Shown one piece after another: positions 1-64,000 of a DNA stretch of 64,000 nt. Source of the stretch: Phycisphaerae bacterium (lineage in GTDB: Bacteria > Planctomycetota > Phycisphaerae > Phycisphaerales > Phycisphaeraceae). Position 1 is the first letter of the stretch, and every line of letters begins with the position of its first letter. The stretch is from positions 124,001 through 188,000 of the forward strand of contig JAUIGU010000003.1 in the NCBI GenBank assembly GCA_030432595.1, read 5' to 3'. The position numbers were made by a program, and so were the translations under genes. The notes below the pieces were generated by a model that was given only the letters and a program-made list of their open reading frames with translations, had not been told where the DNA came from and ran no database searches.

Positions 1-420
1 GTGTTGGCCTTGGCGGCGTCGCTCGTCGCGTGCAAGACCGACCTCGACGGTGCCAAGAACAACTACCGCAGCCAGTACAAGACCTACGATGTCGACATCG
101 CGACCGCGACCGAGGCTGCCAAAGACGTGCTCAACGACCTGGAACTCCGCGAGGTCGAGGCGACCCACACCACGATCGACGGCCAGGCGACCGCCAAGAC
201 CGCCGACGACACCGAAGTCACGGTCAACGTGACGCGCGTGACCGAGGGCCGCAGCGAGGTCGCCGTCTATGTCGGCAACCTGGGGAATCCGAAGCTGGGC
301 AACCGGATCCTCGCGCACATCGATGCGAAGCTACTCGGCACCGACGTGTCGGAACTCCTGGATGACGCGGAGGACGCCGTGGAAGACGCGACCGACGCGG
401 CCTCCGACGCGGCCGAGTAA
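1..420 (+). CDS. DUF3568-like small lipoprotein (5' end probably cut by the window)
   Basis: The reading frame opens at base 1 with GTG and gives 139 residues. It begins in the middle of what looks like a lipoprotein signal: a short hydrophobic run ends in LVAC, a lipobox with the Cys near residue 11. The gene therefore probably starts upstream of the window. The body (about residues 30-112) has the mixed alpha/beta pattern I associate with DUF3568 lipoproteins, with a TEGRSEVAVYVG strand. The last ~25 residues are an Ala/Asp-rich low-complexity tail. Function is unknown. It ends before a strong hairpin shared with the convergent sugar kinase. The DUF assignment is from memory of the family and is moderate. 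Confidence 0.65.
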   Translation: MLALAASLVACKTDLDGAKNNYRSQYKTYDVDIATATEAAKDVLNDLELREVEATHTTIDGQATAKTADDTEVTVNVTRVTEGRSEVAVYVGNLGNPKLGNRILAHIDAKLLGTDVSELLDDAEDAVEDATDAASDAAE

Positions 421-457
421 ACCCGCCGGTCATGCCCACCATCGGATACGCAACCCC

Positions 458-485
458 ACCCGGCGCGGCGACCACCGCGCCGGGT
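458..485. terminator. Bidirectional terminator hairpin
   Basis: An 11-bp perfect GC-rich stem (458-468 with 475-485) and a 6-nt loop lie between the convergent lipoprotein gene and the sugar kinase gene. The stem reaches the TAA stop of the kinase gene. There is no long T-run, so termination is inferred from position and symmetry. Confidence 0.55.
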
Positions 486-1423
486 TATTCGTTGGGGCCG
501 TGACGGCGGTGAGCGTCCCGCCGTGCGTCGAATTCTCGGCGGGTCAGCGTCAGTAGCCGCGCGTTGGCGACGCCTTCGAGTGTGAAGCTCGCCATCACCG
601 CGCCGGCTTCGCCGGCGTCGGCGAGGGTCTGGACCGTCGGGTGTGATCGTCCACCCGTTTCGTGCGTGGCCAGGTGCGTCAGGAAACCGGCCGCAAAGCT
701 GTCGCCGGCGCCGGTGGGGTCGACGAGTCGGTCCGGCGGGCAAGGCGGGATCACGACCGCGTCTGGCGTGCCCCGGGTGCGCAACACACTGCCGCGCGGC
801 CCACGCTTGACGACGGCAAAACGCGGGCCCAGGTCGAGGATCGCTTCGGCGGCGTCGGCGGGGTCGCGGTGGCCGGTGAGGTCGAAGGCCTCGTGTTCGT
901 TGATAAGCAGTCCGTCGATTTCTCGGAGCATGGCCAGCAGCGCGTCGGTGTACTTGTGGACGTACAGGTCGATGGTGTCGGCAAGGACAAGCCGGGCGTC
1001 GGGCAGTTTCCGCCGCAGCGCGAGCTGGTTCTCCGGAGCGTTGACGCCCAGGAAGACGTAACGCGTGTCGGCGTAATGCGGCGGTAGCGGCGGTGGGGCC
1101 TCGACGTTTGGGTCGAAGTCGACGACGAGGGTGTCGCGGTCGTCGAGGTCGTCGTGGTAATCGCCGTGCCAGCGGAAGGTCGGCCCGTCGCGGCGGACAA
1201 CGCCGGTCGTATCCACGCCAGCCTCACACATCTGATCGAGAAACAATTGCGGGTAGTCGCGGCCGACCGCGCCGAGCAAACGGACCGGCGCAAGCAGTCT
1301 TGCCGCCAGCGCGAAGTACATCCCGGCCCCGCCGGACTGATCCTCGTGACGTGACCCGTCGGGGAAGCTGAGCGTGTCCACGCAGAGCGTCCCGTTGACC
1401 AGCACCGGTGGCGTGTCCGTCAT
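485..1423 (-). CDS. PfkB-family carbohydrate kinase
   Basis: A 312-residue ribokinase-fold sugar kinase. The C-terminal PfkB signature DPTGAGDSFAAGF carries the anion-hole GAGD and catalytic Asp. The N-terminal Gly-rich substrate-lid region (DQSGGAGMYFALAARLL) and VRLLGAVGRD are also typical. Family members phosphorylate a sugar or nucleoside with ATP in the cytoplasm; the substrate cannot be read from the sequence. It lies 22 bp downstream of a second PfkB gene on the same strand. The two share the same domain plan, including a region around DTIDL/DTMDL, and are probably tandem duplicates in one operon. Confidence 0.88.
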   Translation of the reverse strand: MTDTPPVLVNGTLCVDTLSFPDGSRHEDQSGGAGMYFALAARLLAPVRLLGAVGRDYPQLFLDQMCEAGVDTTGVVRRDGPTFRWHGDYHDDLDDRDTLVVDFDPNVEAPPPLPPHYADTRYVFLGVNAPENQLALRRKLPDARLVLADTIDLYVHKYTDALLAMLREIDGLLINEHEAFDLTGHRDPADAAEAILDLGPRFAVVKRGPRGSVLRTRGTPDAVVIPPCPPDRLVDPTGAGDSFAAGFLTHLATHETGGRSHPTVQTLADAGEAGAVMASFTLEGVANARLLTLTRREFDARRDAHRRHGPNE

Positions 1424-1445
1424 CCCGACAGCGTACCTTCGGCGT

Positions 1446-2351
1446 TCAAACCACCGCGAGCATGTCGGCGTATTCGTTTAGGCGAGTGTCGATGTCCGGG
1501 CGTTTCAGATCGAGCAAGCGCTCCAGCGAGAACTTTTCGATGTTGAAGCTGGCAACCACGGTGCCCGCGGCCATGGCCTTGACGAGCCCGCCGATCGAGG
1601 TGTCGCCCGTCGCGGCGAGGTAGCCCATCATGCCGCCGCCGAACGTGTCGCCGGCCCCGGTGGGATCAACCACATTCTCGGCCGGGTACGCGGGCAGGGC
1701 GGCGACGCCGTCCTTATGCACAAGCAACGCCCCGTGCTCGCCCTTCTTGATCACGACGAACGTCGGCCCCATGTCCAGAATGTGCTTGCCGGCCGTCACC
1801 GGGTTGCGCTTCTCAGTCAGCAGGAACGCTTCGCTGTCGTTCAAGACCAGCCCGTCGATCTGTTTCAGCAGATCGGTCAGCAGCGCCCGTTCGGTCTCGA
1901 TCCACAGGTCCATCGTGTCGGCCACGACGAGCTTGGCTTCGGGAAACTGTGACCGCAGCGCGATCTGCCCGCCGGGGTGCGTGTTGGCCAGGAACACATA
2001 TTTAGAGTCGCGGTACGCCTCGGGCACCGGCGGCAAGTCCTCGGCCAGCACGTTCAACTCCACGCTCAGCGTCTCACGGTCGTTCATGTTGTCCAGGTAC
2101 TTGCCCGTCCAGCGGAACGTTTTGGAACCGGCACGTTTCTCCAGACCTTCGAGGTCGATGTCGAACGCGTGGAAGGGTTTTTCGAGGTCGGCCGGGAAGT
2201 CCTCACCCACCGCGCCGACGAGGCGCACGGGCGACCAGAACGACGCGGCGGCGGCGAAGTAGATCGCGCTGCCGCCCAGGACGCTGTCCGCGTTGCCGGT
2301 GGGGGCGTGGATGGTGTCGATGCCGATGCTGCCGGTGACGATCAAACTCAA
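1446..2351 (-). CDS. PfkB-family carbohydrate kinase (upstream paralogue)
   Basis: A ribokinase-like kinase of 301 residues. It shows the Gly-rich start VTGSIGIDT, GAVGEDFPADL, and the PfkB signature DPTGAGDTFGGGMMGYLA with the catalytic Asp. I place the start at TTG 2351 because AGGAG lies 7 nt upstream and the product then begins MSLIVTGSIGID, as expected for the family. A longer frame reaches 2399, but its extra N-terminus runs into an intergenic repeat. It is first in a two-gene unit with the paralogous kinase downstream. Substrate unknown; adenosine or ribokinase-like sugar kinases are alternatives. Confidence 0.88.
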   Translation of the reverse strand: MSLIVTGSIGIDTIHAPTGNADSVLGGSAIYFAAAASFWSPVRLVGAVGEDFPADLEKPFHAFDIDLEGLEKRAGSKTFRWTGKYLDNMNDRETLSVELNVLAEDLPPVPEAYRDSKYVFLANTHPGGQIALRSQFPEAKLVVADTMDLWIETERALLTDLLKQIDGLVLNDSEAFLLTEKRNPVTAGKHILDMGPTFVVIKKGEHGALLVHKDGVAALPAYPAENVVDPTGAGDTFGGGMMGYLAATGDTSIGGLVKAMAAGTVVASFNIEKFSLERLLDLKRPDIDTRLNEYADMLAVV

Positions 2352-2370
2352 AATCAAACTCCTGGGAAAA

Positions 2371-2404
2371 TGGAACCACCGATGAACACGGATGGACACA
2401 GATT
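2371..2404. repeat. Intergenic direct-repeat tract (GATGAACACG / GATGGACACA / GATTA)
   Basis: Imperfect 10-nt units follow one another directly upstream of the PfkB gene, in a 189-bp gap otherwise without genes. This type of 'GATGAACACGGATGGACACA' tract is, from memory, scattered between genes in many planctomycete and verrucomicrobial genomes and often yields spurious small ORFs. Function unknown. Confidence 0.45.
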
Positions 2405-2540
2405 AAGCAAAACCAAGGCAAGCTACGGGAGGCACGGAAATCGCGGAAAAGCAAGGAAAAAATGATCTTTCAATTTGTCTCGGGGTGTCGGGGCGAAGCC
2501 CTGACCGCCCGCCGCGCAGGCGTTGACTTCGATAAACATC

Positions 2541-2972
2541 TCAAATCTTCAGCTTTCCCAATTTGCAGATGTGGGCGAACTCCGCCTTGGTGACCGGCTG
2601 AACGCTCAAGCGTGAGTTGTTGACGAGGACCATCTTTTCGAGCTTCGGTTCCTGCTTGATCTGGTCGAGGGTCACCGGATCGGGCAACGCGGCGACAGCC
2701 TTGATCGTGACCATGCCGAAGCCTTCTTTGAGTCGGCCGGTCTTGTCGGACGGGTCGCGCTCGTGTTCTTTGACGACTTCGACGACGCCGACGATTTCTT
2801 TGGCTTTGACGGAGTGGTAGAAGAACCCGCGGTCGCCCTTTTTCATCTCTTTCATGAGGTTGTTGGCCTGGGCGTTGCGGACGCCGTCCCACTCGGTGGT
2901 CTTCTTCGGGGCGGCGTTCTGGTCGTCCCAGGACCAAGTGTTGGGTTCGGATTTGAAGAGCCAGTGTTGCAT
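2541..2972 (-). CDS. EVE domain-containing protein
   Basis: A 143-residue single-domain protein starting MQHWLFKSEP, the usual start of bacterial EVE proteins (thymocyte nuclear protein 1 family, PUA-like fold). Conserved features are KSEPNTWSWDD, WDGVRNAQANN, KGDRGFFYHS and the C-terminal VKPVTKAEF-like segment (here VQPVTKAEFAHI). EVE domains bind modified bases in DNA or RNA; the exact role is unknown. The frame is open far upstream (to 3275), but that part overlaps gltX and is a shadow, so I chose ATG 2972. It lies downstream of gltX on the same strand, separated by a palindromic repeat. Confidence 0.9.
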   Translation of the reverse strand: MQHWLFKSEPNTWSWDDQNAAPKKTTEWDGVRNAQANNLMKEMKKGDRGFFYHSVKAKEIVGVVEVVKEHERDPSDKTGRLKEGFGMVTIKAVAALPDPVTLDQIKQEPKLEKMVLVNNSRLSVQPVTKAEFAHICKLGKLKI

Positions 2973-3017
2973 GGGGTTCGGGGTACGGGGTTCAGGGTTC
3001 GGGGAGCAACGAGGCAT

Positions 3018-3064
3018 AGCCCCGCAAGCGCTTGCGGGGCTTTCCCCGCCGATGCCATCGGCGG
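3018..3064. repeat. Two adjacent palindromes (REP-like) between gltX and the EVE gene
   Basis: Bases 3018-3041 form a perfect 24-bp palindrome with AGCCCCGCAAGC as its half. Five bases later, 3046-3064 form a second inverted repeat (CCGCCGATG / CATCGGCGG) around one base. They lie just after the gltX stop, so they could terminate gltX transcription. The double-hairpin form and lack of a T-run fit an extragenic palindromic repeat better. Confidence 0.6.
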
Positions 3065-3066
3065 CT

Positions 3067-4746
3067 TTATGCGGGAGCGCTCTGGTGGGCGGCGAGGCAG
3101 GCGTCGATGCGTTGGAGGGTTTCGTCTTTGCCCAGCAGCGCGAGGGTGGCGTCGATCTCGGGGGACACGGCGGTGCCGGTGAGGGCGACACGCAACGGCT
3201 GGGCGACGCCGCCCATGTTCTTGCAGCCCAAGTCCTGCCACGCGGCTTCGAGGGTTTCGCGGATCGTGGGCGCATCCCACGGGTTCACCCCCGGAAATTT
3301 ATCACGCAACGCCGCAAGCGTCTTCAGGCCTTCGCCATCGTTTTTGGTGAGGTTCTTTTTCACGGCCTTGTCGTTGTATTCGTTTGGTGCTTCGACGAAG
3401 AACCGGCCTTGCGTCGCGGGATCGTTGAGCGTCTTGCTGCGTTCGCGGTAGGCGGCGGCGAACACGTCGAAACCATCGCCGAGTTTCTCGATAAATTCGG
3501 GGTGATACGTTGTGAAATGCTCTCGCAGTTTTGCTTCCCACACATCCGGGGGCAGGGCGAGGATGGCGTCCTGGTTGAAGGACGCAAGCTTCGCGCGGTC
3601 GAACGTGCTGTTGGCCTTGTTGATGCGCTTGAGCGAGAAGTGTTGGCCGAGGTAGTCGAGGTCGAACTGTTCGAGGTCGTTGCCGGGGTTCCAGCCAAGC
3701 AGGGCGAGGTAGTTCAGCAGTGCAGCTGGCAAGTAACCGCGTTCGCAAAAGTCTGACACCGCAACTTCGGGCAGTGCAATATTTAAGTGATAGCTCACAT
3801 ATTTCTGTGCAAGTGCATCATGAGAAGAGCCATCGAGAACAGCTAGGATCTCGCCGCGGCCATATAGCTGATGCCGGTTGCTTGGTGTCTTGACTCTCTC
3901 AGGCTTTGTGTCAGGGCCGATGCCAAGTTTTAAACCAGTCGTTGACTTCTCTATGGTTGGAAAGAGCATGCGGCCAAGTATGTCTTGGGTTTTTGTGACT
4001 TCTTCTGCGATTTCTTCTTTTGTCTTGCCAGAAGCGACTTGAGCTTTCTCAATTGCCTTCGCCTTATCCCGCTTGCTCATCTTCGACCCACCGGGGTTCA
4101 TGATGCTGGGGGTGTGGGCCCAGGCGGGGCGTTGCCAGCCGAGGGCGTCGAGGAGGGCGGCGTGTTTGGCGGTGTTGGTGAGGTGTTCCTGGCCGCGGAG
4201 GACGTGGGTGACGTGCATGTCGAGATCGTCGACGACGACGGCGAGGTGGAAGGTGGGCATGAAGCCGCCGGCCTTGCCCTTGCGGATGATGAAGTCTTCA
4301 TTGGCCTCGGCGGGGGAGGTGATGGGGCCGTAGACGGCGTCGGCGTAGTCGATGGCGTAGCCGAACTTGAAGCGGATGGGGTCGTCGTCGGAGTCGCCGT
4401 CGCGGTAGGCGTGGCCGGCGTCGAGGAGTTGCTGGATGACCTCGTTGTACCGGCCGGCGGCGTGTTGTTTCGATTGGCGGGGGATGGAGTCGAGGCCGAG
4501 GGCGGGGTCGTAGTTGTCGGGGACGATGCCGAGCCAGTTGAGGTCGTCGAGGATGCGCTTTGCGGAGGCGTCGGAGGATCGGGCGAGGTCGGTATCCTCG
4601 AAGCGCAGGAGGAACTTGCTGTCGGGGTGGCCGGAGGCGCGGGCGAGGGCCCAGGCGTAGAGGGCGGTGCGGGCGCCGCCGATGTGGAGCTCGCCGGTGG
4701 GCGAGGGGGCGAAGCGGGAGATGACTTTTTCGTGGTCGGCGGGCAT
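3067..4746 (-). CDS. gltX: Glutamate--tRNA ligase with a large insert after KMSKR
   Basis: A class I aminoacyl-tRNA synthetase of 559 residues that charges tRNA-Glu. The N-terminus RFAPSPTGELHIGGARTAL contains the HIGH-type motif (HIGG, residues 21-24). KMSKR is at 222-226 and is followed by RGYLPAALLNYLALLGW. Between these two landmarks (about residues 228-328) lies an extra ~100-residue segment, and the DNA encoding it (about 3762-4065) drops to roughly 40-50% GC. The total is therefore longer than the usual 470-500 residues. No intein motifs are visible and the active-site motifs are intact, so the enzyme should work. glnS lies divergently upstream, so both Glu and Gln have a direct synthetase. 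Confidence 0.95.
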   Translation of the reverse strand: MPADHEKVISRFAPSPTGELHIGGARTALYAWALARASGHPDSKFLLRFEDTDLARSSDASAKRILDDLNWLGIVPDNYDPALGLDSIPRQSKQHAAGRYNEVIQQLLDAGHAYRDGDSDDDPIRFKFGYAIDYADAVYGPITSPAEANEDFIIRKGKAGGFMPTFHLAVVVDDLDMHVTHVLRGQEHLTNTAKHAALLDALGWQRPAWAHTPSIMNPGGSKMSKRDKAKAIEKAQVASGKTKEEIAEEVTKTQDILGRMLFPTIEKSTTGLKLGIGPDTKPERVKTPSNRHQLYGRGEILAVLDGSSHDALAQKYVSYHLNIALPEVAVSDFCERGYLPAALLNYLALLGWNPGNDLEQFDLDYLGQHFSLKRINKANSTFDRAKLASFNQDAILALPPDVWEAKLREHFTTYHPEFIEKLGDGFDVFAAAYRERSKTLNDPATQGRFFVEAPNEYNDKAVKKNLTKNDGEGLKTLAALRDKFPGVNPWDAPTIRETLEAAWQDLGCKNMGGVAQPLRVALTGTAVSPEIDATLALLGKDETLQRIDACLAAHQSAPA

Positions 4747-4782
4747 GGGAGGGGGATTCTAACGGGCGTTTCTGGGGGTCGG

Positions 4783-4803
4783 CCCACGTTCGGAGAACGT
4801 GGG
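4783..4803. repeat. REP-like hairpin CCCACGTTC-N3-GAACGTGGG, copy 1
   Basis: A perfect 9-bp inverted repeat with 3-nt loop GGA, followed by CTTC, lies between the divergent gltX and glnS starts. A second copy of the same stem, also followed by CTTC, lies at 48281-48301. Two copies 43 kb apart in unrelated gaps point to a dispersed repeat family and not a local regulatory site. Confidence 0.65.
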
Positions 4804-4889
4804 CTTCTGGGGTTTATTGATTGGGGCTTCTGGGGTTTGTGGTGGGTGGGTTGCGGGCGGCGGCGGGGCGTGGCCGATATCGTGGGCGT

Positions 4890-6629
<1,740 letters not shown>

Positions 6630-6648
6630 GTGGCCATAAAACGATTAC

Positions 6649-6690
6649 GATGCCATTTGCAGTTTGATTTTATGGCATCAATGCTATAAA
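6649..6690 (+). promoter_or_regulatory. AT-rich promoter with palindrome upstream of the ABC importer
   Basis: In an otherwise GC-rich genome this gap is AT-rich. TTTGAT (6663-6668) and TATAAA (6685-6690) are 16 bp apart, a plausible sigma-70 pair. An inverted repeat GATGCCAT (6649-6656) / ATGGCATC (6672-6679) brackets the -35 box and could be an operator. The transporter start follows at 6779. Predicted by eye only. Confidence 0.4.
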
Positions 6691-6778
6691 AATACTGTGT
6701 GTCAATGTCGCGAGTTGTATCGCCTGATCGTCCGTCCGTCTCGGGTGCCATGATCATGTTTCAGGGTCGGAGTCCGTC

Positions 6779-8257
6779 TTGCGTCCGCGAGTGAATCCCA
6801 GATCGATCCGTTGGTCGCGACGTCGGCTGCGTGTGGCCGGCCGTGCCTGCGTGGGGGCGCTGGTCGGGTGGGGCGTAGTGACGGTGTTGCTGTTGGCGGG
6901 CTGCGGAGAACGGGGCGAGACGCACACGCCGGACGGCCGGGTGATCATCGACTACTGGGAGAAGTGGACGGACTTCGAGGGCGACGCGATGCAGGCGGTC
7001 GTGGACGACTTCAACGCGTCGCAGGACCGCATCTTCGTCCGCAAGCTGACGGTGAGCCAGATCGCGCAGAAGCTGATGCTCGCGACGGCCGGCGGCAACC
7101 CGCCCGACGTCGCGGGGTTGTTCGACTACAACGTTGCGACGTACGCCGAGCGCGGCGCGCTGCTGCCGCTGGACACGCGGTTCGAGGCGGCGGGGATGAG
7201 TGCGGACGACTACATCCCGTCGGTGTGGGACGTGTGCGTGCACCGCGGGCACGTCTGGGCACTGCCGACCACGCCCGCCACGGTCGCGCTGCACTGGAAC
7301 CGGCAGGCGTTCCGCGACGCGGGCCTGGACCCGGACCAGCCGCCACGCTCGATCGCCGAGCTGGATGACATGGCCGAGAAGCTGACGGTGGTTGAGCTTG
7401 AGCGCGGCGGCGAGACCGTGCAGGTGCGCTACCCCGAACTGACGGATGCCGAGAAGCAAAGCAAGGACTTCCGCATCGTCAAGCTCGGCTTCAGCCCCAA
7501 CGAGCCGGGCTGGTGGAAGAACCAGTGGGGGTACTGGTTCGGGGCCGAGATGTGGAACGGGCAGGACGAGGTCACGGCCGACAGCCCGGAGAACATCGCC
7601 GCGATGCGCTGGCACGGCGGGTATACCGAGAAGTACGGCATCGAAAACATGCAGCGCTTCGGCGCAAGCTTCAGCGGGTCGTTCGCGTCGCCGCAGAACC
7701 CGTTCATGGACGGTCGGGTCGCGATGGTGCTGCAGGGGGTGTGGATGTACAACTTCATCGACCGCTTCGCACCCACACTCGATTGGGCGGCCGCGCCGTT
7801 CCCGTCCGTGGACCCGGACAACCTTCCGGGGGTGTCGATCAGCTCGTGCGACGTGATCGTGATCCCCAAGGGCTCGAAGCACCCCGACGCCGCGTGGGAG
7901 TTCATCCGTTACGTCAACTCGCGGCAGGGCATGGAGCGGCTCTGCTTGGGGCAGCGCAAGTTCAGTTCGCTGCGCGAGTACTCCGACGGGTTTCTCGAAA
8001 GACACCCCAACCCGTACATCGAGGTGTTCATCGACCTGGCGAACAGCCCGAACAACCACACGTTCCCGCAGACCTCGATCTGGACGGAATACAACATCGA
8101 GCTCAACGTCGCGGCGGACCGAGTCTTCGGCGGCATCGCCACGCCCGAGGAAGCGCTCAAGTACACCGACGACCGTATGCAGTGGAAGCTCGACCGCGAG
8201 CTGCGCCGGTGGGAGATGACCAAGGACGCGCGCCTGGCGGAGTGGGAACAGCAATGA
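6779..8257 (+). CDS. Sugar ABC transporter substrate-binding lipoprotein
   Basis: A 492-residue type 1 extracellular solute-binding protein. A long basic N-terminus leads into a hydrophobic segment ending in LLLAGC, a lipobox with the Cys near residue 41, so the mature protein should be membrane-anchored outside the cytoplasm. The body has the family landmarks DYWEKWTDFEGDAMQAVVDDFN, GNPPDVAGLFDYN, and an N-terminal-lobe/hinge region ending with PDAAWEFIRYVNS. The start is TTG 6779 or GTG 6791. Its stop overlaps the next gene's start as ATGA, so the three transporter genes form an operon. The sugar is unknown. No ATPase gene is nearby, so a shared MsmK-type ATPase encoded elsewhere is likely. 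Confidence 0.9.
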   Translation: MRPRVNPRSIRWSRRRLRVAGRACVGALVGWGVVTVLLLAGCGERGETHTPDGRVIIDYWEKWTDFEGDAMQAVVDDFNASQDRIFVRKLTVSQIAQKLMLATAGGNPPDVAGLFDYNVATYAERGALLPLDTRFEAAGMSADDYIPSVWDVCVHRGHVWALPTTPATVALHWNRQAFRDAGLDPDQPPRSIAELDDMAEKLTVVELERGGETVQVRYPELTDAEKQSKDFRIVKLGFSPNEPGWWKNQWGYWFGAEMWNGQDEVTADSPENIAAMRWHGGYTEKYGIENMQRFGASFSGSFASPQNPFMDGRVAMVLQGVWMYNFIDRFAPTLDWAAAPFPSVDPDNLPGVSISSCDVIVIPKGSKHPDAAWEFIRYVNSRQGMERLCLGQRKFSSLREYSDGFLERHPNPYIEVFIDLANSPNNHTFPQTSIWTEYNIELNVAADRVFGGIATPEEALKYTDDRMQWKLDRELRRWEMTKDARLAEWEQQ

Positions 8258-9138
8258 CGCGACACACCCGCCGGCAACTGCGTCTGGGCTTGCTGTTCAT
8301 CAGCCCGTGGATCGTCGGATTTGTGACGTTCGGCCTGTACCCGATCGCGATGGCGTTGTACTACTCGTTCAACGACTACGACGTGCTGCGCGACCCGGTG
8401 TGGGTGGGCACGCTGAACTACCGGGACATGTTCACGGACGACGTGTTCTGGAAAGCGCTGTGGAACACGCTGGTGTACGCGGTGTTTTCGGTGCCGTTGG
8501 GGCTGGTGCTGTCGCTGCTGGTGGCGGTGCTGCTCAATCGGGAGATCGTGGGGCGGTCGGTGTTCCGGACGCTGTTCTACATCCCGGCGATCGTGCCGCT
8601 GGTCGCGGTGGGGATGGTCTGGCTGTGGATGTTCAACGGCGACCTGGGGCTGGTGAACTACCTGCTCGGGCTGGTCGGGATCGAGGGGCCGCAGTGGTTC
8701 GCCGACGCGAGCTGGACCAAGCCGATGCTGGTGCTGTCGTCGATGTGGCAGATCGGCGGGTCGATGGTGCTGTGCCTGGCGGCGCTGCAGGACGTGCCGC
8801 GGTCGCTGTACGAGTCGGCGGACCTGGATGGCGCGGGGCCGGCGGCGCAGTTCTGGAACGTGACGGTACCGATGGTTTCGCCGGTGCTTTACTTCAATCT
8901 GATCATCGGGATCATCGGGGCGATCCAGGAGTTCGTGAAGCCGTTCGTGATGCTGCCCGACGGCGGGCCGGACCGGTCGGGGTACCTGTTCGCGGTGTAC
9001 ATCTACGAGAGCGCGTTCCGCTACAACAACATGGGGTACGCGTGCGCGATGGCGGTGGTGCTGTTTTTCATGATCGTGGTGCTGACCTGGATGGCCAACC
9101 GGATGGTCAGCAGCCGGGTGTACTACGCGGCGGAGTGA
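8254..9138 (+). CDS. Sugar ABC transporter permease (MalF/UgpA type)
   Basis: A 294-residue integral membrane permease with about six transmembrane segments. It starts with LGLLFISPWIVGFVTFGLYPIAMALYYSF, the usual first segment of the carbohydrate ABC permeases. The cytoplasmic EAA loop is visible as ESADLDGAGPAAQFWNVTVPMVSPV, where the ATPase docks. The start ATG 8254 overlaps the stop of the binding-protein gene by 4 bp, indicating translational coupling. Together with the next gene it should form the membrane channel of a sugar importer. Confidence 0.92.
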   Translation: MTRHTRRQLRLGLLFISPWIVGFVTFGLYPIAMALYYSFNDYDVLRDPVWVGTLNYRDMFTDDVFWKALWNTLVYAVFSVPLGLVLSLLVAVLLNREIVGRSVFRTLFYIPAIVPLVAVGMVWLWMFNGDLGLVNYLLGLVGIEGPQWFADASWTKPMLVLSSMWQIGGSMVLCLAALQDVPRSLYESADLDGAGPAAQFWNVTVPMVSPVLYFNLIIGIIGAIQEFVKPFVMLPDGGPDRSGYLFAVYIYESAFRYNNMGYACAMAVVLFFMIVVLTWMANRMVSSRVYYAAE

Positions 9139-9142
9139 TGGT

Positions 9143-10519
9143 TTGAATCGGCGAATGATCCAATCCGTGCGTTTTGTGCTGCTGGTCGCGGGGTCGGCGG
9201 TGTTCGTGCTGCCGCTTTTATGGATGTTCAGCACGGCGCTCAAGCCGTTGGACCAGACGATGACGCTGCCGCCGCAGTGGCTGCCGGTGCAGTGGACGAG
9301 CAATGCGCTGCACGACGCCGACGATGAAAACGATGGCCAGACGGTCGGTTTGACCAGCGCCGATTACGACCGGGCCGAGACACGCGGGCAAAATGAGGTC
9401 ACGGTGTCGGTGGCGTACCAGTGGCGGGCGGAGATCGACGGGCGCGACGTGCCGGTGCGGGTGCCGCGTTTCGAGCCGGGCGCGGACGGGCGGGTCGAGG
9501 TGTTCCACAAGGTGCACTGGGAGAGCACGTCGAAGGGTCTGCCTGTGCGGGTGCTGGAGGATCTGGCGGCACTCGACCCCGGCGACGACGTGCGGGTCTA
9601 CGTCATGGAGCCGGACGGGATGCAGTACCCGGCGACGGTGTTGCGGAGCGATCTGACGCTCGTGGACGACGTGACCGACGACGCGGTCGATCGCTCGTAC
9701 AGCGTCGAGCGCACCGCCCGGGTCGAACCCGACGCGTTGACCCAGCGCGACGTTCCTTGGGACGATCGTCAGCGGCTCGCGCATGTGCTGACCGAAGAGC
9801 GGACGGTCCCGCTTGCGAGCCTTTCAAGCACGGTCGATGCGCGCTGGAACAACTTCGGCGACGCGATCGACGAGATGCGCTTCTTCCCGCTGTATCTGCG
9901 CAACACACTGGTGCTGTGCCTGCTGACCGTGATCGGCACGACGGTGTCGAGTTCGCTCGTGGCGTACGGCTTCGCGCGGATCCAGTGGCCGGGGCGCGAC
10001 AAGGTCTTTCTGATCGTGCTGGCGACGATGATGATCCCGTTCCCGGTGGTGATGGTGCCGTTGTACGGTCTGTTCCGCTGGTTCGGGTGGATCGGCAGCC
10101 TGCGGCCGCTGTGGGTGCCGACGTTTTTTGCCGCAGCATTTAACGTGTTTCTCTTGCGGCAGTTCTTCCGCACGATCCCCAATGAGTTGTCGGAGTCGGC
10201 GCGGATCGACGGGTGCAGCGAGTTTCGTATTTTCTGGCAGATCGTGCTGCCGCTGGCCAAGCCCGCGGTGACGGTGGTGGCGCTGTTCCAGTTCCTCGCG
10301 ACGTGGAACGACTTTCTAGGCCCGCTGATCTACCTCACCGACCAGCGCGACTTCACGCTCGCGCTGGGGCTGCAGTTCTTTCAGACCTTGCAGGGCGGGA
10401 CGCTGTGGAACCTGCTGATGGCGGCGAGTTCGCTGATCGTGATCCCGGTGATCGTGCTGTTCTTCCTGACGCAGCGCACGTTCATCGAGGGGGTTTCGAT
10501 GACGGGCTTGAAGGGTTGA
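9143..10519 (+). CDS. Sugar ABC transporter permease (MalG/UgpE type) with a ~180-residue insert
   Basis: The second permease, 458 residues, where family members usually have about 275-300. The first transmembrane segment (about residues 9-30) and STALKPLDQTMTLPPQWLPVQW are normal. A ~180-residue soluble stretch (about 52-233) then interrupts the protein before the typical FPLYLRNTLVLCLLTV segment. The EAA loop ESARIDGCSEFRIFWQIVLPLAKP and the remaining membrane segments are intact. The insert falls between TM1 and TM2, so it should face outside. TTG 9143 is preceded by GGAG at 7 nt. The insert has mixed strand-rich sequence and no domain I recognise. Confidence 0.9.
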   Translation: MNRRMIQSVRFVLLVAGSAVFVLPLLWMFSTALKPLDQTMTLPPQWLPVQWTSNALHDADDENDGQTVGLTSADYDRAETRGQNEVTVSVAYQWRAEIDGRDVPVRVPRFEPGADGRVEVFHKVHWESTSKGLPVRVLEDLAALDPGDDVRVYVMEPDGMQYPATVLRSDLTLVDDVTDDAVDRSYSVERTARVEPDALTQRDVPWDDRQRLAHVLTEERTVPLASLSSTVDARWNNFGDAIDEMRFFPLYLRNTLVLCLLTVIGTTVSSSLVAYGFARIQWPGRDKVFLIVLATMMIPFPVVMVPLYGLFRWFGWIGSLRPLWVPTFFAAAFNVFLLRQFFRTIPNELSESARIDGCSEFRIFWQIVLPLAKPAVTVVALFQFLATWNDFLGPLIYLTDQRDFTLALGLQFFQTLQGGTLWNLLMAASSLIVIPVIVLFFLTQRTFIEGVSMTGLKG

Positions 10520-10531
10520 AGATGGAGTGCT

Positions 10532-10601
10532 GGGTGCCACGGACTTTCAGTCCGTGTGTTTGCATTTTGGTGCCGGGCACGGGCTGAAATCCCTGGCACC
10601 C
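10532..10601. repeat. REPIN-like element: two inverted REP copies
   Basis: The outer ends are an 8-bp inverted repeat (GGGTGCCA 10532-10539, TGGCACCC 10594-10601). The left half contains hairpin CACGGACT/AGTCCGTG (10538-10556). Reading the right half in reverse complement gives GGGTGCCAGGGATTTCAG, clearly related to the left half GGGTGCCACGGACTTTCAG. The element is thus two diverged copies in inverted orientation. It fills the gap between convergent genes and may also act as a terminator. Confidence 0.65.
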
Positions 10602-10608
10602 GAGACAT

Positions 10609-12393
<1,785 letters not shown>

Positions 12394-12437
12394 ATCGGTG
12401 AGATGATGGGGTGGGATGTTCTTGTCGGGTGAGTCGT

Positions 12438-14372
12438 TCACCCCGCGTACCACGCCAGCGCGGTCCAGCAGATGGCGGCGAGGGTCATGGCCGCGGTCGC
12501 CGGGACGATCTGCGTGCGGACGTGGTCCATCAGGTCGGCGCCGCTGACCATCGAGCTGAGCACGGTGGTGTCGGAGATCGGCGAGCACTGGTCGCCGTAG
12601 AGCGAGCCGTTCAGGATCGTCGCGAAGCAGACCATCATGTAGAGCTTCGCGTGTTCGAGGTCCTGCCCCTGCGCGATGGCCCACGCGAGCGGCAACCCCA
12701 GCGGGAAGGCGACGGCGTAGGTCCCCCAGCTCGTACCGGTCGAGAACGAGATGATCATCGTCAGCAGCAGCAGGCACACGGGCAAGATCCAGTAAGGCAC
12801 TGCGTCGCCCAGCAGCGCGACCAGGTAGGCGCCACCGCCGGCGTCCTTGCTGACGTTGCCGATCGTGACCGCGAGGACGAGGATGATCGCCGCGACCAGC
12901 ACGCCCTTCATGCCCTGGCCCATGCCCTCGACGAGTTCGCCCAGCGACAGTCCACGCAAGAGCGCCATGCCGCACGCCAGCAGGAACGCCGCGAAGAACG
13001 CCCACACCACGTTCGGCGAGCCGGTCAGTCGAAATGTGACAAGTGCGATGCCGATCAGCGTGAACAGCGGGAGCAGGAAGCCCCACATGGTGGGTTGGAA
13101 GCCGGCGGGCGGTTCGTCGTCTTCGAGTTCCTTGGCCGAGAGCGGGGCCGAACCCGGAGCGCTGAGCTGCCCGGTCTCGCGCGAGCGCTTGATCGCGGTG
13201 CGGAAGCGTTTGCCCAGGATCGGGGCCTTGTCGATGCACAGCAGGAACGTGCCGAGCACGGCGAAGATGCCGTAGAAGCTGAGCATGATCGAGTCGAAGA
13301 AGAAGTCCATGCGGTCTTGCCGGGTGGCGAGGAACGTGACGCCGGGCACAAAGATGAGCGCCTGCACGTAGGCCGGCCAGGCGTTGAACGCGAGGACCGC
13401 CGCAATGGGCGAGGCGGTGGAATCGACGACGTAGCTGAGCTCTTCGCTGCTGACCTTTTCGCGGTCGGTGAGCGGCTTGACGGTGGTGCCGACCATGACC
13501 GTGCTGATCGTCCCGCCCTGGAAAAAGATGACGCCCAGGCACCAGCCGACGAGCTTGGCGGTGCGGGGCCCGCGCACGAACTTGGCTGCCGCCCACTCGG
13601 CGAACGCGCGGGCCGAGCCGCTGCGCGACCAGACGCCCAGCAGGCCGCCGAGCAGCCCGAGGTAGAGGAGGATCACCTCCGCGACGCTCTCGGACATGAG
13701 CGTGGGCAGCAGGATGTCTTCCGGGATGTTGTACTGGCGGAGCATGAGCGCGCCGGACACCACGCCGCCGAACAGCGCGGTCAGCGGTTCGCGCGTCAGC
13801 ACGCACAGGCCGATCGCCGCGAACGCGGGGAGCAACGACCACACGCCCCAGTGGCGGGTGGCGCGGAGTTCGAGGTAGCGGCGGTCCGTGGAACCGGTGG
13901 CGACCGCCTCGTCCGAAGATGTCTCTGAATCGCTGTTGCTTGCTTCAGATTCTTCGTAAACCACCTGCTGCGTGGTGGCCGAGGTCTGCTCCTCAATCGG
14001 CACTGCCGAAAGCGCCTCCACGGAGACCGCCGTCTCGTCGATCGGCACGGCGTCGTCGAGGTAACGCGGCTTGTCGCGCTCGACCGTGTAGACTCGCCCG
14101 GTTCCTTCCTCCACCTGCGTGTCCAGCACGCGCGACTGCACGATCCAACTGGGCGGGACGTACTGCCCCACCAGCAAGCCGGCGAGCAGCACGACGGCGA
14201 ACGCGATCGGCGTGAAGCCCAACGGCCGCTGCCACGGCGCTTTGACGCGGACGTGTCGGAGCCGGTCGCCGTACCCCTCGGCCTCGCTCAGCCGGGCGGA
14301 GGCCTCGCCGCGGTCGGGGTCCGGGGGCGGCGGGGCGGACGGGTTGGGGTCGCGGGCGTCCTGATCGGTCAT
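12438..14372 (-). CDS. NhaC-family Na+/H+ antiporter
   Basis: A 644-residue multi-spanning membrane protein of the NhaC/ArsB-like ion transporter superfamily. It has a cytoplasmic Pro/Asp-rich N-terminus and a first membrane segment (about residues 53-71). A ~95-residue acidic Ser/Thr-rich loop follows before the second membrane segment, and family features appear as FQGGTISTVMVGTTVKPL and FSTGTSWGTYAVAFPL, the discontinuous-helix motifs of this class. Members exchange Na+ (or amino acids) for H+. It is longer than typical NhaC (about 450-550) because of the loop. It lies upstream of ggt on the same strand; a direct functional link is not evident. Confidence 0.85.
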   Translation of the reverse strand: MTDQDARDPNPSAPPPPDPDRGEASARLSEAEGYGDRLRHVRVKAPWQRPLGFTPIAFAVVLLAGLLVGQYVPPSWIVQSRVLDTQVEEGTGRVYTVERDKPRYLDDAVPIDETAVSVEALSAVPIEEQTSATTQQVVYEESEASNSDSETSSDEAVATGSTDRRYLELRATRHWGVWSLLPAFAAIGLCVLTREPLTALFGGVVSGALMLRQYNIPEDILLPTLMSESVAEVILLYLGLLGGLLGVWSRSGSARAFAEWAAAKFVRGPRTAKLVGWCLGVIFFQGGTISTVMVGTTVKPLTDREKVSSEELSYVVDSTASPIAAVLAFNAWPAYVQALIFVPGVTFLATRQDRMDFFFDSIMLSFYGIFAVLGTFLLCIDKAPILGKRFRTAIKRSRETGQLSAPGSAPLSAKELEDDEPPAGFQPTMWGFLLPLFTLIGIALVTFRLTGSPNVVWAFFAAFLLACGMALLRGLSLGELVEGMGQGMKGVLVAAIILVLAVTIGNVSKDAGGGAYLVALLGDAVPYWILPVCLLLLTMIISFSTGTSWGTYAVAFPLGLPLAWAIAQGQDLEHAKLYMMVCFATILNGSLYGDQCSPISDTTVLSSMVSGADLMDHVRTQIVPATAAMTLAAICWTALAWYAG

Positions 14373-14571
14373 GGCGTGGTGGCTCCGGGCCGGCGGGAGG
14401 TGATCCGCAGTCTAAATCATCATTTCGTGGCGCATGAGGCGCGGCGAGGTTCGACCCGTAACACCCGCTGGGTTGGCCGGCGCGGTCAGTGTGTGGACCG
14501 GAACCACCAAGGCCGGCCCGTTTCGCCGTACGTGTTCCGCGAAGTGGGGGCGGCGGCGGACCCGAAAACGC

Positions 14572-14612
14572 TTGACACCGAAGGGAAACGTGGTATTTTC
14601 GGAACGTTCAAA
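14572..14612 (+). promoter_or_regulatory. Promoter with LacI-type operator (site 1)
   Basis: TTGACA (14572-14577), 16 bp, then TATTTT (14594-14599) form a good sigma-70 promoter. Directly after the -10 box lies GGAACGTTCAAA (14601-14612), with the palindromic core GAACGTTC (14602-14609) and the central CpG usual for LacI/GalR operators. The same 12-bp word, in reverse complement, sits in the same place after the promoter of the related gene at 19782. A LacI regulator is encoded between the two. The start codon is at 14727; the rest of the 354-bp gap to the antiporter start shows no gene. Confidence 0.65.
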
Positions 14613-14726
14613 ACGCGGGTTTCGACGTTTTTTCTGCGAAGGCCCGGCCGGGGTTCCGGGTCTAAACGCCCGGCGTTGGGCCGGCCCGATCATCTCGCAT
14701 CGATTGCCATCTCTGGAGGATTCTGA

Positions 14727-15758
14727 ATGAAGACCAAGACCCGGACCATGCGTTCTCTGGCCGGCGCGTCCGCGCTGTGCGTGTCGGTGTTGTCGGTCGT
14801 GGCCCTTGAGGGGCGCGGGCAGACGTTCACGCTGACGTCGCCGACCGGGTCGTCGACCGCGGCGATCGGGCAGTCGTTTTCGCCTTCTGTCGAGCCGATG
14901 CCCGACCCGGGGCTGGGGGCCGGCGCGACGGTGTACCTGCAGGACTTCACGTTCACCGCCGGCGGCGAAGGGTTGGACGCGGGCACGCAGGCGGACTTCG
15001 GCGACGCCGAGACGTACCTCGCGATCATGCCCGGCGCGTATTTCGCTTACGACGTCTCGGCCGTCCAACGGCCCGACCCGGACTTCACCTTCGAGATGAC
15101 CACCGCGGCCAGCAACGCCGTGGGCCTCTCGACCAACACGATCGACACGCAGACCGCCACGCAGTTCGAGCCGATCACCTGGCAGTTCGACAACCTGGCG
15201 CTGGACTACGAAACGACCTATTCCGCGACGTTCGTGACGCTCAGCCCCGACGGGTTGACGCTGACGCCGATCCGCACGGCGGTGACCTTCGTCGAGTACG
15301 CCGAGACCGAGCCGGGCTCGGGCGTGTTCGAAGCGATTGCGAACATCGGCGGGGTCGACAACTTTGACATCAACGCGCTGTTCGGCGACTTCGACGGCAC
15401 CGGTTTTTCCTCCGGCACGCCGCTCGGCGAAGACTTAGGCTTCGGCGCGACATTTACGACGACGCCCGTGTCGGCACTGGCGGGCGACTACAACGCCTCG
15501 GGCCAGGTGGAACAAGGCGACCTTGATCTCGTATTGCAGAACTGGGGCTTGGACACCGACGCGAACGGCCCGCCGGCGGGTTGGCTCGCCGACCTGCCCA
15601 GCGGCCAGATCGAGCAGTCCGAACTGGACGGCGTTTTGCAGAACTGGGGGGCGACGGCGGTGCCGGGCTTTTCCGGTAGTGCGGTCCCCGAGCCCGGCGC
15701 GGCGGCGGTCGGGCTGTTGGGGTGCGGATGGATCGCGCTGCGGCGCGTCCGGTCGTGA
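14727..15758 (+). CDS. Secreted PEP-CTERM protein with dockerin-like repeats
   Basis: A 343-residue exported protein: Sec signal peptide (about residues 1-32), a beta-rich domain of unknown function (about 33-245), and two Asp-rich EF-hand-like units (GQVEQGDLDLVLQNWG and GQIEQSELDGVLQNWG). It ends in a PEP-CTERM tail: SAVPEPGAAA, a hydrophobic helix, then RRVRS. The tail should be processed by an exosortase at the envelope. GGAGGA lies 8 nt before ATG. The beta-rich domain matches that of the gene at 19782, with shared VEPMPD, AIMPGA and STNTIDT. It is preceded by a LacI-type operator. It may be a surface component of the galactan locus; direct binding to sugar is not shown. Confidence 0.85.
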   Translation: MKTKTRTMRSLAGASALCVSVLSVVALEGRGQTFTLTSPTGSSTAAIGQSFSPSVEPMPDPGLGAGATVYLQDFTFTAGGEGLDAGTQADFGDAETYLAIMPGAYFAYDVSAVQRPDPDFTFEMTTAASNAVGLSTNTIDTQTATQFEPITWQFDNLALDYETTYSATFVTLSPDGLTLTPIRTAVTFVEYAETEPGSGVFEAIANIGGVDNFDINALFGDFDGTGFSSGTPLGEDLGFGATFTTTPVSALAGDYNASGQVEQGDLDLVLQNWGLDTDANGPPAGWLADLPSGQIEQSELDGVLQNWGATAVPGFSGSAVPEPGAAAVGLLGCGWIALRRVRS

Positions 15759-15883
15759 ACACCGCGGGGTGTGTGGTGGCCGCGCGTCGGGATGGGGGCC
15801 GTGGGCCGCGGTGCGCTCCGGATGGCGTGCTGGCACGGACGCGTTATGTTTGGCGTGGGACCGGTTGGAATGGGTGTTAGCCG

Positions 15884-18337
15884 ATGCGTGATGTTTTGGA
15901 TTTCAATCAAGACTGGCGGTTTTCACGGGACGTGGCGTTCGACGCCGCGGTGTCGTGGACGCCGGCCGAGCGCGACCTGCTGGGTTTCGAGCCCACCGCG
16001 GGCGACTGGGACGGCGTGACCTGGTCGAAGGCGGGCAAGTGTTACGGCCCGGCTTCGCCAGACTTTGACGACGCGGCATGGCGCACCGTCACGCTGCCGC
16101 ACGACTGGTGCGTGGAACACCGCCCCGACCCGGGCGCGCCGATCCGCAACGGCTTTCTGCCGATGGGCGTGGGGTGGTACCGGAAGGTGTTCGAGGCGCC
16201 GGAGTCGTGGGAAGGCCGAAGGGTGTTTCTTTGTTTCGACGGGGTGTTCCGCAACGCGACCGTGTTCGTGAACGGGCACCTGGTGGCAAGGAACGAGAGC
16301 GGGTACATCGGTTTTGACGCAGGCATTGACGCGTTGCTGAATGTCGGCGGGACGAACACCGTGACCGTCCGCGTCGATGCACGAACCAAAGAAGGCTGGT
16401 TCTACGAGGGTTGCGGCATCTACCGCCCGGTGCGCCTGGTGGTGGCCGACCCGCTGCGTATCGAGCAGGACGGCGTGTTCGTGTCGGCGGATCTGATCAA
16501 CGGCGACCGGCCGCCGATGGCGTTGGTGGAGGTCTCGACGGAAGTCGTCAACGACGGCGATGACTCCGCGGACCTGGCGGTTATCCAGCGCATCATCACG
16601 CCGGACGGGGTGCAGGTCGCCGAAGTCCGGCAGGACACCGAATTGAAGGCGGGGCGTCGGGCGACGGTTCGGCAGAGCATCGAGGTGTCCAACCCGCAGC
16701 GGTGGTCATTGGGCGAGCCGCGGCTTTACGAACTGGCGACGACCCTCGTCCACCGGGACGCCGCGGTCGACGAGGTCAGTCAGCCGTTCGGGCTGCGCAC
16801 GGCCCACTTCGATGGCGCAAAAGGCTTTTTCCTGAACGGCGAAGCCGTGAAGCTCAAGGGCGTGTGCTGCCACCAGGACCACGCGGGCGTCGGCATGGCG
16901 ATCCCGAGTGGCCTCCAGGTCTGGCGGCTGGAACAACTCAAAGCCATGGGGGTCAACGCGTACCGCTGCGCCCACAACCCGCCGGCCCGCGAGGTGCTCG
17001 AAGCGTGCGACCGGCTGGGCATCGTGGTGATCGACGAGCTCCGCGCGTTCGGGGTCGGGGAGGAACACATCGGTCAGGCCGAACGCATGGTGCGCCGCGA
17101 CCGCAACCACCCGTGCGTGATCGCGTGGTCGCTGGGCAACGAAGAGATGCACGTGCAGTGCTCGCCGGCCGGGGCGCGGATGTTCGCGCAGCTCAAGCGT
17201 CGGCTGCGCGTGCTCGACGACACCCGGCCGTTCACCGCCGCGATCAACAACGGCTGGGACACGGCGGTCGGGTTCATCGAACACGAAGATGTTCACGGCC
17301 TGAACTACCTGAACCAGGGAGACCTCGACACGCTGCGCGACATCGCGCCCGATATGCCGGTCATCCTCAGCGAGGCCGCCAGTGCCGTGTCCACGCGCGG
17401 CGTTTACGAAGACGACCCGGCGTTGGGCACCGTGACCTGCTACGACACGCACACAAAGCCCGACCACCCCGGTGTGCGCATGTGGCCGTTCTGGGGACGC
17501 GCGGCGGAAGCATCGTGGAAGGTTGTCGCGGCGCGCCCCGACCTCGCCGGCACGTTCGTCTGGACGGGGTTTGATTACCGCGGGGAGCAGTCGCCGTACG
17601 TGCGTTGGCCCTGCGTCGGCTCGCACTTTGGGATCATGGACCAGTGCGGCTTCCCCAAGGACGTGTACTGGTACTACAAGGCGTGGTGGAGCCACGAGCC
17701 GGTGCTGCATATGTTCCCGCACTGGGACTGGCCGGAGAAAGAAGGTGAGCCCGTCGAGGTCTGGGCTTACAGCAACGCCGATGAAGTGGCGCTGACGCTG
17801 AACGGCCGCGACCTGGGGTCGCGTCCGGTGCCGACCAACGGGCACGTGTCGTGGACGGTGAAGTACGAGCCGGGCGAGCTGTGCGCGGTGGGGCGGTGGC
17901 GCGACGGTTCGACGAGTGAAGCGGTGCGGAAGACGACCGGCCCGGCGCACGCGGTTCGTCTGACGCCGGTGTCGCCGCGTCTGGGTCTATACGAAGACGG
18001 GACGCGCATCGTGAACGTGTCGGTGTGCGACGCGGACGGCCAGACGGTGCCGCACGCGATGCACCCACTGCGTTTCGAGGTGCGCGGCGACGCGGCGTTG
18101 ATCGGGCTGGGCAACGGCGACCCCAACGACCACACGCCCGGAAGGCCGCTCGGGAATGTCGCGGTGCTGTCGGCTTTCAATGGTTTGGCGCAGGCCGTGT
18201 TGCGGGTCGGAGCCGGGGCCGGTCGGCGGCCGGTTGAGCTTGAAGTTTCTTCGCCGGGGCTTCAAACAGCTCGGCAGACGTGGCCGTTTGAGTGCAGTGA
18301 GACATCACGGGTCGAGGATCGGGCCACGCTGCCCTGA
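15884..18337 (+). CDS. Glycoside hydrolase family 2 (beta-galactosidase-like)
   Basis: An 817-residue GH2 enzyme without a signal peptide, so probably cytoplasmic. Order: N-terminal jelly-roll sugar-binding domain (about 1-190, with LPHDWCVEHRPDP), an Ig-like domain (about 195-300), the TIM barrel (about 305-600), and C-terminal Ig-like domains. The barrel carries RCAHNPPAREVLEACDRLGIVVIDE and NHPCVIAWSLGNEE, whose first Glu is acid/base E420. The nucleophile is probably E497 in VILSEAAS. Next to endo-galactanases, it should remove galactose from imported oligosaccharides; beta-glucuronidase is a less likely alternative. The start ATG 15884 gives a normal N-terminus (MRDVLDFNQDWRF). Confidence 0.9.
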   Translation: MRDVLDFNQDWRFSRDVAFDAAVSWTPAERDLLGFEPTAGDWDGVTWSKAGKCYGPASPDFDDAAWRTVTLPHDWCVEHRPDPGAPIRNGFLPMGVGWYRKVFEAPESWEGRRVFLCFDGVFRNATVFVNGHLVARNESGYIGFDAGIDALLNVGGTNTVTVRVDARTKEGWFYEGCGIYRPVRLVVADPLRIEQDGVFVSADLINGDRPPMALVEVSTEVVNDGDDSADLAVIQRIITPDGVQVAEVRQDTELKAGRRATVRQSIEVSNPQRWSLGEPRLYELATTLVHRDAAVDEVSQPFGLRTAHFDGAKGFFLNGEAVKLKGVCCHQDHAGVGMAIPSGLQVWRLEQLKAMGVNAYRCAHNPPAREVLEACDRLGIVVIDELRAFGVGEEHIGQAERMVRRDRNHPCVIAWSLGNEEMHVQCSPAGARMFAQLKRRLRVLDDTRPFTAAINNGWDTAVGFIEHEDVHGLNYLNQGDLDTLRDIAPDMPVILSEAASAVSTRGVYEDDPALGTVTCYDTHTKPDHPGVRMWPFWGRAAEASWKVVAARPDLAGTFVWTGFDYRGEQSPYVRWPCVGSHFGIMDQCGFPKDVYWYYKAWWSHEPVLHMFPHWDWPEKEGEPVEVWAYSNADEVALTLNGRDLGSRPVPTNGHVSWTVKYEPGELCAVGRWRDGSTSEAVRKTTGPAHAVRLTPVSPRLGLYEDGTRIVNVSVCDADGQTVPHAMHPLRFEVRGDAALIGLGNGDPNDHTPGRPLGNVAVLSAFNGLAQAVLRVGAGAGRRPVELEVSSPGLQTARQTWPFECSETSRVEDRATLP

Positions 18338-18392
18338 CCGCCGACCGGGTTACCATGCCTCGGGGATGTGTTCCTTCCCGGCGGCATGCGTC

Positions 18393-19511
18393 ATGGACAA
18401 GAAGATGACCCCACCGACCACGACGACCGCCCGCGGGGGGCGGGTCACGCTCAAGCACGTCGCCGACCACGCCGGTGTGAGCGTCAGCACGGTGTCGGAC
18501 ATCGTCAACCGCGGGCGTTCCGGCAACTACACTGACGAGACGCAGCAGCGCGTGCGTGACGCGATCGACGCGCTGGGCTACCGCGTGGCGCGGGCGGCTC
18601 AGGAGTTGCGGCGCGGTCGGAGCAACACGGCGGGCGTGATCCTCACGCACAGCTTCGAGAATCCGTACTACGCGCGGCTGTTCAACGAATTAAAACGCGC
18701 GTTGGAGGAGCACGGGCTCCACACCGAGGTGGTCGTGCTCAACGAGCGGCGCGTCGAGACGTTCCGCGACGCGTGGGACCGCATGCTGTCGCACGGCGTC
18801 GAAGGCCTGATCGTCGGGCCGCTGTATTACTGGGACGAAGGTCTCATCGGGCAGCTCGACGGGTTGTCGGCCCGGACGATGCCGATGGTGGCGTTCGGCG
18901 CGGTCGAGGCGGTGCCGGGGATGGAGACGGTCGTGCTGCCGGACAAGGCGGGCGGCCGGATCGCGGCGCGGCACCTGCTCGACGCCGGCCACCGCCGGAT
19001 CGCGTTTCTCGGGGCGTACGCCGAGGCGGACGCCGAGCACGGGCGCGGCACGATGCAGGAGGGCTTCGAAGAGGCGCTCACCGAAGCCGGGCTCCTGGAC
19101 CGGCAATGGCTGATCCAAACCCCCGACAGCGGGCGTTACGAAACCGGGCACGCGGATGCGCTGGCGCTGGGCGAGCGTTGGCTGGCGGCGCGGCCCGACG
19201 ACCGACCGACCGCGGTGCTGTGCAAGACGGACCAGTTGGCGATCGCGGCGCTGTCCGCGTTCGACACGCTGGGGATCGAGGTGCCCGCGGCGCTATCAGT
19301 CATGGGGTACGACAACGTGCCCGAGTCGGGCTACACCGTGCCGGCGTTGACGACGGTGGACGGCGGGTTGAACCAGCGGATGGCCGAGCTCGCCTGGCGG
19401 CTGGCGTCGCTGATCGGCGGTGGGTCGATCCGGCAGCGCGGGGCGGTGTTGCAGCCGCCTAGCCCGGTGGTCCGGCGGTCCGTGGCTGACCTCGACCCCA
19501 AAGACCGGTGA
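18393..19511 (+). CDS. LacI-family transcriptional regulator
   Basis: A 372-residue repressor: N-terminal helix-turn-helix (VTLKHVADHAGVSVSTVSDIVN, about residues 15-36), hinge helix region, then the periplasmic-binding-protein-like sensor domain with NTAGVILTHSFENPYYARLF and LSVMGYDNVPESGYTVPALTTV. ATG 18393 is chosen; an in-frame ATG at 18366 is an alternative. It lies between two PEP-CTERM genes whose promoters both carry the palindrome GAACGTTC right after the -10 box, so it is the best candidate to repress both. The effector is presumably a galactan- or galactose-derived sugar (inference). Confidence 0.92.
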   Translation: MDKKMTPPTTTTARGGRVTLKHVADHAGVSVSTVSDIVNRGRSGNYTDETQQRVRDAIDALGYRVARAAQELRRGRSNTAGVILTHSFENPYYARLFNELKRALEEHGLHTEVVVLNERRVETFRDAWDRMLSHGVEGLIVGPLYYWDEGLIGQLDGLSARTMPMVAFGAVEAVPGMETVVLPDKAGGRIAARHLLDAGHRRIAFLGAYAEADAEHGRGTMQEGFEEALTEAGLLDRQWLIQTPDSGRYETGHADALALGERWLAARPDDRPTAVLCKTDQLAIAALSAFDTLGIEVPAALSVMGYDNVPESGYTVPALTTVDGGLNQRMAELAWRLASLIGGGSIRQRGAVLQPPSPVVRRSVADLDPKDR

Positions 19512-19589
19512 GGCCGAGGCCGAAGCGGTTCACGCCGTTGGAAACGGGTCCCGAAACCCGCCACGGAGGCTCATGCCATGAAAAAGGGC

Positions 19590-19634
19590 TTGACGCACGG
19601 CCCCGTATCGCTCATAATGCTATTTGAACGTTCC
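19590..19634 (+). promoter_or_regulatory. Promoter with LacI-type operator (site 2)
   Basis: TTGACG (19590-19595), 17 bp, then CATAAT (19613-19618) form a sigma-70 promoter. TTTGAACGTTCC (19623-19634) follows at once, with core GAACGTTC (19626-19633). The word and its position repeat site 1 at 14601-14612 in the opposite orientation. It lies upstream of the PEP-CTERM gene at 19782 and of the pseudopilin and GH53 genes behind it. Confidence 0.68.
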
Positions 19635-19781
19635 AATGCGGGATTGATGGCCGGTTTCTCCGGCGACGCCGCCTCCAAGCGGCACTTGATTCTTTAGGCC
19701 GATCGGCCGTTCCATGACACGTCGTGTTTCCGTTTTCGCTCGCCGTCTGATGGCACTTCACGGAGTTCAAAGGAGATAGAT

Positions 19782-20531
19782 ATGGCACGATTCACGCAAC
19801 CCCTGGTCTTGTGTGGCGCTCTGGTCGGGTCGATGGCGTTCGGCTCATGGGCCCACGCCGTGACCTTCACCGAAGGCGTTATCGCGGACGGCAGCTCGTC
19901 GGACGCGGCCGGTCAATCGTTCGTGGTTGATCTAGAACCCATGCCCGATCTGGGCCTGAACAACGGTGACCCGGCGGACCTGCTGAATGTCCGCTTCACC
20001 AGCGGTGGTGCCGGCACGGGCGACGCGGCGACGGTGCTGGCGATCATGCCCGGCGCGTTCTACGACTTCAACGGCGACCCCGACGGCAGCTTCACGCCGA
20101 CCGTCTCCGACGCTGTCGCCGTCTCGACCAATACGATCGACACCACCGCGCTCGCCTACGGCGACCCGATCAGCTTCGACTTCTCCGGCGCGACCGTCGC
20201 AGCCGGCGATGTGCTGTCCGCCGTCTTCGTCACCATCGGCGTTAACGATGAAATCACGCCCATCGCGGTGAGCACCGCGTTCATCCAGTTCGTCGAAGAC
20301 CCGCCGGCCAGCGGCACGTTCGTGCCCGTCTCGAACTACGGGGGCGCGGGCAACTTCGACGCGACGTCGCTCTTCGCCGACGCCGACGGCAACGGGTTCC
20401 TCGAAGGGTCGAGCAACGCGACCGACCTGAGCTTCCAGGCGACGTTCGACGCCGTGCCCGAGCCCGGAATCGCGGCCCTGGGGGCGGTGGCGGCCGGCCT
20501 GATGCGGCGTCGGCGCGTCGCGACGGCCTGA
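19782..20531 (+). CDS. Secreted PEP-CTERM protein, paralogue of the protein at 14727
   Basis: A 249-residue exported protein with a Sec signal peptide (about 1-27, cut near AHA), one beta-rich domain, and the PEP-CTERM tail [26 protein letters not shown]. The beta-rich domain shares GQSF, LEPMPD, AIMPGAF and STNTIDT with the protein at 14727, but this copy lacks the dockerin-like repeats. AAGGAG lies 6 nt before ATG 19782. Function unknown. It is the first gene after operator site 2, and the pseudopilin and GH53 genes follow on the same strand. Confidence 0.82.
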
Positions 20532-20616
20532 ATCGCCACGGCGATATGGACGTGGTGTTTGTTTCGCCTTGACCCGAGGTTCCCCCCTCAAGGATTGCTC
20601 CGCAAGGATGACCTGC

Positions 20617-21432
20617 ATGGCACGCACGAAACACGGCTTCACGCTCATCGAGTTGCTCGTCGTCATCTCGATCATCGCACTGCTGGTCGGCATCCTGCTG
20701 CCGGCGTTGTCGGCGGCCCGGCTGACCGCGCGCGGCGCGGCGTGCCTGTCCAACCAGCGGCAGATCGGGGTCGGGCTGCTCGTGTACGCCAACGATTTCG
20801 AGCAGGACGTCCCGCTGGGCTTCTTGCAGGACATCAACTTCAGTTACGCGCTGTATTCCGAGTTCTACAACACCACGCTCGGTTGGGGCCGGCTCTATCA
20901 GCACATCCCCGAGTTGCACGGACAGAGCGTCTGGATCTGCCCGGCGATGCAGGGCCCGGATTTCCTGGTGGAACAGGTGGCGCTGTCGCAGTTCCCGCCG
21001 CCCGACGTGGAGGCCGGCGAATCCGCGCCCAACGACGTGGCCAGCACCTACATGAGCCGGCCTTACGCCCAGCAGAACCAGTGGCCTTACTGGAACTGGC
21101 GGCCCGGCGCGCCGCCCACGACCACGAGCATCCCCGCCAATCTCGAACGCGACAAGATCGACTCCACCATCGCCGTCTTCGCCGACAACTTCGACGCCCG
21201 GGATATGATCGAGAACCGGCACCAGACCGGGTTCAACACGGCGTACGGCGACGGCAGCGCCGGGTTCATCCCGCGCGGCGAGACGCTCACCGGCAACCCC
21301 GAGCACATCGAGGCCGGCAAACCGACGGAGTCCACGTTCGACCAGTTCTTTGAGACGCACGGCGGCGACACCCCGGACCGGGGCACGCGACAGTTCCTCG
21401 CATTCGAGGCCTGGCCGTTGCTGGACCGCTGA
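20617..21432 (+). CDS. Pseudopilin with H-X9-DG motif (type II secretion-like)
   Basis: A 271-residue protein starting [31 protein letters not shown], a prepilin-peptidase site (G|FTLIE) followed by the N-terminal pilin helix. Near the C-terminus is [18 protein letters not shown], in which His and DG are 9 residues apart, the H-X9-DG motif of the very large planctomycete pseudopilin family. ATG 20617 is used because AAGGA lies 8 nt upstream. Such proteins are thought to be processed by a type II secretion prepilin peptidase and displayed at the cell envelope; their exact role is not established. It lies 8 bp before the anchored GH53, so the two are probably co-expressed. Confidence 0.88.
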
Positions 21433-21440
21433 TTCTGACC

Positions 21441-22868
21441 ATGAATCGAAGCGCGACGCCACAAGCCCCGACCGCGCGGCCGGCCCTGTTCATCCTGCCT
21501 TGGCTGGCGCTGTCGTGTCCGCCCGCCGACGCGCTGGATTTCATGAACGGCGTCGATATCTCCGCGCTCACCGCCCTGGAGAACGACGGCGCGGTGTACC
21601 GCGACGCCAACGGCACGCCAGGCGACGCGATCACGATCCTCCGTGACGAAGGCATCGACTGGTACCGGCTGCGGCTTTTCGTGAACCCCAACCACCAGGG
21701 CCTGGTCGTCAACGACCTGAACTACACGACCCAGCTCGCCCAGCGCGTCAAGGCGGCGGGCGGCAACGTGCTGATCGATTTCCACTACTCCGACACCTGG
21801 GCCGACCCGGGCAATCAGACCAAGCCGGCGGCGTGGACGGGGCTTAACTTCACGCAACTCACCGACCGGGTGCGGACCTACACCCGCGACGTCGTTGACC
21901 ACCTGCAAGCCAACGGCGCGATGCCCGACGCGGTGCAAATCGGCAACGAGATCACGTCCGGCATGCTCTGGAACGACGGCCGGCTGTACGTCAACCCCGG
22001 CCAGCGCGAGCAGGAGTTCGACCGCCTCGCGACGCTGCTCGACGCCGGGCTCACGGGTGTGGACGAGGCCGCGTCCGACGGCGTGAAACCACTGACCATG
22101 ATCCACATCGCCGACGGCAGCAACGCCGGTGGCGGCGACTACTTCTTCGGTGAACTTGCGGAGCGCGAGCTGGACTTCGACATGATCGGGTACAGCTATT
22201 ACCCGCGGTGGCACGGTACGTTCAGCGAGCTGGAGAACAACCTGCAACAGACCGCCGCGACGTTCGGCAAGCCGGTGGTGCTCGCGGAGATCGGATTCGC
22301 GTACAGCGGGCCGCAGTGGGAACCGCAGGCCGACCAGTTCCTCTGGGAAGTCACACCCGAAGGTCAGGCGGACTACACCCAGGACGTCGTGGACGCGCTG
22401 CTCGACCTGCCGGACGAACTCGGCGCGGGCGCGTTCTGGTGGCACGCGGCCGCGACGCGCTCGGACAACTGGCTCGCGTGGGAAGGCGGCCGGCTCGGGT
22501 TGTTCGACACGGACGGGCGCGTCCTGCCCGCGGCCGGCGTGCTGGGCGACGCGGCCCACGCGGTTTCACTCGAAGGCGACTACGACGGCTCGGGCCAGGT
22601 CGAACAGGGCGACCTCGACCTGGTCCTGCAGAACTGGGGTCAAACGGACGTGTCCAGCGTCGCGGCGTGGATCAGTTTTTCGGGTTTGCCCGGCGACAAC
22701 ATCGGCGGGCAGGTCGAACAGACCGAACTCGACCTGGTTTTGCAGAACTGGGGCGTATCGTCCGCGCCGGACTTTAAGGATTCGACCGTCCCCGAGCCCG
22801 CGCTCGTGGGCGTCTTCGGTTGTCTGGTTTGGCGTATCCCCCGTCATCACCGAGTCGACGCCCGGTAA
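21441..22868 (+). CDS. GH53 endo-beta-1,4-galactanase with dockerin-like repeats and PEP-CTERM tail
   Basis: A 475-residue secreted enzyme. A signal peptide (about 1-33) precedes the GH53 barrel (about 34-370), which has MNGVDISALTALE, WYRLRLFVNP and DFHYSDTWADPG. The acid/base is E170 in QIGNEIT and the nucleophile E283 in LAEIGFAYSG. GH53 enzymes cut beta-1,4-galactan, including arabinogalactan I. Two EF-hand-like units (GQVEQGDLDLVLQNWG, GQVEQTELDLVLQNWG) and the tail STVPEPALVGVFG...HHRVDAR follow. The enzyme is therefore probably surface-attached by the exosortase. A free paralogue follows 42 bp downstream. Confidence 0.92.
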   Translation: MNRSATPQAPTARPALFILPWLALSCPPADALDFMNGVDISALTALENDGAVYRDANGTPGDAITILRDEGIDWYRLRLFVNPNHQGLVVNDLNYTTQLAQRVKAAGGNVLIDFHYSDTWADPGNQTKPAAWTGLNFTQLTDRVRTYTRDVVDHLQANGAMPDAVQIGNEITSGMLWNDGRLYVNPGQREQEFDRLATLLDAGLTGVDEAASDGVKPLTMIHIADGSNAGGGDYFFGELAERELDFDMIGYSYYPRWHGTFSELENNLQQTAATFGKPVVLAEIGFAYSGPQWEPQADQFLWEVTPEGQADYTQDVVDALLDLPDELGAGAFWWHAAATRSDNWLAWEGGRLGLFDTDGRVLPAAGVLGDAAHAVSLEGDYDGSGQVEQGDLDLVLQNWGQTDVSSVAAWISFSGLPGDNIGGQVEQTELDLVLQNWGVSSAPDFKDSTVPEPALVGVFGCLVWRIPRHHRVDAR

Positions 22869-22910
22869 AACCTCGCGGCGACGAACACTTCTCCCCCTTG
22901 GAATCGCTTC

Positions 22911-24062
22911 ATGTCTTTGCTGCATCCCGGATCAGGTTTCGTGTGCGTCGGGTTCGTTCTGCTTGGTTTGTTTGCCTTGGACGCTTGGGGCGAACACCAC
23001 AACGAGATCAGCCAGGACACCGATACGGGCACGGCGTTTATGAGCGGGGCCGACATCTCGGCGCTCAAGACCCTCGAAGACGACGGCGCGGTCTACCGGG
23101 ACGCGGACGGCAACCCCGGCGACGCGGTTGACATCCTCATGGACGAAGGCCTCAACTGGTACCGGCTGCGGCTGTTCGTCAATCCCGACGGCCGCGGCGT
23201 GGTCAACAACGACCTCGACTACACCACCGCGCTGGCGAAGCGGATCAAGGACGCGGGCGGCAGGTTTCTCCTGGACTTCCACTATTCCGACACCTGGGCC
23301 GACCCCGGCAAGCAGTTCAAACCCAAGGCGTGGGAAGGTCTGGGCTTCGAATCGCTGGTCGCGAAGGTCGAGTCGTACACGCGCGACGTGGTCGAGCACC
23401 TCGACGCCGGCGGGGCACGGCCAGACATGGTGCAGATCGGCAACGAGATCACGGGCGGGATGATCTGGCCCGACGGTCGGCTGTGGGTCGAGGGCGGCGA
23501 CCGCGACGACGAGTTCGACCGCCTGGTCGCGCTGCTGGACGCGGGGATGCGTGGCGTGCGCAACGCCGACCTCGGCGGAGATACACCGCTGCTCATGGTG
23601 CATATCGCGCGGGGCGACCGTTGGAGCGAGAGCGAGTTCTACTTCGAGCAGCTCGCAAAACGCGACCTGGACTTCGACATGATCGGGTACAGCTACTACC
23701 CGCGCTTCCACGGCACGCTCGACGAGGTCCGCGACAACCTGACGCGCACGGCGGAGGCGTTCGGCAAGCCGGTCGTGCTCGTGGAACTCGGCTTCGCGTA
23801 CACAGGCGGTCAATGGGAGCCGCAGCAGGAACAGTTTGAGTACCCGGTGACGCCCGAGGGGCAGGCCGCGTTTACGCGGGACGTGGTCGCGGCGGTTCGG
23901 GCCGTGCCGAACGGGCTTGGCCGCGGCGTGTTCTGGTGGCACGGCGCGGCGACGCCGACCCCGGGAAACCTCGCCTGGGAGGGCGGCCGGCTGGGGCTCT
24001 TTGATCAGGACGGCAAGGTGCTTCCCGCGGCGCGGGCGCTGTCAGAACCCGACGGCGACTGA
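22911..24062 (+). CDS. GH53 endo-beta-1,4-galactanase, free form
   Basis: A 383-residue paralogue of the preceding galactanase, with a signal peptide (about 1-28) and one GH53 barrel: MSGADISALKTLEDDGAVYRD, WYRLRLFVNP, DFHYSDTWADPG. The catalytic residues are probably E179 (QIGNEITGG) and E292 (VELGFAYTG). It ends directly after the barrel and lacks both the dockerin-like pair and the PEP-CTERM tail, so it should be periplasmic or secreted free. It continues the GH53 unit on the same strand. The 227 bp after it (24063-24289) show no gene. Confidence 0.92.
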   Translation: MSLLHPGSGFVCVGFVLLGLFALDAWGEHHNEISQDTDTGTAFMSGADISALKTLEDDGAVYRDADGNPGDAVDILMDEGLNWYRLRLFVNPDGRGVVNNDLDYTTALAKRIKDAGGRFLLDFHYSDTWADPGKQFKPKAWEGLGFESLVAKVESYTRDVVEHLDAGGARPDMVQIGNEITGGMIWPDGRLWVEGGDRDDEFDRLVALLDAGMRGVRNADLGGDTPLLMVHIARGDRWSESEFYFEQLAKRDLDFDMIGYSYYPRFHGTLDEVRDNLTRTAEAFGKPVVLVELGFAYTGGQWEPQQEQFEYPVTPEGQAAFTRDVVAAVRAVPNGLGRGVFWWHGAATPTPGNLAWEGGRLGLFDQDGKVLPAARALSEPDGD

Positions 24063-24289
24063 TCGGTCGTTTGAGCGCTATTCGGGGTGGTGCGGTTATT
24101 GATGCGATGTTTGTCAGGCGGCTTGGGTTCTCCGTGCCCGGCGGTTCATGCATTTCCACCTTGACACGAGCATTCGAGCAACATCCCTTAATCTGCCGGC
24201 ATCCGTCGTCCACGACTCCACGTTACTTTGCGTTGCGTCCATATCGGCCGTACGCGTGTCGGAGCCGTCGTGCAGCAAGGAGTTTCACG

Positions 24290-24865
24290 TTGTCAGTCGA
24301 ACCAATCATGATGGTCTCCGGGCTGCCCCGGTCCGGGACGTCGATGATGATGCAGATGATCGTGGCGGGCGGGGTCCCGGCGTTGACCGACGAGAAGCGT
24401 CCGTGCGACGAGGACAACCCGCGCGGGTATTTCGAGTTCGAGCCGGCGAAGCGGACGCGGGACGACGCGTCGTGGCTTCAGCACGCCCCGGGGCGTGTGG
24501 TCAAGCTCGTGCATTTGTTGCTGTTGTCGCTGCCCGCGGGGTACACCTACCGGGTGGTGATGATGCGTCGTGATCTGGAGGAGGTGTTGCGCTCCCAGGC
24601 CGTGATGCTTGAGCGGCAGGGGAAGAAGGGGGCGGCCGTGTCGTCCGACATCCTGGCCCGGACGTACAAGCAGCAACTGGAAGGCGTGGAGCAGATGGTC
24701 GCGAAGCGCCCTGACATCACGATGATCGACGTGGACTACGCCGACGTGATCGCGTCGCCGCGCGCCCAGGCCGAGCGCGTCAGCGTGTTCCTCGGGGGTC
24801 TGGATGTGGATGCCATGGTGGACGCGGTCGACACGACGCTGTATCGGCAGCGCGGCGGGGGTTGA
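24290..24865 (+). CDS. Sulfotransferase-family P-loop protein (small)
   Basis: A 191-residue protein with GLPRSGTSMMMQMI near the N-terminus, the PAPS-binding 5' loop of sulfotransferases. The downstream YRVVMMRRDLEEVLRSQ matches the 3'-phosphate-binding region (Arg...Ser). Such small planctomycete proteins are often annotated 'sulfotransferase family', but the acceptor is unknown and some may bind other nucleotides. I start at TTG 24290 because AAGGAG lies 7 nt upstream and the P-loop then sits near residue 10; the open frame extends further up without support. It lies between the galactanase and kinase genes on the same strand. Confidence 0.75.
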   Translation: MSVEPIMMVSGLPRSGTSMMMQMIVAGGVPALTDEKRPCDEDNPRGYFEFEPAKRTRDDASWLQHAPGRVVKLVHLLLLSLPAGYTYRVVMMRRDLEEVLRSQAVMLERQGKKGAAVSSDILARTYKQQLEGVEQMVAKRPDITMIDVDYADVIASPRAQAERVSVFLGGLDVDAMVDAVDTTLYRQRGGG

Positions 24866-24953
24866 GGGCCGGCGTTGGCGTTACACTGCTTCGTCGGGCT
24901 CGGCGGTGGCGCCGGGATGGGGACGAGAGAACGGTCGATGGACGTTTGTTGAG

Positions 24954-26402
24954 ATGGTGCAGAAGACGCAGCCTTACGAAGTCGAGGAGTTCGAGCAGCT
25001 GCTCGCCAAGCCCAACAGCGACCCGACCGGGTTCGCCAGCCTGTTCACCAGCGGCGAGATCTGGGTCACGCGCGTGCCGGCGCGGCTGGACGTGATGGGC
25101 GGGATCGCCGACTACTCCGGCGCGAACGTCTGCGAGGCGGTGCTGGGGCGCGGCGTGTTGCTCGCGTTGCAGGCGCGGACCGACCGGACGCTGCGGATCC
25201 GCACCATGCAGGCCGGCTCGCGCTCGCTGCCGGTCGAGACGCGCATCGCGTTGGACTACTTCCAGTCCGGCGACGGCCTGGCCTCGTACCGGGACGTGCG
25301 CGAGGTTTGCCGGGCCAACCCGCTCGCGTCCTGGACGGCCTACATCGGGGGCAGCGTGTTCACCCTGCTCAAGGAAGAATCCGTCAAGCTGCCGTTCGGG
25401 TTCAACCTGCTGCTACTCAGTGCCGTGCCCATGAACGTCGGGATCGGCAGCTCGGCGGCGGTCGAGGTCGGCACGCTGACCTGTCTCGCGGCCTACCTCG
25501 GGCTGGACCTTAGCCCCGACCGCATCGCCCGCCTCGGGCAGATGGCCGAGAACCACGTCGTCGGCGCCCCCTGCGGCATCATGGACCAGACCGCCATCAC
25601 CAGCGGCCGACACGGCTGCCTGACCCACATCCTCTGCCGGCCCGGCCAGGTCCAGGGCGACGTCACCATCCCGCCGGGCACCGGGTTCGTCGGCATCAAC
25701 TCGATGGTCCGCCACAGCGTCGGCGGCAGCCCCTACACCGATACGCGCATCGGCGCGTTCATGGGCAAACGCATCATCAACGACCTCCGCGCCAAGACCG
25801 GCCGCGGGTCGCTGGATTACCTCACCGAGTTGTCGGTTGAGCAATTCAAGAAGGAATACGAGTCGCACCTGCCCGAGGAGATCGTCGGCTCGGACTTCCT
25901 CGCGCAGCACCGCACGCACGACGACCCGGTCACCACCGTCCAGCCCGACGCGAGTTACCACGTCGCCGGCCCGACCCGCCACCCGGTCGAAGAAAACGAA
26001 CGCGTCCTGGCGTTCATGGACGCGCTGCACGCGGCGAACGACGGCGAGGAAAAAGCATTGGTTGCCGCCGGCGAAAACATGTTCGCCGCGCACGCCAGCT
26101 ACCGCGACAACTGCCGGCTCTCCACGGAAGAGGTCGACTTCCTGGTCGAAGCCGTCCGCAAGCGCGGCCCCGAGAGCGGGCTCTACGGCGCGAAGATTAC
26201 CGGCGGCGGGGCCGGTGGCACGGTGGCCGTTTTCGGCCGACTCGACGCGCTCAAGACCGAGGTGCCCAAGATCGCCACCGAGTATTCGCGGCGCGTCGGC
26301 ACCATGCCGGACATCTTTGAGGGCACCTCGCCCGGTGCCGTTGAATTCGGGGCGCTGCGCTACGTCTTCGGCGCCAACGGCTGGCGTCCCAACGAAGCCT
26401 GA
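24954..26402 (+). CDS. GHMP sugar kinase resembling L-arabinokinase/galactokinase
   Basis: A 482-residue GHMP kinase. The sugar-binding motif reads ARLDVMGGIADYSG where galactokinase has a GEHTDY-type sequence. This form, with RHSVGGSPYTDTRIGAFMGKR, EEIVGSDFLAQH and PTRHPVEEN, matches what I remember of the kinase domain of plant L-arabinokinase (ARA1). The ATP loop is PMNVGIGSSAAVEVG, the catalytic region GAPCGIMDQT, and the third motif KITGGGAGGTVAVFG. It should make a sugar 1-phosphate, L-arabinose or galactose. ATG 24954 is the likely start. A nucleotidyltransferase 29 bp downstream would convert that product to a UDP-sugar. Confidence 0.82.
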   Translation: MVQKTQPYEVEEFEQLLAKPNSDPTGFASLFTSGEIWVTRVPARLDVMGGIADYSGANVCEAVLGRGVLLALQARTDRTLRIRTMQAGSRSLPVETRIALDYFQSGDGLASYRDVREVCRANPLASWTAYIGGSVFTLLKEESVKLPFGFNLLLLSAVPMNVGIGSSAAVEVGTLTCLAAYLGLDLSPDRIARLGQMAENHVVGAPCGIMDQTAITSGRHGCLTHILCRPGQVQGDVTIPPGTGFVGINSMVRHSVGGSPYTDTRIGAFMGKRIINDLRAKTGRGSLDYLTELSVEQFKKEYESHLPEEIVGSDFLAQHRTHDDPVTTVQPDASYHVAGPTRHPVEENERVLAFMDALHAANDGEEKALVAAGENMFAAHASYRDNCRLSTEEVDFLVEAVRKRGPESGLYGAKITGGGAGGTVAVFGRLDALKTEVPKIATEYSRRVGTMPDIFEGTSPGAVEFGALRYVFGANGWRPNEA

Positions 26403-26431
26403 ATCCCGTACCCGACCCCTGCAACACTCCC

Positions 26432-27325
26432 ATGGCTCACCGCGTCCTCAAAGCCGTCGTCCCCTTGGCCGGCCTGGGCACGCGCCACTTCCCGGCGTCG
26501 CACGCCGTCAAAAAAGAGTTGTTTCCCGTCGTCGGCCCCGACGGCATCGCCCGTGCGCTCTTCCACTACCACCTGATCGCGTTCGACGCGGCGGGGATCG
26601 AGCAGGTTTGCCTGATCGTGCAGCCCGGCGAAGACGCGATGATCCGCCGGTATCTCGAAGGCCCGGGCGACGAGTACCTTCAACGGCTGGCCAAGTACCC
26701 GGCCCTGCTCGCCGAGGCCGAACAGATGCGCAGTTTTGCGGAACGCATCACCTTCGCCGTGCAACACGAGCAGGAGGGCTACGGCCACGCTGTCTTCCAG
26801 TCCCGTGCTTTCGCCGATGGCGACCCGGTCCTGTTGTGCCTGGGCGATCATCTGTTCCGCGGCGATGAAGTGTCGCCGTACGCCGAACTTGTGGGCACGC
26901 GCGAATACGCCCAGGGCCGATCCGTTTCCGCCGTCAATCGCATCAACGCGGCAGAACTCAAAGGCTACGGCACCATCGCCGGCCGGCGCCGTCTCGACAA
27001 CCCGCGTCTGATCGAAACATCACTGATCATCGAGAAGCCCGCCGAACCCGTCGCCCGCGAACAACTCCATGTGGACGGCCTGCCCGACGACACCTGGCTC
27101 GGCTGGTTCGGCATGCATCTGCTCAGCCCGAGCATCTACGACATCCTCGACGAGATGATCCGTGACGACATCCGCGACGCTGGCGAGTTCCAGCTCACCC
27201 GCGCCCAGGAGATCCAGCGGCAACGCGAGGGCTATCTCGCCCTCGAAGTCACCGGCGCGACGCGCTTCGACTTCGGCGTTCCCGACGACTTTGTCGCCAG
27301 CGTTCAGGCCTTCCGCTACGCATAG
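26432..27325 (+). CDS. UTP--hexose-1-phosphate uridylyltransferase (GalU-like)
   Basis: A 297-residue nucleotidyltransferase of the GalU group. The signature is GLGTRHFPASHAVKKELFPVV; the Lys and 'KELFP' are kept, but the usual TRFLPATKAIPKE wording is altered. Later motifs VQHEQEGYGHAVFQSRAF and LCLGDHLFRGDE correspond to the uridine-binding and metal-binding parts. It makes a UDP-sugar from UTP and a sugar 1-phosphate. It lies directly after the GHMP kinase, and no galT is present in the window, so kinase plus this enzyme may act in series. Substrate specificity (Glc-1-P, Gal-1-P or Ara-1-P) cannot be read here. Confidence 0.85.
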   Translation: MAHRVLKAVVPLAGLGTRHFPASHAVKKELFPVVGPDGIARALFHYHLIAFDAAGIEQVCLIVQPGEDAMIRRYLEGPGDEYLQRLAKYPALLAEAEQMRSFAERITFAVQHEQEGYGHAVFQSRAFADGDPVLLCLGDHLFRGDEVSPYAELVGTREYAQGRSVSAVNRINAAELKGYGTIAGRRRLDNPRLIETSLIIEKPAEPVAREQLHVDGLPDDTWLGWFGMHLLSPSIYDILDEMIRDDIRDAGEFQLTRAQEIQRQREGYLALEVTGATRFDFGVPDDFVASVQAFRYA

Positions 27326-27546
27326 AACGCGACACCTCAACAACGGTTTGACAGTGCCGTTCCCTGTGGATTGAAGGGGCCAGCGGTTTGAGATCGGCGT
27401 GTCGTTCTCACAGATCTGAACGACGTCGAAATCAAGCGATCATCAGCGGAGGCATTCGGCCCGATTGAGAGGGTAGCACTCAGGTGCCCCTTGATATTGA
27501 TGCCATCAAGACGAACAGTGTAATTGTGTAACGAAGAGTTGCGGGT

Positions 27547-28248
27547 TTAATCTGATGGAGGATTGGATTCAGATGGCCCGCTGATCGTTTGACGGACGAC
27601 GAAGATACGGAGTCGTTTGATTTCGTAGATGTCGGCGTTGGCGGCAAAGGTCCAGTCGGCGTTGCCGTCGGGGTTGTTGCCGATGCCCAGGTCGGCCTTG
27701 TTGCCTTGCGACCAGTGGTTGAGCGCGAAAACGGTCTGCTTCTGCTCGGTCAGGTGGACCTGCATGCTGCCGTAGCCGTCCGGGCGGTCGGGGCTGGGGG
27801 CGTCGCCAAAGTCGTAGTCGGTGTCGGACGCGTCGGGAACATCGGCCGCGTTTCCTCGGCCGTAGCTGTTCGGCCAGAACTCGAGGTTGGCGTTGGCACC
27901 CTCAACCGCCATATTGATGCGGGTGTTGGTCGTGCAGCAAACCCCTCCGACCGGCTGCTGAAAGAATACACCGTTCTCGACCGTGGGGATGCCCAGTTTG
28001 GCGGGGTCATCGGTAAACGCGTCCATCGAGACGTAGACCCAATGCAAGGGTTCGCCGGGCCTTTTGAGCTCTAGGAAATAGGCGACCTTGTCGAACGGCT
28101 CAGTGATATCCGACGACCGGTTTTGTTGGTAGGCGGCATCGCTTCCTAATTGAGCGAGATCGATATCGAAGACGAGCTCACGATCGCCTTCAACACGGAC
28201 ATCCATGATGAGTGGTTCATCATCTGGAACATGGCATGCCCCCTTCAC
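27547..28248 (-). CDS. Fragment resembling the C-terminal part of a sialate O-acetylesterase-type protein
   Basis: The frame of 233 residues has no signal peptide, and its first codons (MKGACH) lie inside one arm of a 27-bp inverted repeat at 28232-28311. The body carries LEFWPNSYG, YDFGDAPSP, GYGSMQVH, TVFALNHWSQGNKADLGIGNN and a final RLRIFVVRQ. From memory, this is the C-terminal module of large secreted planctomycete/lentisphaeral proteins annotated sialate O-acetylesterase; that memory is moderate. It probably lost its 5' part when the repeat or nearby element arrived, and it may no longer be expressed. The 220-bp gap after the uridylyltransferase holds no recognised gene. Confidence 0.5.
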   Translation of the reverse strand: MKGACHVPDDEPLIMDVRVEGDRELVFDIDLAQLGSDAAYQQNRSSDITEPFDKVAYFLELKRPGEPLHWVYVSMDAFTDDPAKLGIPTVENGVFFQQPVGGVCCTTNTRINMAVEGANANLEFWPNSYGRGNAADVPDASDTDYDFGDAPSPDRPDGYGSMQVHLTEQKQTVFALNHWSQGNKADLGIGNNPDGNADWTFAANADIYEIKRLRIFVVRQTISGPSESNPPSD

Positions 28249-28311
28249 TCTGATCCAGAAGTTCCGATGCTACGGAACATCAAACTGGATCAGAGTGAAG
28301 GGGGCATGCCA
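28232..28311. repeat. 27-bp perfect inverted repeat with nested hairpin
   Basis: Arms 28232-28258 and 28285-28311 are perfectly complementary over 27 bp. The 26-nt centre contains a further hairpin GTTCCG (28261-28266) / CGGAAC (28273-28278). The outer ends read TGGCATGCCCC and GGGGCATGCCA. It resembles a REPIN or the end of a small mobile element, and it marks the truncated 5' end of the adjacent fragment gene. From here to the integrase stop (28312-28686) I see no gene. Confidence 0.75.
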
Positions 28312-28461
28312 GGTTTTAAAGCAGGCCGAGCTTTCGACATCCGACCAAGCGTCCGTTGATTGAGCTCTTCGGACGCGCGGAGGGGGTCATGCACGGTCCA
28401 CGCGGTGTATCGCAGCGCAGGTTTGTTTGGCAGGTCCGACGGGGGAACCTCCGTTCGGGCG

Positions 28462-28565
28462 GCGCGCGCGCGCCGGCAGTGGTCGCGCGCGCGCTCACGC
28501 CGACGTGTGCAACCTCGCTGTTGCCCGGGTAAAACGGTTAACTTGATGTTTTTGCGCGCGCGCGC
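28462..28565. repeat. Three alternating GC runs
   Basis: Runs of alternating G and C occur at 28462-28473 (12 nt), 28484-28494 (11 nt) and 28554-28565 (12 nt), within a gene-free stretch next to the integrase gene. Alternating CG can form Z-DNA; a role here is not known. Confidence 0.6.
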
Positions 28566-28686
28566 TCGAGTTCTCGCGGCTCCTAATTTCGGTCGAATGA
28601 CCGCGATGCTGCATGCCCCGCTTGCCTCCAATGCGAGCTTCCGTGGGACATTGGGGAGAACGGGGGTCATCGTTCGGGAACAACGA

Positions 28687-29988
28687 TTAGCCGGCGGTGT
28701 TCATGGCCTGGAGAACCCGCCGGAGGTCGCGCTCGGCGTAGACGGCGTCGGTGATGGTCGGGCTGGAGTGCCCCAGGATCAGCGCGGCGGTCTCCAGGCC
28801 GAACCGCTGCCGGAACTCGGTCGCGGCGGTGTGACGGAGCTGGTGGGGCGTCCAGCGGTGGTCCCGACGCCAGGCTTCGACCTGCGCCCAGCGACGGCCG
28901 AGCCGGCGCCGCCACTCCTTCTCCGTTTCCCACCGCGTTCTTTTCTTGGCGGCGACCTTGACGCGGGCGAGCTCGCCGGTCGGCGGGAACGCCTGGTCGC
29001 AGGCGCGCTCAATGCAGCGCCGGTAGCTTGCCGTGGTGTAGGCGTCCTTGGGGCGGCGCTTCGGCGACTCGACCCGGTTGGTGCCGGGGGCGTTGCCGCA
29101 GCTCGCCGGCGTGACGCGGGCGGCCGTCCGCCGGGCACGCTGTTCGGCCGCCGCCTCCGCCGGCGAAAACAATGGCCGATCGACCGGCCGACCCGTTAGG
29201 AACGGCCGTAGAACCTCCTGGCACTTTGGCCCGAGCGGGATCGTGCGCCGGTGTCCGTGGTGGGCCGTCTTGTGGGTGTCGGGTCGGTATAGCCAGACGT
29301 CGGAGCTGGTCTCCAAGTCGATAGCCCGCAGCCCCACCAGCTCGCCGGCCCGCGCCCCGGTGAACCGCTGCAGGCGGATGAGCGCCGCGACCTGGCGAGG
29401 GACCAAGGGCAGGATCGCCTCGATGGCCGCGTCGCTGACGGGTTCGACCCGGCGGGGTTCGCGCAGACCCGAGACTTCGCCGCGGTGCAGCGGCTCGACG
29501 CAGGCGAGGGCCTGGTGAAGTACGGCGGGCACGAGCTCGTCGCTGACGGCCCACTTAAACATCCGGACGATGACCTGGGAGTCGCGGTTGATGGCGTCCC
29601 GGCCCAGCCCACCCGACGCGACCAGGCTGTCGCGGTACGTACGCAGACGGCGCGGCCCGAACTCAGTGGCGACGACAGTCCCCGAGTGCTGGCGCAGGCG
29701 GCGCAACGCCGACCGCACGGCGAAGCCGGTTGACGTGGGCTTGCCGTCCCTCATGTACCGCGGTTTCATGGCGATCCAGTAGGCGACGATCACCTGCGTC
29801 ACGGTGGTCGTGGCGGGGCGGCGAACCGTCCGCTGCTTCCGGGGTTCCGGGGGCTCGACCGCGCGGTCGGCGGCTTCCCACGCCGCGATCACTTCCGCAT
29901 AGCGCCGGCGGCTCCGTGGATCGCGCAGGTTGACCGCGAGCTGGCCGGACTTCACGTAAGGCTTCGGGATGGAGGGTGGGCGTGGCAT
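28687..29988 (-). CDS. Tyrosine recombinase/integrase next to tRNA-Ile
   Basis: A 433-residue phage-type integrase. The N-terminal SAM-like core-binding region (about 60-150) precedes the catalytic domain with Arg in FTGARAGELVGL, HQLRHTAATEFRQRFG (HxxR), LGHSSPTITDAVYAERD (His and the nucleophile Tyr). It opens MPRPPSIPKPYVKSGQLAV, the usual start of a widespread planctomycete integrase family. ATG 29988 is preceded by GGAG at 8 nt; ATG 30018 is a longer alternative. It lies about 130 bp from the 3' end of tRNA-Ile on the same strand, the classic place for an integrated element. No second copy of the tRNA end was found here, so the element's far limit is unknown. Confidence 0.9.
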   Translation of the reverse strand: MPRPPSIPKPYVKSGQLAVNLRDPRSRRRYAEVIAAWEAADRAVEPPEPRKQRTVRRPATTTVTQVIVAYWIAMKPRYMRDGKPTSTGFAVRSALRRLRQHSGTVVATEFGPRRLRTYRDSLVASGGLGRDAINRDSQVIVRMFKWAVSDELVPAVLHQALACVEPLHRGEVSGLREPRRVEPVSDAAIEAILPLVPRQVAALIRLQRFTGARAGELVGLRAIDLETSSDVWLYRPDTHKTAHHGHRRTIPLGPKCQEVLRPFLTGRPVDRPLFSPAEAAAEQRARRTAARVTPASCGNAPGTNRVESPKRRPKDAYTTASYRRCIERACDQAFPPTGELARVKVAAKKRTRWETEKEWRRRLGRRWAQVEAWRRDHRWTPHQLRHTAATEFRQRFGLETAALILGHSSPTITDAVYAERDLRRVLQAMNTAG

Positions 29989-30116
29989 CGTGCGTACTCC
30001 GGTGGGGTTTTGTGGCATAAAGCCACAGAACTTCCGGGGTTCGCCGACGCCGTGGCCCGCAACGAGCGGAAGACGGGAAGCGTGTAACTCACGCTTTCGG
30101 CTTGTTTTGTGAGAAG

Positions 30117-30190
<74 letters not shown>

Positions 30191-30321
30191 GGGAAGGCCC
30201 GGGACGCGGGGCGGGCCCGAACGCCACAAAATACGACATGAACCCCGGGGGGTCAACCGGCCGGGCGCGATGGTCCGTGGTGGTGCCGCCGGTCGATGGG
30301 GCGGAGCCGCGTGGCGGGCGA

Positions 30322-30801
30322 TCAGGACGCTTCTTTGACCTCGCGCTGGACCAGCAGGTAGTCGTCCAGGCGGATCGGCTCGTCAAACTCGATGCCGATC
30401 TGGTGGATGTGGCGTTTGTAGTGGACGCATCGGCGGACGACGGCGGTGTGGTAGGTCTGGCCGTAGGTCCGGTGCTTGAGGACCAACTCGACCGACGAGC
30501 CGGGGTAGATGAAGTTGCCGTGCAGGAAGCCCAACCCGGTTTCACTGATGTCGTGCGTGCGGACCAGGAACCGCTGCTCCCGGCCATCGCCACCGCGGAC
30601 CGTGGCGACGAGGTACGTCGTGTTTCGGTACGGCATCCGCTCGTGCTGTCGGCGGTCATCTTTGTTGCCGCGGTGCCGCGACGACTCACGGTCCACTTCG
30701 GCCACCAGGCTCAGCCACTGGGCGTCGGTGAGTTTCAGCGAGTCGATCGCCGAGCCGAACTCGTCGTCGTAGCCCGCGGACGATCTTGAACTGCAGCGCA
30801 T
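30322..30801 (-). CDS. PilZ-domain protein
   Basis: A 159-residue protein with an alpha-helical N-terminus (about 1-50) and a PilZ domain (about 55-155): a basic RRQHERMPYRN stretch, then DISETGLGFLHGNFIYPGSSVELVL and a final IGIEFDEP. PilZ domains bind cyclic di-GMP through an Arg motif before the barrel and D/NxSxxG; here RRQHERMPYR and DISETG fit. ATG 30801 is chosen because AGGAA precedes it, while the frame extends to 30852 without support. It is divergent from the radical SAM gene. The partner protein it regulates is unknown. Confidence 0.85.
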   Translation of the reverse strand: MRCSSRSSAGYDDEFGSAIDSLKLTDAQWLSLVAEVDRESSRHRGNKDDRRQHERMPYRNTTYLVATVRGGDGREQRFLVRTHDISETGLGFLHGNFIYPGSSVELVLKHRTYGQTYHTAVVRRCVHYKRHIHQIGIEFDEPIRLDDYLLVQREVKEAS

Positions 30802-30974
30802 GCGAGATTCCTCGGCAACGTGGTGTTGCAGGATCCGCCCCCCTGGCGACAAAAGGGTGATCGACGTGATGCCTGCCCGGCTTTACGGCTGGGGGACAAT
30901 CCGGAAAAGGATTTCGAGCTTGTTGAATCCTGTTTTTTGATTTTTGTTTGTAAAATGTTTGGTATCGTTTAGGC

Positions 30975-32282
30975 ATGGACACACCGGAATACGACCGCCG
31001 TGACGCGCTGCCCGAAGGCCCTGCCCACCGCCGCGGGGCCGGCCTGAACCCCGGAAACCGGTTCGAGGCCCAGCGGGTGCATCTTCTGGGCGAGGAGATG
31101 GATCGGCAGCGGCTCGAACGGGAATGGGAGGGCCACGACGATCACGGCAAGCCGGTGTGCGTGCCCCTGACCGTGTACGCCGACCGGACGCAGACCATCA
31201 TTAACCGCGTCGCGCCCACGTCGGACGTGCCCTTCGACTGGACGGTGAACCCCTACCGCGGCTGCGAGCACGGCTGCATCTACTGCTTCGCCCGGCCGTA
31301 CCACGAGTACTTGGGCTTCTCGCTGGGCCTGGACTTCGAGACCAAGCTCGTCGCCAAGCACGACGCGCCCGAGCTTTTGAAACGGGAACTCGCGTCACCG
31401 AGGTGGAAGCCCGAGCCGATCGTGATGTCCGCGATCACCGACATCTACCAGCCGATCGAGAAACAGCTCGAATTGTCGCGGCGTTGCCTGGAGGTCATGG
31501 CCGAGGCGAGGCAGCCGGTGAGCACGATGACCAAGAACACGCTCGTGCTGCGCGACACGGACTTGTGGAAGGACCTTGCAAAGCATAACGCGGGGCGGGT
31601 AACGGTAACCCTGGTGACGCTGGACGAGGAGCTGGCGGGCACGCTGGAGCCGCGGGCGTCGCCGCCGGTCGCGCGGCTGCGCGTGATCCGCAAGCTGGCG
31701 GACGCGGGCGTCCCGGTGAGCGTGAACATCGCGCCGGTGATCCCCGGGCTGACGGACACGGAGGTGCCGCGGCTGCTCGAGGCCGTCGCCGACGCGGGGG
31801 CGAAGCGCGTGGCGTGGGTGCTGCTGCGGCTGCCGTACCAGCTCAAGGATTTGTTCCTGGACTGGCTGCAGCGCAACGTGCATCCGGACCGTGCCCGCAA
31901 GGTCGAGTCGCTGATCCGGCAGGCCCGCGGCGGCAAGCTCTATGACGCCGGCCCCCCGCGCGGCACCGCGGCGAGGCAGCGCTGGCGCGAGCAACGTCCC
32001 GACGACACGACCTCGAAGATGGTCGCCACGCGCGACCCCGCTCATCCGATAGCCCCCGCCGGAAGGCGGGGGTTAAACCCCACCCGTCCGGGCGGGGCTA
32101 AGGGGCATGCCACAGGCCACAACCGCCGCCGCGGCGAGGGGCACCACGTCACGCAGCTCAAACAGGTCTTCGACGTCTACTGCCGCAAGTACGGCCTCAA
32201 CCGCGACGTGCGCCCGCTGTCGGGCCAACACTTCCGCCGGCCGAGCCTGCACGGGCAGATGGGGTTGTTCTCAGGTGAATGA
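30975..32282 (+). CDS. PA0069-family radical SAM protein with an in-frame palindromic insertion
   Basis: A 435-residue radical SAM enzyme related to spore photoproduct lyase-like proteins. VNPYRGCEHGCIYCFARP provides the CxxxCxxC iron-sulfur triad (C97, C101, C104). KPEPIVMSAITDIYQPIEK, STMTKNTLVLRD and VSVNIAPVIPGLTD are typical of this family, whose reaction is unknown. Near the C-terminus, after about residue 358, an extra ~20-25 residues (PIAPAGRRGLNPTRPGGAKG) are encoded by two tandem hairpins (32050-32100). The normal ending GEGHHVTQLKQVFDVYCRKYGL resumes after them in the same frame. An AT-rich gap separates it from the PilZ gene. Its 3' end overlaps the convergent gene by 12 bp. Confidence 0.9.
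   Translation: MDTPEYDRRDALPEGPAHRRGAGLNPGNRFEAQRVHLLGEEMDRQRLEREWEGHDDHGKPVCVPLTVYADRTQTIINRVAPTSDVPFDWTVNPYRGCEHGCIYCFARPYHEYLGFSLGLDFETKLVAKHDAPELLKRELASPRWKPEPIVMSAITDIYQPIEKQLELSRRCLEVMAEARQPVSTMTKNTLVLRDTDLWKDLAKHNAGRVTVTLVTLDEELAGTLEPRASPPVARLRVIRKLADAGVPVSVNIAPVIPGLTDTEVPRLLEAVADAGAKRVAWVLLRLPYQLKDLFLDWLQRNVHPDRARKVESLIRQARGGKLYDAGPPRGTAARQRWREQRPDDTTSKMVATRDPAHPIAPAGRRGLNPTRPGGAKGHATGHNRRRGEGHHVTQLKQVFDVYCRKYGLNRDVRPLSGQHFRRPSLHGQMGLFSGE
32050..32100. repeat. Palindromic element inserted in-frame in the radical SAM gene
   Basis: The 51-bp element is bounded by TAGCCCC and GGGGCTA. It holds hairpin 1 (CCCCCGCC 32053-32060, loop GGAA, GGCGGGGG 32065-32072) and a weaker hairpin 2 (about 32078-32097). 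Its length is a multiple of 3 and the frame stays open. The word GGGGCATGCCA follows at 32102, the same word as at the end of the inverted repeat at 28311. Confidence 0.7.
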
Positions 32283-33290
32283 GCGGCGACGCATTTTTGT
32301 GCCGTGCCCCAGCGTAAGCAGGCCCACGAAAAGTCCGCTGGCAACCGGCTCGGGGAGATAGACCACGCTCATGGACAAGCCGTACTGCTCGAAATCGAAG
32401 CTGGCTTGATTGAAACCCTCGCGCGCGAGGAATTGCCGTCTCTCAAATAAGGTGTCGATGTCTTCGGCAGAGATGGCGGTGTCCAGAATATCTCCCAACG
32501 AGTAGACGCCGGGCTCAAGGGCATCACCTCGGTAAACGAGATCGTTTTGCACCGAGGGGAACAGGTTCATTCCGGGGATCTCCAGCGCATTGCCCAAGAG
32601 AAAACGGGGGTCAGTCGATTTCAACCAGAAAGTGGTGATATGACCGCTGTCGGGCCCCGTCGTGTCGAGCACGACTTCGCCGGTCGCCGGGTCGTAAGTC
32701 AGTGTCGCCTGACTCGCCCACTGAAGCGTGTCCGGGTCGACCAAGTCCCAGCGATTGTCAAACTCACCTTCGGGTCGGCCGTAAAAGAATTCTGCCGCGG
32801 GATTCAGGTTTCCGATTTCCGCCGTATAGGTGTGCTGGCCCCACCAGCCACCAGCGATTGAAGGATCATGAAATTCACCCCAAGCACTTCGGGCGAAGAG
32901 ACGGCTCCATGTCTCTTCATCGAGACCCGCCGGCAGGATGTCACCGAGCGTGAACAGGCCCTGCGCCGGGTTGCCGATTGATTGATCCGATATTGCGAGT
33001 GGATCATTCTGAAAAAACGTTGTGTTAGAAAGTCGGACCAGGTTTTCATTTCGAAAGCGAATCGTCTGGATATCCGGTGGGTACACCGGGGGGTTGGAGA
33101 TTCCGGTCACACGCATATAGAGGCCGTAGGTCAGCAACTCGCCGCTGCTCGTGCCGGTGGTATCAAAAGACACATTACCGGTGGCCGGGTCGTAATAGAA
33201 CTTGAGCGTGGCGTGGGCGGGGAAGACGATGAGCGTTGCGATAATGCCGCGAATGAAAAAGGCCGATGCCGTAACAACACATCGATTCAT
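32271..33290 (-). CDS. Secreted protein with two tandem domains and PEP-CTERM-like tail
   Basis: A 339-residue exported protein. ATG 33290 has GGAG 7 nt upstream and gives a signal peptide (about 1-30, ending AHA). The mature part is two related halves, each beginning with a similar strand (LKFYYDPATGNVSFDTTG and LTYDPATGEVVLDTTG) and each containing a LGDIL stretch, so it is an internal duplication. The tail LPEPVASGLFVGLLTLGHGTKMRRRSFT has PEP, a hydrophobic stretch and basic residues, consistent with exosortase sorting. Function unknown. The last 12 bp overlap the convergent radical SAM gene. Confidence 0.8.
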   Translation of the reverse strand: MNRCVVTASAFFIRGIIATLIVFPAHATLKFYYDPATGNVSFDTTGTSSGELLTYGLYMRVTGISNPPVYPPDIQTIRFRNENLVRLSNTTFFQNDPLAISDQSIGNPAQGLFTLGDILPAGLDEETWSRLFARSAWGEFHDPSIAGGWWGQHTYTAEIGNLNPAAEFFYGRPEGEFDNRWDLVDPDTLQWASQATLTYDPATGEVVLDTTGPDSGHITTFWLKSTDPRFLLGNALEIPGMNLFPSVQNDLVYRGDALEPGVYSLGDILDTAISAEDIDTLFERRQFLAREGFNQASFDFEQYGLSMSVVYLPEPVASGLFVGLLTLGHGTKMRRRSFT

Positions 33291-33743
33291 CGTGTTTCTC
33301 CGGAAAAGGGTGTGGCCCCCGACAACAAACCATTGTACCACGATGGCGGTCCCGGCCAAAGATTGGCGTCGTCTTCAGTCGCATGTTTCGAAAGATTCGC
33401 GACAAGCCATTTCTATTGTTGCCAATTCCTCTGCCACCCCGGCAGCCGCGGCGCTGCATCCCCTGCCGTGATTTGGCCGATAGACCGTGTGAGAGGACCG
33501 TGAGGGCGGTGTCGTTGGCACCGGGCTTGCGGGAATGGGCCGGAACCGGCGCGGGTTGGTCCGCGTAGGAGACGGTGGGGCGTGGCGGAACGCCGATCAG
33601 TGGTGTTTCTCTCACGCCCCGCGTGGCCCCGCCTTCCGGACGGACCCGCCGCCGGCTGCCGCGTACAATCCCCCCGCATGGCGGGCCCACGGCGTCACGC
33701 CTCGCCCCTCATCGGCGGAGAACCCCGAAAAGAAAGACCCACC
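33291..33743. other. 453-bp gap between divergent genes
   Basis: The gap lies between the PEP-CTERM gene (minus strand) and clpC (plus strand). I see no convincing gene, RNA or repeat, and the open frames are weak high-GC shadows. It presumably holds promoters for both neighbours, including heat- or stress-responsive control of clpC, but I could not identify a CtsR- or HrcA-type site by eye. Confidence 0.4.
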
Positions 33744-36269
33744 ATGTTTGAACGCTTCACCGACCGCGCCCGCAAAGTCATGGCCCTGGCCAACCAGGAA
33801 GCCCAGCGGTTCAACCACGAGTACATCGGCACCGAGCACATCCTCCTGGGCCTGGTCAAGGAAGGCTCGGGCGTCGGCGCCAACGTCCTCAAGAACCTCG
33901 ATGTCGATCTCCGCAAGGTCCGGCTCGAGGTTGAAAAGCTCGTCAAGTCCGGCCCGGACATGGTCACCATGGGCAAGCTGCCCCAGACCCCGCGGGCCAA
34001 GAAGGTCATCGAGTACGCCATCGAAGAGGCCCGCTCGCTGAACCACAATTACGTCGGCACGGAACACCTGCTGCTCGGGCTGCTGCGCGAGCACGAGGGT
34101 GTCGCTGCGCAGGTCCTGATGAACCTCGGGCTCAAGCTCGAAGAGGTCCGCGAAGAAGTGCTCAACCTGTTGGGCGCGGGCGTCGACCCCGAAGAGGCGA
34201 CCGAAGAGGGCGAAGCCGCGCCGTCGTCGTCCAAGGGCGGCAAGACCAAGAGCAAGACCCCGGCGCTCGACAGCTTCGGCCGGGACCTGACCGAGCTGGC
34301 CAAGGAAGACGCGCTGGACCCGGTGATCGGCCGCGCGAACGAGATCGAAAGACTCGTGCAGATCCTCTGCCGCCGGACCAAGAACAACCCCGTGCTGCTT
34401 GGCGAGGCCGGCGTCGGCAAGACCGCCATCGTCGAGGGCATGGCCCAGCGGATTATCAGCCAGGAAGTGCCCGAGATCCTGCTCGACAAGCGCATTGTGG
34501 TGCTGGACCTGGCGATGATGGTGGCGGGCACGAAGTACCGCGGCCAGTTCGAGGAGCGCATCAAGGCGGTCATGAACGAGGTGCGTCGCGCGAAGAACGT
34601 GCTGTTGTTCATCGACGAACTGCACACGCTGGTCGGGGCCGGCGGCGCCGAGGGCGCGATCGACGCATCCAACGTGCTCAAGCCCGCGCTGTCGCGCGGT
34701 GAGATCCAGTGCATCGGCGCCACCACGCTTGACGAGTACCGCAAGTACATTGAGAAGGACGGCGCGCTGGAACGCCGGTTCCAGATGATCATGGTCGACC
34801 CGCCGGACAAGAACGACACGATCGAGATCCTCAAGGGCGTGCGCGACAAGTACGAAGCCCACCACCGTGTGCGGATAACCGACGAGGCGCTGGTGCAGGC
34901 GGTCGAGTTGAGCAACCGCTACATCACGGCCCGGGTGCAGCCGGACAAGTCGATTGACGTGATCGACGAGGCGGGGGCGCGCATCCGCATCAAGAGCATG
35001 AGCAAGCCGCCGGACCTGGCGGACCTGGAAGAGAAGATCGAGCGGCTGACCATCGAGAAGGACGAGGCCGTCAAGGCCGCGGACTACGAGAAGGCCGCCG
35101 AGCTGCGCGACCAGGCCGAGGCCGCCAAGCGCGAAAAGGAGCAGATCCAGCGCGACTGGCGGGCCAAGAGCCAGGAAACGGATGGCGAGGTCGACGAAGA
35201 GGTCATCGCCGAGGTCGTCAGCAAGATGACCGGCGTGCCGCTGACCCGCCTCGAAAAGGCCGAAACGCAACGGCTGCTTCAGCTCGAAGAAGAGTTGCAC
35301 AAGACCGTCGTCAGCCAGGACGAGGCGATCAAGACGATCAGCAAGGCGATCCGCCGGGCGCGTTCGGGCCTCAAGGACCCGCGCCGGCCGATGGGCTCGT
35401 TCATCTTCGTCGGTCCGTCCGGCGTGGGCAAGACGCTGCTGTCCAAGGCGCTCGCCGAGTTCATGTTCGGTGACCCCGATGCGCTGATCCGCATCGACAT
35501 GTCCGAGTACATGGAGAAGCACAACGTGTCGCGCCTCATCGGCGCGCCTCCCGGATACGTCGGGTTTGAAGAGGGCGGTCAGCTCACCGAGCAGATCCGT
35601 CGCCGTCCCTACGCCGTCGTCCTGCTCGACGAGATCGAGAAGGCCCACCCCGATGTGTTCAACACGCTGCTGCAGGTGATGGAAGAAGGCCAGTTGACCG
35701 ACGCGTTCGGCCGGCACGTGGACTTCCGCAACGTCATCCTGATCATGACCTCGAACATCGGCAGCGAGATCATCAAGAACAAGGGCGGCTTCGGCTTCGC
35801 CAAGCGCGACGAAGAGGCCGACTACAACAAGATCAAAGAGACGCTGCAGAGCGAGATCGAGCGGTATTTCCGCCCCGAGTTCATCAACCGCCTCGACGAG
35901 GTCATCGTGTTCCGGCCGCTCACGCGGGAGAACCTGGTCAGCATCGTCGAGTACGAACTCAAGAAGGTGTTCAGCCGTCTCGACGAACGCAACATGGCAC
36001 TGCAGATCGACCAGCCCGCCAAGGACTTCCTGATCGACAAGGGCTACAACCCCGACTTCGGCGCCCGGCCTCTCCGCCGCGCGATCGAGCAGTATGTTGA
36101 AGACCCGCTGTCCGAGGCGATCCTGCGCGACGAGTTCCGCGAGGGCCAGCTCGTCAAAGTCACCCGCGACGAGAGCAAGGACCACCTCAGCTTCAACGCC
36201 GAGGACCTGCCCGCCGACAACGCCGAGACCGAGCCCGAGGCCGCGGGTGCGGGTAACGACGGCGGCTGA
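33744..36269 (+). CDS. clpC: ATP-dependent Clp protease ATP-binding subunit ClpC
   Basis: An 841-residue Hsp100 unfoldase. Order: double Clp N domain (about 1-145, [20 protein letters not shown] and a second [10 protein letters not shown] repeat), AAA1 with Walker [14 protein letters not shown], a middle region with a UVR motif ([23 protein letters not shown] region, about 450-470), AAA2 with Walker [21 protein letters not shown], and the C-terminal D2-small domain. It feeds unfolded proteins to ClpP in the cytoplasm. ATG 33744 is the standard family start. A strong terminator follows the gene, so it is probably monocistronic. No clpP is in the window. Confidence 0.96.
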
Positions 36270-36315
36270 TCGGCCCGTCGCCTCCGCCCAAACCCAAGCT
36301 TCCGATAATCACGAG

Positions 36316-36346
36316 GCCGCCACGCGATTATGCGTGGCGGCTTTTT
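36316..36346 (+). terminator. Rho-independent terminator after clpC
   Basis: A perfect 10-bp stem GCCGCCACGC (36316-36325) / GCGTGGCGGC (36332-36341) with 6-nt loop GATTAT is followed by five Ts. This is a textbook intrinsic terminator 47 bp after the clpC stop. Confidence 0.9.
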
Positions 36347-36400
36347 CGTTTCCACCTCACCCCGACCGTTCCGGCGTCAACTCGCCCGAGGAATGCACCG

Positions 36401-38005
36401 ATGAACCCGAAGTGTCAAACGCGGGGCTCTGGGCTTCGCGGCCGTCCGATGAGTCTGTTCGGCCACTGGGGGGTCGACGCCGAGGGTGAAGCGTTTATGA
36501 GTCAGGAAGTCAAAGACCGTGTGCTGACCTCGACGCGTCTGCCGTCGCTGCCGACCATCGCCGTCGAGGTCATCGACCTGGTCAAGCAGGAAGACGCGGA
36601 CATCAAGCAGATCGCCGCGACGATTCAAAACGACCCGGCGTTGTCCTCAAAGATCCTCAAGACCGTCAACTCAAGCTTCTACGGCCAGGCCTACTCGATC
36701 TCTACGGTGAGCCACGCGCTGGTCGTGCTCGGGCTCAAAGCCGTCAAAACGCTGGCCTTGGGCTTCTCGCTGGTCCACAACCTCAAGGATCAGGGGGGCG
36801 ACGAGTTTGACCACATGAACTTCTGGAAACGCTCGCTGTTGGGCGCGACCGCGGCGAAGCATTTCGCCGAGAAGATCAACCTGCCCGAAGCCGAGGAGGC
36901 CTTCCTCGGCGGCCTGCTCCGCGACATGGGCGTCATGGCGATGAGCCAGACGCTGGGTGCGGAGTATCAGTACGCGATGCAGGCCGCGGGGTCCGACCAC
37001 GCCAAGCTCTTGGAGTCGGAGAACGAGATCTTCGAGACCGACCACGCCGAGATGGGCTCGGCGCTGGCCGAGTCGTGGAAGCTTCCGGCGCTGCTGGTGT
37101 CGGCGATCCGCTTCCACGCCGACCCCGAGCCGGCCGACCTCACCTGCCGCAAGGTCGCGCGCTGCGTGGCCCTGGGGTCCATGGCGGCCGAGGTCTTCAT
37201 GGTCAACGAGTGGGGCGACGACCCCGCCAAGGCCGCCGCGCTCGACGGGTACCGGCGTCGCGCTGAGGCCTGGTTCGGCTGGGAGCCCGAAGACTCCGAG
37301 GCCGCGCTCCGCGAGATCCACAAGAACACCGGCGACATGCAGCGGCTCTTCGAGCTGCCCACCGGGGAACTCGGCAACGCCGACGACATCCTCGCTCAGG
37401 CCAACGAAGCCTTGATGGCGATCTCGATGCAGGCCGTTCAGGAGACTGTTCAGCTCGAAGAGCAGAACGCCAAGCTCAAGGACGACGTCTACACCGACCC
37501 GCTCACCGGCGCGAACAACCGCCGCAAGTTCGACGAGTACCTCGATCAGCAGTTCAAGGCGTGTGCTGCGGGCAAGTCGCCGCTGTCCGTGCTCTTCCTC
37601 GACGCCGACCACTTCAAGAACTTCAACGACACCTACGGCCACGCGACCGGTGACCGGGTGCTGGTCTCGCTCGCGCAGACGCTCAAGGACGTGTTCGGCG
37701 AGAAGGGTGTGCCTTGCCGGTACGGCGGCGAAGAGTTCGCCGTGATCCTGCCCAACATCGACCGCAAGGACGCCGCGAAACTTGCCGAGGCCGCGCGGGC
37801 TGCGATCGAAGCGGCGCCCGTCGAGTCCGACGAGGGCGAAGAGCTCCACATCACCGCGTCGATCGGCGTCGCCTGCCAGGAAGAAAGCTTCTTCAAGTCG
37901 GCCGAACAACTCGTCAAGGCCGCAGACAACGGCGTCTACGCCGCGAAAAAGTCGGGCCGCAACACCGTCCGCGTGTTCGTGCCCCGGCCGAAAAAGGCCG
38001 CGTAA
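36401..38005 (+). CDS. HDOD-GGDEF signalling protein
   Basis: A 534-residue protein: an HDOD domain (about residues 40-260, with LPSLPTIAVEVIDLVKQED, NDPALSSKILKTVNSSFYG and the HD-like LLGATAAKHFAEKI), a linker, then a GGDEF domain (about 365-525) with DPLTGANNRRKFDEYL, FLDADHFKNFNDTYGHATGDRVL and catalytic RYGGEEFAVILP (G442-F446). It should make cyclic di-GMP. An RxxD inhibitory site is not evident before GGEEF. ATG 36401 has GAGGA 8 nt upstream; the conserved region would also fit ATG 36449 or 36497. It stands between the clpC terminator and a convergent hydrolase gene, 9 bp apart. Confidence 0.9.
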   Translation: MNPKCQTRGSGLRGRPMSLFGHWGVDAEGEAFMSQEVKDRVLTSTRLPSLPTIAVEVIDLVKQEDADIKQIAATIQNDPALSSKILKTVNSSFYGQAYSISTVSHALVVLGLKAVKTLALGFSLVHNLKDQGGDEFDHMNFWKRSLLGATAAKHFAEKINLPEAEEAFLGGLLRDMGVMAMSQTLGAEYQYAMQAAGSDHAKLLESENEIFETDHAEMGSALAESWKLPALLVSAIRFHADPEPADLTCRKVARCVALGSMAAEVFMVNEWGDDPAKAAALDGYRRRAEAWFGWEPEDSEAALREIHKNTGDMQRLFELPTGELGNADDILAQANEALMAISMQAVQETVQLEEQNAKLKDDVYTDPLTGANNRRKFDEYLDQQFKACAAGKSPLSVLFLDADHFKNFNDTYGHATGDRVLVSLAQTLKDVFGEKGVPCRYGGEEFAVILPNIDRKDAAKLAEAARAAIEAAPVESDEGEELHITASIGVACQEESFFKSAEQLVKAADNGVYAAKKSGRNTVRVFVPRPKKAA

Positions 38006-38014
38006 CCAACACCG

Positions 38015-38719
38015 TCACCCGCCGTAAGCCCACGTCTGCCCCGGCGACAGCACGTTCGTCTCCACGCCCTTGGGCTTGAAATCATCGGCGCTCTGCGCGA
38101 GCACCGGGAACGTGCCCCAGTGGATCGGGACCGCGACCTTTGGCTGGATCAACTCCGCCGCCCGCGCCGCGAGCTTGGGCGACATGTTGTACCGACCGTC
38201 CGCCGGCAGCAGCGCGATGTCCGGGTGCGCCATCTCGCCGATCAGCTTCATGTCGCTGAACAGCGCCGTGTCCCCGGCGTGGTACACCGTCACTCCCTTG
38301 CCCCCGGCCGCGCGGGCGAAGTGGATCACGAACCCGCACGCCACGCCCATATACCGGCCCTCGTAGCTGCTGCTGTGGTGTGCCTGGGTGAACGCGACGT
38401 AACCGAAATCCGTCTCGACCCGACCGCCCGGGTTGCCCGCGAGGTACTTCTCCAGGCCGACTTCATTGTCGAGGTAGTTGCAGATTTCGAAGTTGGCGAT
38501 GCACGTCGCGTCGTTGTCGCGCGCGATCGACCAGCCGCCCGGGTTGAAGTGGTCGGCGTGACCGTGCGTGAACGCCATGTAGTCGCAGCGGATGTCCGCC
38601 GGCCGGTGCTTCGCCAGGTCGTTGCCGGTCAGGAACGGGTCCACGCACAGCCGGCCGCCGTCCTGCCCGTCGTCAAAAAGGAACCCGCTGTGCCCGAGGA
38701 ACGTGATCTGCAATGTCAT
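38015..38719 (-). CDS. UPF0173-type metal-dependent hydrolase
   Basis: A 234-residue metallo-beta-lactamase-fold protein. MTLQITFLGHSGFLF at the N-terminus, FTHGHADHFNPG (HxHxDH metal site), TQAHHSSS, VYHAGDTALFSDM and AVPIHWGTFP are the family motifs. Members of UPF0173 are predicted zinc hydrolases of unknown substrate. The frame stays open to 39148, but ATG 38719 gives the normal family start. The gene is convergent with the HDOD-GGDEF gene. Confidence 0.92.
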   Translation of the reverse strand: MTLQITFLGHSGFLFDDGQDGGRLCVDPFLTGNDLAKHRPADIRCDYMAFTHGHADHFNPGGWSIARDNDATCIANFEICNYLDNEVGLEKYLAGNPGGRVETDFGYVAFTQAHHSSSYEGRYMGVACGFVIHFARAAGGKGVTVYHAGDTALFSDMKLIGEMAHPDIALLPADGRYNMSPKLAARAAELIQPKVAVPIHWGTFPVLAQSADDFKPKGVETNVLSPGQTWAYGG

Positions 38720-38846
38720 GCCGTCAGCGTAGCAACCTCGAATCACGCCAACCCGATGACAAAGCAGGCCGCGGGCGGAACCCGCAAGCCTGCAATCTCT
38801 CTCCACGATTCCGACGCCCGTTTGAGCCGCGCAACGAGCCTGAAGG

Positions 38847-40394
38847 TCACGCCGAACGACGACGCGCCACGAGCCCGACGGCCACGACCCACACCAGCGC
38901 CGCCGGCTCGGGCACGAGCTTGATCGGCGTGCCGCCCGGGTTGGGTGAAAGCGTTGAGCCCCAACCCAGCAGCACCTTGTCGAGCTCAGCCTGATCGACG
39001 ATCCCGTTGGGCAGGTCGTTGATCCACCCCAACGGGACGCCGGACTGCCCCCAGTTCCGCAGGACCAGGTCCAGGTCGCCCTGCTCGACCTGGCCACTGC
39101 CGTCGTAGTCGCCGGGCAATAGCAGCCGCTCGAAGATGTCCAGGGCATTGATCGAGCCGCTGACCAGTTGCAATTCGATCAGTTCCAGCGGCGGGATACC
39201 GGTGGGCGGCACGCGTTCGTCGGGCAGGATCTGCAGCAGCATCTCGCCCGGCCGCAGGAGGTCCCACGGCAACGGCAGGAACGCCGGGTGGTTCGGGTCG
39301 ATCAGGATGTCCGCCGGGATCAACTCCCCGTTGAGGAACACGTCAAAAAAGTCGTCGAGGATGAATGGCTCGATCGGCAACTGCGGCGGCAGCAGCACCA
39401 GGCCCGGGTCCACGGTGTCGCCCTGCAACACGTTGCCCTCGAGGCCCTGATTCCACCCGGGGTGCAGCCCCGGCTGCTCGCCCAGCGGCCCCCGCGAGTC
39501 CCAACCGGTGAACGGGTCGACAACGATGGACGACTGGCCGGTGAAGTGGTTCCACCACTCGCCCAGGTCGAAGTCGGTGTCGCCGTGGTCATCGACGTAG
39601 ATCACGAGCTCTTCGCCGTCGCCGACGTCGCGGGCCGCGGCGTTGAGCATGCCTTGCAGCGCGCTTTGCGTGTTGCCGTTTGACGAGGACGAGTACACGC
39701 CCTCGTCGTTGAGTATGCCGAGCGTTTCTTCCATGTTCGAGACGTTGTTGTCGTGACGCTGGCGGTTGTTGTTGCCGCTGAAGACCACGACCTCGGCCGG
39801 TCCCAGCGTGACGGCGCTGCCGCCGTTGGCACTGACCACTTGCGGGGTCTCGGGCTCGTCGAGGTTGAGGTTGCCGCCGGCGGCCGCGCGGTCGTTCGCC
39901 GCCGCGTCGTCCAGGATGTCCTGGACCGTGTCCCCGTCCTCAGCGCCGTTGATGGCGCCGTTGAGCGCGTCGGTCCAGTAGCTTCCGCGGCTGGACGTGC
40001 CCACCGACGAATTGCTCGGGCCCCACGCGACCTCATCCGCTGCCGACGCCGACCCGCCCACAAACGGGATGTCGAAACAGTCCACGATCGTTTTCGACAG
40101 GTCGTCAAGCATGCCGCCGCCGTAGCAACTGTTGAAGAACACCTTCACGCTGGTGGGCAGCTGGCCACCGCCGTCGAGCGCCGCCTGGATCGCGTTCTTG
40201 ACCATCTCGGCGAACGTGTCGTCGCGGATGCTGGTCGTGCCGCCGTCGCCGTCCCCGACCGTGATGGACGAGTGCTCACCCGGCCCCTGCGCCGTGGGCG
40301 GCCGATCGCCCGCCAGATTCCCCGCGGCGACGCCCAACGACCAGACCACCGCCAACAGGCACGCCAAACCACGCGCTATACGCTGCCAAGCCAT
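38847..40394 (-). CDS. Secreted caspase-like (apparently circularly permuted) protein with dockerin-like repeats and PEP-CTERM tail
   Basis: A 515-residue exported protein with a signal peptide (about 1-27). The first half contains VKVFFNSCYGGGMLDDL with C90 and VGGSASAADEVAWG. The second half contains AEVVVFSGNNNRQRHDNN, a helix, and ELVIYVDDHGDTDFDLGEWW with H270. In caspase- and legumain-type peptidases the strand with His-Gly comes before the strand with the catalytic Cys; here the order is reversed, as in a circular permutation. A Pro/Leu-rich region, two EF-hand-like units (GQVEQGDLDLVLRNWG, GIVDQAELDKVLLGWG) and the tail LVPEPAALVWVVAVGLVARRRSA follow. Protease activity is not proven. 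Confidence 0.75.
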   Translation of the reverse strand: MAWQRIARGLACLLAVVWSLGVAAGNLAGDRPPTAQGPGEHSSITVGDGDGGTTSIRDDTFAEMVKNAIQAALDGGGQLPTSVKVFFNSCYGGGMLDDLSKTIVDCFDIPFVGGSASAADEVAWGPSNSSVGTSSRGSYWTDALNGAINGAEDGDTVQDILDDAAANDRAAAGGNLNLDEPETPQVVSANGGSAVTLGPAEVVVFSGNNNRQRHDNNVSNMEETLGILNDEGVYSSSSNGNTQSALQGMLNAAARDVGDGEELVIYVDDHGDTDFDLGEWWNHFTGQSSIVVDPFTGWDSRGPLGEQPGLHPGWNQGLEGNVLQGDTVDPGLVLLPPQLPIEPFILDDFFDVFLNGELIPADILIDPNHPAFLPLPWDLLRPGEMLLQILPDERVPPTGIPPLELIELQLVSGSINALDIFERLLLPGDYDGSGQVEQGDLDLVLRNWGQSGVPLGWINDLPNGIVDQAELDKVLLGWGSTLSPNPGGTPIKLVPEPAALVWVVAVGLVARRRSA

Positions 40395-40626
40395 CTTGTT
40401 CACACCCTTGCGCTTGCGGGTCACCGAACGGCGACGCGGCGGAGACAGACATGAAAGCAAGCACCGCGCCTCTTCTTCACGTCAGCGTCATACCGCGCCC
40501 CGCCCCTTGACCGCAATCAGGGATGCCCCGCAAACCCACCGCGCACGAGAAAAATCAGGGAATTCTGCCCCAGCCAACGCGAACAGAATCTAAACACCCG
40601 CCCAACCGCCCGCCGAAGACCGGGGT

Positions 40627-41520
40627 TCAGTCCGTCGGAGCGTCCGCCGTTGACCCGTCCGCCTCGTACACCCGCACGTAATCGATCATCAGCGTCTGCG
40701 GGAAAACCGTGGTCTCATCCGGGTATTGCGGCCAGTGTCCGCCGACCGCGACGTTGAGGATGATGAACATCGGCACGTCGAAAGCCCAGTCGTGCGGCTG
40801 CGCGTCCGCCGGCGTGCGGGTATGGTACCGGTGTCCGTCCACCTCCCAGTGGATCGCGTCCGGCCCCCATTCCACCGCGAACACGTGGAAACCATCCGGG
40901 AAGCGCTGGCCGTCGGGCAGGTCGTAGTGAGAAGACAGCGGATTGGGTCCGCTGTGGCCCGGGGCGTGCAGCGCCGAGAACACCCGCGTCGGCTCGTGGC
41001 CGATGTGCTCCATGATGTCGATCTCGCCGCAGCGCGGCCAGCCGACTTCCGTGATCGCGTCGCCCAGCATCCAGAACGCCGGCCAGATGCCTTGGCCCGT
41101 CGGCAGCTTCAGCCGTGCCTCGATCCGGCCGTACTGCGTGCTGAACGTGCCCTGCGTCTTGAGCCGTGCGGAGGTGTACGGCCGCTCGATCCCGTCGTGC
41201 CCGGTGAACGTCTCTTCACGGGCGGTAATGACCATGTGACCTTCGCCGTCGTGCGCCGCGTTCTCCGGCCGGTCGGTGTACGTCTCCAGCTCCGCGTTGC
41301 CCCAACCCCCGCCGCCAAGGTCGTGCACCCACTTGGCGGGATCGGGTTGGGTTCCCGCATCGCCGTCGAACTCGTCGGACCAGACCAGCGTCCAGCCCGG
41401 GCGTGCCGCGGACGGGTCGGTTTCTTCGGCGGCTACGGGTTGTCCGGTGGATTGGCAGGCGGTCATGGTCAGGGCAAGGGTGATCTTGGTCGACGACAAG
41501 AGTGGATGACGTTGCGGCAT
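40627..41520 (-). CDS. GH16 beta-glucanase (laminarinase-like) lipoprotein
   Basis: A 297-residue enzyme with a lipoprotein signal ending LTMTAC (Cys near residue 23) and a GH16 jelly roll (about 45-285). Landmarks are LVWSDEFDG, NAELETYTDRPENA, the catalytic GEIDIMEH (nucleophile E166, D168, acid/base E171) and WPAFWMLG before it. This ExDxxE form is that of GH16 laminarinases and related beta-1,3-glucanases; agarase or carrageenase activity is less likely but not excluded. ATG 41520 gives the signal; the frame is open to 41571. The upstream neighbours are two pseudopilins on the same strand. A 232-bp gap to the caspase-like gene shows nothing recognisable. Confidence 0.9.
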   Translation of the reverse strand: MPQRHPLLSSTKITLALTMTACQSTGQPVAAEETDPSAARPGWTLVWSDEFDGDAGTQPDPAKWVHDLGGGGWGNAELETYTDRPENAAHDGEGHMVITAREETFTGHDGIERPYTSARLKTQGTFSTQYGRIEARLKLPTGQGIWPAFWMLGDAITEVGWPRCGEIDIMEHIGHEPTRVFSALHAPGHSGPNPLSSHYDLPDGQRFPDGFHVFAVEWGPDAIHWEVDGHRYHTRTPADAQPHDWAFDVPMFIILNVAVGGHWPQYPDETTVFPQTLMIDYVRVYEADGSTADAPTD

Positions 41521-41567
41521 GTTGGTGTACTGACTGGAGGCGGGCGGCAGAAGTAAACGCGGGGCAC

Positions 41568-42371
41568 TCACGGCCCGGCGGGATAGATGTTCCGCTTGAG
41601 GATGGTGCCGATCTTCTGGCTCGATCCGTGGCCGTCGGCCCAGGAAATATTCAGGCTGCTCTCGTTCTGGTGGCGGTACCGGATGTTTTTGGCGGCGGGG
41701 TCGGCACCGACGAAGAAGTCGCCGTTGCGGTCTTCGGAAATCAGCGCATCGGGATCGACGTTGGATTTACTGAGATAAGCGGTCCCGTCTTTCGGCGCGT
41801 TGCCGTCAAGCTTGTCCAGCCCCGCGTAGGTGTGGCCCTCGGTGATCAGTCCTTGGCCGAAGTCGTTGACGTCGCGGGCCGCCTGGCTTGAGTCCGCCAA
41901 AGACAACATCTCCGTCGGGTTCCGCAACGCGTCAACTTTCAACCACTTCAATCCGGTGGCGAAAGGCGTGCCGGCGTTGCTGACGGTCGGCATGACCATG
42001 ACGTTGCCGGCAAACGTCGCGTCGTTCGGGTCGGTCTGAATGAGCGCGTCCGGGCAACGCAGGACGTCGCTGAAGACCGCGTCCTGCGGCGTCACGTTGG
42101 CATAGTCCATATCGCCGCCCTCGATCTGTTCGGTGATCAGGCGGAACAGGTCGGTGCGTCCGGCGTAGAACGTCGGCATGTAGTGACCGTCGTAGTCGTT
42201 CGTGTAGGTGGCGATCGCGATGGCCATCTGCCGGGTGTTGGACAGGCAGGCCATGTTGCGGGCCGTCGCGCGGGCGGCGCCCAGGGCCGGCAGGAGGATG
42301 CCGATCAGCAGGGCGATGATCGAGATCACGACGAGCAGTTCGATGAGCGTAAAGGCGGGGCGGTGTTTCAT
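41568..42371 (-). CDS. Pseudopilin of the planctomycete type (paralogue A)
   Basis: A 267-residue protein starting [42 protein letters not shown], with a prepilin cleavage site before FTLIE and the pilin helix. The C-terminus carries [23 protein letters not shown], a His-to-DG spacing of 11 residues where the common motif has 9, and ends KRNIYPAGP. It shares both ends with the next gene upstream, so the two are tandem paralogues. The role of these proteins is unknown; type II secretion-like assembly is inferred. The GH16 gene follows downstream. Confidence 0.88.
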
Positions 42372-42449
42372 GGTGGCTTGGAAAGGGAGGGGGCAAAAGC
42401 AAGGAGCGGAACGAGCGTTCGGAGCGCCGGGCGTACGTCCCGGCGTTGT

Positions 42450-43289
42450 TTACGGGCCGGCGGGGTAGATGTTGCGCTTGAGCACGCTGCCGATCTGCTG
42501 GCTCGAGCCGTGGCCGTCGGCCCAGACGAAGTTGATGCCGGTGTCGTTCTGGTGCCGCCAGCGGAACTGCCGGGTCTCGGCGGCGAGGAACAGCCAGTCC
42601 TTGTTCGGTCCGGCGTCGATGACCTCGTCGGGGTCCACGGCCGTGGCGTTCTTGAGGTAGTCCGCCTCGCGCTTGACCCGGCCGTTGTCGATGAAGTCCA
42701 GGCCGGCGTAGGTGTGGCCGTAGGGGATCTCGCCGGCGTACGGGGCGGTGCCATCCCTGGCGTACTGGGTGGAGTCCGCCAGGACCATCATCTCGGTGAG
42801 GTTGTCGAGATTGTCGGCCCGGAGCCAACTGAGGTTGTTGATGAGCTTCCCGGTGGTCGCGCTGGGGTTGCCCAGCGCGAGGACCATCATGTTTGCCGCG
42901 TAGGTGACGTCCGACTCGTCCGTCGGGACCTGAGCGTCCGGGCAACGCAAGGCGCCGGAGAACCGCATGTCCACGTTGGCGATCTCGTTCTTGCCGTTGT
43001 TGGTGCCGGGGTAATACTCGATCGGCTTCCCTTCTATCAGGGAGCTGTAGAGCCGGAACCAGTCGAACCGGCTGTTCCAGATCTGCGGGTAGAACTGGTC
43101 GTAGTCGGTGGTGTAGACCGCGGTGGCCACGCCCATCTGTCGTATGTTGGAGAGGCAGGCCATGTTGCGTGCTGACGCCCGCGCGGCGCCCAGCGCCGGC
43201 AGGAGGATGCCGATCAGCAGCGCGATGATGGAGATCACGACCAGCAGTTCGATCAGCGTGAAGCCGGGTGGGGCGATGCGTCGGGGCAT
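42450..43289 (-). CDS. Pseudopilin of the planctomycete type (paralogue B)
   Basis: A 279-residue protein. ATG 43289 gives [27 protein letters not shown], a prepilin-type N-terminus; the frame is open to 43352. The C-terminus has [23 protein letters not shown] and ends [10 protein letters not shown], nearly the same as paralogue A 78 bp downstream. Between the conserved ends the two differ more, as expected for proteins exposed on the surface. A terminator-like hairpin at 43364-43391 separates it from the PEP-CTERM gene upstream, so it may have its own promoter in the short gap between. Confidence 0.88.
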
Positions 43290-43363
43290 GGTGTCGGGCC
43301 TCGGGAGGGGGGTGACATCCGGACGGCAACCCACGGACGGGACGCGAAGCACTTAGGGAAATA

Positions 43364-43391
43364 CGGCGGGCCCGCGTTAACGGGCCCGCCG
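43364..43391 (-). terminator. Terminator-like hairpin after the dockerin/PEP-CTERM gene
   Basis: A perfect 11-bp GC-rich inverted repeat (43364-43374 with 43381-43391, loop CGTTAA) lies 17 bp past the stop at 43409. On the minus strand it is followed by TATTTCCC, a weak T-tract. Confidence 0.65.
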
Positions 43392-43408
43392 CGGAGGACT
43401 CGTTTTTC

Positions 43409-44563
43409 TCACCGGCGCCGACGCAGCCCGACCAGGCCGGCCGCGGCCAGCAGGCCCAGCGACGCGGGCTCGGGCACGGCGCTGCCCGCGAAGCTCGGGG
43501 CCGCGGTGCTGCCCCAGTTCAGCAGCACGCCGTCCAGCTCGTTCTGATCCACCAGCCCGTCGAACGCACCGCCGCCGGGGAAGTTGATCCAGTTGGTGAC
43601 ATCCGAAATGTCGGTGTCGCCCCAGTTCGACAGGACGAAGTCCAGGTCGGTCTGTTCGACCTGGCCGCCGTCGTCGTAGTCGCCCTCGATGCCGCCGGTC
43701 GCGCCGTCGGGGTTGGGGTTGGCGTTGGGGGTGACCGCGCCGGCGTTGGCGAAGACTTCGACCAGGGTGTTGTCGACCCAGATGGCGCCGGATTCGGCGA
43801 AGTCGGCCGCGCCGCTGAAATCGCCGAAGAACATGACCGGGCGGATCTCCTCGACGTCGGCGGCCGTGAAGGAGCCCTGGTCCAGGATCTGCCAGTTGGT
43901 GTCATCGACCGTGTAGGTGTGCTCGACCAACGTCCAGGCGTCGGGCGTCAGCGTCGCCGACACCGGTTGGCCGTCGGTGGTGTCGCCGTCGTTATTGATA
44001 TCGACCCAGGTGCCGATGCCGCCGTTCTGGTCGGTGTCGAAGATGCGGTCGCCGAACGCAGGGTTGGGCGCGTTGGCGAAGTCGGCGTTGCCGGAGAGGG
44101 CGATGTTCCAGAACTCGAGCTTGAGGACGGGTTCGATCTGTGGCTCGGTGCCGGTCCACGGCAGTGCGGGGTCCTGGCGCATCCAGGCGGAGAAGCGGAT
44201 GACGTTGCCGTTCTCGAGGCGGTCGGAGGTGTTGCCGATGCGGTCGAAGACGGTGTCGACGGGCTCGAAGTTGGTGGGCAGGCCGTCGCCGTTCTCACCG
44301 TTGGAGATGGGGATGGAGTAGCCGGCGCCGTCGAAGTTGTTCGCCCCGACGCCGCTGTAGACGATGATGTCGTTGAGACCGTCGATGGCGGTGTCGTCAA
44401 AGGCGAAGTTGCCGCCACCGAAGGCGTCGGTGTTGCCGAAGGCCAGGCCGTTGGCGTTGATGTCGGTGACGAGCCCAAGGTCCACGTCGTCGGCGTGCGC
44501 GGCCCCAGCCAGAGACAACGTCGAAATCAGCGCGGCGGTCGAGAAGAGCGAATAGCGTTGCAT
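43409..44563 (-). CDS. Secreted PEP-CTERM protein with dockerin-like repeats
   Basis: A 384-residue exported protein. ATG 44563 is preceded by GGAGGA and gives a signal peptide (about 1-24, ending AHA). A beta-rich domain of about 260 residues (VIRFSAWMRQDP, PVLKLEFWNIAL) resembles carbohydrate-binding jelly rolls, but I cannot name the family. Two EF-hand-like units (GQVEQTDLDFVLSNWG, GLVDQNELDGVLLNWG) and the tail SAVPEPASLGLLAAAGLVGLRRRR follow, so it should be processed by the exosortase. It lies 105 bp after the LacI gene on the same strand. Confidence 0.85.
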   Translation of the reverse strand: MQRYSLFSTAALISTLSLAGAAHADDVDLGLVTDINANGLAFGNTDAFGGGNFAFDDTAIDGLNDIIVYSGVGANNFDGAGYSIPISNGENGDGLPTNFEPVDTVFDRIGNTSDRLENGNVIRFSAWMRQDPALPWTGTEPQIEPVLKLEFWNIALSGNADFANAPNPAFGDRIFDTDQNGGIGTWVDINNDGDTTDGQPVSATLTPDAWTLVEHTYTVDDTNWQILDQGSFTAADVEEIRPVMFFGDFSGAADFAESGAIWVDNTLVEVFANAGAVTPNANPNPDGATGGIEGDYDDGGQVEQTDLDFVLSNWGDTDISDVTNWINFPGGGAFDGLVDQNELDGVLLNWGSTAAPSFAGSAVPEPASLGLLAAAGLVGLRRRR

Positions 44564-44668
44564 GGTGAGAATCCTCCAGGTGAAATAGCCAGGACAAGTG
44601 AAATCAGAGACACATGGGAACAGGCGTCGCGCCGGCAACGAGCGGGCGCGTGTGGGTCGAGGGCGAAA

Positions 44669-45667
44669 TCAGGCCGGCGCCGGACCGGTCGTGCTGTGAA
44701 CCTCCAGCCACGCGGGTTTGGTTTCGACGTGCGGCTCGCGGTCGGGTGATTCGATGAGTTGGTTGAGCACGCGGAACGCCGACTGGCCGAGAGCCACGGC
44801 GTCCTGGCAGACGGCGGTCATCTGCGGCCGGGCCAGGAAGCGCCACTCATGGTCGTCGAACCCGGCGATGGACAAGTCTTCGGGCACGCTGACGCCCAGG
44901 GCCTGGGCGCGGTTGAGCGCCGCGAAGCCGGAGATCGGATCGACGAAGTAGAGCGCCGTCGGCCGCTGCGCCATGGACACGAAGCGGTTCATAAACGCCT
45001 CGCCGCCGAGCCGGTGGGCCGGCGTGCGGAACACGAGATCGCTCCCGTGGGCCAAGCCGGCGTCTTCCATCGCGCGGTGGTAGCCGCGGATGCGGTCGAG
45101 GTGGTCGCTGTCGTCCTCGACGTTGGTGACCACGCCGATGCGTTCGTGCCCCAGGTCGATCAGGTGTTGCACGACCTCGCGGCTGGCACCCGTTGAGTCC
45201 GCCCCGACGAAGACCATCTTGTCGTGTTCGAAGTGGTCGCCCAGGACGACGGCGGGGAAGCCTTCGTCGGCAATCTCCATGGCCGGCCCGCGCGACGACG
45301 CCGAGGACCTCAGGATCGCGCCGCGGATGCCTTTGCGCAGGAACATCTGCGTGTAGCTCTCGTTGGGCCGGCGGGAGCGCGTGCCGTCCAGCACCATCAG
45401 GTCGTAGCCGAACTCCTCCATGCCGGAGGTCATGCCCTCCATGAGCGCCGCGTCGAAGGCCGAGCCCACGGCGAGCGCTCCGGTGTAGAGCAGGGCGATG
45501 TTGACAGTGGATTTGCGGCCCACAGTCGGCTGGTACCGCTCGCGGTTGGCGACGTTGAGGACCTTTTCACGCACCGCGGCGCTCACCCGGGGGTGGTTGT
45601 TGAGCACCCGAGAAACGGTGGTGATGGACACCCCGGCCTGCTTGGCGATCTGTCGGACACTGGACAA
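44669..45667 (-). CDS. LacI-family transcriptional regulator
   Basis: A 332-residue repressor with the helix-turn-helix at the very N-terminus (SVRQIAKQAGVSITTVSRVLNNHPRVS), then the sensor domain: VNIALLYTGALAVGSAFDAALMEGM, FPAVVLGDHFEHDKMVFVGADS, LSIAGFDDHEW. It is the regulator of the GH16/pseudopilin locus by position. A 15-bp perfect palindrome overlaps its promoter, so it is probably autoregulated. Its DNA-binding helix differs from that of the regulator at 18393, as do the two predicted operators. Confidence 0.93.
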   Translation of the reverse strand: MSSVRQIAKQAGVSITTVSRVLNNHPRVSAAVREKVLNVANRERYQPTVGRKSTVNIALLYTGALAVGSAFDAALMEGMTSGMEEFGYDLMVLDGTRSRRPNESYTQMFLRKGIRGAILRSSASSRGPAMEIADEGFPAVVLGDHFEHDKMVFVGADSTGASREVVQHLIDLGHERIGVVTNVEDDSDHLDRIRGYHRAMEDAGLAHGSDLVFRTPAHRLGGEAFMNRFVSMAQRPTALYFVDPISGFAALNRAQALGVSVPEDLSIAGFDDHEWRFLARPQMTAVCQDAVALGQSAFRVLNQLIESPDREPHVETKPAWLEVHSTTGPAPA

Positions 45668-45738
45668 AGCGGATTACCTGCGGAAGGGCGGGTCAGAAAC
45701 GAAACCTGGAAACAGAGGCGAAAAAAGTGAAACTCAAT

Positions 45739-45779
45739 ATGAAACAGTTTCATTTTAGTCAACCGCGTCCACATGTCAA
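45739..45779 (-). promoter_or_regulatory. Promoter and LacI-type operator of the second regulator gene
   Basis: On the minus strand TTGACA (45779-45774), 16 bp, then TAAAAT (45757-45752) make a near-consensus promoter. ATGAAACAGTTTCAT (45739-45753), a perfect palindrome around one A, overlaps the end of the -10 box and the likely start point. A third half-site GTGAAAC lies at 45727-45733. Binding here would block the regulator's own transcription. Confidence 0.65.
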
Positions 45780-45981
45780 GGCCTGAACAACGCCTTGAGC
45801 AGATTTTTTTGCGTCGCCTCGGAAGTGTGTGGATGCCGGCCGAGGGGCAATCCCGTCGCGAGAACACTCGGTTTTCCCCCGGTCCCGCCGTATTAGGCTT
45901 GTATCTCGCCCGTAATGGGGGTAATTTCATAATGCCTGATTTCTTGACATCGACTTCCCAACTTTGAAGGAGGATTGACGC

Positions 45982-46914
45982 ATGGCTTCTCGTGTTCTTT
46001 TGGCTGGTGGGGTTTTCGCGATGGTGGCCGGGGCTTCGCAGGCCCAGTTGTATACGGACAACATGGAGAGCGGCGCGGGCTGGGGTATCAACGCCAGCAG
46101 CGGCGACAGTGCCGCGACCTTCGGCTACGACTACAGCGCCGATGACATCCCCGAGGCGCCCAATAGCCAGGGCGGCGACGTCGCGACGACCGGCGTCAAA
46201 CTCGAAGCGAACCTCACCGCCGGCGCGCTCGACGTGTTCACGCTCTACCCCATCGGCCAGAGCTTCTCGGGTGCCTACACGCTCAGCTTCGACGCGTGGG
46301 TGAACTACGACGTCGACGAGCGCATCAATGGTGGCTCGGCCGGCACGACCGAATTCCTCGGTGGGCGTCTGGGCTATGACAACGCGTCGGCCGACCTCGA
46401 CGGCACCAGCGCCCAGTTCGTCGCCACCAACGACGGCGGTTCGGGCAGCGACTGGCGTGTGTTCAACCCCGCGTTTGTCCCCCCCGCCGACATGCCCGCC
46501 GGAGACCGCAACGGCTTCAACGCCTACTACTCCGACTTCCTGCCCGGCGTCGCCCCGCCTGCCGGCCAGGCCCAACTCGACTTCCCGCCCGGCACCGCCG
46601 GCTCGCCCGGGTTCCAGTGGGTCACCTATCACCTCAGCGTTGACTCCGACAACGTCGTCACGCTGATCGTCGAGAAACCCGACCACTCGCGCCTGCTCAT
46701 CGACGAGTTCGACACCGACAACACCGGTGCCGTGACCGACGGCAACATCGGTCTGGTCTACGCCGACTTCTTCTCGTCCGTGACCAGCCGGCCCGACCTG
46801 ACCTTCGGCATCATCGACAACGTCGTCGTCAGCGAGTACGTCCCCGAGCCCGGCTCCCTCGCCCTGCTGGGGCTGGGTGGGATCGCGCTGCTCAAGCGTC
46901 GTCGCTCGGCGTAA
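45982..46914 (+). CDS. Secreted PEP-CTERM protein
   Basis: A 310-residue exported protein. AAGGAGG lies upstream of ATG 45982, and a signal peptide (about 1-21, ending SQA) opens the product. One beta-rich domain follows (TDNMESGAGWGINASSGD, YTLSFDAWVNYD, WVTYHLSVDSDNVVTLIVE), which looks like a concanavalin/jelly-roll type fold. It ends with YVPEPGSLALLGLGGIALLKRRRSA, a clear PEP-CTERM tail. Dockerin-like units are absent. It is divergent from the LacI gene and followed by a terminator. Function unknown; carbohydrate binding is a guess from context. Confidence 0.85.
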   Translation: MASRVLLAGGVFAMVAGASQAQLYTDNMESGAGWGINASSGDSAATFGYDYSADDIPEAPNSQGGDVATTGVKLEANLTAGALDVFTLYPIGQSFSGAYTLSFDAWVNYDVDERINGGSAGTTEFLGGRLGYDNASADLDGTSAQFVATNDGGSGSDWRVFNPAFVPPADMPAGDRNGFNAYYSDFLPGVAPPAGQAQLDFPPGTAGSPGFQWVTYHLSVDSDNVVTLIVEKPDHSRLLIDEFDTDNTGAVTDGNIGLVYADFFSSVTSRPDLTFGIIDNVVVSEYVPEPGSLALLGLGGIALLKRRRSA

Positions 46915-46940
46915 ACCGCCCCAACTCAACTTAAACTGAA

Positions 46941-46968
46941 CAAGGCGGGTCCACTCGGGCCCGCCTTG
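46941..46968 (+). terminator. Terminator hairpin after the PEP-CTERM gene
   Basis: A perfect 9-bp stem CAAGGCGGG (46941-46949) / CCCGCCTTG (46960-46968) with a 10-nt loop lies 27 bp after the stop, followed by a T-rich stretch (TCGTTTACGTTTT). Confidence 0.75.
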
Positions 46969-47086
46969 TCGTTTACGTTTTCACCTTGGCCTTCGGTGCT
47001 TGTCGTCTGCGATCAGATCATATTTTGGATTTACACGCGATGGGATGCGCGGACACTGCCGGTCCGCAGCGTGATCGATCTCGGCG

Positions 47087-48181
47087 CTAACTCGCTTCCC
47101 GAGCGCTCTGCGGGCTGGATTCTGCGCGTGCCTGCGCGAGGTCCGCGGCGAGATGCAGTGCGGACGTCATCGAGCCGGGGTCGGCCTGGTTCTTGCCGGC
47201 GATGTCGAAGGCGGTGCCGTGGTCGGGGCTGGTGCGTACGATGGGCAGGCCGAGCGTAACGTTCACCGCATTATCGAAGGCGAGCATCTTGAGCGGGATC
47301 AGTCCCTGGTCGTGGTACATCGCGACGGTGAGGTCGAAGCGTCGGCGCTGCTTGGCGGTGTAGAGCGTGTCGGCGGGGAAGGGGCCCTTGGCGTCGATGC
47401 CGTGCTTCTTTGCGAGCTCGATGGCGGGGGTGATGAGGCGGTACTCCTCGTCGCCGAACTGGCCGTTCTCGGAGGCGTGGGGGTTGAGGCCGGCCACGCC
47501 GATGCGGGGGTTCTTCACGCCCATCTCGCGGAGCGCCTGGTGACCCAGGTCGATGGCGTCGTAGACGCAGCCGATGGTGAGCAGGTTGCGGACGTCCATG
47601 AGCGGGACGTGGATGGTGGCCAGGACGGTGCGGATGGGCGTGCCGTCGGGCTCGTGGCCGACGAACATCATGGCGGCGCGTTTGGCCTTGGTGCGGTGCT
47701 GGAGCAGCTCGGTGTGGCCCGGGAAGCGGCAGCCGGCGAGGTTCCAGGACTCCTTGGCGATGGGCGCGGTGCAGATGGCGTCGATGCCGTTGTCGTCGAG
47801 GTCGCGGCGGGTGGCGGCGATGGCGTCGTCGAGGAAGCGCAGCGAGGCGGCCCCGTTCTGCCGCGACGGCCGGGGGTCGTCGAAGAAGCCCAGCGAGGAG
47901 TATTCGTCGTAGTCGAGCACGACCACGTCGTGGACCAGCGCGAAGCCCGCGCGGGGTGAATCGTGCTGCAGCCGGTGCCAGTACGGCTCGATCTCGGCGA
48001 GGTCGGCCGCGTAGGTCAGCAACTCGTTAAACCCGAACACAACAAAGCGGGCCTTGCGTCGCAGCGCCGGGTCTGCGAGGGCCTTGACGATCACCTCGGC
48101 CCCGACGCCGGCGGGGTCACCCATGGTCACGCCGACGACGGGCTTGCGGGGTGGTACGGTTTGGCCACGCGGCTGCGGCAT
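47087..48181 (-). CDS. pdxA: 4-hydroxythreonine-4-phosphate dehydrogenase
   Basis: A 364-residue enzyme of vitamin B6 synthesis that oxidises 4-phosphohydroxy-L-threonine with NAD+. The family motifs are VVGVTMGDPAGVGAEVIVKAL, FPGHTELLQHRT (metal His), AGLNPHASENGQFGDEE and SPDHGTAFDIAGKN. The frame is open to 48724, but everything upstream of ATG 48181 crosses tRNA-Arg and is a shadow. The nearest upstream feature is the REP-like repeat and tRNA. No other pyridoxine genes are adjacent. Confidence 0.95.
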   Translation of the reverse strand: MPQPRGQTVPPRKPVVGVTMGDPAGVGAEVIVKALADPALRRKARFVVFGFNELLTYAADLAEIEPYWHRLQHDSPRAGFALVHDVVVLDYDEYSSLGFFDDPRPSRQNGAASLRFLDDAIAATRRDLDDNGIDAICTAPIAKESWNLAGCRFPGHTELLQHRTKAKRAAMMFVGHEPDGTPIRTVLATIHVPLMDVRNLLTIGCVYDAIDLGHQALREMGVKNPRIGVAGLNPHASENGQFGDEEYRLITPAIELAKKHGIDAKGPFPADTLYTAKQRRRFDLTVAMYHDQGLIPLKMLAFDNAVNVTLGLPIVRTSPDHGTAFDIAGKNQADPGSMTSALHLAADLAQARAESSPQSAREAS

Positions 48182-48280
48182 CACAGCATTGTAAGGGATG
48201 CGGACGGCAAACCGCAGGGTATGTGGTTTCGCGAAGGGCCAGTCATTTGATTCGGTTTCTTGATTTGCGTGAACGCAGAA

Positions 48281-48301
48281 CCCACGTTCTGGGAACGTGG
48301 G
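48281..48301. repeat. REP-like hairpin CCCACGTTC-N3-GAACGTGGG, copy 2
   Basis: It has the same 9-bp stem as at 4783-4803, with loop TGG, again followed by CTTC. It lies in the gap between pdxA and tRNA-Arg. Confidence 0.65.
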
Positions 48302-48332
48302 CTTCGGAAGGCAATGGTGGATTGCGGGGCAA

Positions 48333-48406
<74 letters not shown>

Positions 48407-48611
48407 GTGTTGCGGCGGCCAGCATATCACGCGGGCGGCGGACTCATTTTCGTGAAAGCTGGCCCGGTGGGATTGGCGTTTCTGGCCGGTTTGTGCGGGC
48501 TGGGTCGGGGGTCTGCCCCGGCCATGTATAGGGCGACGGCGGTGAGGCGTGATGCGGGCGGCAGGCGTGGTCGATGTTCGGCGGGAGAACGTGGACCAAC
48601 GGAGAAGGCCG

Positions 48612-49805
48612 ATGTCACGCGGCGAGACCAACACAGTGAATGTCGGATCACCCGCTTCTTGGCGCGCGTGGGTGGGCGTATGGGTCGTGGCGGTGTTTCT
48701 CGGGCTTGGCGGTTGCGTGAGCAAGCCCGTGGTGCGTGGCGACGTGGGCGCGTTTGCGCGGGAGCCGGCGCCGTGGGTGGTGGGCGCGGACTACCGGATC
48801 GGCACGCCGGACCGGGTGGCGGTGATGTGTGAGCGACTGCCGGAACTGGGCGTGCCGGACGCGGCGGTGTCGGCGGACGGGACGATCGAGGTGCCGCTGC
48901 TGGGCGCGGTGGTGGTGTCGGGATTGACGGCGGACGAGGCGTCGGATTTGTTGTCGCGTCGGGCGGAAGTGCTGTTGCCCGGGGCGGCGGTGGAGTTGAC
49001 GGTGACGCGACACGCGAGCCGACATGTGTATGTGTTTGGGGCGATGACGCGGACGGGCCCGGTGGCGTGGCGGCCGGGGCTGCGGCTGATGGACGTGCTG
49101 AACGAAGCGCCGCCGACGCCCGAGGCGGCGACGGACCGCGTGGACGTGATCCGGCCTGCGGAGGACCCTTCTCTGGTGCGTCGGCTGACGGTGGACGCGG
49201 CGCGTTGGCTGGCCGAGGGCGACGCAACGGCGAACGTGGTGCTTCGGCCGGGCGACGTGGTGCACATGCCGCGTCGCGACGGTGTGGCGTTGGCGTGGTC
49301 GCCGCTGTTGCCGTTGCCGGTGGCGAATACGGAACAAACGTCGGGCGACGTTGACGAGGTCGTGTCGGCTGAAGCCGAATCGGTCGAGCTTGAAGATGTT
49401 GACGCGCAGGCCGAAGCGCGGGACGCCGATGAGGTCGCGCGCGGGCGTGAACAAGCGGTTCAAGTGGCGGCCATCGACGCCGGCGGTGCAGACATAGAGC
49501 AGTCGGACACGGACGCGGCGACGGAAACGGCAGAACCTGACAGCACGGCCTTGGTGTCGCGGGATGATGCGGGATCACCTTGGTTGAGCGTGGGCCCGAC
49601 GGTGGTGTGGGAAAACGTTCCGGTGTCGGCGAGCGCGGCGGAAGTTTACGTGCCGGGTGAAACGGTCGGCATTGCTGGGAGCCACTCGCCGACCGCCGCG
49701 GGGCGTGGCTACTTCGGATTGGCGTCGGGCGGCGAGGCGTCGTCATCGGTCGGGCGGGACGCGGATGCGTCACGTTCGGACGGGGGCGTGGTGTTCTGGG
49801 ATTAA
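48612..49805 (+). CDS. Polysaccharide export (Wza/GumB-like) lipoprotein
   Basis: A 397-residue outer-membrane export-type protein. GGAG lies 7 nt before ATG 48612, and a signal peptide ending LGLGGC (lipobox) follows. The Poly_export domain (about 45-125) reads YRIGTPDRVAVM and ISADGTIEVPLLGAVVVSGLTADEA-like (here VSADGTIEVPLLG). An SLBB-like repeat follows (HVYVFGAMTRTGPVAWRPGLRLMDVL), then LRPGDVVHMP. The last ~140 residues are long, acidic and low-complexity, unusual for the family. Wza-like proteins form the outer-membrane exit for exopolysaccharide; no glycosyltransferases are nearby. Confidence 0.85.
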   Translation: MSRGETNTVNVGSPASWRAWVGVWVVAVFLGLGGCVSKPVVRGDVGAFAREPAPWVVGADYRIGTPDRVAVMCERLPELGVPDAAVSADGTIEVPLLGAVVVSGLTADEASDLLSRRAEVLLPGAAVELTVTRHASRHVYVFGAMTRTGPVAWRPGLRLMDVLNEAPPTPEAATDRVDVIRPAEDPSLVRRLTVDAARWLAEGDATANVVLRPGDVVHMPRRDGVALAWSPLLPLPVANTEQTSGDVDEVVSAEAESVELEDVDAQAEARDADEVARGREQAVQVAAIDAGGADIEQSDTDAATETAEPDSTALVSRDDAGSPWLSVGPTVVWENVPVSASAAEVYVPGETVGIAGSHSPTAAGRGYFGLASGGEASSSVGRDADASRSDGGVVFWD

Positions 49806-49847
49806 ACGGCGGTCGGTTGCGGCGGGCGCATCGGATACGATGGGGGC

Positions 49848-50531
49848 ATGCCGAAACCGGCCTTGGTCAGCCATCCCACGGGGCAGCGGGCGTCCGTCGC
49901 GGCGTTCATGCTGTTGATGCTGAGCGCGGCGACGCTGTTGGCGTACGGGGCGTCGTACCGGCCGCCGGTGGTCGCGTCGTTCCAGGGGTTGGCGTGGGGG
50001 CTGCCCAACGCGTGGTCGGTGACCGAAAGCGGGTCGAGCACGTTCGGCGTCTGGCGGGAGTTTGCCAGCGACCGCCGGCCTGAACTGAACATGCGGGTGA
50101 ACGACCTGGGCGCGTTGCCGTCGGCGCTGTCGGACATGTCCGAAGACACCGAGGCGCAGATGTTCCGGTGGTGGTTCAAGGTGCTGACGTTCGAGGCGTT
50201 GCCCGAGGAGCAGGACGTGCAGCGCGCCGAGATCGACGGCCTGATTGTGCGGTACTGGTCGGGGTTGGCGCGGCCGAACTGGCGGGTCTGGCGGCAGAAC
50301 TGGCTGGCCAACGTGGCGATCGCGATCGTGGTCGATCCGCAGCGCAATCACTGGTGGTCGGTCAGTCTCTGGGACCGCAACTACCGTCACGAAGACCCGC
50401 GTGAGAAGGTGCCGCAGCACCTGGAACTGTTCGAGGCGATCGTGGAGTCGATGCGGCCCGCCGGCGAGTCGCCGGCGGAGACCGTGGCGGGGCCAACCCT
50501 TCAACGAGGTGTGTCGCGTGATGTGTTTTGA
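49848..50531 (+). CDS. Unrecognised membrane-anchored protein
   Basis: A 227-residue protein with one N-terminal transmembrane segment (about residues 19-36, VAAFMLLMLSAATLLAYGA) and a soluble remainder with many Trp residues (FRWWFKVLTFEALP, WRVWRQNWLANVAIAIVVDPQRNHWWSVSLW). I do not recognise the family. Its last 11 bp overlap the start of the next gene, so the two are co-translated. Both lie upstream of phoH and the HD phosphohydrolase, suggesting one operon of four genes. It shares a general layout (TM, then ~180 residues) with exosortase-linked EpsI proteins, but I see no CYPG-type motif. Confidence 0.7.
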   Translation: MPKPALVSHPTGQRASVAAFMLLMLSAATLLAYGASYRPPVVASFQGLAWGLPNAWSVTESGSSTFGVWREFASDRRPELNMRVNDLGALPSALSDMSEDTEAQMFRWWFKVLTFEALPEEQDVQRAEIDGLIVRYWSGLARPNWRVWRQNWLANVAIAIVVDPQRNHWWSVSLWDRNYRHEDPREKVPQHLELFEAIVESMRPAGESPAETVAGPTLQRGVSRDVF

Positions 50532-52059
50532 TCGAAAGATGTGTCGGCGGTTTTGCGGCTGGGGGGGCGGGTTGGCGGCGTGCTGGCTGGCCGTGGGTCC
50601 GGTCGGCGCAGTGGAGTTATCGTCGGAGCGGTTTACGGAGATCGGGTTCGGGGTGTCGCTGCGTCCGCCGGCGGCGGGCGAGGTGAACGCGTCGCCGGCC
50701 GACGGGGCGGTGTGCGCGTGGGAACTCGGGGAGGACTACACGCTGAGCCTGCGGGTGGTGCGTTCGCCCGAGGCGTTCGACAAGTTGGCGGACGTGGTGA
50801 CGCAGGCGTGGGCGGGGTCGTGGCTGGGTTTGTCGGCGGCGCAGCCGCGCTTCGTGAACCAGGAGCCGCGGGTGATCGGGGAGCGCCCGGGCATGGTTCA
50901 GCACGCCGAGTTGGAACGTGAGGCGCCGATGTTCCTGCCCGAACACGAGCGGGCGCGGCTCAAGCGGGCGCCGGTGTTCTACGGCCAGTCGGCGATGAAG
51001 CTGGACCCGCATTCGTTGGCGATCCTCGAGGTGTACGCGCCAATCGCGCTGGGCGAGCAGGCCAAAACGGTGCTCGACGCGGTGACCGAGTCCGTCGAGG
51101 TGATGACGCCCGAAGAGATGTACCGGCTGCGCGGCGGGCAGATCGCGGCGGCGCGGGATTGGAAACAGGGCTTCGACCTGGTGCGGGCGGTGCGGTTGGC
51201 GCCGGCGGATGCGTGGTACTCGATGTCGCGCGACGGGCAGGAGGTGGGGTATGTGCGGCGCGGCTTCGAGTCGGACCCGCGGCGCGTGGCGGCGTTGGAT
51301 GTGGCGCTGGCCGACCCGGGGGTGGTGTCGGCGAGCTTCACCGTGCTGCAGCGGCCCGACGCGCGGCTGGAAGTGCGGGAAGACGCGTACGCCGACATCG
51401 CGGGCACGCAGGAGACTTGGTCGCGGCAGTCCCTGCTCGGGCCAGCACCTGACGGCCGGGACCGGCTATTCGAGAACGAGGCGCGGCCGGCCTTCTGGAC
51501 GGAGACGGGGTTGCGCGACGACCGCTTCATCACGGTGGTGCACAAGTCGCCTCCGGACGCGGACGCCGTGCGCGAGGTGGCCCGGGCCGACCGGCTGAAC
51601 CAGCGCTGGATCGACGGCGACCTGTTGCACCGACGGGAGCAAGCGGAGTTTGAGATCCCCGAGCGGCTGGCGTCGGGGCTGCTGGACAACGCGCCGCCGA
51701 TCCCGCCGACGCAGGTCTATCTGGGCCAGGTCGCGTTGGCGGTGTTGCCGACGGCGTTGCCGCGCGGTCGTGCGGGGGTTTACGCGTTCTACGCCTACGA
51801 CGCCGAGAGCGGCACACTCGCGTTGCGGACGTACGAGGTCCGGCCCGAGGGCGGCGGGGGGGCGTGGGTGACCGAGCGTCCGACGGCCGGCTCGTCGCCG
51901 ACACGGCACCGCATCGACGCGCAGGGCCGCGTGGCCGAGGTAATCCTGCCCAGCGGGCTACACCTGGCGCGGACCACGCGGGAAGCGTTGGCCGGGCGTT
52001 GGCCGGAACTGCGCATCGAACGCCCGGCCGACCGTCCCGCGATCCGGAGGCCGCGCTGA
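50521..52059 (+). CDS. Unrecognised secreted protein
   Basis: A 512-residue protein with a Cys-rich N-terminus and a signal peptide (about 1-31, ending VGAVEL). The body is strand-rich: FGVSLRPPAAGEV, YTLSLRVVRSPEAFDKLADVVTQ, and a repeat-like middle with WYSMSRDGQEVGYVRRGFESD and VREDAYADIAGTQETWSRQ. I do not recognise a family. ATG 50521 overlaps the previous gene by 11 bp, and its stop is 2 bp before the GTG start of phoH, indicating an operon. It is probably periplasmic. A link to the neighbouring phosphohydrolase or envelope is inferred only from position. Confidence 0.72.
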   Translation: MCFDRKMCRRFCGWGGGLAACWLAVGPVGAVELSSERFTEIGFGVSLRPPAAGEVNASPADGAVCAWELGEDYTLSLRVVRSPEAFDKLADVVTQAWAGSWLGLSAAQPRFVNQEPRVIGERPGMVQHAELEREAPMFLPEHERARLKRAPVFYGQSAMKLDPHSLAILEVYAPIALGEQAKTVLDAVTESVEVMTPEEMYRLRGGQIAAARDWKQGFDLVRAVRLAPADAWYSMSRDGQEVGYVRRGFESDPRRVAALDVALADPGVVSASFTVLQRPDARLEVREDAYADIAGTQETWSRQSLLGPAPDGRDRLFENEARPAFWTETGLRDDRFITVVHKSPPDADAVREVARADRLNQRWIDGDLLHRREQAEFEIPERLASGLLDNAPPIPPTQVYLGQVALAVLPTALPRGRAGVYAFYAYDAESGTLALRTYEVRPEGGGGAWVTERPTAGSSPTRHRIDAQGRVAEVILPSGLHLARTTREALAGRWPELRIERPADRPAIRRPR

Positions 52060-52061
52060 CC

Positions 52062-53114
52062 GTGGAACTGACGATCCAACTGCCGCCGGGCGACGTCGGG
52101 ATGGGCGTGACCGGCCCCGGCGAACGCAACCTCAAGATCGTGCGCGAGGCGTTGGGCGTCACGCTGGCGTCGCGCAACGGTGCGCTGCGCGTGTCCGGCG
52201 AGCCGCGCCCGGTAGGGCAGGCGGCGCACGTCCTTGAACTGCTGACCGAGGCGGCGAAGGGACGCCGACCGATGAACCGGCAGCAACTCCTCGACGCGAT
52301 CGCCATGGCCGCGACCATGGACGCCGGTCGGCCCGCGGCGACGTCGTCCCGCCGTGATTCCCACGGCAGACCCGAGCCCGACGCCCTCCCGATCGGTGCC
52401 GGCGGCCTGGATGTGTATCTGCCCGGCAAGCGCGTCCGCGCCATGACCGACGGGCAGCGCGCGTACCTCAAGGCCATGCTTGAGCACGACCTGACCTTCT
52501 GCATGGGCCCGGCCGGGACGGGCAAGACCTACCTCGCCGTCGCCGCCGCCACCGCGATGCTCAAGCGCGGCGAGGTGCGCAAGCTCGTGCTCGTGCGCCC
52601 CGCCGTCGAGGCCGGGGAGAAGCTCGGGTTCCTGCCGGGCACGATGCAGGACAAGGTCAACCCGTACCTGCGCCCGCTGCTCGACGCGCTGCACGACATG
52701 ATGGACTTCGAGCAGTTGCAGCGCTTCATGGCGGTGGACCTGATCGAGATCGTCCCCCTGGCGTTCATGCGCGGCCGGACGCTCAACGACGCGTGCATCA
52801 TCTGCGACGAGGCCCAGAACACGACCAAGGCCCAGATGCTCATGTTCCTGACCCGCCTGGGCCACGGCAGCAAGATGGTCGTCACCGGCGACACCTCGCA
52901 GATCGACCTGGAGGACCCGCGCGGTTCGGGCCTGATCGATGCGGTGCGTCGGCTGCGGCGGGTCAAGGGCGTTGCGATGACCACGCTGAGCGGGTCCGAT
53001 ATTGTCCGCCACCACCTGGTCCAGCGGGTCGTCGAGGCCTACGGGCCGCCCGAGTCCAACGGCCCGGAGGCGGACGTTTTGCTGGCCGAGACGGACGGCG
53101 ACCAGGGGCGATAA
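52062..53114 (+). CDS. PhoH family protein (PhoH-like ATPase)
   Basis: A 350-residue cytoplasmic protein: an N-terminal KH-like part (about 1-70, VELTIQLPPGDVGMGVTGPG), then the PhoH ATPase domain (about 120-330) with Walker A GPAGTGKTYLAVAAATAML (G149 onward), LVRPAVEAGEKLGFLPG, ACIICDEAQNTTKAQM (Walker B) and TGDTSQIDLEDPRGSGL. Members are linked to RNA metabolism. GTG 52062 is chosen because GGAGG lies 11 nt upstream. It is followed by the HD phosphohydrolase, the usual PhoH-PgpH order. The ybeY gene that often follows is not present here. Confidence 0.92.
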   Translation: MELTIQLPPGDVGMGVTGPGERNLKIVREALGVTLASRNGALRVSGEPRPVGQAAHVLELLTEAAKGRRPMNRQQLLDAIAMAATMDAGRPAATSSRRDSHGRPEPDALPIGAGGLDVYLPGKRVRAMTDGQRAYLKAMLEHDLTFCMGPAGTGKTYLAVAAATAMLKRGEVRKLVLVRPAVEAGEKLGFLPGTMQDKVNPYLRPLLDALHDMMDFEQLQRFMAVDLIEIVPLAFMRGRTLNDACIICDEAQNTTKAQMLMFLTRLGHGSKMVVTGDTSQIDLEDPRGSGLIDAVRRLRRVKGVAMTTLSGSDIVRHHLVQRVVEAYGPPESNGPEADVLLAETDGDQGR

Positions 53115-53204
53115 AATCACGGCCCGCAAGGAGGCAGGCCTGCTAGCCGATGCGCCCTGTGACGCAGCGCCGCGACGTTGAGACCCCATCCCAAGCCCTC
53201 CCGC

Positions 53205-55535
53205 ATGGCCAACCCCCGATCCGCCAAGAGCAGCAGCGCCCGCCGCCGCGAGGTGCGCAAGAAGCGTCCGGACCGTGTGCCGGCGTGGCTGGCCAAGCTG
53301 CGCCGCCGCGACGTGACCTGGGCCATGCTTTTCACGCTCTTGCTGGCCTTGGGCGGTGGGGCGATCGCGATCACGGCCCGCTCGGGCACGCAGTACCACC
53401 GCAACCAGGTCGTCACCGAGCCGGTCGTGGCCCGCGTGACGTTCAACGCCGTTAACGAAGAGCTCACTCGTCGCGAGAAAGAAGCCGCTCGCGCTTCGGT
53501 CACCGAGGTCTACCGCGCCAACAGCCGGGCCCTCGAGAACCTCCGCGAGGAGTTGTTGGGCCTTCTGGGGATCGCCGAGCAGAAGTTCGACGAGATCGAT
53601 CCGCAGATGGTCGAAGCCGTGTCCTTGACCGCCGAGGGGCACGCCGCGCTGGTCGATTTCCAACAGAGCGAGCAGGACGGGTCCGCCGGTCAGCGTTGGC
53701 AGCAGCGCGTCGACCTCATGCTGCGGACGTTTTTCGCGGTCCCGATCCTTTCGGAGGCGGACTACGACGCGGCGGTGGCCCGCGGCGGGCTGATCACCGT
53801 CATCCACCCGCTGCCCGAGCCGACGCAGCCGGCGGAGTCCAACGTGTTCTTCTCGGCGTTGCTGAACGTGGAAGACCACACAGCCGTGTACGAACGCGTC
53901 GAACAGGTCTCGTCGCGGATGCCCGACGCGCTCCAGAGCACGGTGATGAACATGCTCCTGGCCGACGTCCAGCCGACGTACTTCTACGACGACGAGACGA
54001 CGGCCGCGCGGAAGTTCGTCGCGTTCGATTCGACGCCGGACGTCTACGACTCCTACATGCCCGGCGACCTGCTGGTCCCCGCCGAGACCCGGATCGACGA
54101 CCAGTACTTCCAATTGCTCCAGCGCGAAGCGCAGGCGTTCCGCTCGCAGGAAAGCTGGACGCGGTTTTTGATCGCCCGGTCGGGGCTGGTCGGCACGTTG
54201 TTGATGCTGAGCGCGGCGGTCTGGCTGTACGTGCTGCGCAGCGGCTCGCGTGTGCCACACAACCCGGTGCGCGGGCTGGCGGTGACGACGCTGCTGCTGG
54301 GCGGTCAGGCGCTGGCGGTGATCGGGGCGGGGATGTCGCCGTCGATGCCGTTCGGGGGCGTGACGTTCCCGACGCTGCTGGTGACGATCGTGTTGGCAGT
54401 TGTGTACTCGCAGCCGTTTGCACTGGTGCTGGGGGCGGCACACGCGTTGATCGTTACGGTGACGCTGGACAAGCCGGTCGGGTTTGCGCTCGTGCTGCTG
54501 GCCGGCGTGTCGATCGCAGTGTGGCAACTGCGGGAGGTGCGCAGCCGGTCGAAGCTGGTCGTCGTGGGCGCGGTGACGGGGCTGGTAATGGCCGGCACGC
54601 TGACCGTGGTCTGGTTGATCGACCACCCGGCGATGACGCTGGAGCAGTGGCGGCGGCTGGGGATCGACGCGGCGGCCGCGGCGGCGTCGGGCTTCGCGGC
54701 CGGGCTGCTGGTGCAAGGGATGCTGCCGCTGATCGAGCGGGCGTTCAAGGTCACCACGGCAATGACGCTCAAGGAGCTCAACGACAACGCGCGCCCGCTG
54801 CTCAAACGCCTCGCGCATGAAGCGCCCGGCACCTACCAGCACTCGCTGCGCATCGCCGACATGGCCGAGGCGGCGGCGGACGCGATCGGGTGCGACGGCC
54901 TGCTCTGCCGCGTGGGCGCGATGTACCACGACATCGGGAAGATCAACAAGCCGCAGTACTTCATCGAGAACCAGGGCGGCGGCCCCAACAAGCACCGCAA
55001 GCTCAGCCCTGCCATGTCGCTGCTGGTCATCGTCGGGCACGTCAAGGACGGCGTGGAGATGGCCCGCGAGTACGGGCTGCCGCGCGTCCTCATCCACTTC
55101 ATCGAAAGTCACCACGGCACCACGCTGGTCGAGTACTTCTACCACGCCGCCAAGAAGAAGCAGGAAGAAAAACAACTCGAAGCCGGACAGGCCGAACCCG
55201 ACGGCGAGGGTCCCAGCGAGTTCGAGTTCCGCTACCCCGGGCCCAAGCCGCAGAGCCGCGAGGCCGCGATCATGCTGATCTGCGACGGCATCGAGGCCGC
55301 CGCCCGCGCTTGCGACGAACCGACGCCGGCCCGCCTCCAGCAGATCACGCACAGCATCGCGATGAAGCGGCTGCTGGACGGCCAGTTCGACGAGTGCAGC
55401 CTCACCCTCGCCGATCTGGCCAAGGTCGAAAGCGCGATCGTCAAGACGCTCTGCGCCATCTACCACAGCCGGATCAAGTACCCCGCCGGCGAACGGCCCG
55501 AGCGGGCGGACCGTGGCGCAGCGGCGACGGCCTGA
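53205..55535 (+). CDS. PgpH-type 7TM receptor with intracellular HD phosphohydrolase domain
   Basis: A 776-residue membrane protein: one N-terminal TM (about 45-65), a 7TMR-HDED extracellular domain (about 70-320), about seven TM segments (about 325-500), then the cytoplasmic HD domain (about 520-760). The catalytic HD is H575-D576 in MYHDIGKINKPQYFIENQ, and LIHFIESHHGTTLVEYFYH follows. This is the layout of PgpH, a phosphodiesterase that cleaves cyclic di-AMP in Listeria; the same activity is inferred here. ATG 53205 is preferred over TTG 53178. It follows phoH by 90 bp on the same strand. Confidence 0.93.
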   Translation: MANPRSAKSSSARRREVRKKRPDRVPAWLAKLRRRDVTWAMLFTLLLALGGGAIAITARSGTQYHRNQVVTEPVVARVTFNAVNEELTRREKEAARASVTEVYRANSRALENLREELLGLLGIAEQKFDEIDPQMVEAVSLTAEGHAALVDFQQSEQDGSAGQRWQQRVDLMLRTFFAVPILSEADYDAAVARGGLITVIHPLPEPTQPAESNVFFSALLNVEDHTAVYERVEQVSSRMPDALQSTVMNMLLADVQPTYFYDDETTAARKFVAFDSTPDVYDSYMPGDLLVPAETRIDDQYFQLLQREAQAFRSQESWTRFLIARSGLVGTLLMLSAAVWLYVLRSGSRVPHNPVRGLAVTTLLLGGQALAVIGAGMSPSMPFGGVTFPTLLVTIVLAVVYSQPFALVLGAAHALIVTVTLDKPVGFALVLLAGVSIAVWQLREVRSRSKLVVVGAVTGLVMAGTLTVVWLIDHPAMTLEQWRRLGIDAAAAAASGFAAGLLVQGMLPLIERAFKVTTAMTLKELNDNARPLLKRLAHEAPGTYQHSLRIADMAEAAADAIGCDGLLCRVGAMYHDIGKINKPQYFIENQGGGPNKHRKLSPAMSLLVIVGHVKDGVEMAREYGLPRVLIHFIESHHGTTLVEYFYHAAKKKQEEKQLEAGQAEPDGEGPSEFEFRYPGPKPQSREAAIMLICDGIEAAARACDEPTPARLQQITHSIAMKRLLDGQFDECSLTLADLAKVESAIVKTLCAIYHSRIKYPAGERPERADRGAAATA

Positions 55536-55594
55536 TCCCGTGGCCCGTGCAGAAAACCCGTGACAACAAAGGCCTTCCGCGGTAGCTTGAAGGC

Positions 55595-56323
55595 ATGAGC
55601 CGTTTTCCGGTGCGCATCACAACCTGCATCGCGTTTCTGGTGGTGACGACCGTGATGCCCGCGGCAGCGCAGCGCGGCGGGGGGAACGATCCGTTCTTCA
55701 CGTCGCCGCCGGGCGCGATCCCCAAGCCCGCCATCAACGCCTTGGTCAGCCCCAACTTCGGCGACCGAGCGTTCGGCAGCGTCATCGACAGCGTCGTCAT
55801 GCACACCACCGAGGTCAGCCTCGACGGCACGCTCGCGATTTTTCAGGACACCGATAGCCAGGTCAGCGCCCACTTCGTCATCGCGCCCAACGGCGACCTT
55901 TACCAGATGGTCGATACCCGCGACCGCGCCTGGCACGCGACCTATTACAACTCGCGTTCCATCGGGATCGAGATGGTCGGTTACGCCCACCAGCCCTCGA
56001 CCTGGAACGAGAACAACCTCGCGACCCTTGTCGAACTGCTGGCCTGGATCACCACCGCCTACCCCGACATCCCGCTCGAACGCCAGGACGGCGACGCGTA
56101 CGACTTCCCCGGCGACCAATTCAACCTGCCGGGCATCGTGGCGCACGGCCAGATCCAGCCGTGGAACCGCACCGACCCCGGGCCATACTTTCCGTGGGAC
56201 GACGTGCTGACGGGCGTGGAGTCCCGGCTGCGCGTGATCCCCGAGCCAGCGGGGGCGTTGTCGGTTTTCTTGTGGTTGGCGGCGCGGCCGTTGCGTCGAG
56301 TCACCGGACGGGCGCGGCGCTGA
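55595..56323 (+). CDS. N-acetylmuramoyl-L-alanine amidase-type enzyme with PEP-CTERM-like tail
   Basis: A 242-residue secreted protein: a signal peptide (about 1-26), then an Amidase_2/PGRP fold (about 45-215). The zinc ligands are probably H70 (VVMHTTEVS), H184 (AHGQI) and D194 (RTDPGPYFPW), with VSAHFVIAPNGDLYQMV in between. It should cut the amide between MurNAc and the stem peptide. The tail VIPEPAGALSVFLWLAARPLRRVTGRARR has PEP, a hydrophobic stretch and Arg cluster, so exosortase sorting is likely. Its last 23 bp overlap the convergent TPR gene. The next gene downstream of that is the exosortase cluster. Confidence 0.88.
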   Translation: MSRFPVRITTCIAFLVVTTVMPAAAQRGGGNDPFFTSPPGAIPKPAINALVSPNFGDRAFGSVIDSVVMHTTEVSLDGTLAIFQDTDSQVSAHFVIAPNGDLYQMVDTRDRAWHATYYNSRSIGIEMVGYAHQPSTWNENNLATLVELLAWITTAYPDIPLERQDGDAYDFPGDQFNLPGIVAHGQIQPWNRTDPGPYFPWDDVLTGVESRLRVIPEPAGALSVFLWLAARPLRRVTGRARR

Positions 56324-59300
56324 GGCCCATACCGGCACCGTCTGACCCGGACTGTTTGAGCAGCTCGGCGAGACGCTGTTTCCACAACGGGTTCTGGGGT
56401 TCCAGGTCGATGGCGGCCTGGATGTTGGCGATGGCTTCGTCCAGTTGGCCGATCCGGGCCTGCACGATCGCGAGCGTGTCGCGGAAGTTGGCGTTGTTGG
56501 GCTCCGCGGCGACGGCGTCGCGCGCGAGTTGCAACGCGTGGTCCTGTTCCTGCGTGGTTTCGATGAGCAGCATCGCGAGGTTGTTGCGGGTCACGGACGA
56601 GCCGGGGTCCTGCTCCAGCGCCGTTTCGTAGGCCTGGCGGGCGACGGCGGTCTGGCCGACGTTTTCGGCGATGACGCCGTGGAGGAAGTGCGCCATGGGC
56701 GTGGCGTCGGGAAGTTGCACGGCCTGGGCGATGATCTCGGCGGAGCGCTCCACGGGGACGGACTCGGGGTTCTGCCAGTGCAGCGTCCACCACGCCTCGG
56801 CCAACGCGAAGCGTTCCGTGAAGGCGTCGGCGGGCACCATGGGCGTGACGATGTCGAGCCAGAGCTTGCGCGTCGGCGCATCGCGGATGACCTGCATGGT
56901 CAGACGCAGCCAGGCGAGGCGCCACTCGCCGAGGTGGCGGAGCTGTGGCTGGAGGAACTGTTGGGCGTCGAAGGGCCGGGCGTTGCGGACCAGCGCCTCG
57001 CCATAGGCCGCCGCGTACTCGGCGTGGTGGGTCGGGTTGGCGCTCACGCGCTGGGCGTAGGGCTCGAGCGTGGAGAGCGCCTGGTCCGGCCGGCTGACCC
57101 GCAGCAGCGCCCGGGCGGCGAGCAGGTCCGCGGCGAACGGGTCGCGTGCGGCGCGCTTGCGCCACTGCTGGGCGGCGAGCAGGGTCTGTTCCCACTGGCC
57201 GGTGTTGGCCAGCGCCAGGGCGTGCAGGTGGGCGGCCTCGATGGACCCGGGGAACATTGCCGCGGCGCGACGGGCGACCTCGGCGGCGCTTTCGGGCTGA
57301 TCGATGCGCAGGTAGACCTGTGCGCAGGCGATCTGCAGAGCGAGGAAGTCGGGGTGCGCGTCGGCGATGCGGCGCAGGCCGCGGGCGATCGTTGGTCCGT
57401 CGTCGTTGCTGTTGCGGGCGCGGGCGAGGTAGCGGCTGGCCTCGGTGGCGACACCGCGGAACTCGTCGCTGGTCAGCATCGCCGCGACCAGCGCGCGGAA
57501 GGCGGGGTCGACAACCAGCGGGGCGACATCGGACTCCCGGGCGACGAACGCCGCGAGCCCGGGCACGTCGCCGGCTTCGTGCAGCCCGCGCCGGGCCGCC
57601 ACCAGCGCCGGGTCGGCGTCGCCGCGGAACGCATGGAATGACGCCAGCCGGACCCAGCCCTGCGGGTCGGTCGGGTTGGCCTCCGCGGCGGCCTCGTAGA
57701 GCGCCGCGGCGCGGTCGGGCGATTCGAACCGCGCGGCGAAATCGGCTTCGAGCACCAGTTGCTGGTCCGCCGGCGTGCCGGTGTTCCCGAGCGAGGCGAG
57801 GATGCCGCGGGCTTTGTCGAGCTGGCCGACCTCGCCGTAATAATCGGATGCAAACACGACCGCTTCGCGCGTGGGGTTCTTGAGCAGCTCCGTGATCTGC
57901 CACTCGGCCTCGCGCTTGCGGTTCGCCTGGGCGTAGAGGCGGGCCAGCAGCAGCCGGTCGGTGGTGTCGAAGCCGGGACGCTCGAGCAGTTGTTCGAGCA
58001 GTTGCGTCGCGATCTCGTAGTCGCCTTGCGCGGCGAGCATCGCGGTGGTGCGGCGGAGCGTGTCGGGCGCGAGGTTGGGGTTGTTGCCGACCTCGGTGAG
58101 GATCCGCCGCGCTTCGGGGAAGTTGTTGGTCGCCTGCTCGAACCGGGCAAGCTCCAACGCGATCGCCGACGCGTCGGGGCGGATGCGGTACGCCGACTGC
58201 GCATCTTCCACCGCCGAGGAGAGCCGGCCCTGCAGCTCCTTCGCGCGAGCGCGGAGGATGAAGGCCTCGGCGTCGTTGGGGTTGCCACCGATCGCTTCGT
58301 CGAGCAGGGCCTCGGCATTGGGCGCGTCGGCCGCGGGGTTGGGGCCGGACAAGTGCCAACGCGCACGTTCGAGGCGCCACTGCGTGCTGCGCTCGCCGGC
58401 CAGGGATTTGATCCGCTCGATCAATTGGTCGGCCAACGCACGGTCGTCGCGCGCCACCGGGCTGGCGAGCACCTTGAGCTGCACGTCGAGCTGGTTGGGG
58501 TTGGCGGCGGCGACGGACTTGTAGATTTCTTTTGCTTCGGGGTCGCCGATGTGCGCGAGGTACCGGGCGCGGATCAACTGCCCGTCGACGGTCTGCGTGT
58601 CGAGGCGCTGCTCGAGTTCGGTCAGGCCTTGCTGCGGCTGTCCCGCGTCGGCGAGCCGGATCGCGTCGTCGAAGATCATCTCGGGCGACGAGCCGTAGGC
58701 GTCGTTGAGCAGGCGCGCCGCGTTCTGCTCCAGGCCGAGCCTGAACTTTTCGCTGATCTGCATCAGCGTGCGGAGTCCGCCTGGCGTCAGCGGCGGGTCG
58801 AGCGCGAGCAGGTCACGGCCGGCCTGGACGGCGTCCTGGGGGCGTTGGTCGGCGGCGAGGAGCTGCGTGCGCATGAGCAGCAGTCGTTCTTCGCGCGGCA
58901 CGCGTTCGAGGATGCGGTCGATGTACTCGATCAGCTCGCCGGTCTCGCCGGCGCGGATGGTCTCGGGGTTGTTGCCCTTGGCCAAGGCGCGGATGACGTG
59001 CGGCTCGGTAAGGTCGGGCCGGCGCCGGCTGGCGGCGCGGGCGTAGCGTTCGGCGTGCAGCCACTGGTTGAGCACCAGGTAGTCCTGCGAGGCCAGCAGC
59101 AGCGGGGCGGCCCAACTGGGGCGCAGCTCCGCGGCGTCGTTCTGGTACTCGATCGAGGCGTGGTGGTCTTTCACTGATGCGTGCAGCCGGCCGAGCATCA
59201 TCAGCAGGTACGGGTGGATCACGCCTTTGCGCAGCGCCTCTTCGCCGGCGTCGAGCGCATCGGCGACGACGCGCGGCTGGGCGTAAAACGCCTCCAGGGC

Positions 59301-60371
59301 GTCGGCCCAGAGCGCGCCGGCCGGGCCGGGGTGTTCGCGCAGCGCGCGCAGCGATTCGAACGCCGCCGAGAACTGCTTGAGCTCGTGCTGAGTCATCGCG
59401 CGGATGGCCCACAACTCGGCGGGGTCGTCGTTCGTCAAGCCCTTGAGCCGTTCCAGCAACTTCGCAAACTCACCAGCCTCGAACAGCCGGCGGGTGACTT
59501 CGACCCCCAGCGTGTCGGACAGCGGGTAATCGTCGGCCACGCGGGCCAGGTATTCCGACGCGTCGGGGTACAGCCCCAACCGGTCGAACGCGGTCGTGAG
59601 CGACTCGATCAGGTCCTCGTCCGCGACCGGGCGCTGCGACGCGGTGCGGACCCATTCCCGTGCGGCGTCGGTGTCGCCGGTCATCGCGTGGACCATGCCC
59701 AGCACGAGCTCGTAGCGCGGGTCGTCGGGGTGCTTCTCCAGCAGGGCGTTGGCGTCGGCGAGCAGGTCTTCGTGCGGCTCGTGCAGCTCGCTGCGCACCT
59801 GAAGCAGCCGCAGGTGGGCCTGGTGGTCATCTGGGTTCTTGGCGAGGTAGGCCTGGAAGTCGGCCTTGGCGGCCTCGAAGTTTTCGACGCGCGCGTGCTT
59901 GATGGCCCGCACGCGCAGCGCATCGACCCGGTCGGGGTTGGTGCCCAGGATGTCGTTGGCGACGTTGATCGCCTCGGTCGGCGTGAGGTACTTCTCGGCC
60001 AACTCAAGCATCAGGTCGTTGGCCTGCGCGTTCTGCGGGTCCAGTTGCCGCGCCTGCGAAGCCCAGCGGCGGGCCTTGGCGAGGTGCCGGTTGTCGGGCT
60101 CGGGCGACTCGAAGGACGCACGCGCCGCGGCGGCGAGCGCCTCGGGGTCTTCGGGCTCGGTCTGGAAATACTCTTCGAGGTATTGAAGCGTCGCCGCGTG
60201 GTCGCCGCGCTCGTGGGCGGCCAGCCCCTGTTCGCGGAGGTCCTGGAAGTACGCCGCCTGCCGGCCCTGCTGGAAGAACCAGAGCCCGGCGATGCCCAGC
60301 ACCGCGAGCAACAGCCCGGCGGCGAGGATGGTGAGTCGGCGGCGGCGGCGTTGCCTGCGATCGATGGCCAT
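56301..60371 (-). CDS. Very large TPR protein of the exosortase cluster
   Basis: A 1356-residue protein with a basic N-terminus, one TM segment (about residues 14-32) and almost wholly helical TPR-like repeats to the end. Repeat landmarks are GDHAATLQYLEEYFQTEPEDPEALAAAARASF near the start and YETALEQDPGSSVTRNNLAMLL at the end. It resembles PrsT-type TPR proteins found with PEP-CTERM systems, where a scaffold role is proposed. It lies 112 bp downstream of the EpsI and exosortase genes on the same strand. It overlaps the convergent amidase by 23 bp. The function is inferred from context. Confidence 0.85.
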   Translation of the reverse strand: MAIDRRQRRRRRLTILAAGLLLAVLGIAGLWFFQQGRQAAYFQDLREQGLAAHERGDHAATLQYLEEYFQTEPEDPEALAAAARASFESPEPDNRHLAKARRWASQARQLDPQNAQANDLMLELAEKYLTPTEAINVANDILGTNPDRVDALRVRAIKHARVENFEAAKADFQAYLAKNPDDHQAHLRLLQVRSELHEPHEDLLADANALLEKHPDDPRYELVLGMVHAMTGDTDAAREWVRTASQRPVADEDLIESLTTAFDRLGLYPDASEYLARVADDYPLSDTLGVEVTRRLFEAGEFAKLLERLKGLTNDDPAELWAIRAMTQHELKQFSAAFESLRALREHPGPAGALWADALEAFYAQPRVVADALDAGEEALRKGVIHPYLLMMLGRLHASVKDHHASIEYQNDAAELRPSWAAPLLLASQDYLVLNQWLHAERYARAASRRRPDLTEPHVIRALAKGNNPETIRAGETGELIEYIDRILERVPREERLLLMRTQLLAADQRPQDAVQAGRDLLALDPPLTPGGLRTLMQISEKFRLGLEQNAARLLNDAYGSSPEMIFDDAIRLADAGQPQQGLTELEQRLDTQTVDGQLIRARYLAHIGDPEAKEIYKSVAAANPNQLDVQLKVLASPVARDDRALADQLIERIKSLAGERSTQWRLERARWHLSGPNPAADAPNAEALLDEAIGGNPNDAEAFILRARAKELQGRLSSAVEDAQSAYRIRPDASAIALELARFEQATNNFPEARRILTEVGNNPNLAPDTLRRTTAMLAAQGDYEIATQLLEQLLERPGFDTTDRLLLARLYAQANRKREAEWQITELLKNPTREAVVFASDYYGEVGQLDKARGILASLGNTGTPADQQLVLEADFAARFESPDRAAALYEAAAEANPTDPQGWVRLASFHAFRGDADPALVAARRGLHEAGDVPGLAAFVARESDVAPLVVDPAFRALVAAMLTSDEFRGVATEASRYLARARNSNDDGPTIARGLRRIADAHPDFLALQIACAQVYLRIDQPESAAEVARRAAAMFPGSIEAAHLHALALANTGQWEQTLLAAQQWRKRAARDPFAADLLAARALLRVSRPDQALSTLEPYAQRVSANPTHHAEYAAAYGEALVRNARPFDAQQFLQPQLRHLGEWRLAWLRLTMQVIRDAPTRKLWLDIVTPMVPADAFTERFALAEAWWTLHWQNPESVPVERSAEIIAQAVQLPDATPMAHFLHGVIAENVGQTAVARQAYETALEQDPGSSVTRNNLAMLLIETTQEQDHALQLARDAVAAEPNNANFRDTLAIVQARIGQLDEAIANIQAAIDLEPQNPLWKQRLAELLKQSGSDGAGMGLSAAPVR

Positions 60372-60483
60372 GATGAGTCCTGCTTGAACGGATCGATAGA
60401 GTCACTCTACGCCGGCCACGCCCGATAACTGTCGGGCGCGGCGGCGTCCCCGATGATGGATATCGGCCAGTCGTGGCCCGCGG

Positions 60484-61221
60484 TTAGACCGGGTGGTCCG
60501 CGGAATGCCCCCACCGCATCGCCTCGATCAGTGGCTGGTACGCGGCGATGAAGGCTTTGACGATCTCTTCGCGGCGCTGGGGCGCGATGTCGCCCTCGGT
60601 CAGCACCTGCACCTGGGCGGCGCCGAAGTAGCGCAGGCCGTAGTTGCCCGCGGCATCGACAACGGTCGACATGTCCGGCGAGACCCGCCCGTCGGGGATG
60701 ACCAGGAAGCTGGAGACGATCAGGTCGTTCTGCCGCGGCTTGCTGAAGCGGTACTGCCGGCCGGGGTAAGTCTGATCGTTCACGGTCCACGACGCGTCGG
60801 TGTCGCCCTCACCGACGTAGCCATTCGCGGGGTAGCAGATGGGCGGCCAGTGCCCGTCGAGGTCACGGGCGTCCTTGCACTGCACGATGAGGAACGCGAC
60901 GTTCTCGCCGGTCTCCTTGTGGATGTATCGCCGGCTAATGAACACGTTGGGGTTCAGCAGCACCTGCGCTTCCTTGGCGACCTCGTCGTCCCGGCCCTGC
61001 CACGGGCCGAACTCCAGCGGCGTGTCCGCGCGCATCGTCATCAGCTCGGCGTGGTACGGATCGGCGTCGGTGGGGACCGGCAGCGTCAACCCGTACAGGG
61101 CCATCCCGCCCAGCAGCGACGCCGTCACGACCGGGGCCAGCCACCCGGCCCGGGCGCGCGAGCGCTGGGCACGGCCGGGCCGCTCGTCGGTGATCTCGGG
61201 TGGGGGGGCGGTGTCGTTCAT
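60484..61221 (-). CDS. EpsI-family (DUF3485) exosortase-associated protein
   Basis: A 245-residue protein with one TM segment (about residues 28-47, APVVTASLLGGMALYGLTL) and the EpsI domain: VFISRRYIHKETGENVAFLIVQC, GHWPPICYPANGYV, the family's CYPG-like motif, and SSFLVIPDG. EpsI proteins are encoded beside or fused to exosortases; their role is not settled. ATG 61221 is used; a GTG at 61233 gives four more residues. It lies 43 bp downstream of the exosortase gene and upstream of the TPR gene. Confidence 0.9.
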   Translation of the reverse strand: MNDTAPPPEITDERPGRAQRSRARAGWLAPVVTASLLGGMALYGLTLPVPTDADPYHAELMTMRADTPLEFGPWQGRDDEVAKEAQVLLNPNVFISRRYIHKETGENVAFLIVQCKDARDLDGHWPPICYPANGYVGEGDTDASWTVNDQTYPGRQYRFSKPRQNDLIVSSFLVIPDGRVSPDMSTVVDAAGNYGLRYFGAAQVQVLTEGDIAPQRREEIVKAFIAAYQPLIEAMRWGHSADHPV

Positions 61222-61264
61222 TGGTGATTTCACGCTACGAAACGCGGGGCGATCCGGTTCACGG

Positions 61265-62224
61265 CTACGGCGCCGCCAGCGACGCCTGCGGCTGCATCAC
61301 CGGCACCTCGGCCCAGCGCAGCGTGCGGATGAACCCCATTAGCAGGAAGAACGCCAGCGCGAGCATCGCCCAGCCGGCGATGTTGTGGAACGTCTGCCCG
61401 ACCGCTTCGCTGAAGTGCCCCTTGACCATGATGGTCGGCACGACGCGGATGACGTTGCAGAGCACGGCGGCGAACGGAGACAACACAATCAACGCCACCC
61501 GCACCGACGGACGCAGCGGCGTGCCGAACGCGAACGCGTATGCCACGAGCATCAACGCGAACATCATGCGCATCCCGTTGCAGGCCTCGGCGACCATCAT
61601 CGGCTTGTTGTTGTAGTAGAACACGTTGCCCACGCGCTCGACGCGCATGCCCAACAGCTCGAAGAGGAACTGCGCGTACCGCGCGGTCTCGACCTGCAGG
61701 GGCAGCGACATCTGCTGGCGGATCGACCCGGGCACGGGCACCAGGAACGCGAAGACCAGCACGGCCGGCCAAAGCCGCCAGGTCAGGGACGGGCCGGCCA
61801 CCGTCACCATCGCTCCGACCAGCGCGAGCACCGCGCCGCCGTGCCACCCGATCTGCAGGTTGGTTCGGAACCCGAACTCGTGGATCGCCAACCCCAGCGC
61901 GACCAGGGCCGGGCCCAGGAACGTGTAGACCGGCCGTGTCCGACGAACTGCGGTCCACCGGCCCCAGACCAGCCACGCCGCGACCGGCAGCACCAGCCAG
62001 ACCTGGCTGGCTTCCTCATCGTTGTAGGCGATCCACAAGATGTCCGCCCACGCCCGGTAACACGCCACGAACGACAACGCGATCAGCGCGAGCGCGATGA
62101 AGATGCGCTGCGACGTCCACCCGCGGCGCATGCGCGGGCCCAGCCCCGAGCGGTCCTTGCGCGGAGTGTCAACGGTGCCGGTCGCCGCCGCGGGGCGGTC
62201 GAGTTGGGAAGCGGGCGCGGCCAT
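61265..62224 (-). CDS. Exosortase (PEP-CTERM sorting transpeptidase)
   Basis: A 319-residue polytopic membrane protein with about eight TM helices. The catalytic residues are C215 in VAEACNGMRMM, R260 in NVIRVVPTI and H280 in FHNIAGW, the conserved Cys/Arg/His of the exosortase family. Such enzymes are thought to cut PEP-CTERM proteins at the tail and attach them to an envelope partner. Eight proteins in this window end in a PEP-CTERM-type tail and are likely substrates. EpsI and the TPR protein follow on the same strand. The start ATG 62224 is the conserved one; the first ~35 residues are cytoplasmic. I cannot assign the exosortase subtype. Confidence 0.94.
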   Translation of the reverse strand: MAAPASQLDRPAAATGTVDTPRKDRSGLGPRMRRGWTSQRIFIALALIALSFVACYRAWADILWIAYNDEEASQVWLVLPVAAWLVWGRWTAVRRTRPVYTFLGPALVALGLAIHEFGFRTNLQIGWHGGAVLALVGAMVTVAGPSLTWRLWPAVLVFAFLVPVPGSIRQQMSLPLQVETARYAQFLFELLGMRVERVGNVFYYNNKPMMVAEACNGMRMMFALMLVAYAFAFGTPLRPSVRVALIVLSPFAAVLCNVIRVVPTIMVKGHFSEAVGQTFHNIAGWAMLALAFFLLMGFIRTLRWAEVPVMQPQASLAAP

Positions 62225-62319
62225 GAGATAGCGTCATGGTAGATATCGGCCAGCCGAGGGGTGGGGGGTCAGCACCGTGTATCACAGCTTGATCGCGTTC
62301 TGTACGGTAGTTATTTGAA

Positions 62320-63225
62320 ATGACGCATTGGACCGTCAACCCGCAGGACGCCGGAGAGCGGCTGGACCGTTGGCTGGCCGCGCGGGCGGGCGTGTCGCGG
62401 GGTGAGGCGACGCGTTGGCTCGAGGCCGGCCGGGTCCGTGTGAACAGCCGAATCGTGGCGTCCCGGAAGGGCGGGCTGGTCCTGCGTGCCGGTGACGAGG
62501 TCGTGCTGGACTCGGCGTCAGCGGCTTGGATCGGTCCGATGGCGGCTGCGCTGGCCGAACTGGGCCGAGGCGACGACTGGCTGGCGGTCGACAAACCCTC
62601 GGGCGTGCCGGTCCACCCGCTGAGGCCGGACGAGCCCGGGACACTGCTGGGCGCGGTCGCGGAGGTGATTCCCGGCATCCTGGGGGTCGGCGACGAGGGC
62701 GAGCTGCGCAGCGGCGTCGTGCATCGCCTCGACGTGGACACCTCGGGAGTGGTGTTGTTTGCGTTGACCGACGCGCGATGGGGCGCGCTACGTGAAGCGT
62801 TCAGCGAACATCGAGTGGTTAAACGCTACCGGGCGCTGGTTCACGGCCGGGTCGAATCCGACGGGCGGCGCACCATGCACCTGAAGGTCTCGCGGCACCG
62901 CCCGGCGCGGGTCTCGGTGGTTGATGCCGACACGCCGCAGGCCCGCGCGTGCTCATTGGCGTGGCGCGTCGTCGGCCGAGGTCCGAACGCGACGGACGTC
63001 GAGGTGGACCTGCACACCGGGTTCCTGCATCAAGTCCGGGTGATGTTTGAGGCGATGGGGCACCCGCTGATGGGTGATGCGGTCTACGCGCCCGAGGCCG
63101 TTGCCGAGTTGGCGCCGCGCCAGATGCTTCACGCGGCGTCGATCGTGGCAGGCGACATCGAAGCCGAATCTTGGCTGCCTGAGGACTACCTCGAAACCCG
63201 TCAACGTTTATCGGTGTCCACGTGA
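62320..63225 (+). CDS. RluA-family pseudouridine synthase
   Basis: A 301-residue RNA-modifying enzyme: an S4 RNA-binding domain (about 1-65, ERLDRWLAARAGVSRGEATRWLEAGRVRVN), then the pseudouridine synthase domain (about 85-290). The catalytic Asp is D138 in HRLDVDTSGVVLFA, and WLAVDKPSGVPVHP and HQVRVMFEAMGHPLMGDAVYA follow. It isomerises uridine in rRNA or tRNA; the exact site is unknown. ATG 62320 is divergent from the exosortase gene, and it is convergent with the serine acetyltransferase gene, 36 bp apart. Confidence 0.93.
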   Translation: MTHWTVNPQDAGERLDRWLAARAGVSRGEATRWLEAGRVRVNSRIVASRKGGLVLRAGDEVVLDSASAAWIGPMAAALAELGRGDDWLAVDKPSGVPVHPLRPDEPGTLLGAVAEVIPGILGVGDEGELRSGVVHRLDVDTSGVVLFALTDARWGALREAFSEHRVVKRYRALVHGRVESDGRRTMHLKVSRHRPARVSVVDADTPQARACSLAWRVVGRGPNATDVEVDLHTGFLHQVRVMFEAMGHPLMGDAVYAPEAVAELAPRQMLHAASIVAGDIEAESWLPEDYLETRQRLSVST

Positions 63226-63261
63226 TTTGAAGACGCGTTGCACCGGGCCACGGGTGAGTCG

Positions 63262-64000
63262 TCAGACCGAGTAATTCACCGGTGCGGCGTCGCCCTGCCC
63301 CTCGGTGTTGCGGCCGCGCGGCGGGATCAGCTTGAGTTGCGGGGCCTTCATCGTGACGGTGTGCCCGGCCGGGACCGACTCGGTGATGAAGACCGAGCCG
63401 CCGACGGTCGCGCCCTTGCCGATGACGGTGTTGCCGCCGAGGATGATCGCCCCGCCGTAGATCGTGACGCCGTCCTCGATGGTGGGGTGGCGCTTGCGGC
63501 CTTCCCAGCGTTCGTGCCCGCCCTTGAGCGACAGCGCGCCGAGGGTGACGCCCTGGTACAGGTTGACCTCGCGGCCGATGATCGTGGTTTCGCCGACGAC
63601 GATGCCCGTGCCGTGGTCGATGAAGAAGCGTTCGCCGATGGTCGCGCCGGGGTGGATGTCGATGCCGGTGTCGTTGTGCGCCGCCTCGGTCATCATGCGC
63701 GGCAGCATCGGCACCTCGAGCTTGTAAAGCTCGTGCGCGTAGCGGTAGGTGAAGATCGCGTCCAGCCCGGGGTAGCAGAAGATGGTTTCGTCGGTGTGGA
63801 CCGACGCGGGGTCGGAGTCGTAGGCCGCCTGGACGTCGGTGGACAGCAGACGCCGCACCTCCGGGATCCGGCGGAGGAAGGCGTTGGTCTTCTCGCGGGC
63901 GGCGGCGTCGCAGTCGTCGCAGTTGTCGCCGCGCCCGTCGCCGTCGCGGTTCATCTCGTAACGCAGCGCCTGGCGCACCTGCTCGTAGAGCAGGTGGTCG
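63262..64000 (-). CDS. cysE: Serine O-acetyltransferase (start beyond the window edge)
   Basis: The frame runs off the right edge, so the N-terminus is missing; at least 246 residues are visible. It makes O-acetylserine from serine and acetyl-CoA for cysteine synthesis. Motifs are FCYPGLDAIFTYRYAHELY, a left-handed beta-helix of hexapeptide repeats with IDIHPGATIGERFFIDHGTGIVVGETTIIG, LYQGVTLGALS and the long GGHERWEGRKRHPTIEDGV loop. The end PQLKLIPPRGR is the C-terminal arm. It resembles the longer SAT form found beside or fused with cysteine synthase. GTG 63978 is an internal codon and not the start. Confidence 0.92.
   Translation of the reverse strand, partial: DHLLYEQVRQALRYEMNRDGDGRGDNCDDCDAAAREKTNAFLRRIPEVRRLLSTDVQAAYDSDPASVHTDETIFCYPGLDAIFTYRYAHELYKLEVPMLPRMMTEAAHNDTGIDIHPGATIGERFFIDHGTGIVVGETTIIGREVNLYQGVTLGALSLKGGHERWEGRKRHPTIEDGVTIYGGAIILGGNTVIGKGATVGGSVFITESVPAGHTVTMKAPQLKLIPPRGRNTEGQGDAAPVNYSV

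Follow-up and report, generated by a model that had tools for sequence, protein, structure and literature searches.

The gene and the layout of its product

The window, by which we mean the whole 64,000-nucleotide stretch of DNA analysed here, comes from a Phycisphaerae genome of 4.39 Mb in 73 contigs. It contains an open reading frame on the minus strand at 38847..40394, with the ATG at 40394 and the stop codon at 38847-38849, whose translation is a putatively secreted protein of 515 residues (P0001). By eye, residues 1-25 (40320..40394, on the minus strand like all features of this gene) form an apparent signal peptide, suggesting that the protein is exported. Profile, half-swap and model comparisons delimit a catalytic domain of two parts. 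The first half, residues 37-197 (39804..40286), corresponds to the region of an ordinary clan CD domain from just past the catalytic His to the C-terminus; it contains the post-His segment 'S-I-x3-DG..I-R-DD', the Cys strand with the predicted nucleophile Cys90 (40125..40127), and a small-subunit-like part. The second half, residues 198-279 (39558..39803), corresponds to the beta1-alpha1-beta2-alpha2-beta3-His region of such domains and carries the predicted catalytic His270 (39585..39587) in a D-H-G motif. The translation confirmed the observation on which the original prediction was built, namely that Cys90 (KVFFNSCYGGGMLDDL) precedes His270 (LVIYVDDHGD). Directly past the His motif, the model and its structural matches place a beta-sandwich domain (residues ~272-415; 39150..39581).

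The C-terminal part had been predicted to comprise dockerin-like repeats and a PEP-CTERM tail, and this claim held only in a weaker form. A VPEP...RRRSA tail is visible in the sequence after a dockerin-like duplicated repeat (residues ~428-479; 38958..39113), and residues ~425-513 recur at many other places in the genome; however, the PEP-CTERM-like tail (residues 494-513; 38856..38915) scored 12.9 bits against a Pfam cut-off of 20.7, and no Pfam dockerin match was listed for the protein at E up to 1. PEP-CTERM proteins are characterised by a PEP motif, a transmembrane stretch and a basic end, in a genome with an exosortase, and type I dockerins by a duplicated Ca-binding repeat to which a cohesin binds. 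This sub-threshold PEP-CTERM match was all that Pfam gave for the window protein at E up to 1, and NCBIfam gave nothing at E up to 0.5. The dockerin-like and PEP-CTERM tail together (window 38850-39113) had 29 matches in the genome, this gene included, among 29 scored of 191 candidates. Since cohesin (PF00963) had no match in the genome, a cellulosome-type role is not supported. Two exosortase matches were detected in the genome, one of them in the window (PF09721 profile match, 61325..62089, minus strand; G000:C64:185325-186089), and the latter exosortase likely processes PEP-CTERM tails. Together with these matches, the PEP-CTERM-like tail suggests sorting to the surface, and the secretion and sorting signals fit a putative surface-attached protease. 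In other family members, introduced below, PEP-CTERM was above the NCBIfam cut-off in L048, IPTL-CTERM was below its cut-off in L044, and L043 and L052 carried a bacterial Ig domain and a PPC domain, respectively.

Open frames were listed up to two per side at eight loci, and six of these, from five loci, were scanned together with four genes of the window. The window neighbours were GH16, metallo-beta-lactamase fold, prepilin-type and LacI-type genes. Elsewhere, we found a class II tRNA synthetase (beside L043), a Mur ligase and an aminotransferase (L045), a radical SAM protein (L048), a phosphate transporter (L054) and one gene without a match (L044). No shared neighbour gene was seen in this small sample of ten genes from six places. 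Two adjoining prepilin-type genes of the window, at 41568-42371 (N_methyl, weak DUF1559) and 42450-43352, have nearly identical C-terminal tails (20 residues).

A scattered family with Cys before His

With the full-length protein as query, matches to the tail dominated, and the catalytic part was matched only by one further locus (L007, from the family-level search) and the gene itself among the matches listed. As the tail had swamped this query, later queries were made without the dockerin-like and PEP-CTERM tail. The tail-free query gave matches in 12 of 397 genomes of the class, nine of which were accepted, own genome included; L039, L041 and L042, which we take to be CotH-like, sulfatase-like and a repeat protein, respectively, were dropped by eye as unrelated. 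A contig scan with a ten-member alignment (A1) identified 12 loci, on records labelled Phycisphaerae (3), Bipolaricaulota (2), and Phycisphaeraceae, Phycisphaerales, Planctomycetota, Delta-, Beta- and Alphaproteobacteria and a Thermoplasmata archaeon (1 each). All 12 records are metagenome-assembled genomes (MAGs), so mis-binning is possible. The locus labelled Alphaproteobacteria (L053) lies on a contig of the same length as that of L038, a locus in a genome of the window's class, and the two sequences look identical by eye, which makes that label doubtful. On the contig labelled Thermoplasmata archaeon, a full-length member (L043), 41-42% identical over the catalytic part, adjoins the class II tRNA synthetase gene, and either transfer into archaea or mis-binning may account for it.

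Searches of wider taxa gave full or partial members in 7 of 100 genomes of Bipolaricaulota, the phylum of L052, including the genomes of L052 and L054 and one member masked in its His half (L088). The phylum of L044 gave matches in 9 of 235 genomes: a single genome carried two family members, and the remaining eight had proteins of ordinary order. In the window's phylum, 6 of 392 matched, namely the own genome and five with the His half only. Among 250 genomes of the order of L047, only its own gave a match. After removal of duplicates by contig and sequence we counted 21 members, keeping both of the near-identical L084 and L085, on records from Planctomycetota and Bipolaricaulota and on MAGs labelled Delta- and Betaproteobacteria and Thermoplasmata. 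The permuted family is rare yet scattered. PF00656 and PF01650 had no match in the window's own genome, the 12 member domains none in PADLOC at E <= 0.01, and the window domain none in the phage and plasmid collections.

A search for orthologues had been proposed with the original prediction, and the same Cys-then-His order was found in all 20 members with both halves readable. The Cys motif was kept in 21/21 members, with His-Gly C-terminal to it in 20/20; L088 was left out of the His count. In an alignment of 12 members (median pairwise identity 0.27), 11 of 193 gap-free columns were invariant, among them those of the Cys with its following GGG and of the His-Gly. The catalytic Cys column was conserved in 12/12 members, against 6 for the next-best Cys column, and the catalytic His column in 12/12, against 7 for the next-best His column. 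Judged from this alignment, the Cys90/His270 pattern is in excess of chance. As a possible catalytic His in place of His270, we weighed that of 'GEHS' but discarded it, since it is conserved in only 7/12. The six readable Bipolaricaulota members had lost the Asp of DHG and retained the Cys and His-Gly.

The residue two before the Cys was N, Q, T, S or A in all 21 members and never acidic, whereas it was acidic in 7 of 14 ordinary-order relatives, which would make a metacaspase-like preference for Arg or Lys unlikely in the permuted family. The same difference could be read as a sign that the protein has the permuted caspase fold but is a pseudoenzyme or a cell-surface binding module, and not, or not mainly, a protease. 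Protease activity is indeed only predicted, and the dockerin-like and PEP-CTERM tail recurs in the genome and is thus uninformative on protease function. However, a pseudoenzyme need not keep these two residues, which are the only Cys and His conserved throughout at a median identity of 0.27, and the six Bipolaricaulota members keep them, with the Gly, despite the loss of the Asp. We therefore consider a pseudoenzyme clearly unlikely. From conservation and fold we infer instead that Cys90 and His270 act in catalysis as a clan CD dyad.

The proteins matched by the His half only, in five genomes of the window's phylum and eight of the phylum of L044, were ordinary-order proteins, with His before Cys in 14/14 examined. 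One ordinary-order protein (L057) scored 30.2 bits with Pfam C13 (cut-off 22.8). One genome of the phylum (G534) had 15 C13-type matches (L062, L068-L081) in open frames of ~1,400-2,900 residues, which is unusually many legumain-like domains. In one Bipolaricaulota genome, a permuted member (L083) occurs together with an ordinary-order protein (L089; G788:C140:21150-21479), the latter reading 'VTNHGG...FEQCYSGG' inside a large open frame; L089 is a candidate close relative for tracing the permutation.

Half-swap comparisons and the predicted fold

The native-order family profile matched two ordinary-order proteins as two pieces in reversed order, at 157-259 then 15-116 in L089, and at 223-261 then 1-58 in L093. 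L093 reads ...SGHGG...DESMYVRDGHINDDELALWL...IIAMDACFSGG and the family N-terminus reads EHStI..sDG.iRDDeLA.wi...vki..nsCfGGG, from which the break can be located in the loop immediately past the catalytic His-Gly.

In a swap test, we used one pair of half-alignments, of 13 members, to build both the native and the swapped order. The best single-match scores summed over 14 ordinary-order proteins were 295.7 for the native and 390.3 for the swapped order; in the control, 200 column shuffles of the Cys half gave a mean sum of 306.4 and a maximum of 329.7. Four proteins exceeded all 200 shuffles upon swapping: L057 (34.9 to 50.2), L089 (30.8 to 51.6), L093 (18.6 to 48.7) and L098 (19.9 to 37.6). 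The other 10 of the 14 showed no significant gain, 6 to 190 of 200 shuffles scoring equally high, and most ordinary-order relatives matched the His half only. In an earlier run with five proteins and 150 shuffles, the gain was significant for L057 and not for the other four. In a rotation scan against five proteins, the sums stayed on a plateau when the cut was placed at columns 105-270 of 401 and were lower for the native order and later cuts. With hhalign, seven ordinary-order domains scored 99.4 over 89 columns in native and 155.7 over 181 columns in swapped order, in a single comparison each. As far as sequences go, these comparisons show that both halves are similar to ordinary-order relatives and collinear with them only once swapped. 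When 17 swapped members were placed in one tree with 14 ordinary-order domains, the permuted sequences made up one side of a branch with support 92/85, found in 92% of bootstrap trees and below the starred level, which is consistent with a single origin of the permuted family but does not prove it.

We also searched the PDB with profiles of 12 members in native and swapped order, without hand-picking chains. Metacaspase-4 (6w8s) was matched by the swapped profile in one stretch spanning His and Cys (profile 18-166; E 3e-7), and by the native profile as two ~10-bit pieces in reversed order (E 5.5e-4). Yca1 (4f6o) went from E 0.021 to 1.1e-6 upon swapping, and GSU0716 (3bij) was found with the swapped profile at E 1.8e-5. 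There was no gain for two legumain-type chains, 9va4 (E 0.033 native, 0.15 swapped) and 9vsx (E 0.0099 native, not among the swapped matches listed). Across 12 single members, the best E for Peptidase_C14 improved from 0.04 to 5.2e-5 upon swapping, and that for C13 hardly changed (0.0036 to 0.0029). At E <= 1, C13 was found in 2/12 and C14 in 1/12 native domains, compared with C13 in 3/12 and Peptidase_C14 in 2/12 swapped ones. The window protein matched neither Pfam C13 nor C14 in native order, and no Pfam family at all when swapped. Among five other members scanned whole, L047 alone gave C13, at 12.9 bits (cut-off 22.8), and in native order none of the members scanned was shown to exceed the cut-off of either Pfam family, C13 or C14. 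The profiles nevertheless bore out the original proposal that each half resembles its usual surroundings, as both halves resemble metacaspases and the ordinary-order relatives.

AlphaFold2 models were made of window residues 26-425 with 12 relatives (pLDDT 88.1, pTM 0.89) and of the Bipolaricaulota member L052, which is 30% identical to the window protein (pLDDT 88.2, pTM 0.89). Because the same 13 members make up both alignments, the models are only partly independent of each other. Both agree in strand order and motif positions, with the Cys behind one strand and the His behind a later one; in the window model, Cys65 is predicted to follow strand 58-63 and His245 strand 237-243 (Cys90 and His270 of the whole protein). 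The comparison with known structures was made with VIA-align, which works on the candidates supplied by Foldseek and aligns them anew. An engineered circularly permuted caspase-2 (cpCasp2) came first for both models (window, Z 11.6 over 161 residues at 2.7 A; L052, Z 12.6 over 172 residues at 3.0 A), and clan CD chains topped both lists. The next other entries were legumain-type, at Z 7.9 for the window model and 8.4 for L052; legumain and metacaspase-9 Z values are within VIA-align's common range, with the cpCasp2 rows above it. Legumain 7fqk (chain 150-288) matched the model from residue 15 on, and metacaspase-9 8a53 (chain 98-325) from residue 11 on. Taking the catalytic His to be His148 in 7fqk and His95 in 8a53, these model matches appear to begin just behind it, at the same break point as the sequences give. 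Based on the structural matches, Cys90 and His270 would have the geometry of a dyad. Model residues 247-390 resembled the beta-sandwiches of CBM35, the furin P-domain and BcsB, at Z values of about 6.3-7.1 that are in the common range and only suggestive of this identity.

Sequential Foldseek searches of the PDB gave nothing at E <= 0.001 for either model, which is as expected of a permutation but would equally be expected of a wrong model. These poor E-values could point to no permutation at all, the catalytic part being two unrelated half-domains or an unrelated Rossmann-like fold with coincidental motifs. This reading could also draw on the many relatives that match the His half only, and on the finding that none of the six members scanned whole has a Pfam or NCBIfam match at cut-off over its catalytic part. 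It does not explain, however, why the two halves have a metacaspase and ordinary-order proteins as common matches, in complementary order, why the swap fuses two matches into one collinear match, or why the two models agree, and we regard it as extremely improbable. The circularly permuted caspase/legumain fold of the original prediction is supported by the same-order homologues, the reversed two-piece matches to some relatives that merge upon swapping, the gain in PDB profile matches to metacaspases, though not to legumains, and both models.

Asparaginyl ligases and the catalytic subunit of GPI transamidase are examples within clan CD of peptide ligase or transpeptidase activity. Such an activity on other surface-sorted proteins, in place of hydrolysis, might be suspected here: the L052 model matched a legumain-type ligase (7f5p_A, Z 8.4) and a GPI transamidase subunit (8imx_K, Z 7.0), some members, including L048, L044 and the window protein, have sorting-type tails, and exosortase matches are present. 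Ligases and hydrolases are nevertheless not separable by fold similarity, and the ten neighbour genes scanned, from six places, had no common partner. We hold a ligase to be very unlikely.

A reversed order of the predicted catalytic residues, compared with known clan CD enzymes

In the known clan CD families the His precedes the Cys, the strands that carry the two residues are neighbours, the residues form a dyad, and the enzymes are endopeptidases with a defined P1 preference. The Cys comes first in all 20 members of the present family in which both halves are readable. Excerpts of PMC4357240 state that in clan CD two strands of the central sheet carry the catalytic His and Cys at their C-terminal ends, and that a Gly is next to the catalytic His in all families. 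The permuted family has HG in 20/20 readable members, and its models predict the same placement at strand ends. In C11, an excerpt of PMC12445089 gives the motif as His-Gly-Xn-Ala-Cys, with the His before the Cys. The C14 metacaspases and caspases and the C13 legumains have the His-Gly and Cys motifs and the fold predicted for the permuted family, whose halves are both similar in profile to metacaspases and to the ordinary-order relatives, and they differ from it in the order of the catalytic residues.

The large subunit of the engineered cpCasp2 is uncut and retains the His-before-Cys order. Its chain (PDB 8vp4, 9c2y) is likewise single, with a short linker joining the old termini, but it is man-made and its break lies between the large and the small subunit (excerpt of PMC7760212). 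In the permuted family, the chain is opened within the large-subunit-like part, at a point between His and Cys, and the catalytic order itself is thereby reversed, unlike in cpCasp2. The p20 of type III metacaspases is intact, with His before Cys within it, whereas here a p20 is cut between the His and Cys strands and no p10-like part precedes an intact one. According to excerpts of PMC5756287, which credits them to Choi and Berges 2013, type III metacaspases are a natural clan CD rearrangement in which a p10-like part precedes p20, and they are known from algae that arose by secondary endosymbiosis; the permuted family is prokaryotic. Circularly permuted NlpC/P60 enzymes (LRAT-like, YaeF/YiiX-like) are a natural permutation that also shifts a catalytic Cys, but they differ in having a papain-like fold and a Cys moved from near the N- to near the C-terminus (excerpts of PMC3142127). 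Among the matches listed from the open-licence PMC literature we found no natural caspase-fold permutation that separates His and Cys, which leaves its absence unproven.

Taken together, this is a real, scattered family with reversed catalytic order, and the window protein is very probably a secreted cysteine peptidase-like protein with a naturally circularly permuted caspase/legumain (clan CD) fold. The family's ancestry appears to lie in clan CD enzymes, whose mode of action its members probably share. In this scheme, the chain of an ordinary clan CD domain would have been opened in the loop just past the catalytic His-Gly and its old C-terminus joined to its old N-terminus through a short linker, so that the domain now starts with the Cys strand and the small-subunit-like part and closes with the segment that ends in the catalytic His. 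Once folded, the Cys strand (model 58-63) would lie beside the His strand (237-243) and form the usual Cys-His dyad, as in caspases, in which Cys90 would attack the peptide bond and His270 serve as base. The beta-sandwich would follow the His immediately, and the enzyme may be brought to the cell surface by a sorting tail on which exosortase acts.

A bolder proposal is that the permutation is not a neutral accident but made a secretion-activated enzyme, with a single origin and later spread into several bacterial phyla and perhaps archaea; we think this rather unlikely. If true, signal peptidase would free the new N-terminus right behind the catalytic His, that loop would also carry an accessory beta-sandwich or PPC domain, the active site would take shape through export and loss of the N-terminal segment, and no cleavage between large and small parts would be needed, as in engineered circularly permuted caspases.

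The natural permutation itself would matter in several ways. Caspase-fold enzymes are among the best-studied proteases, and their recognition relies on the His-then-Cys order. Reversed-order enzymes found in nature would demonstrate that the fold can accommodate an opening next to its active site and that standard family models overlook them. The family would offer protein engineers a natural template beside the designed circularly permuted caspases, and evolutionary biologists a rearrangement whose ordinary-order relatives are still extant, as with L083 and L089 in one genome.
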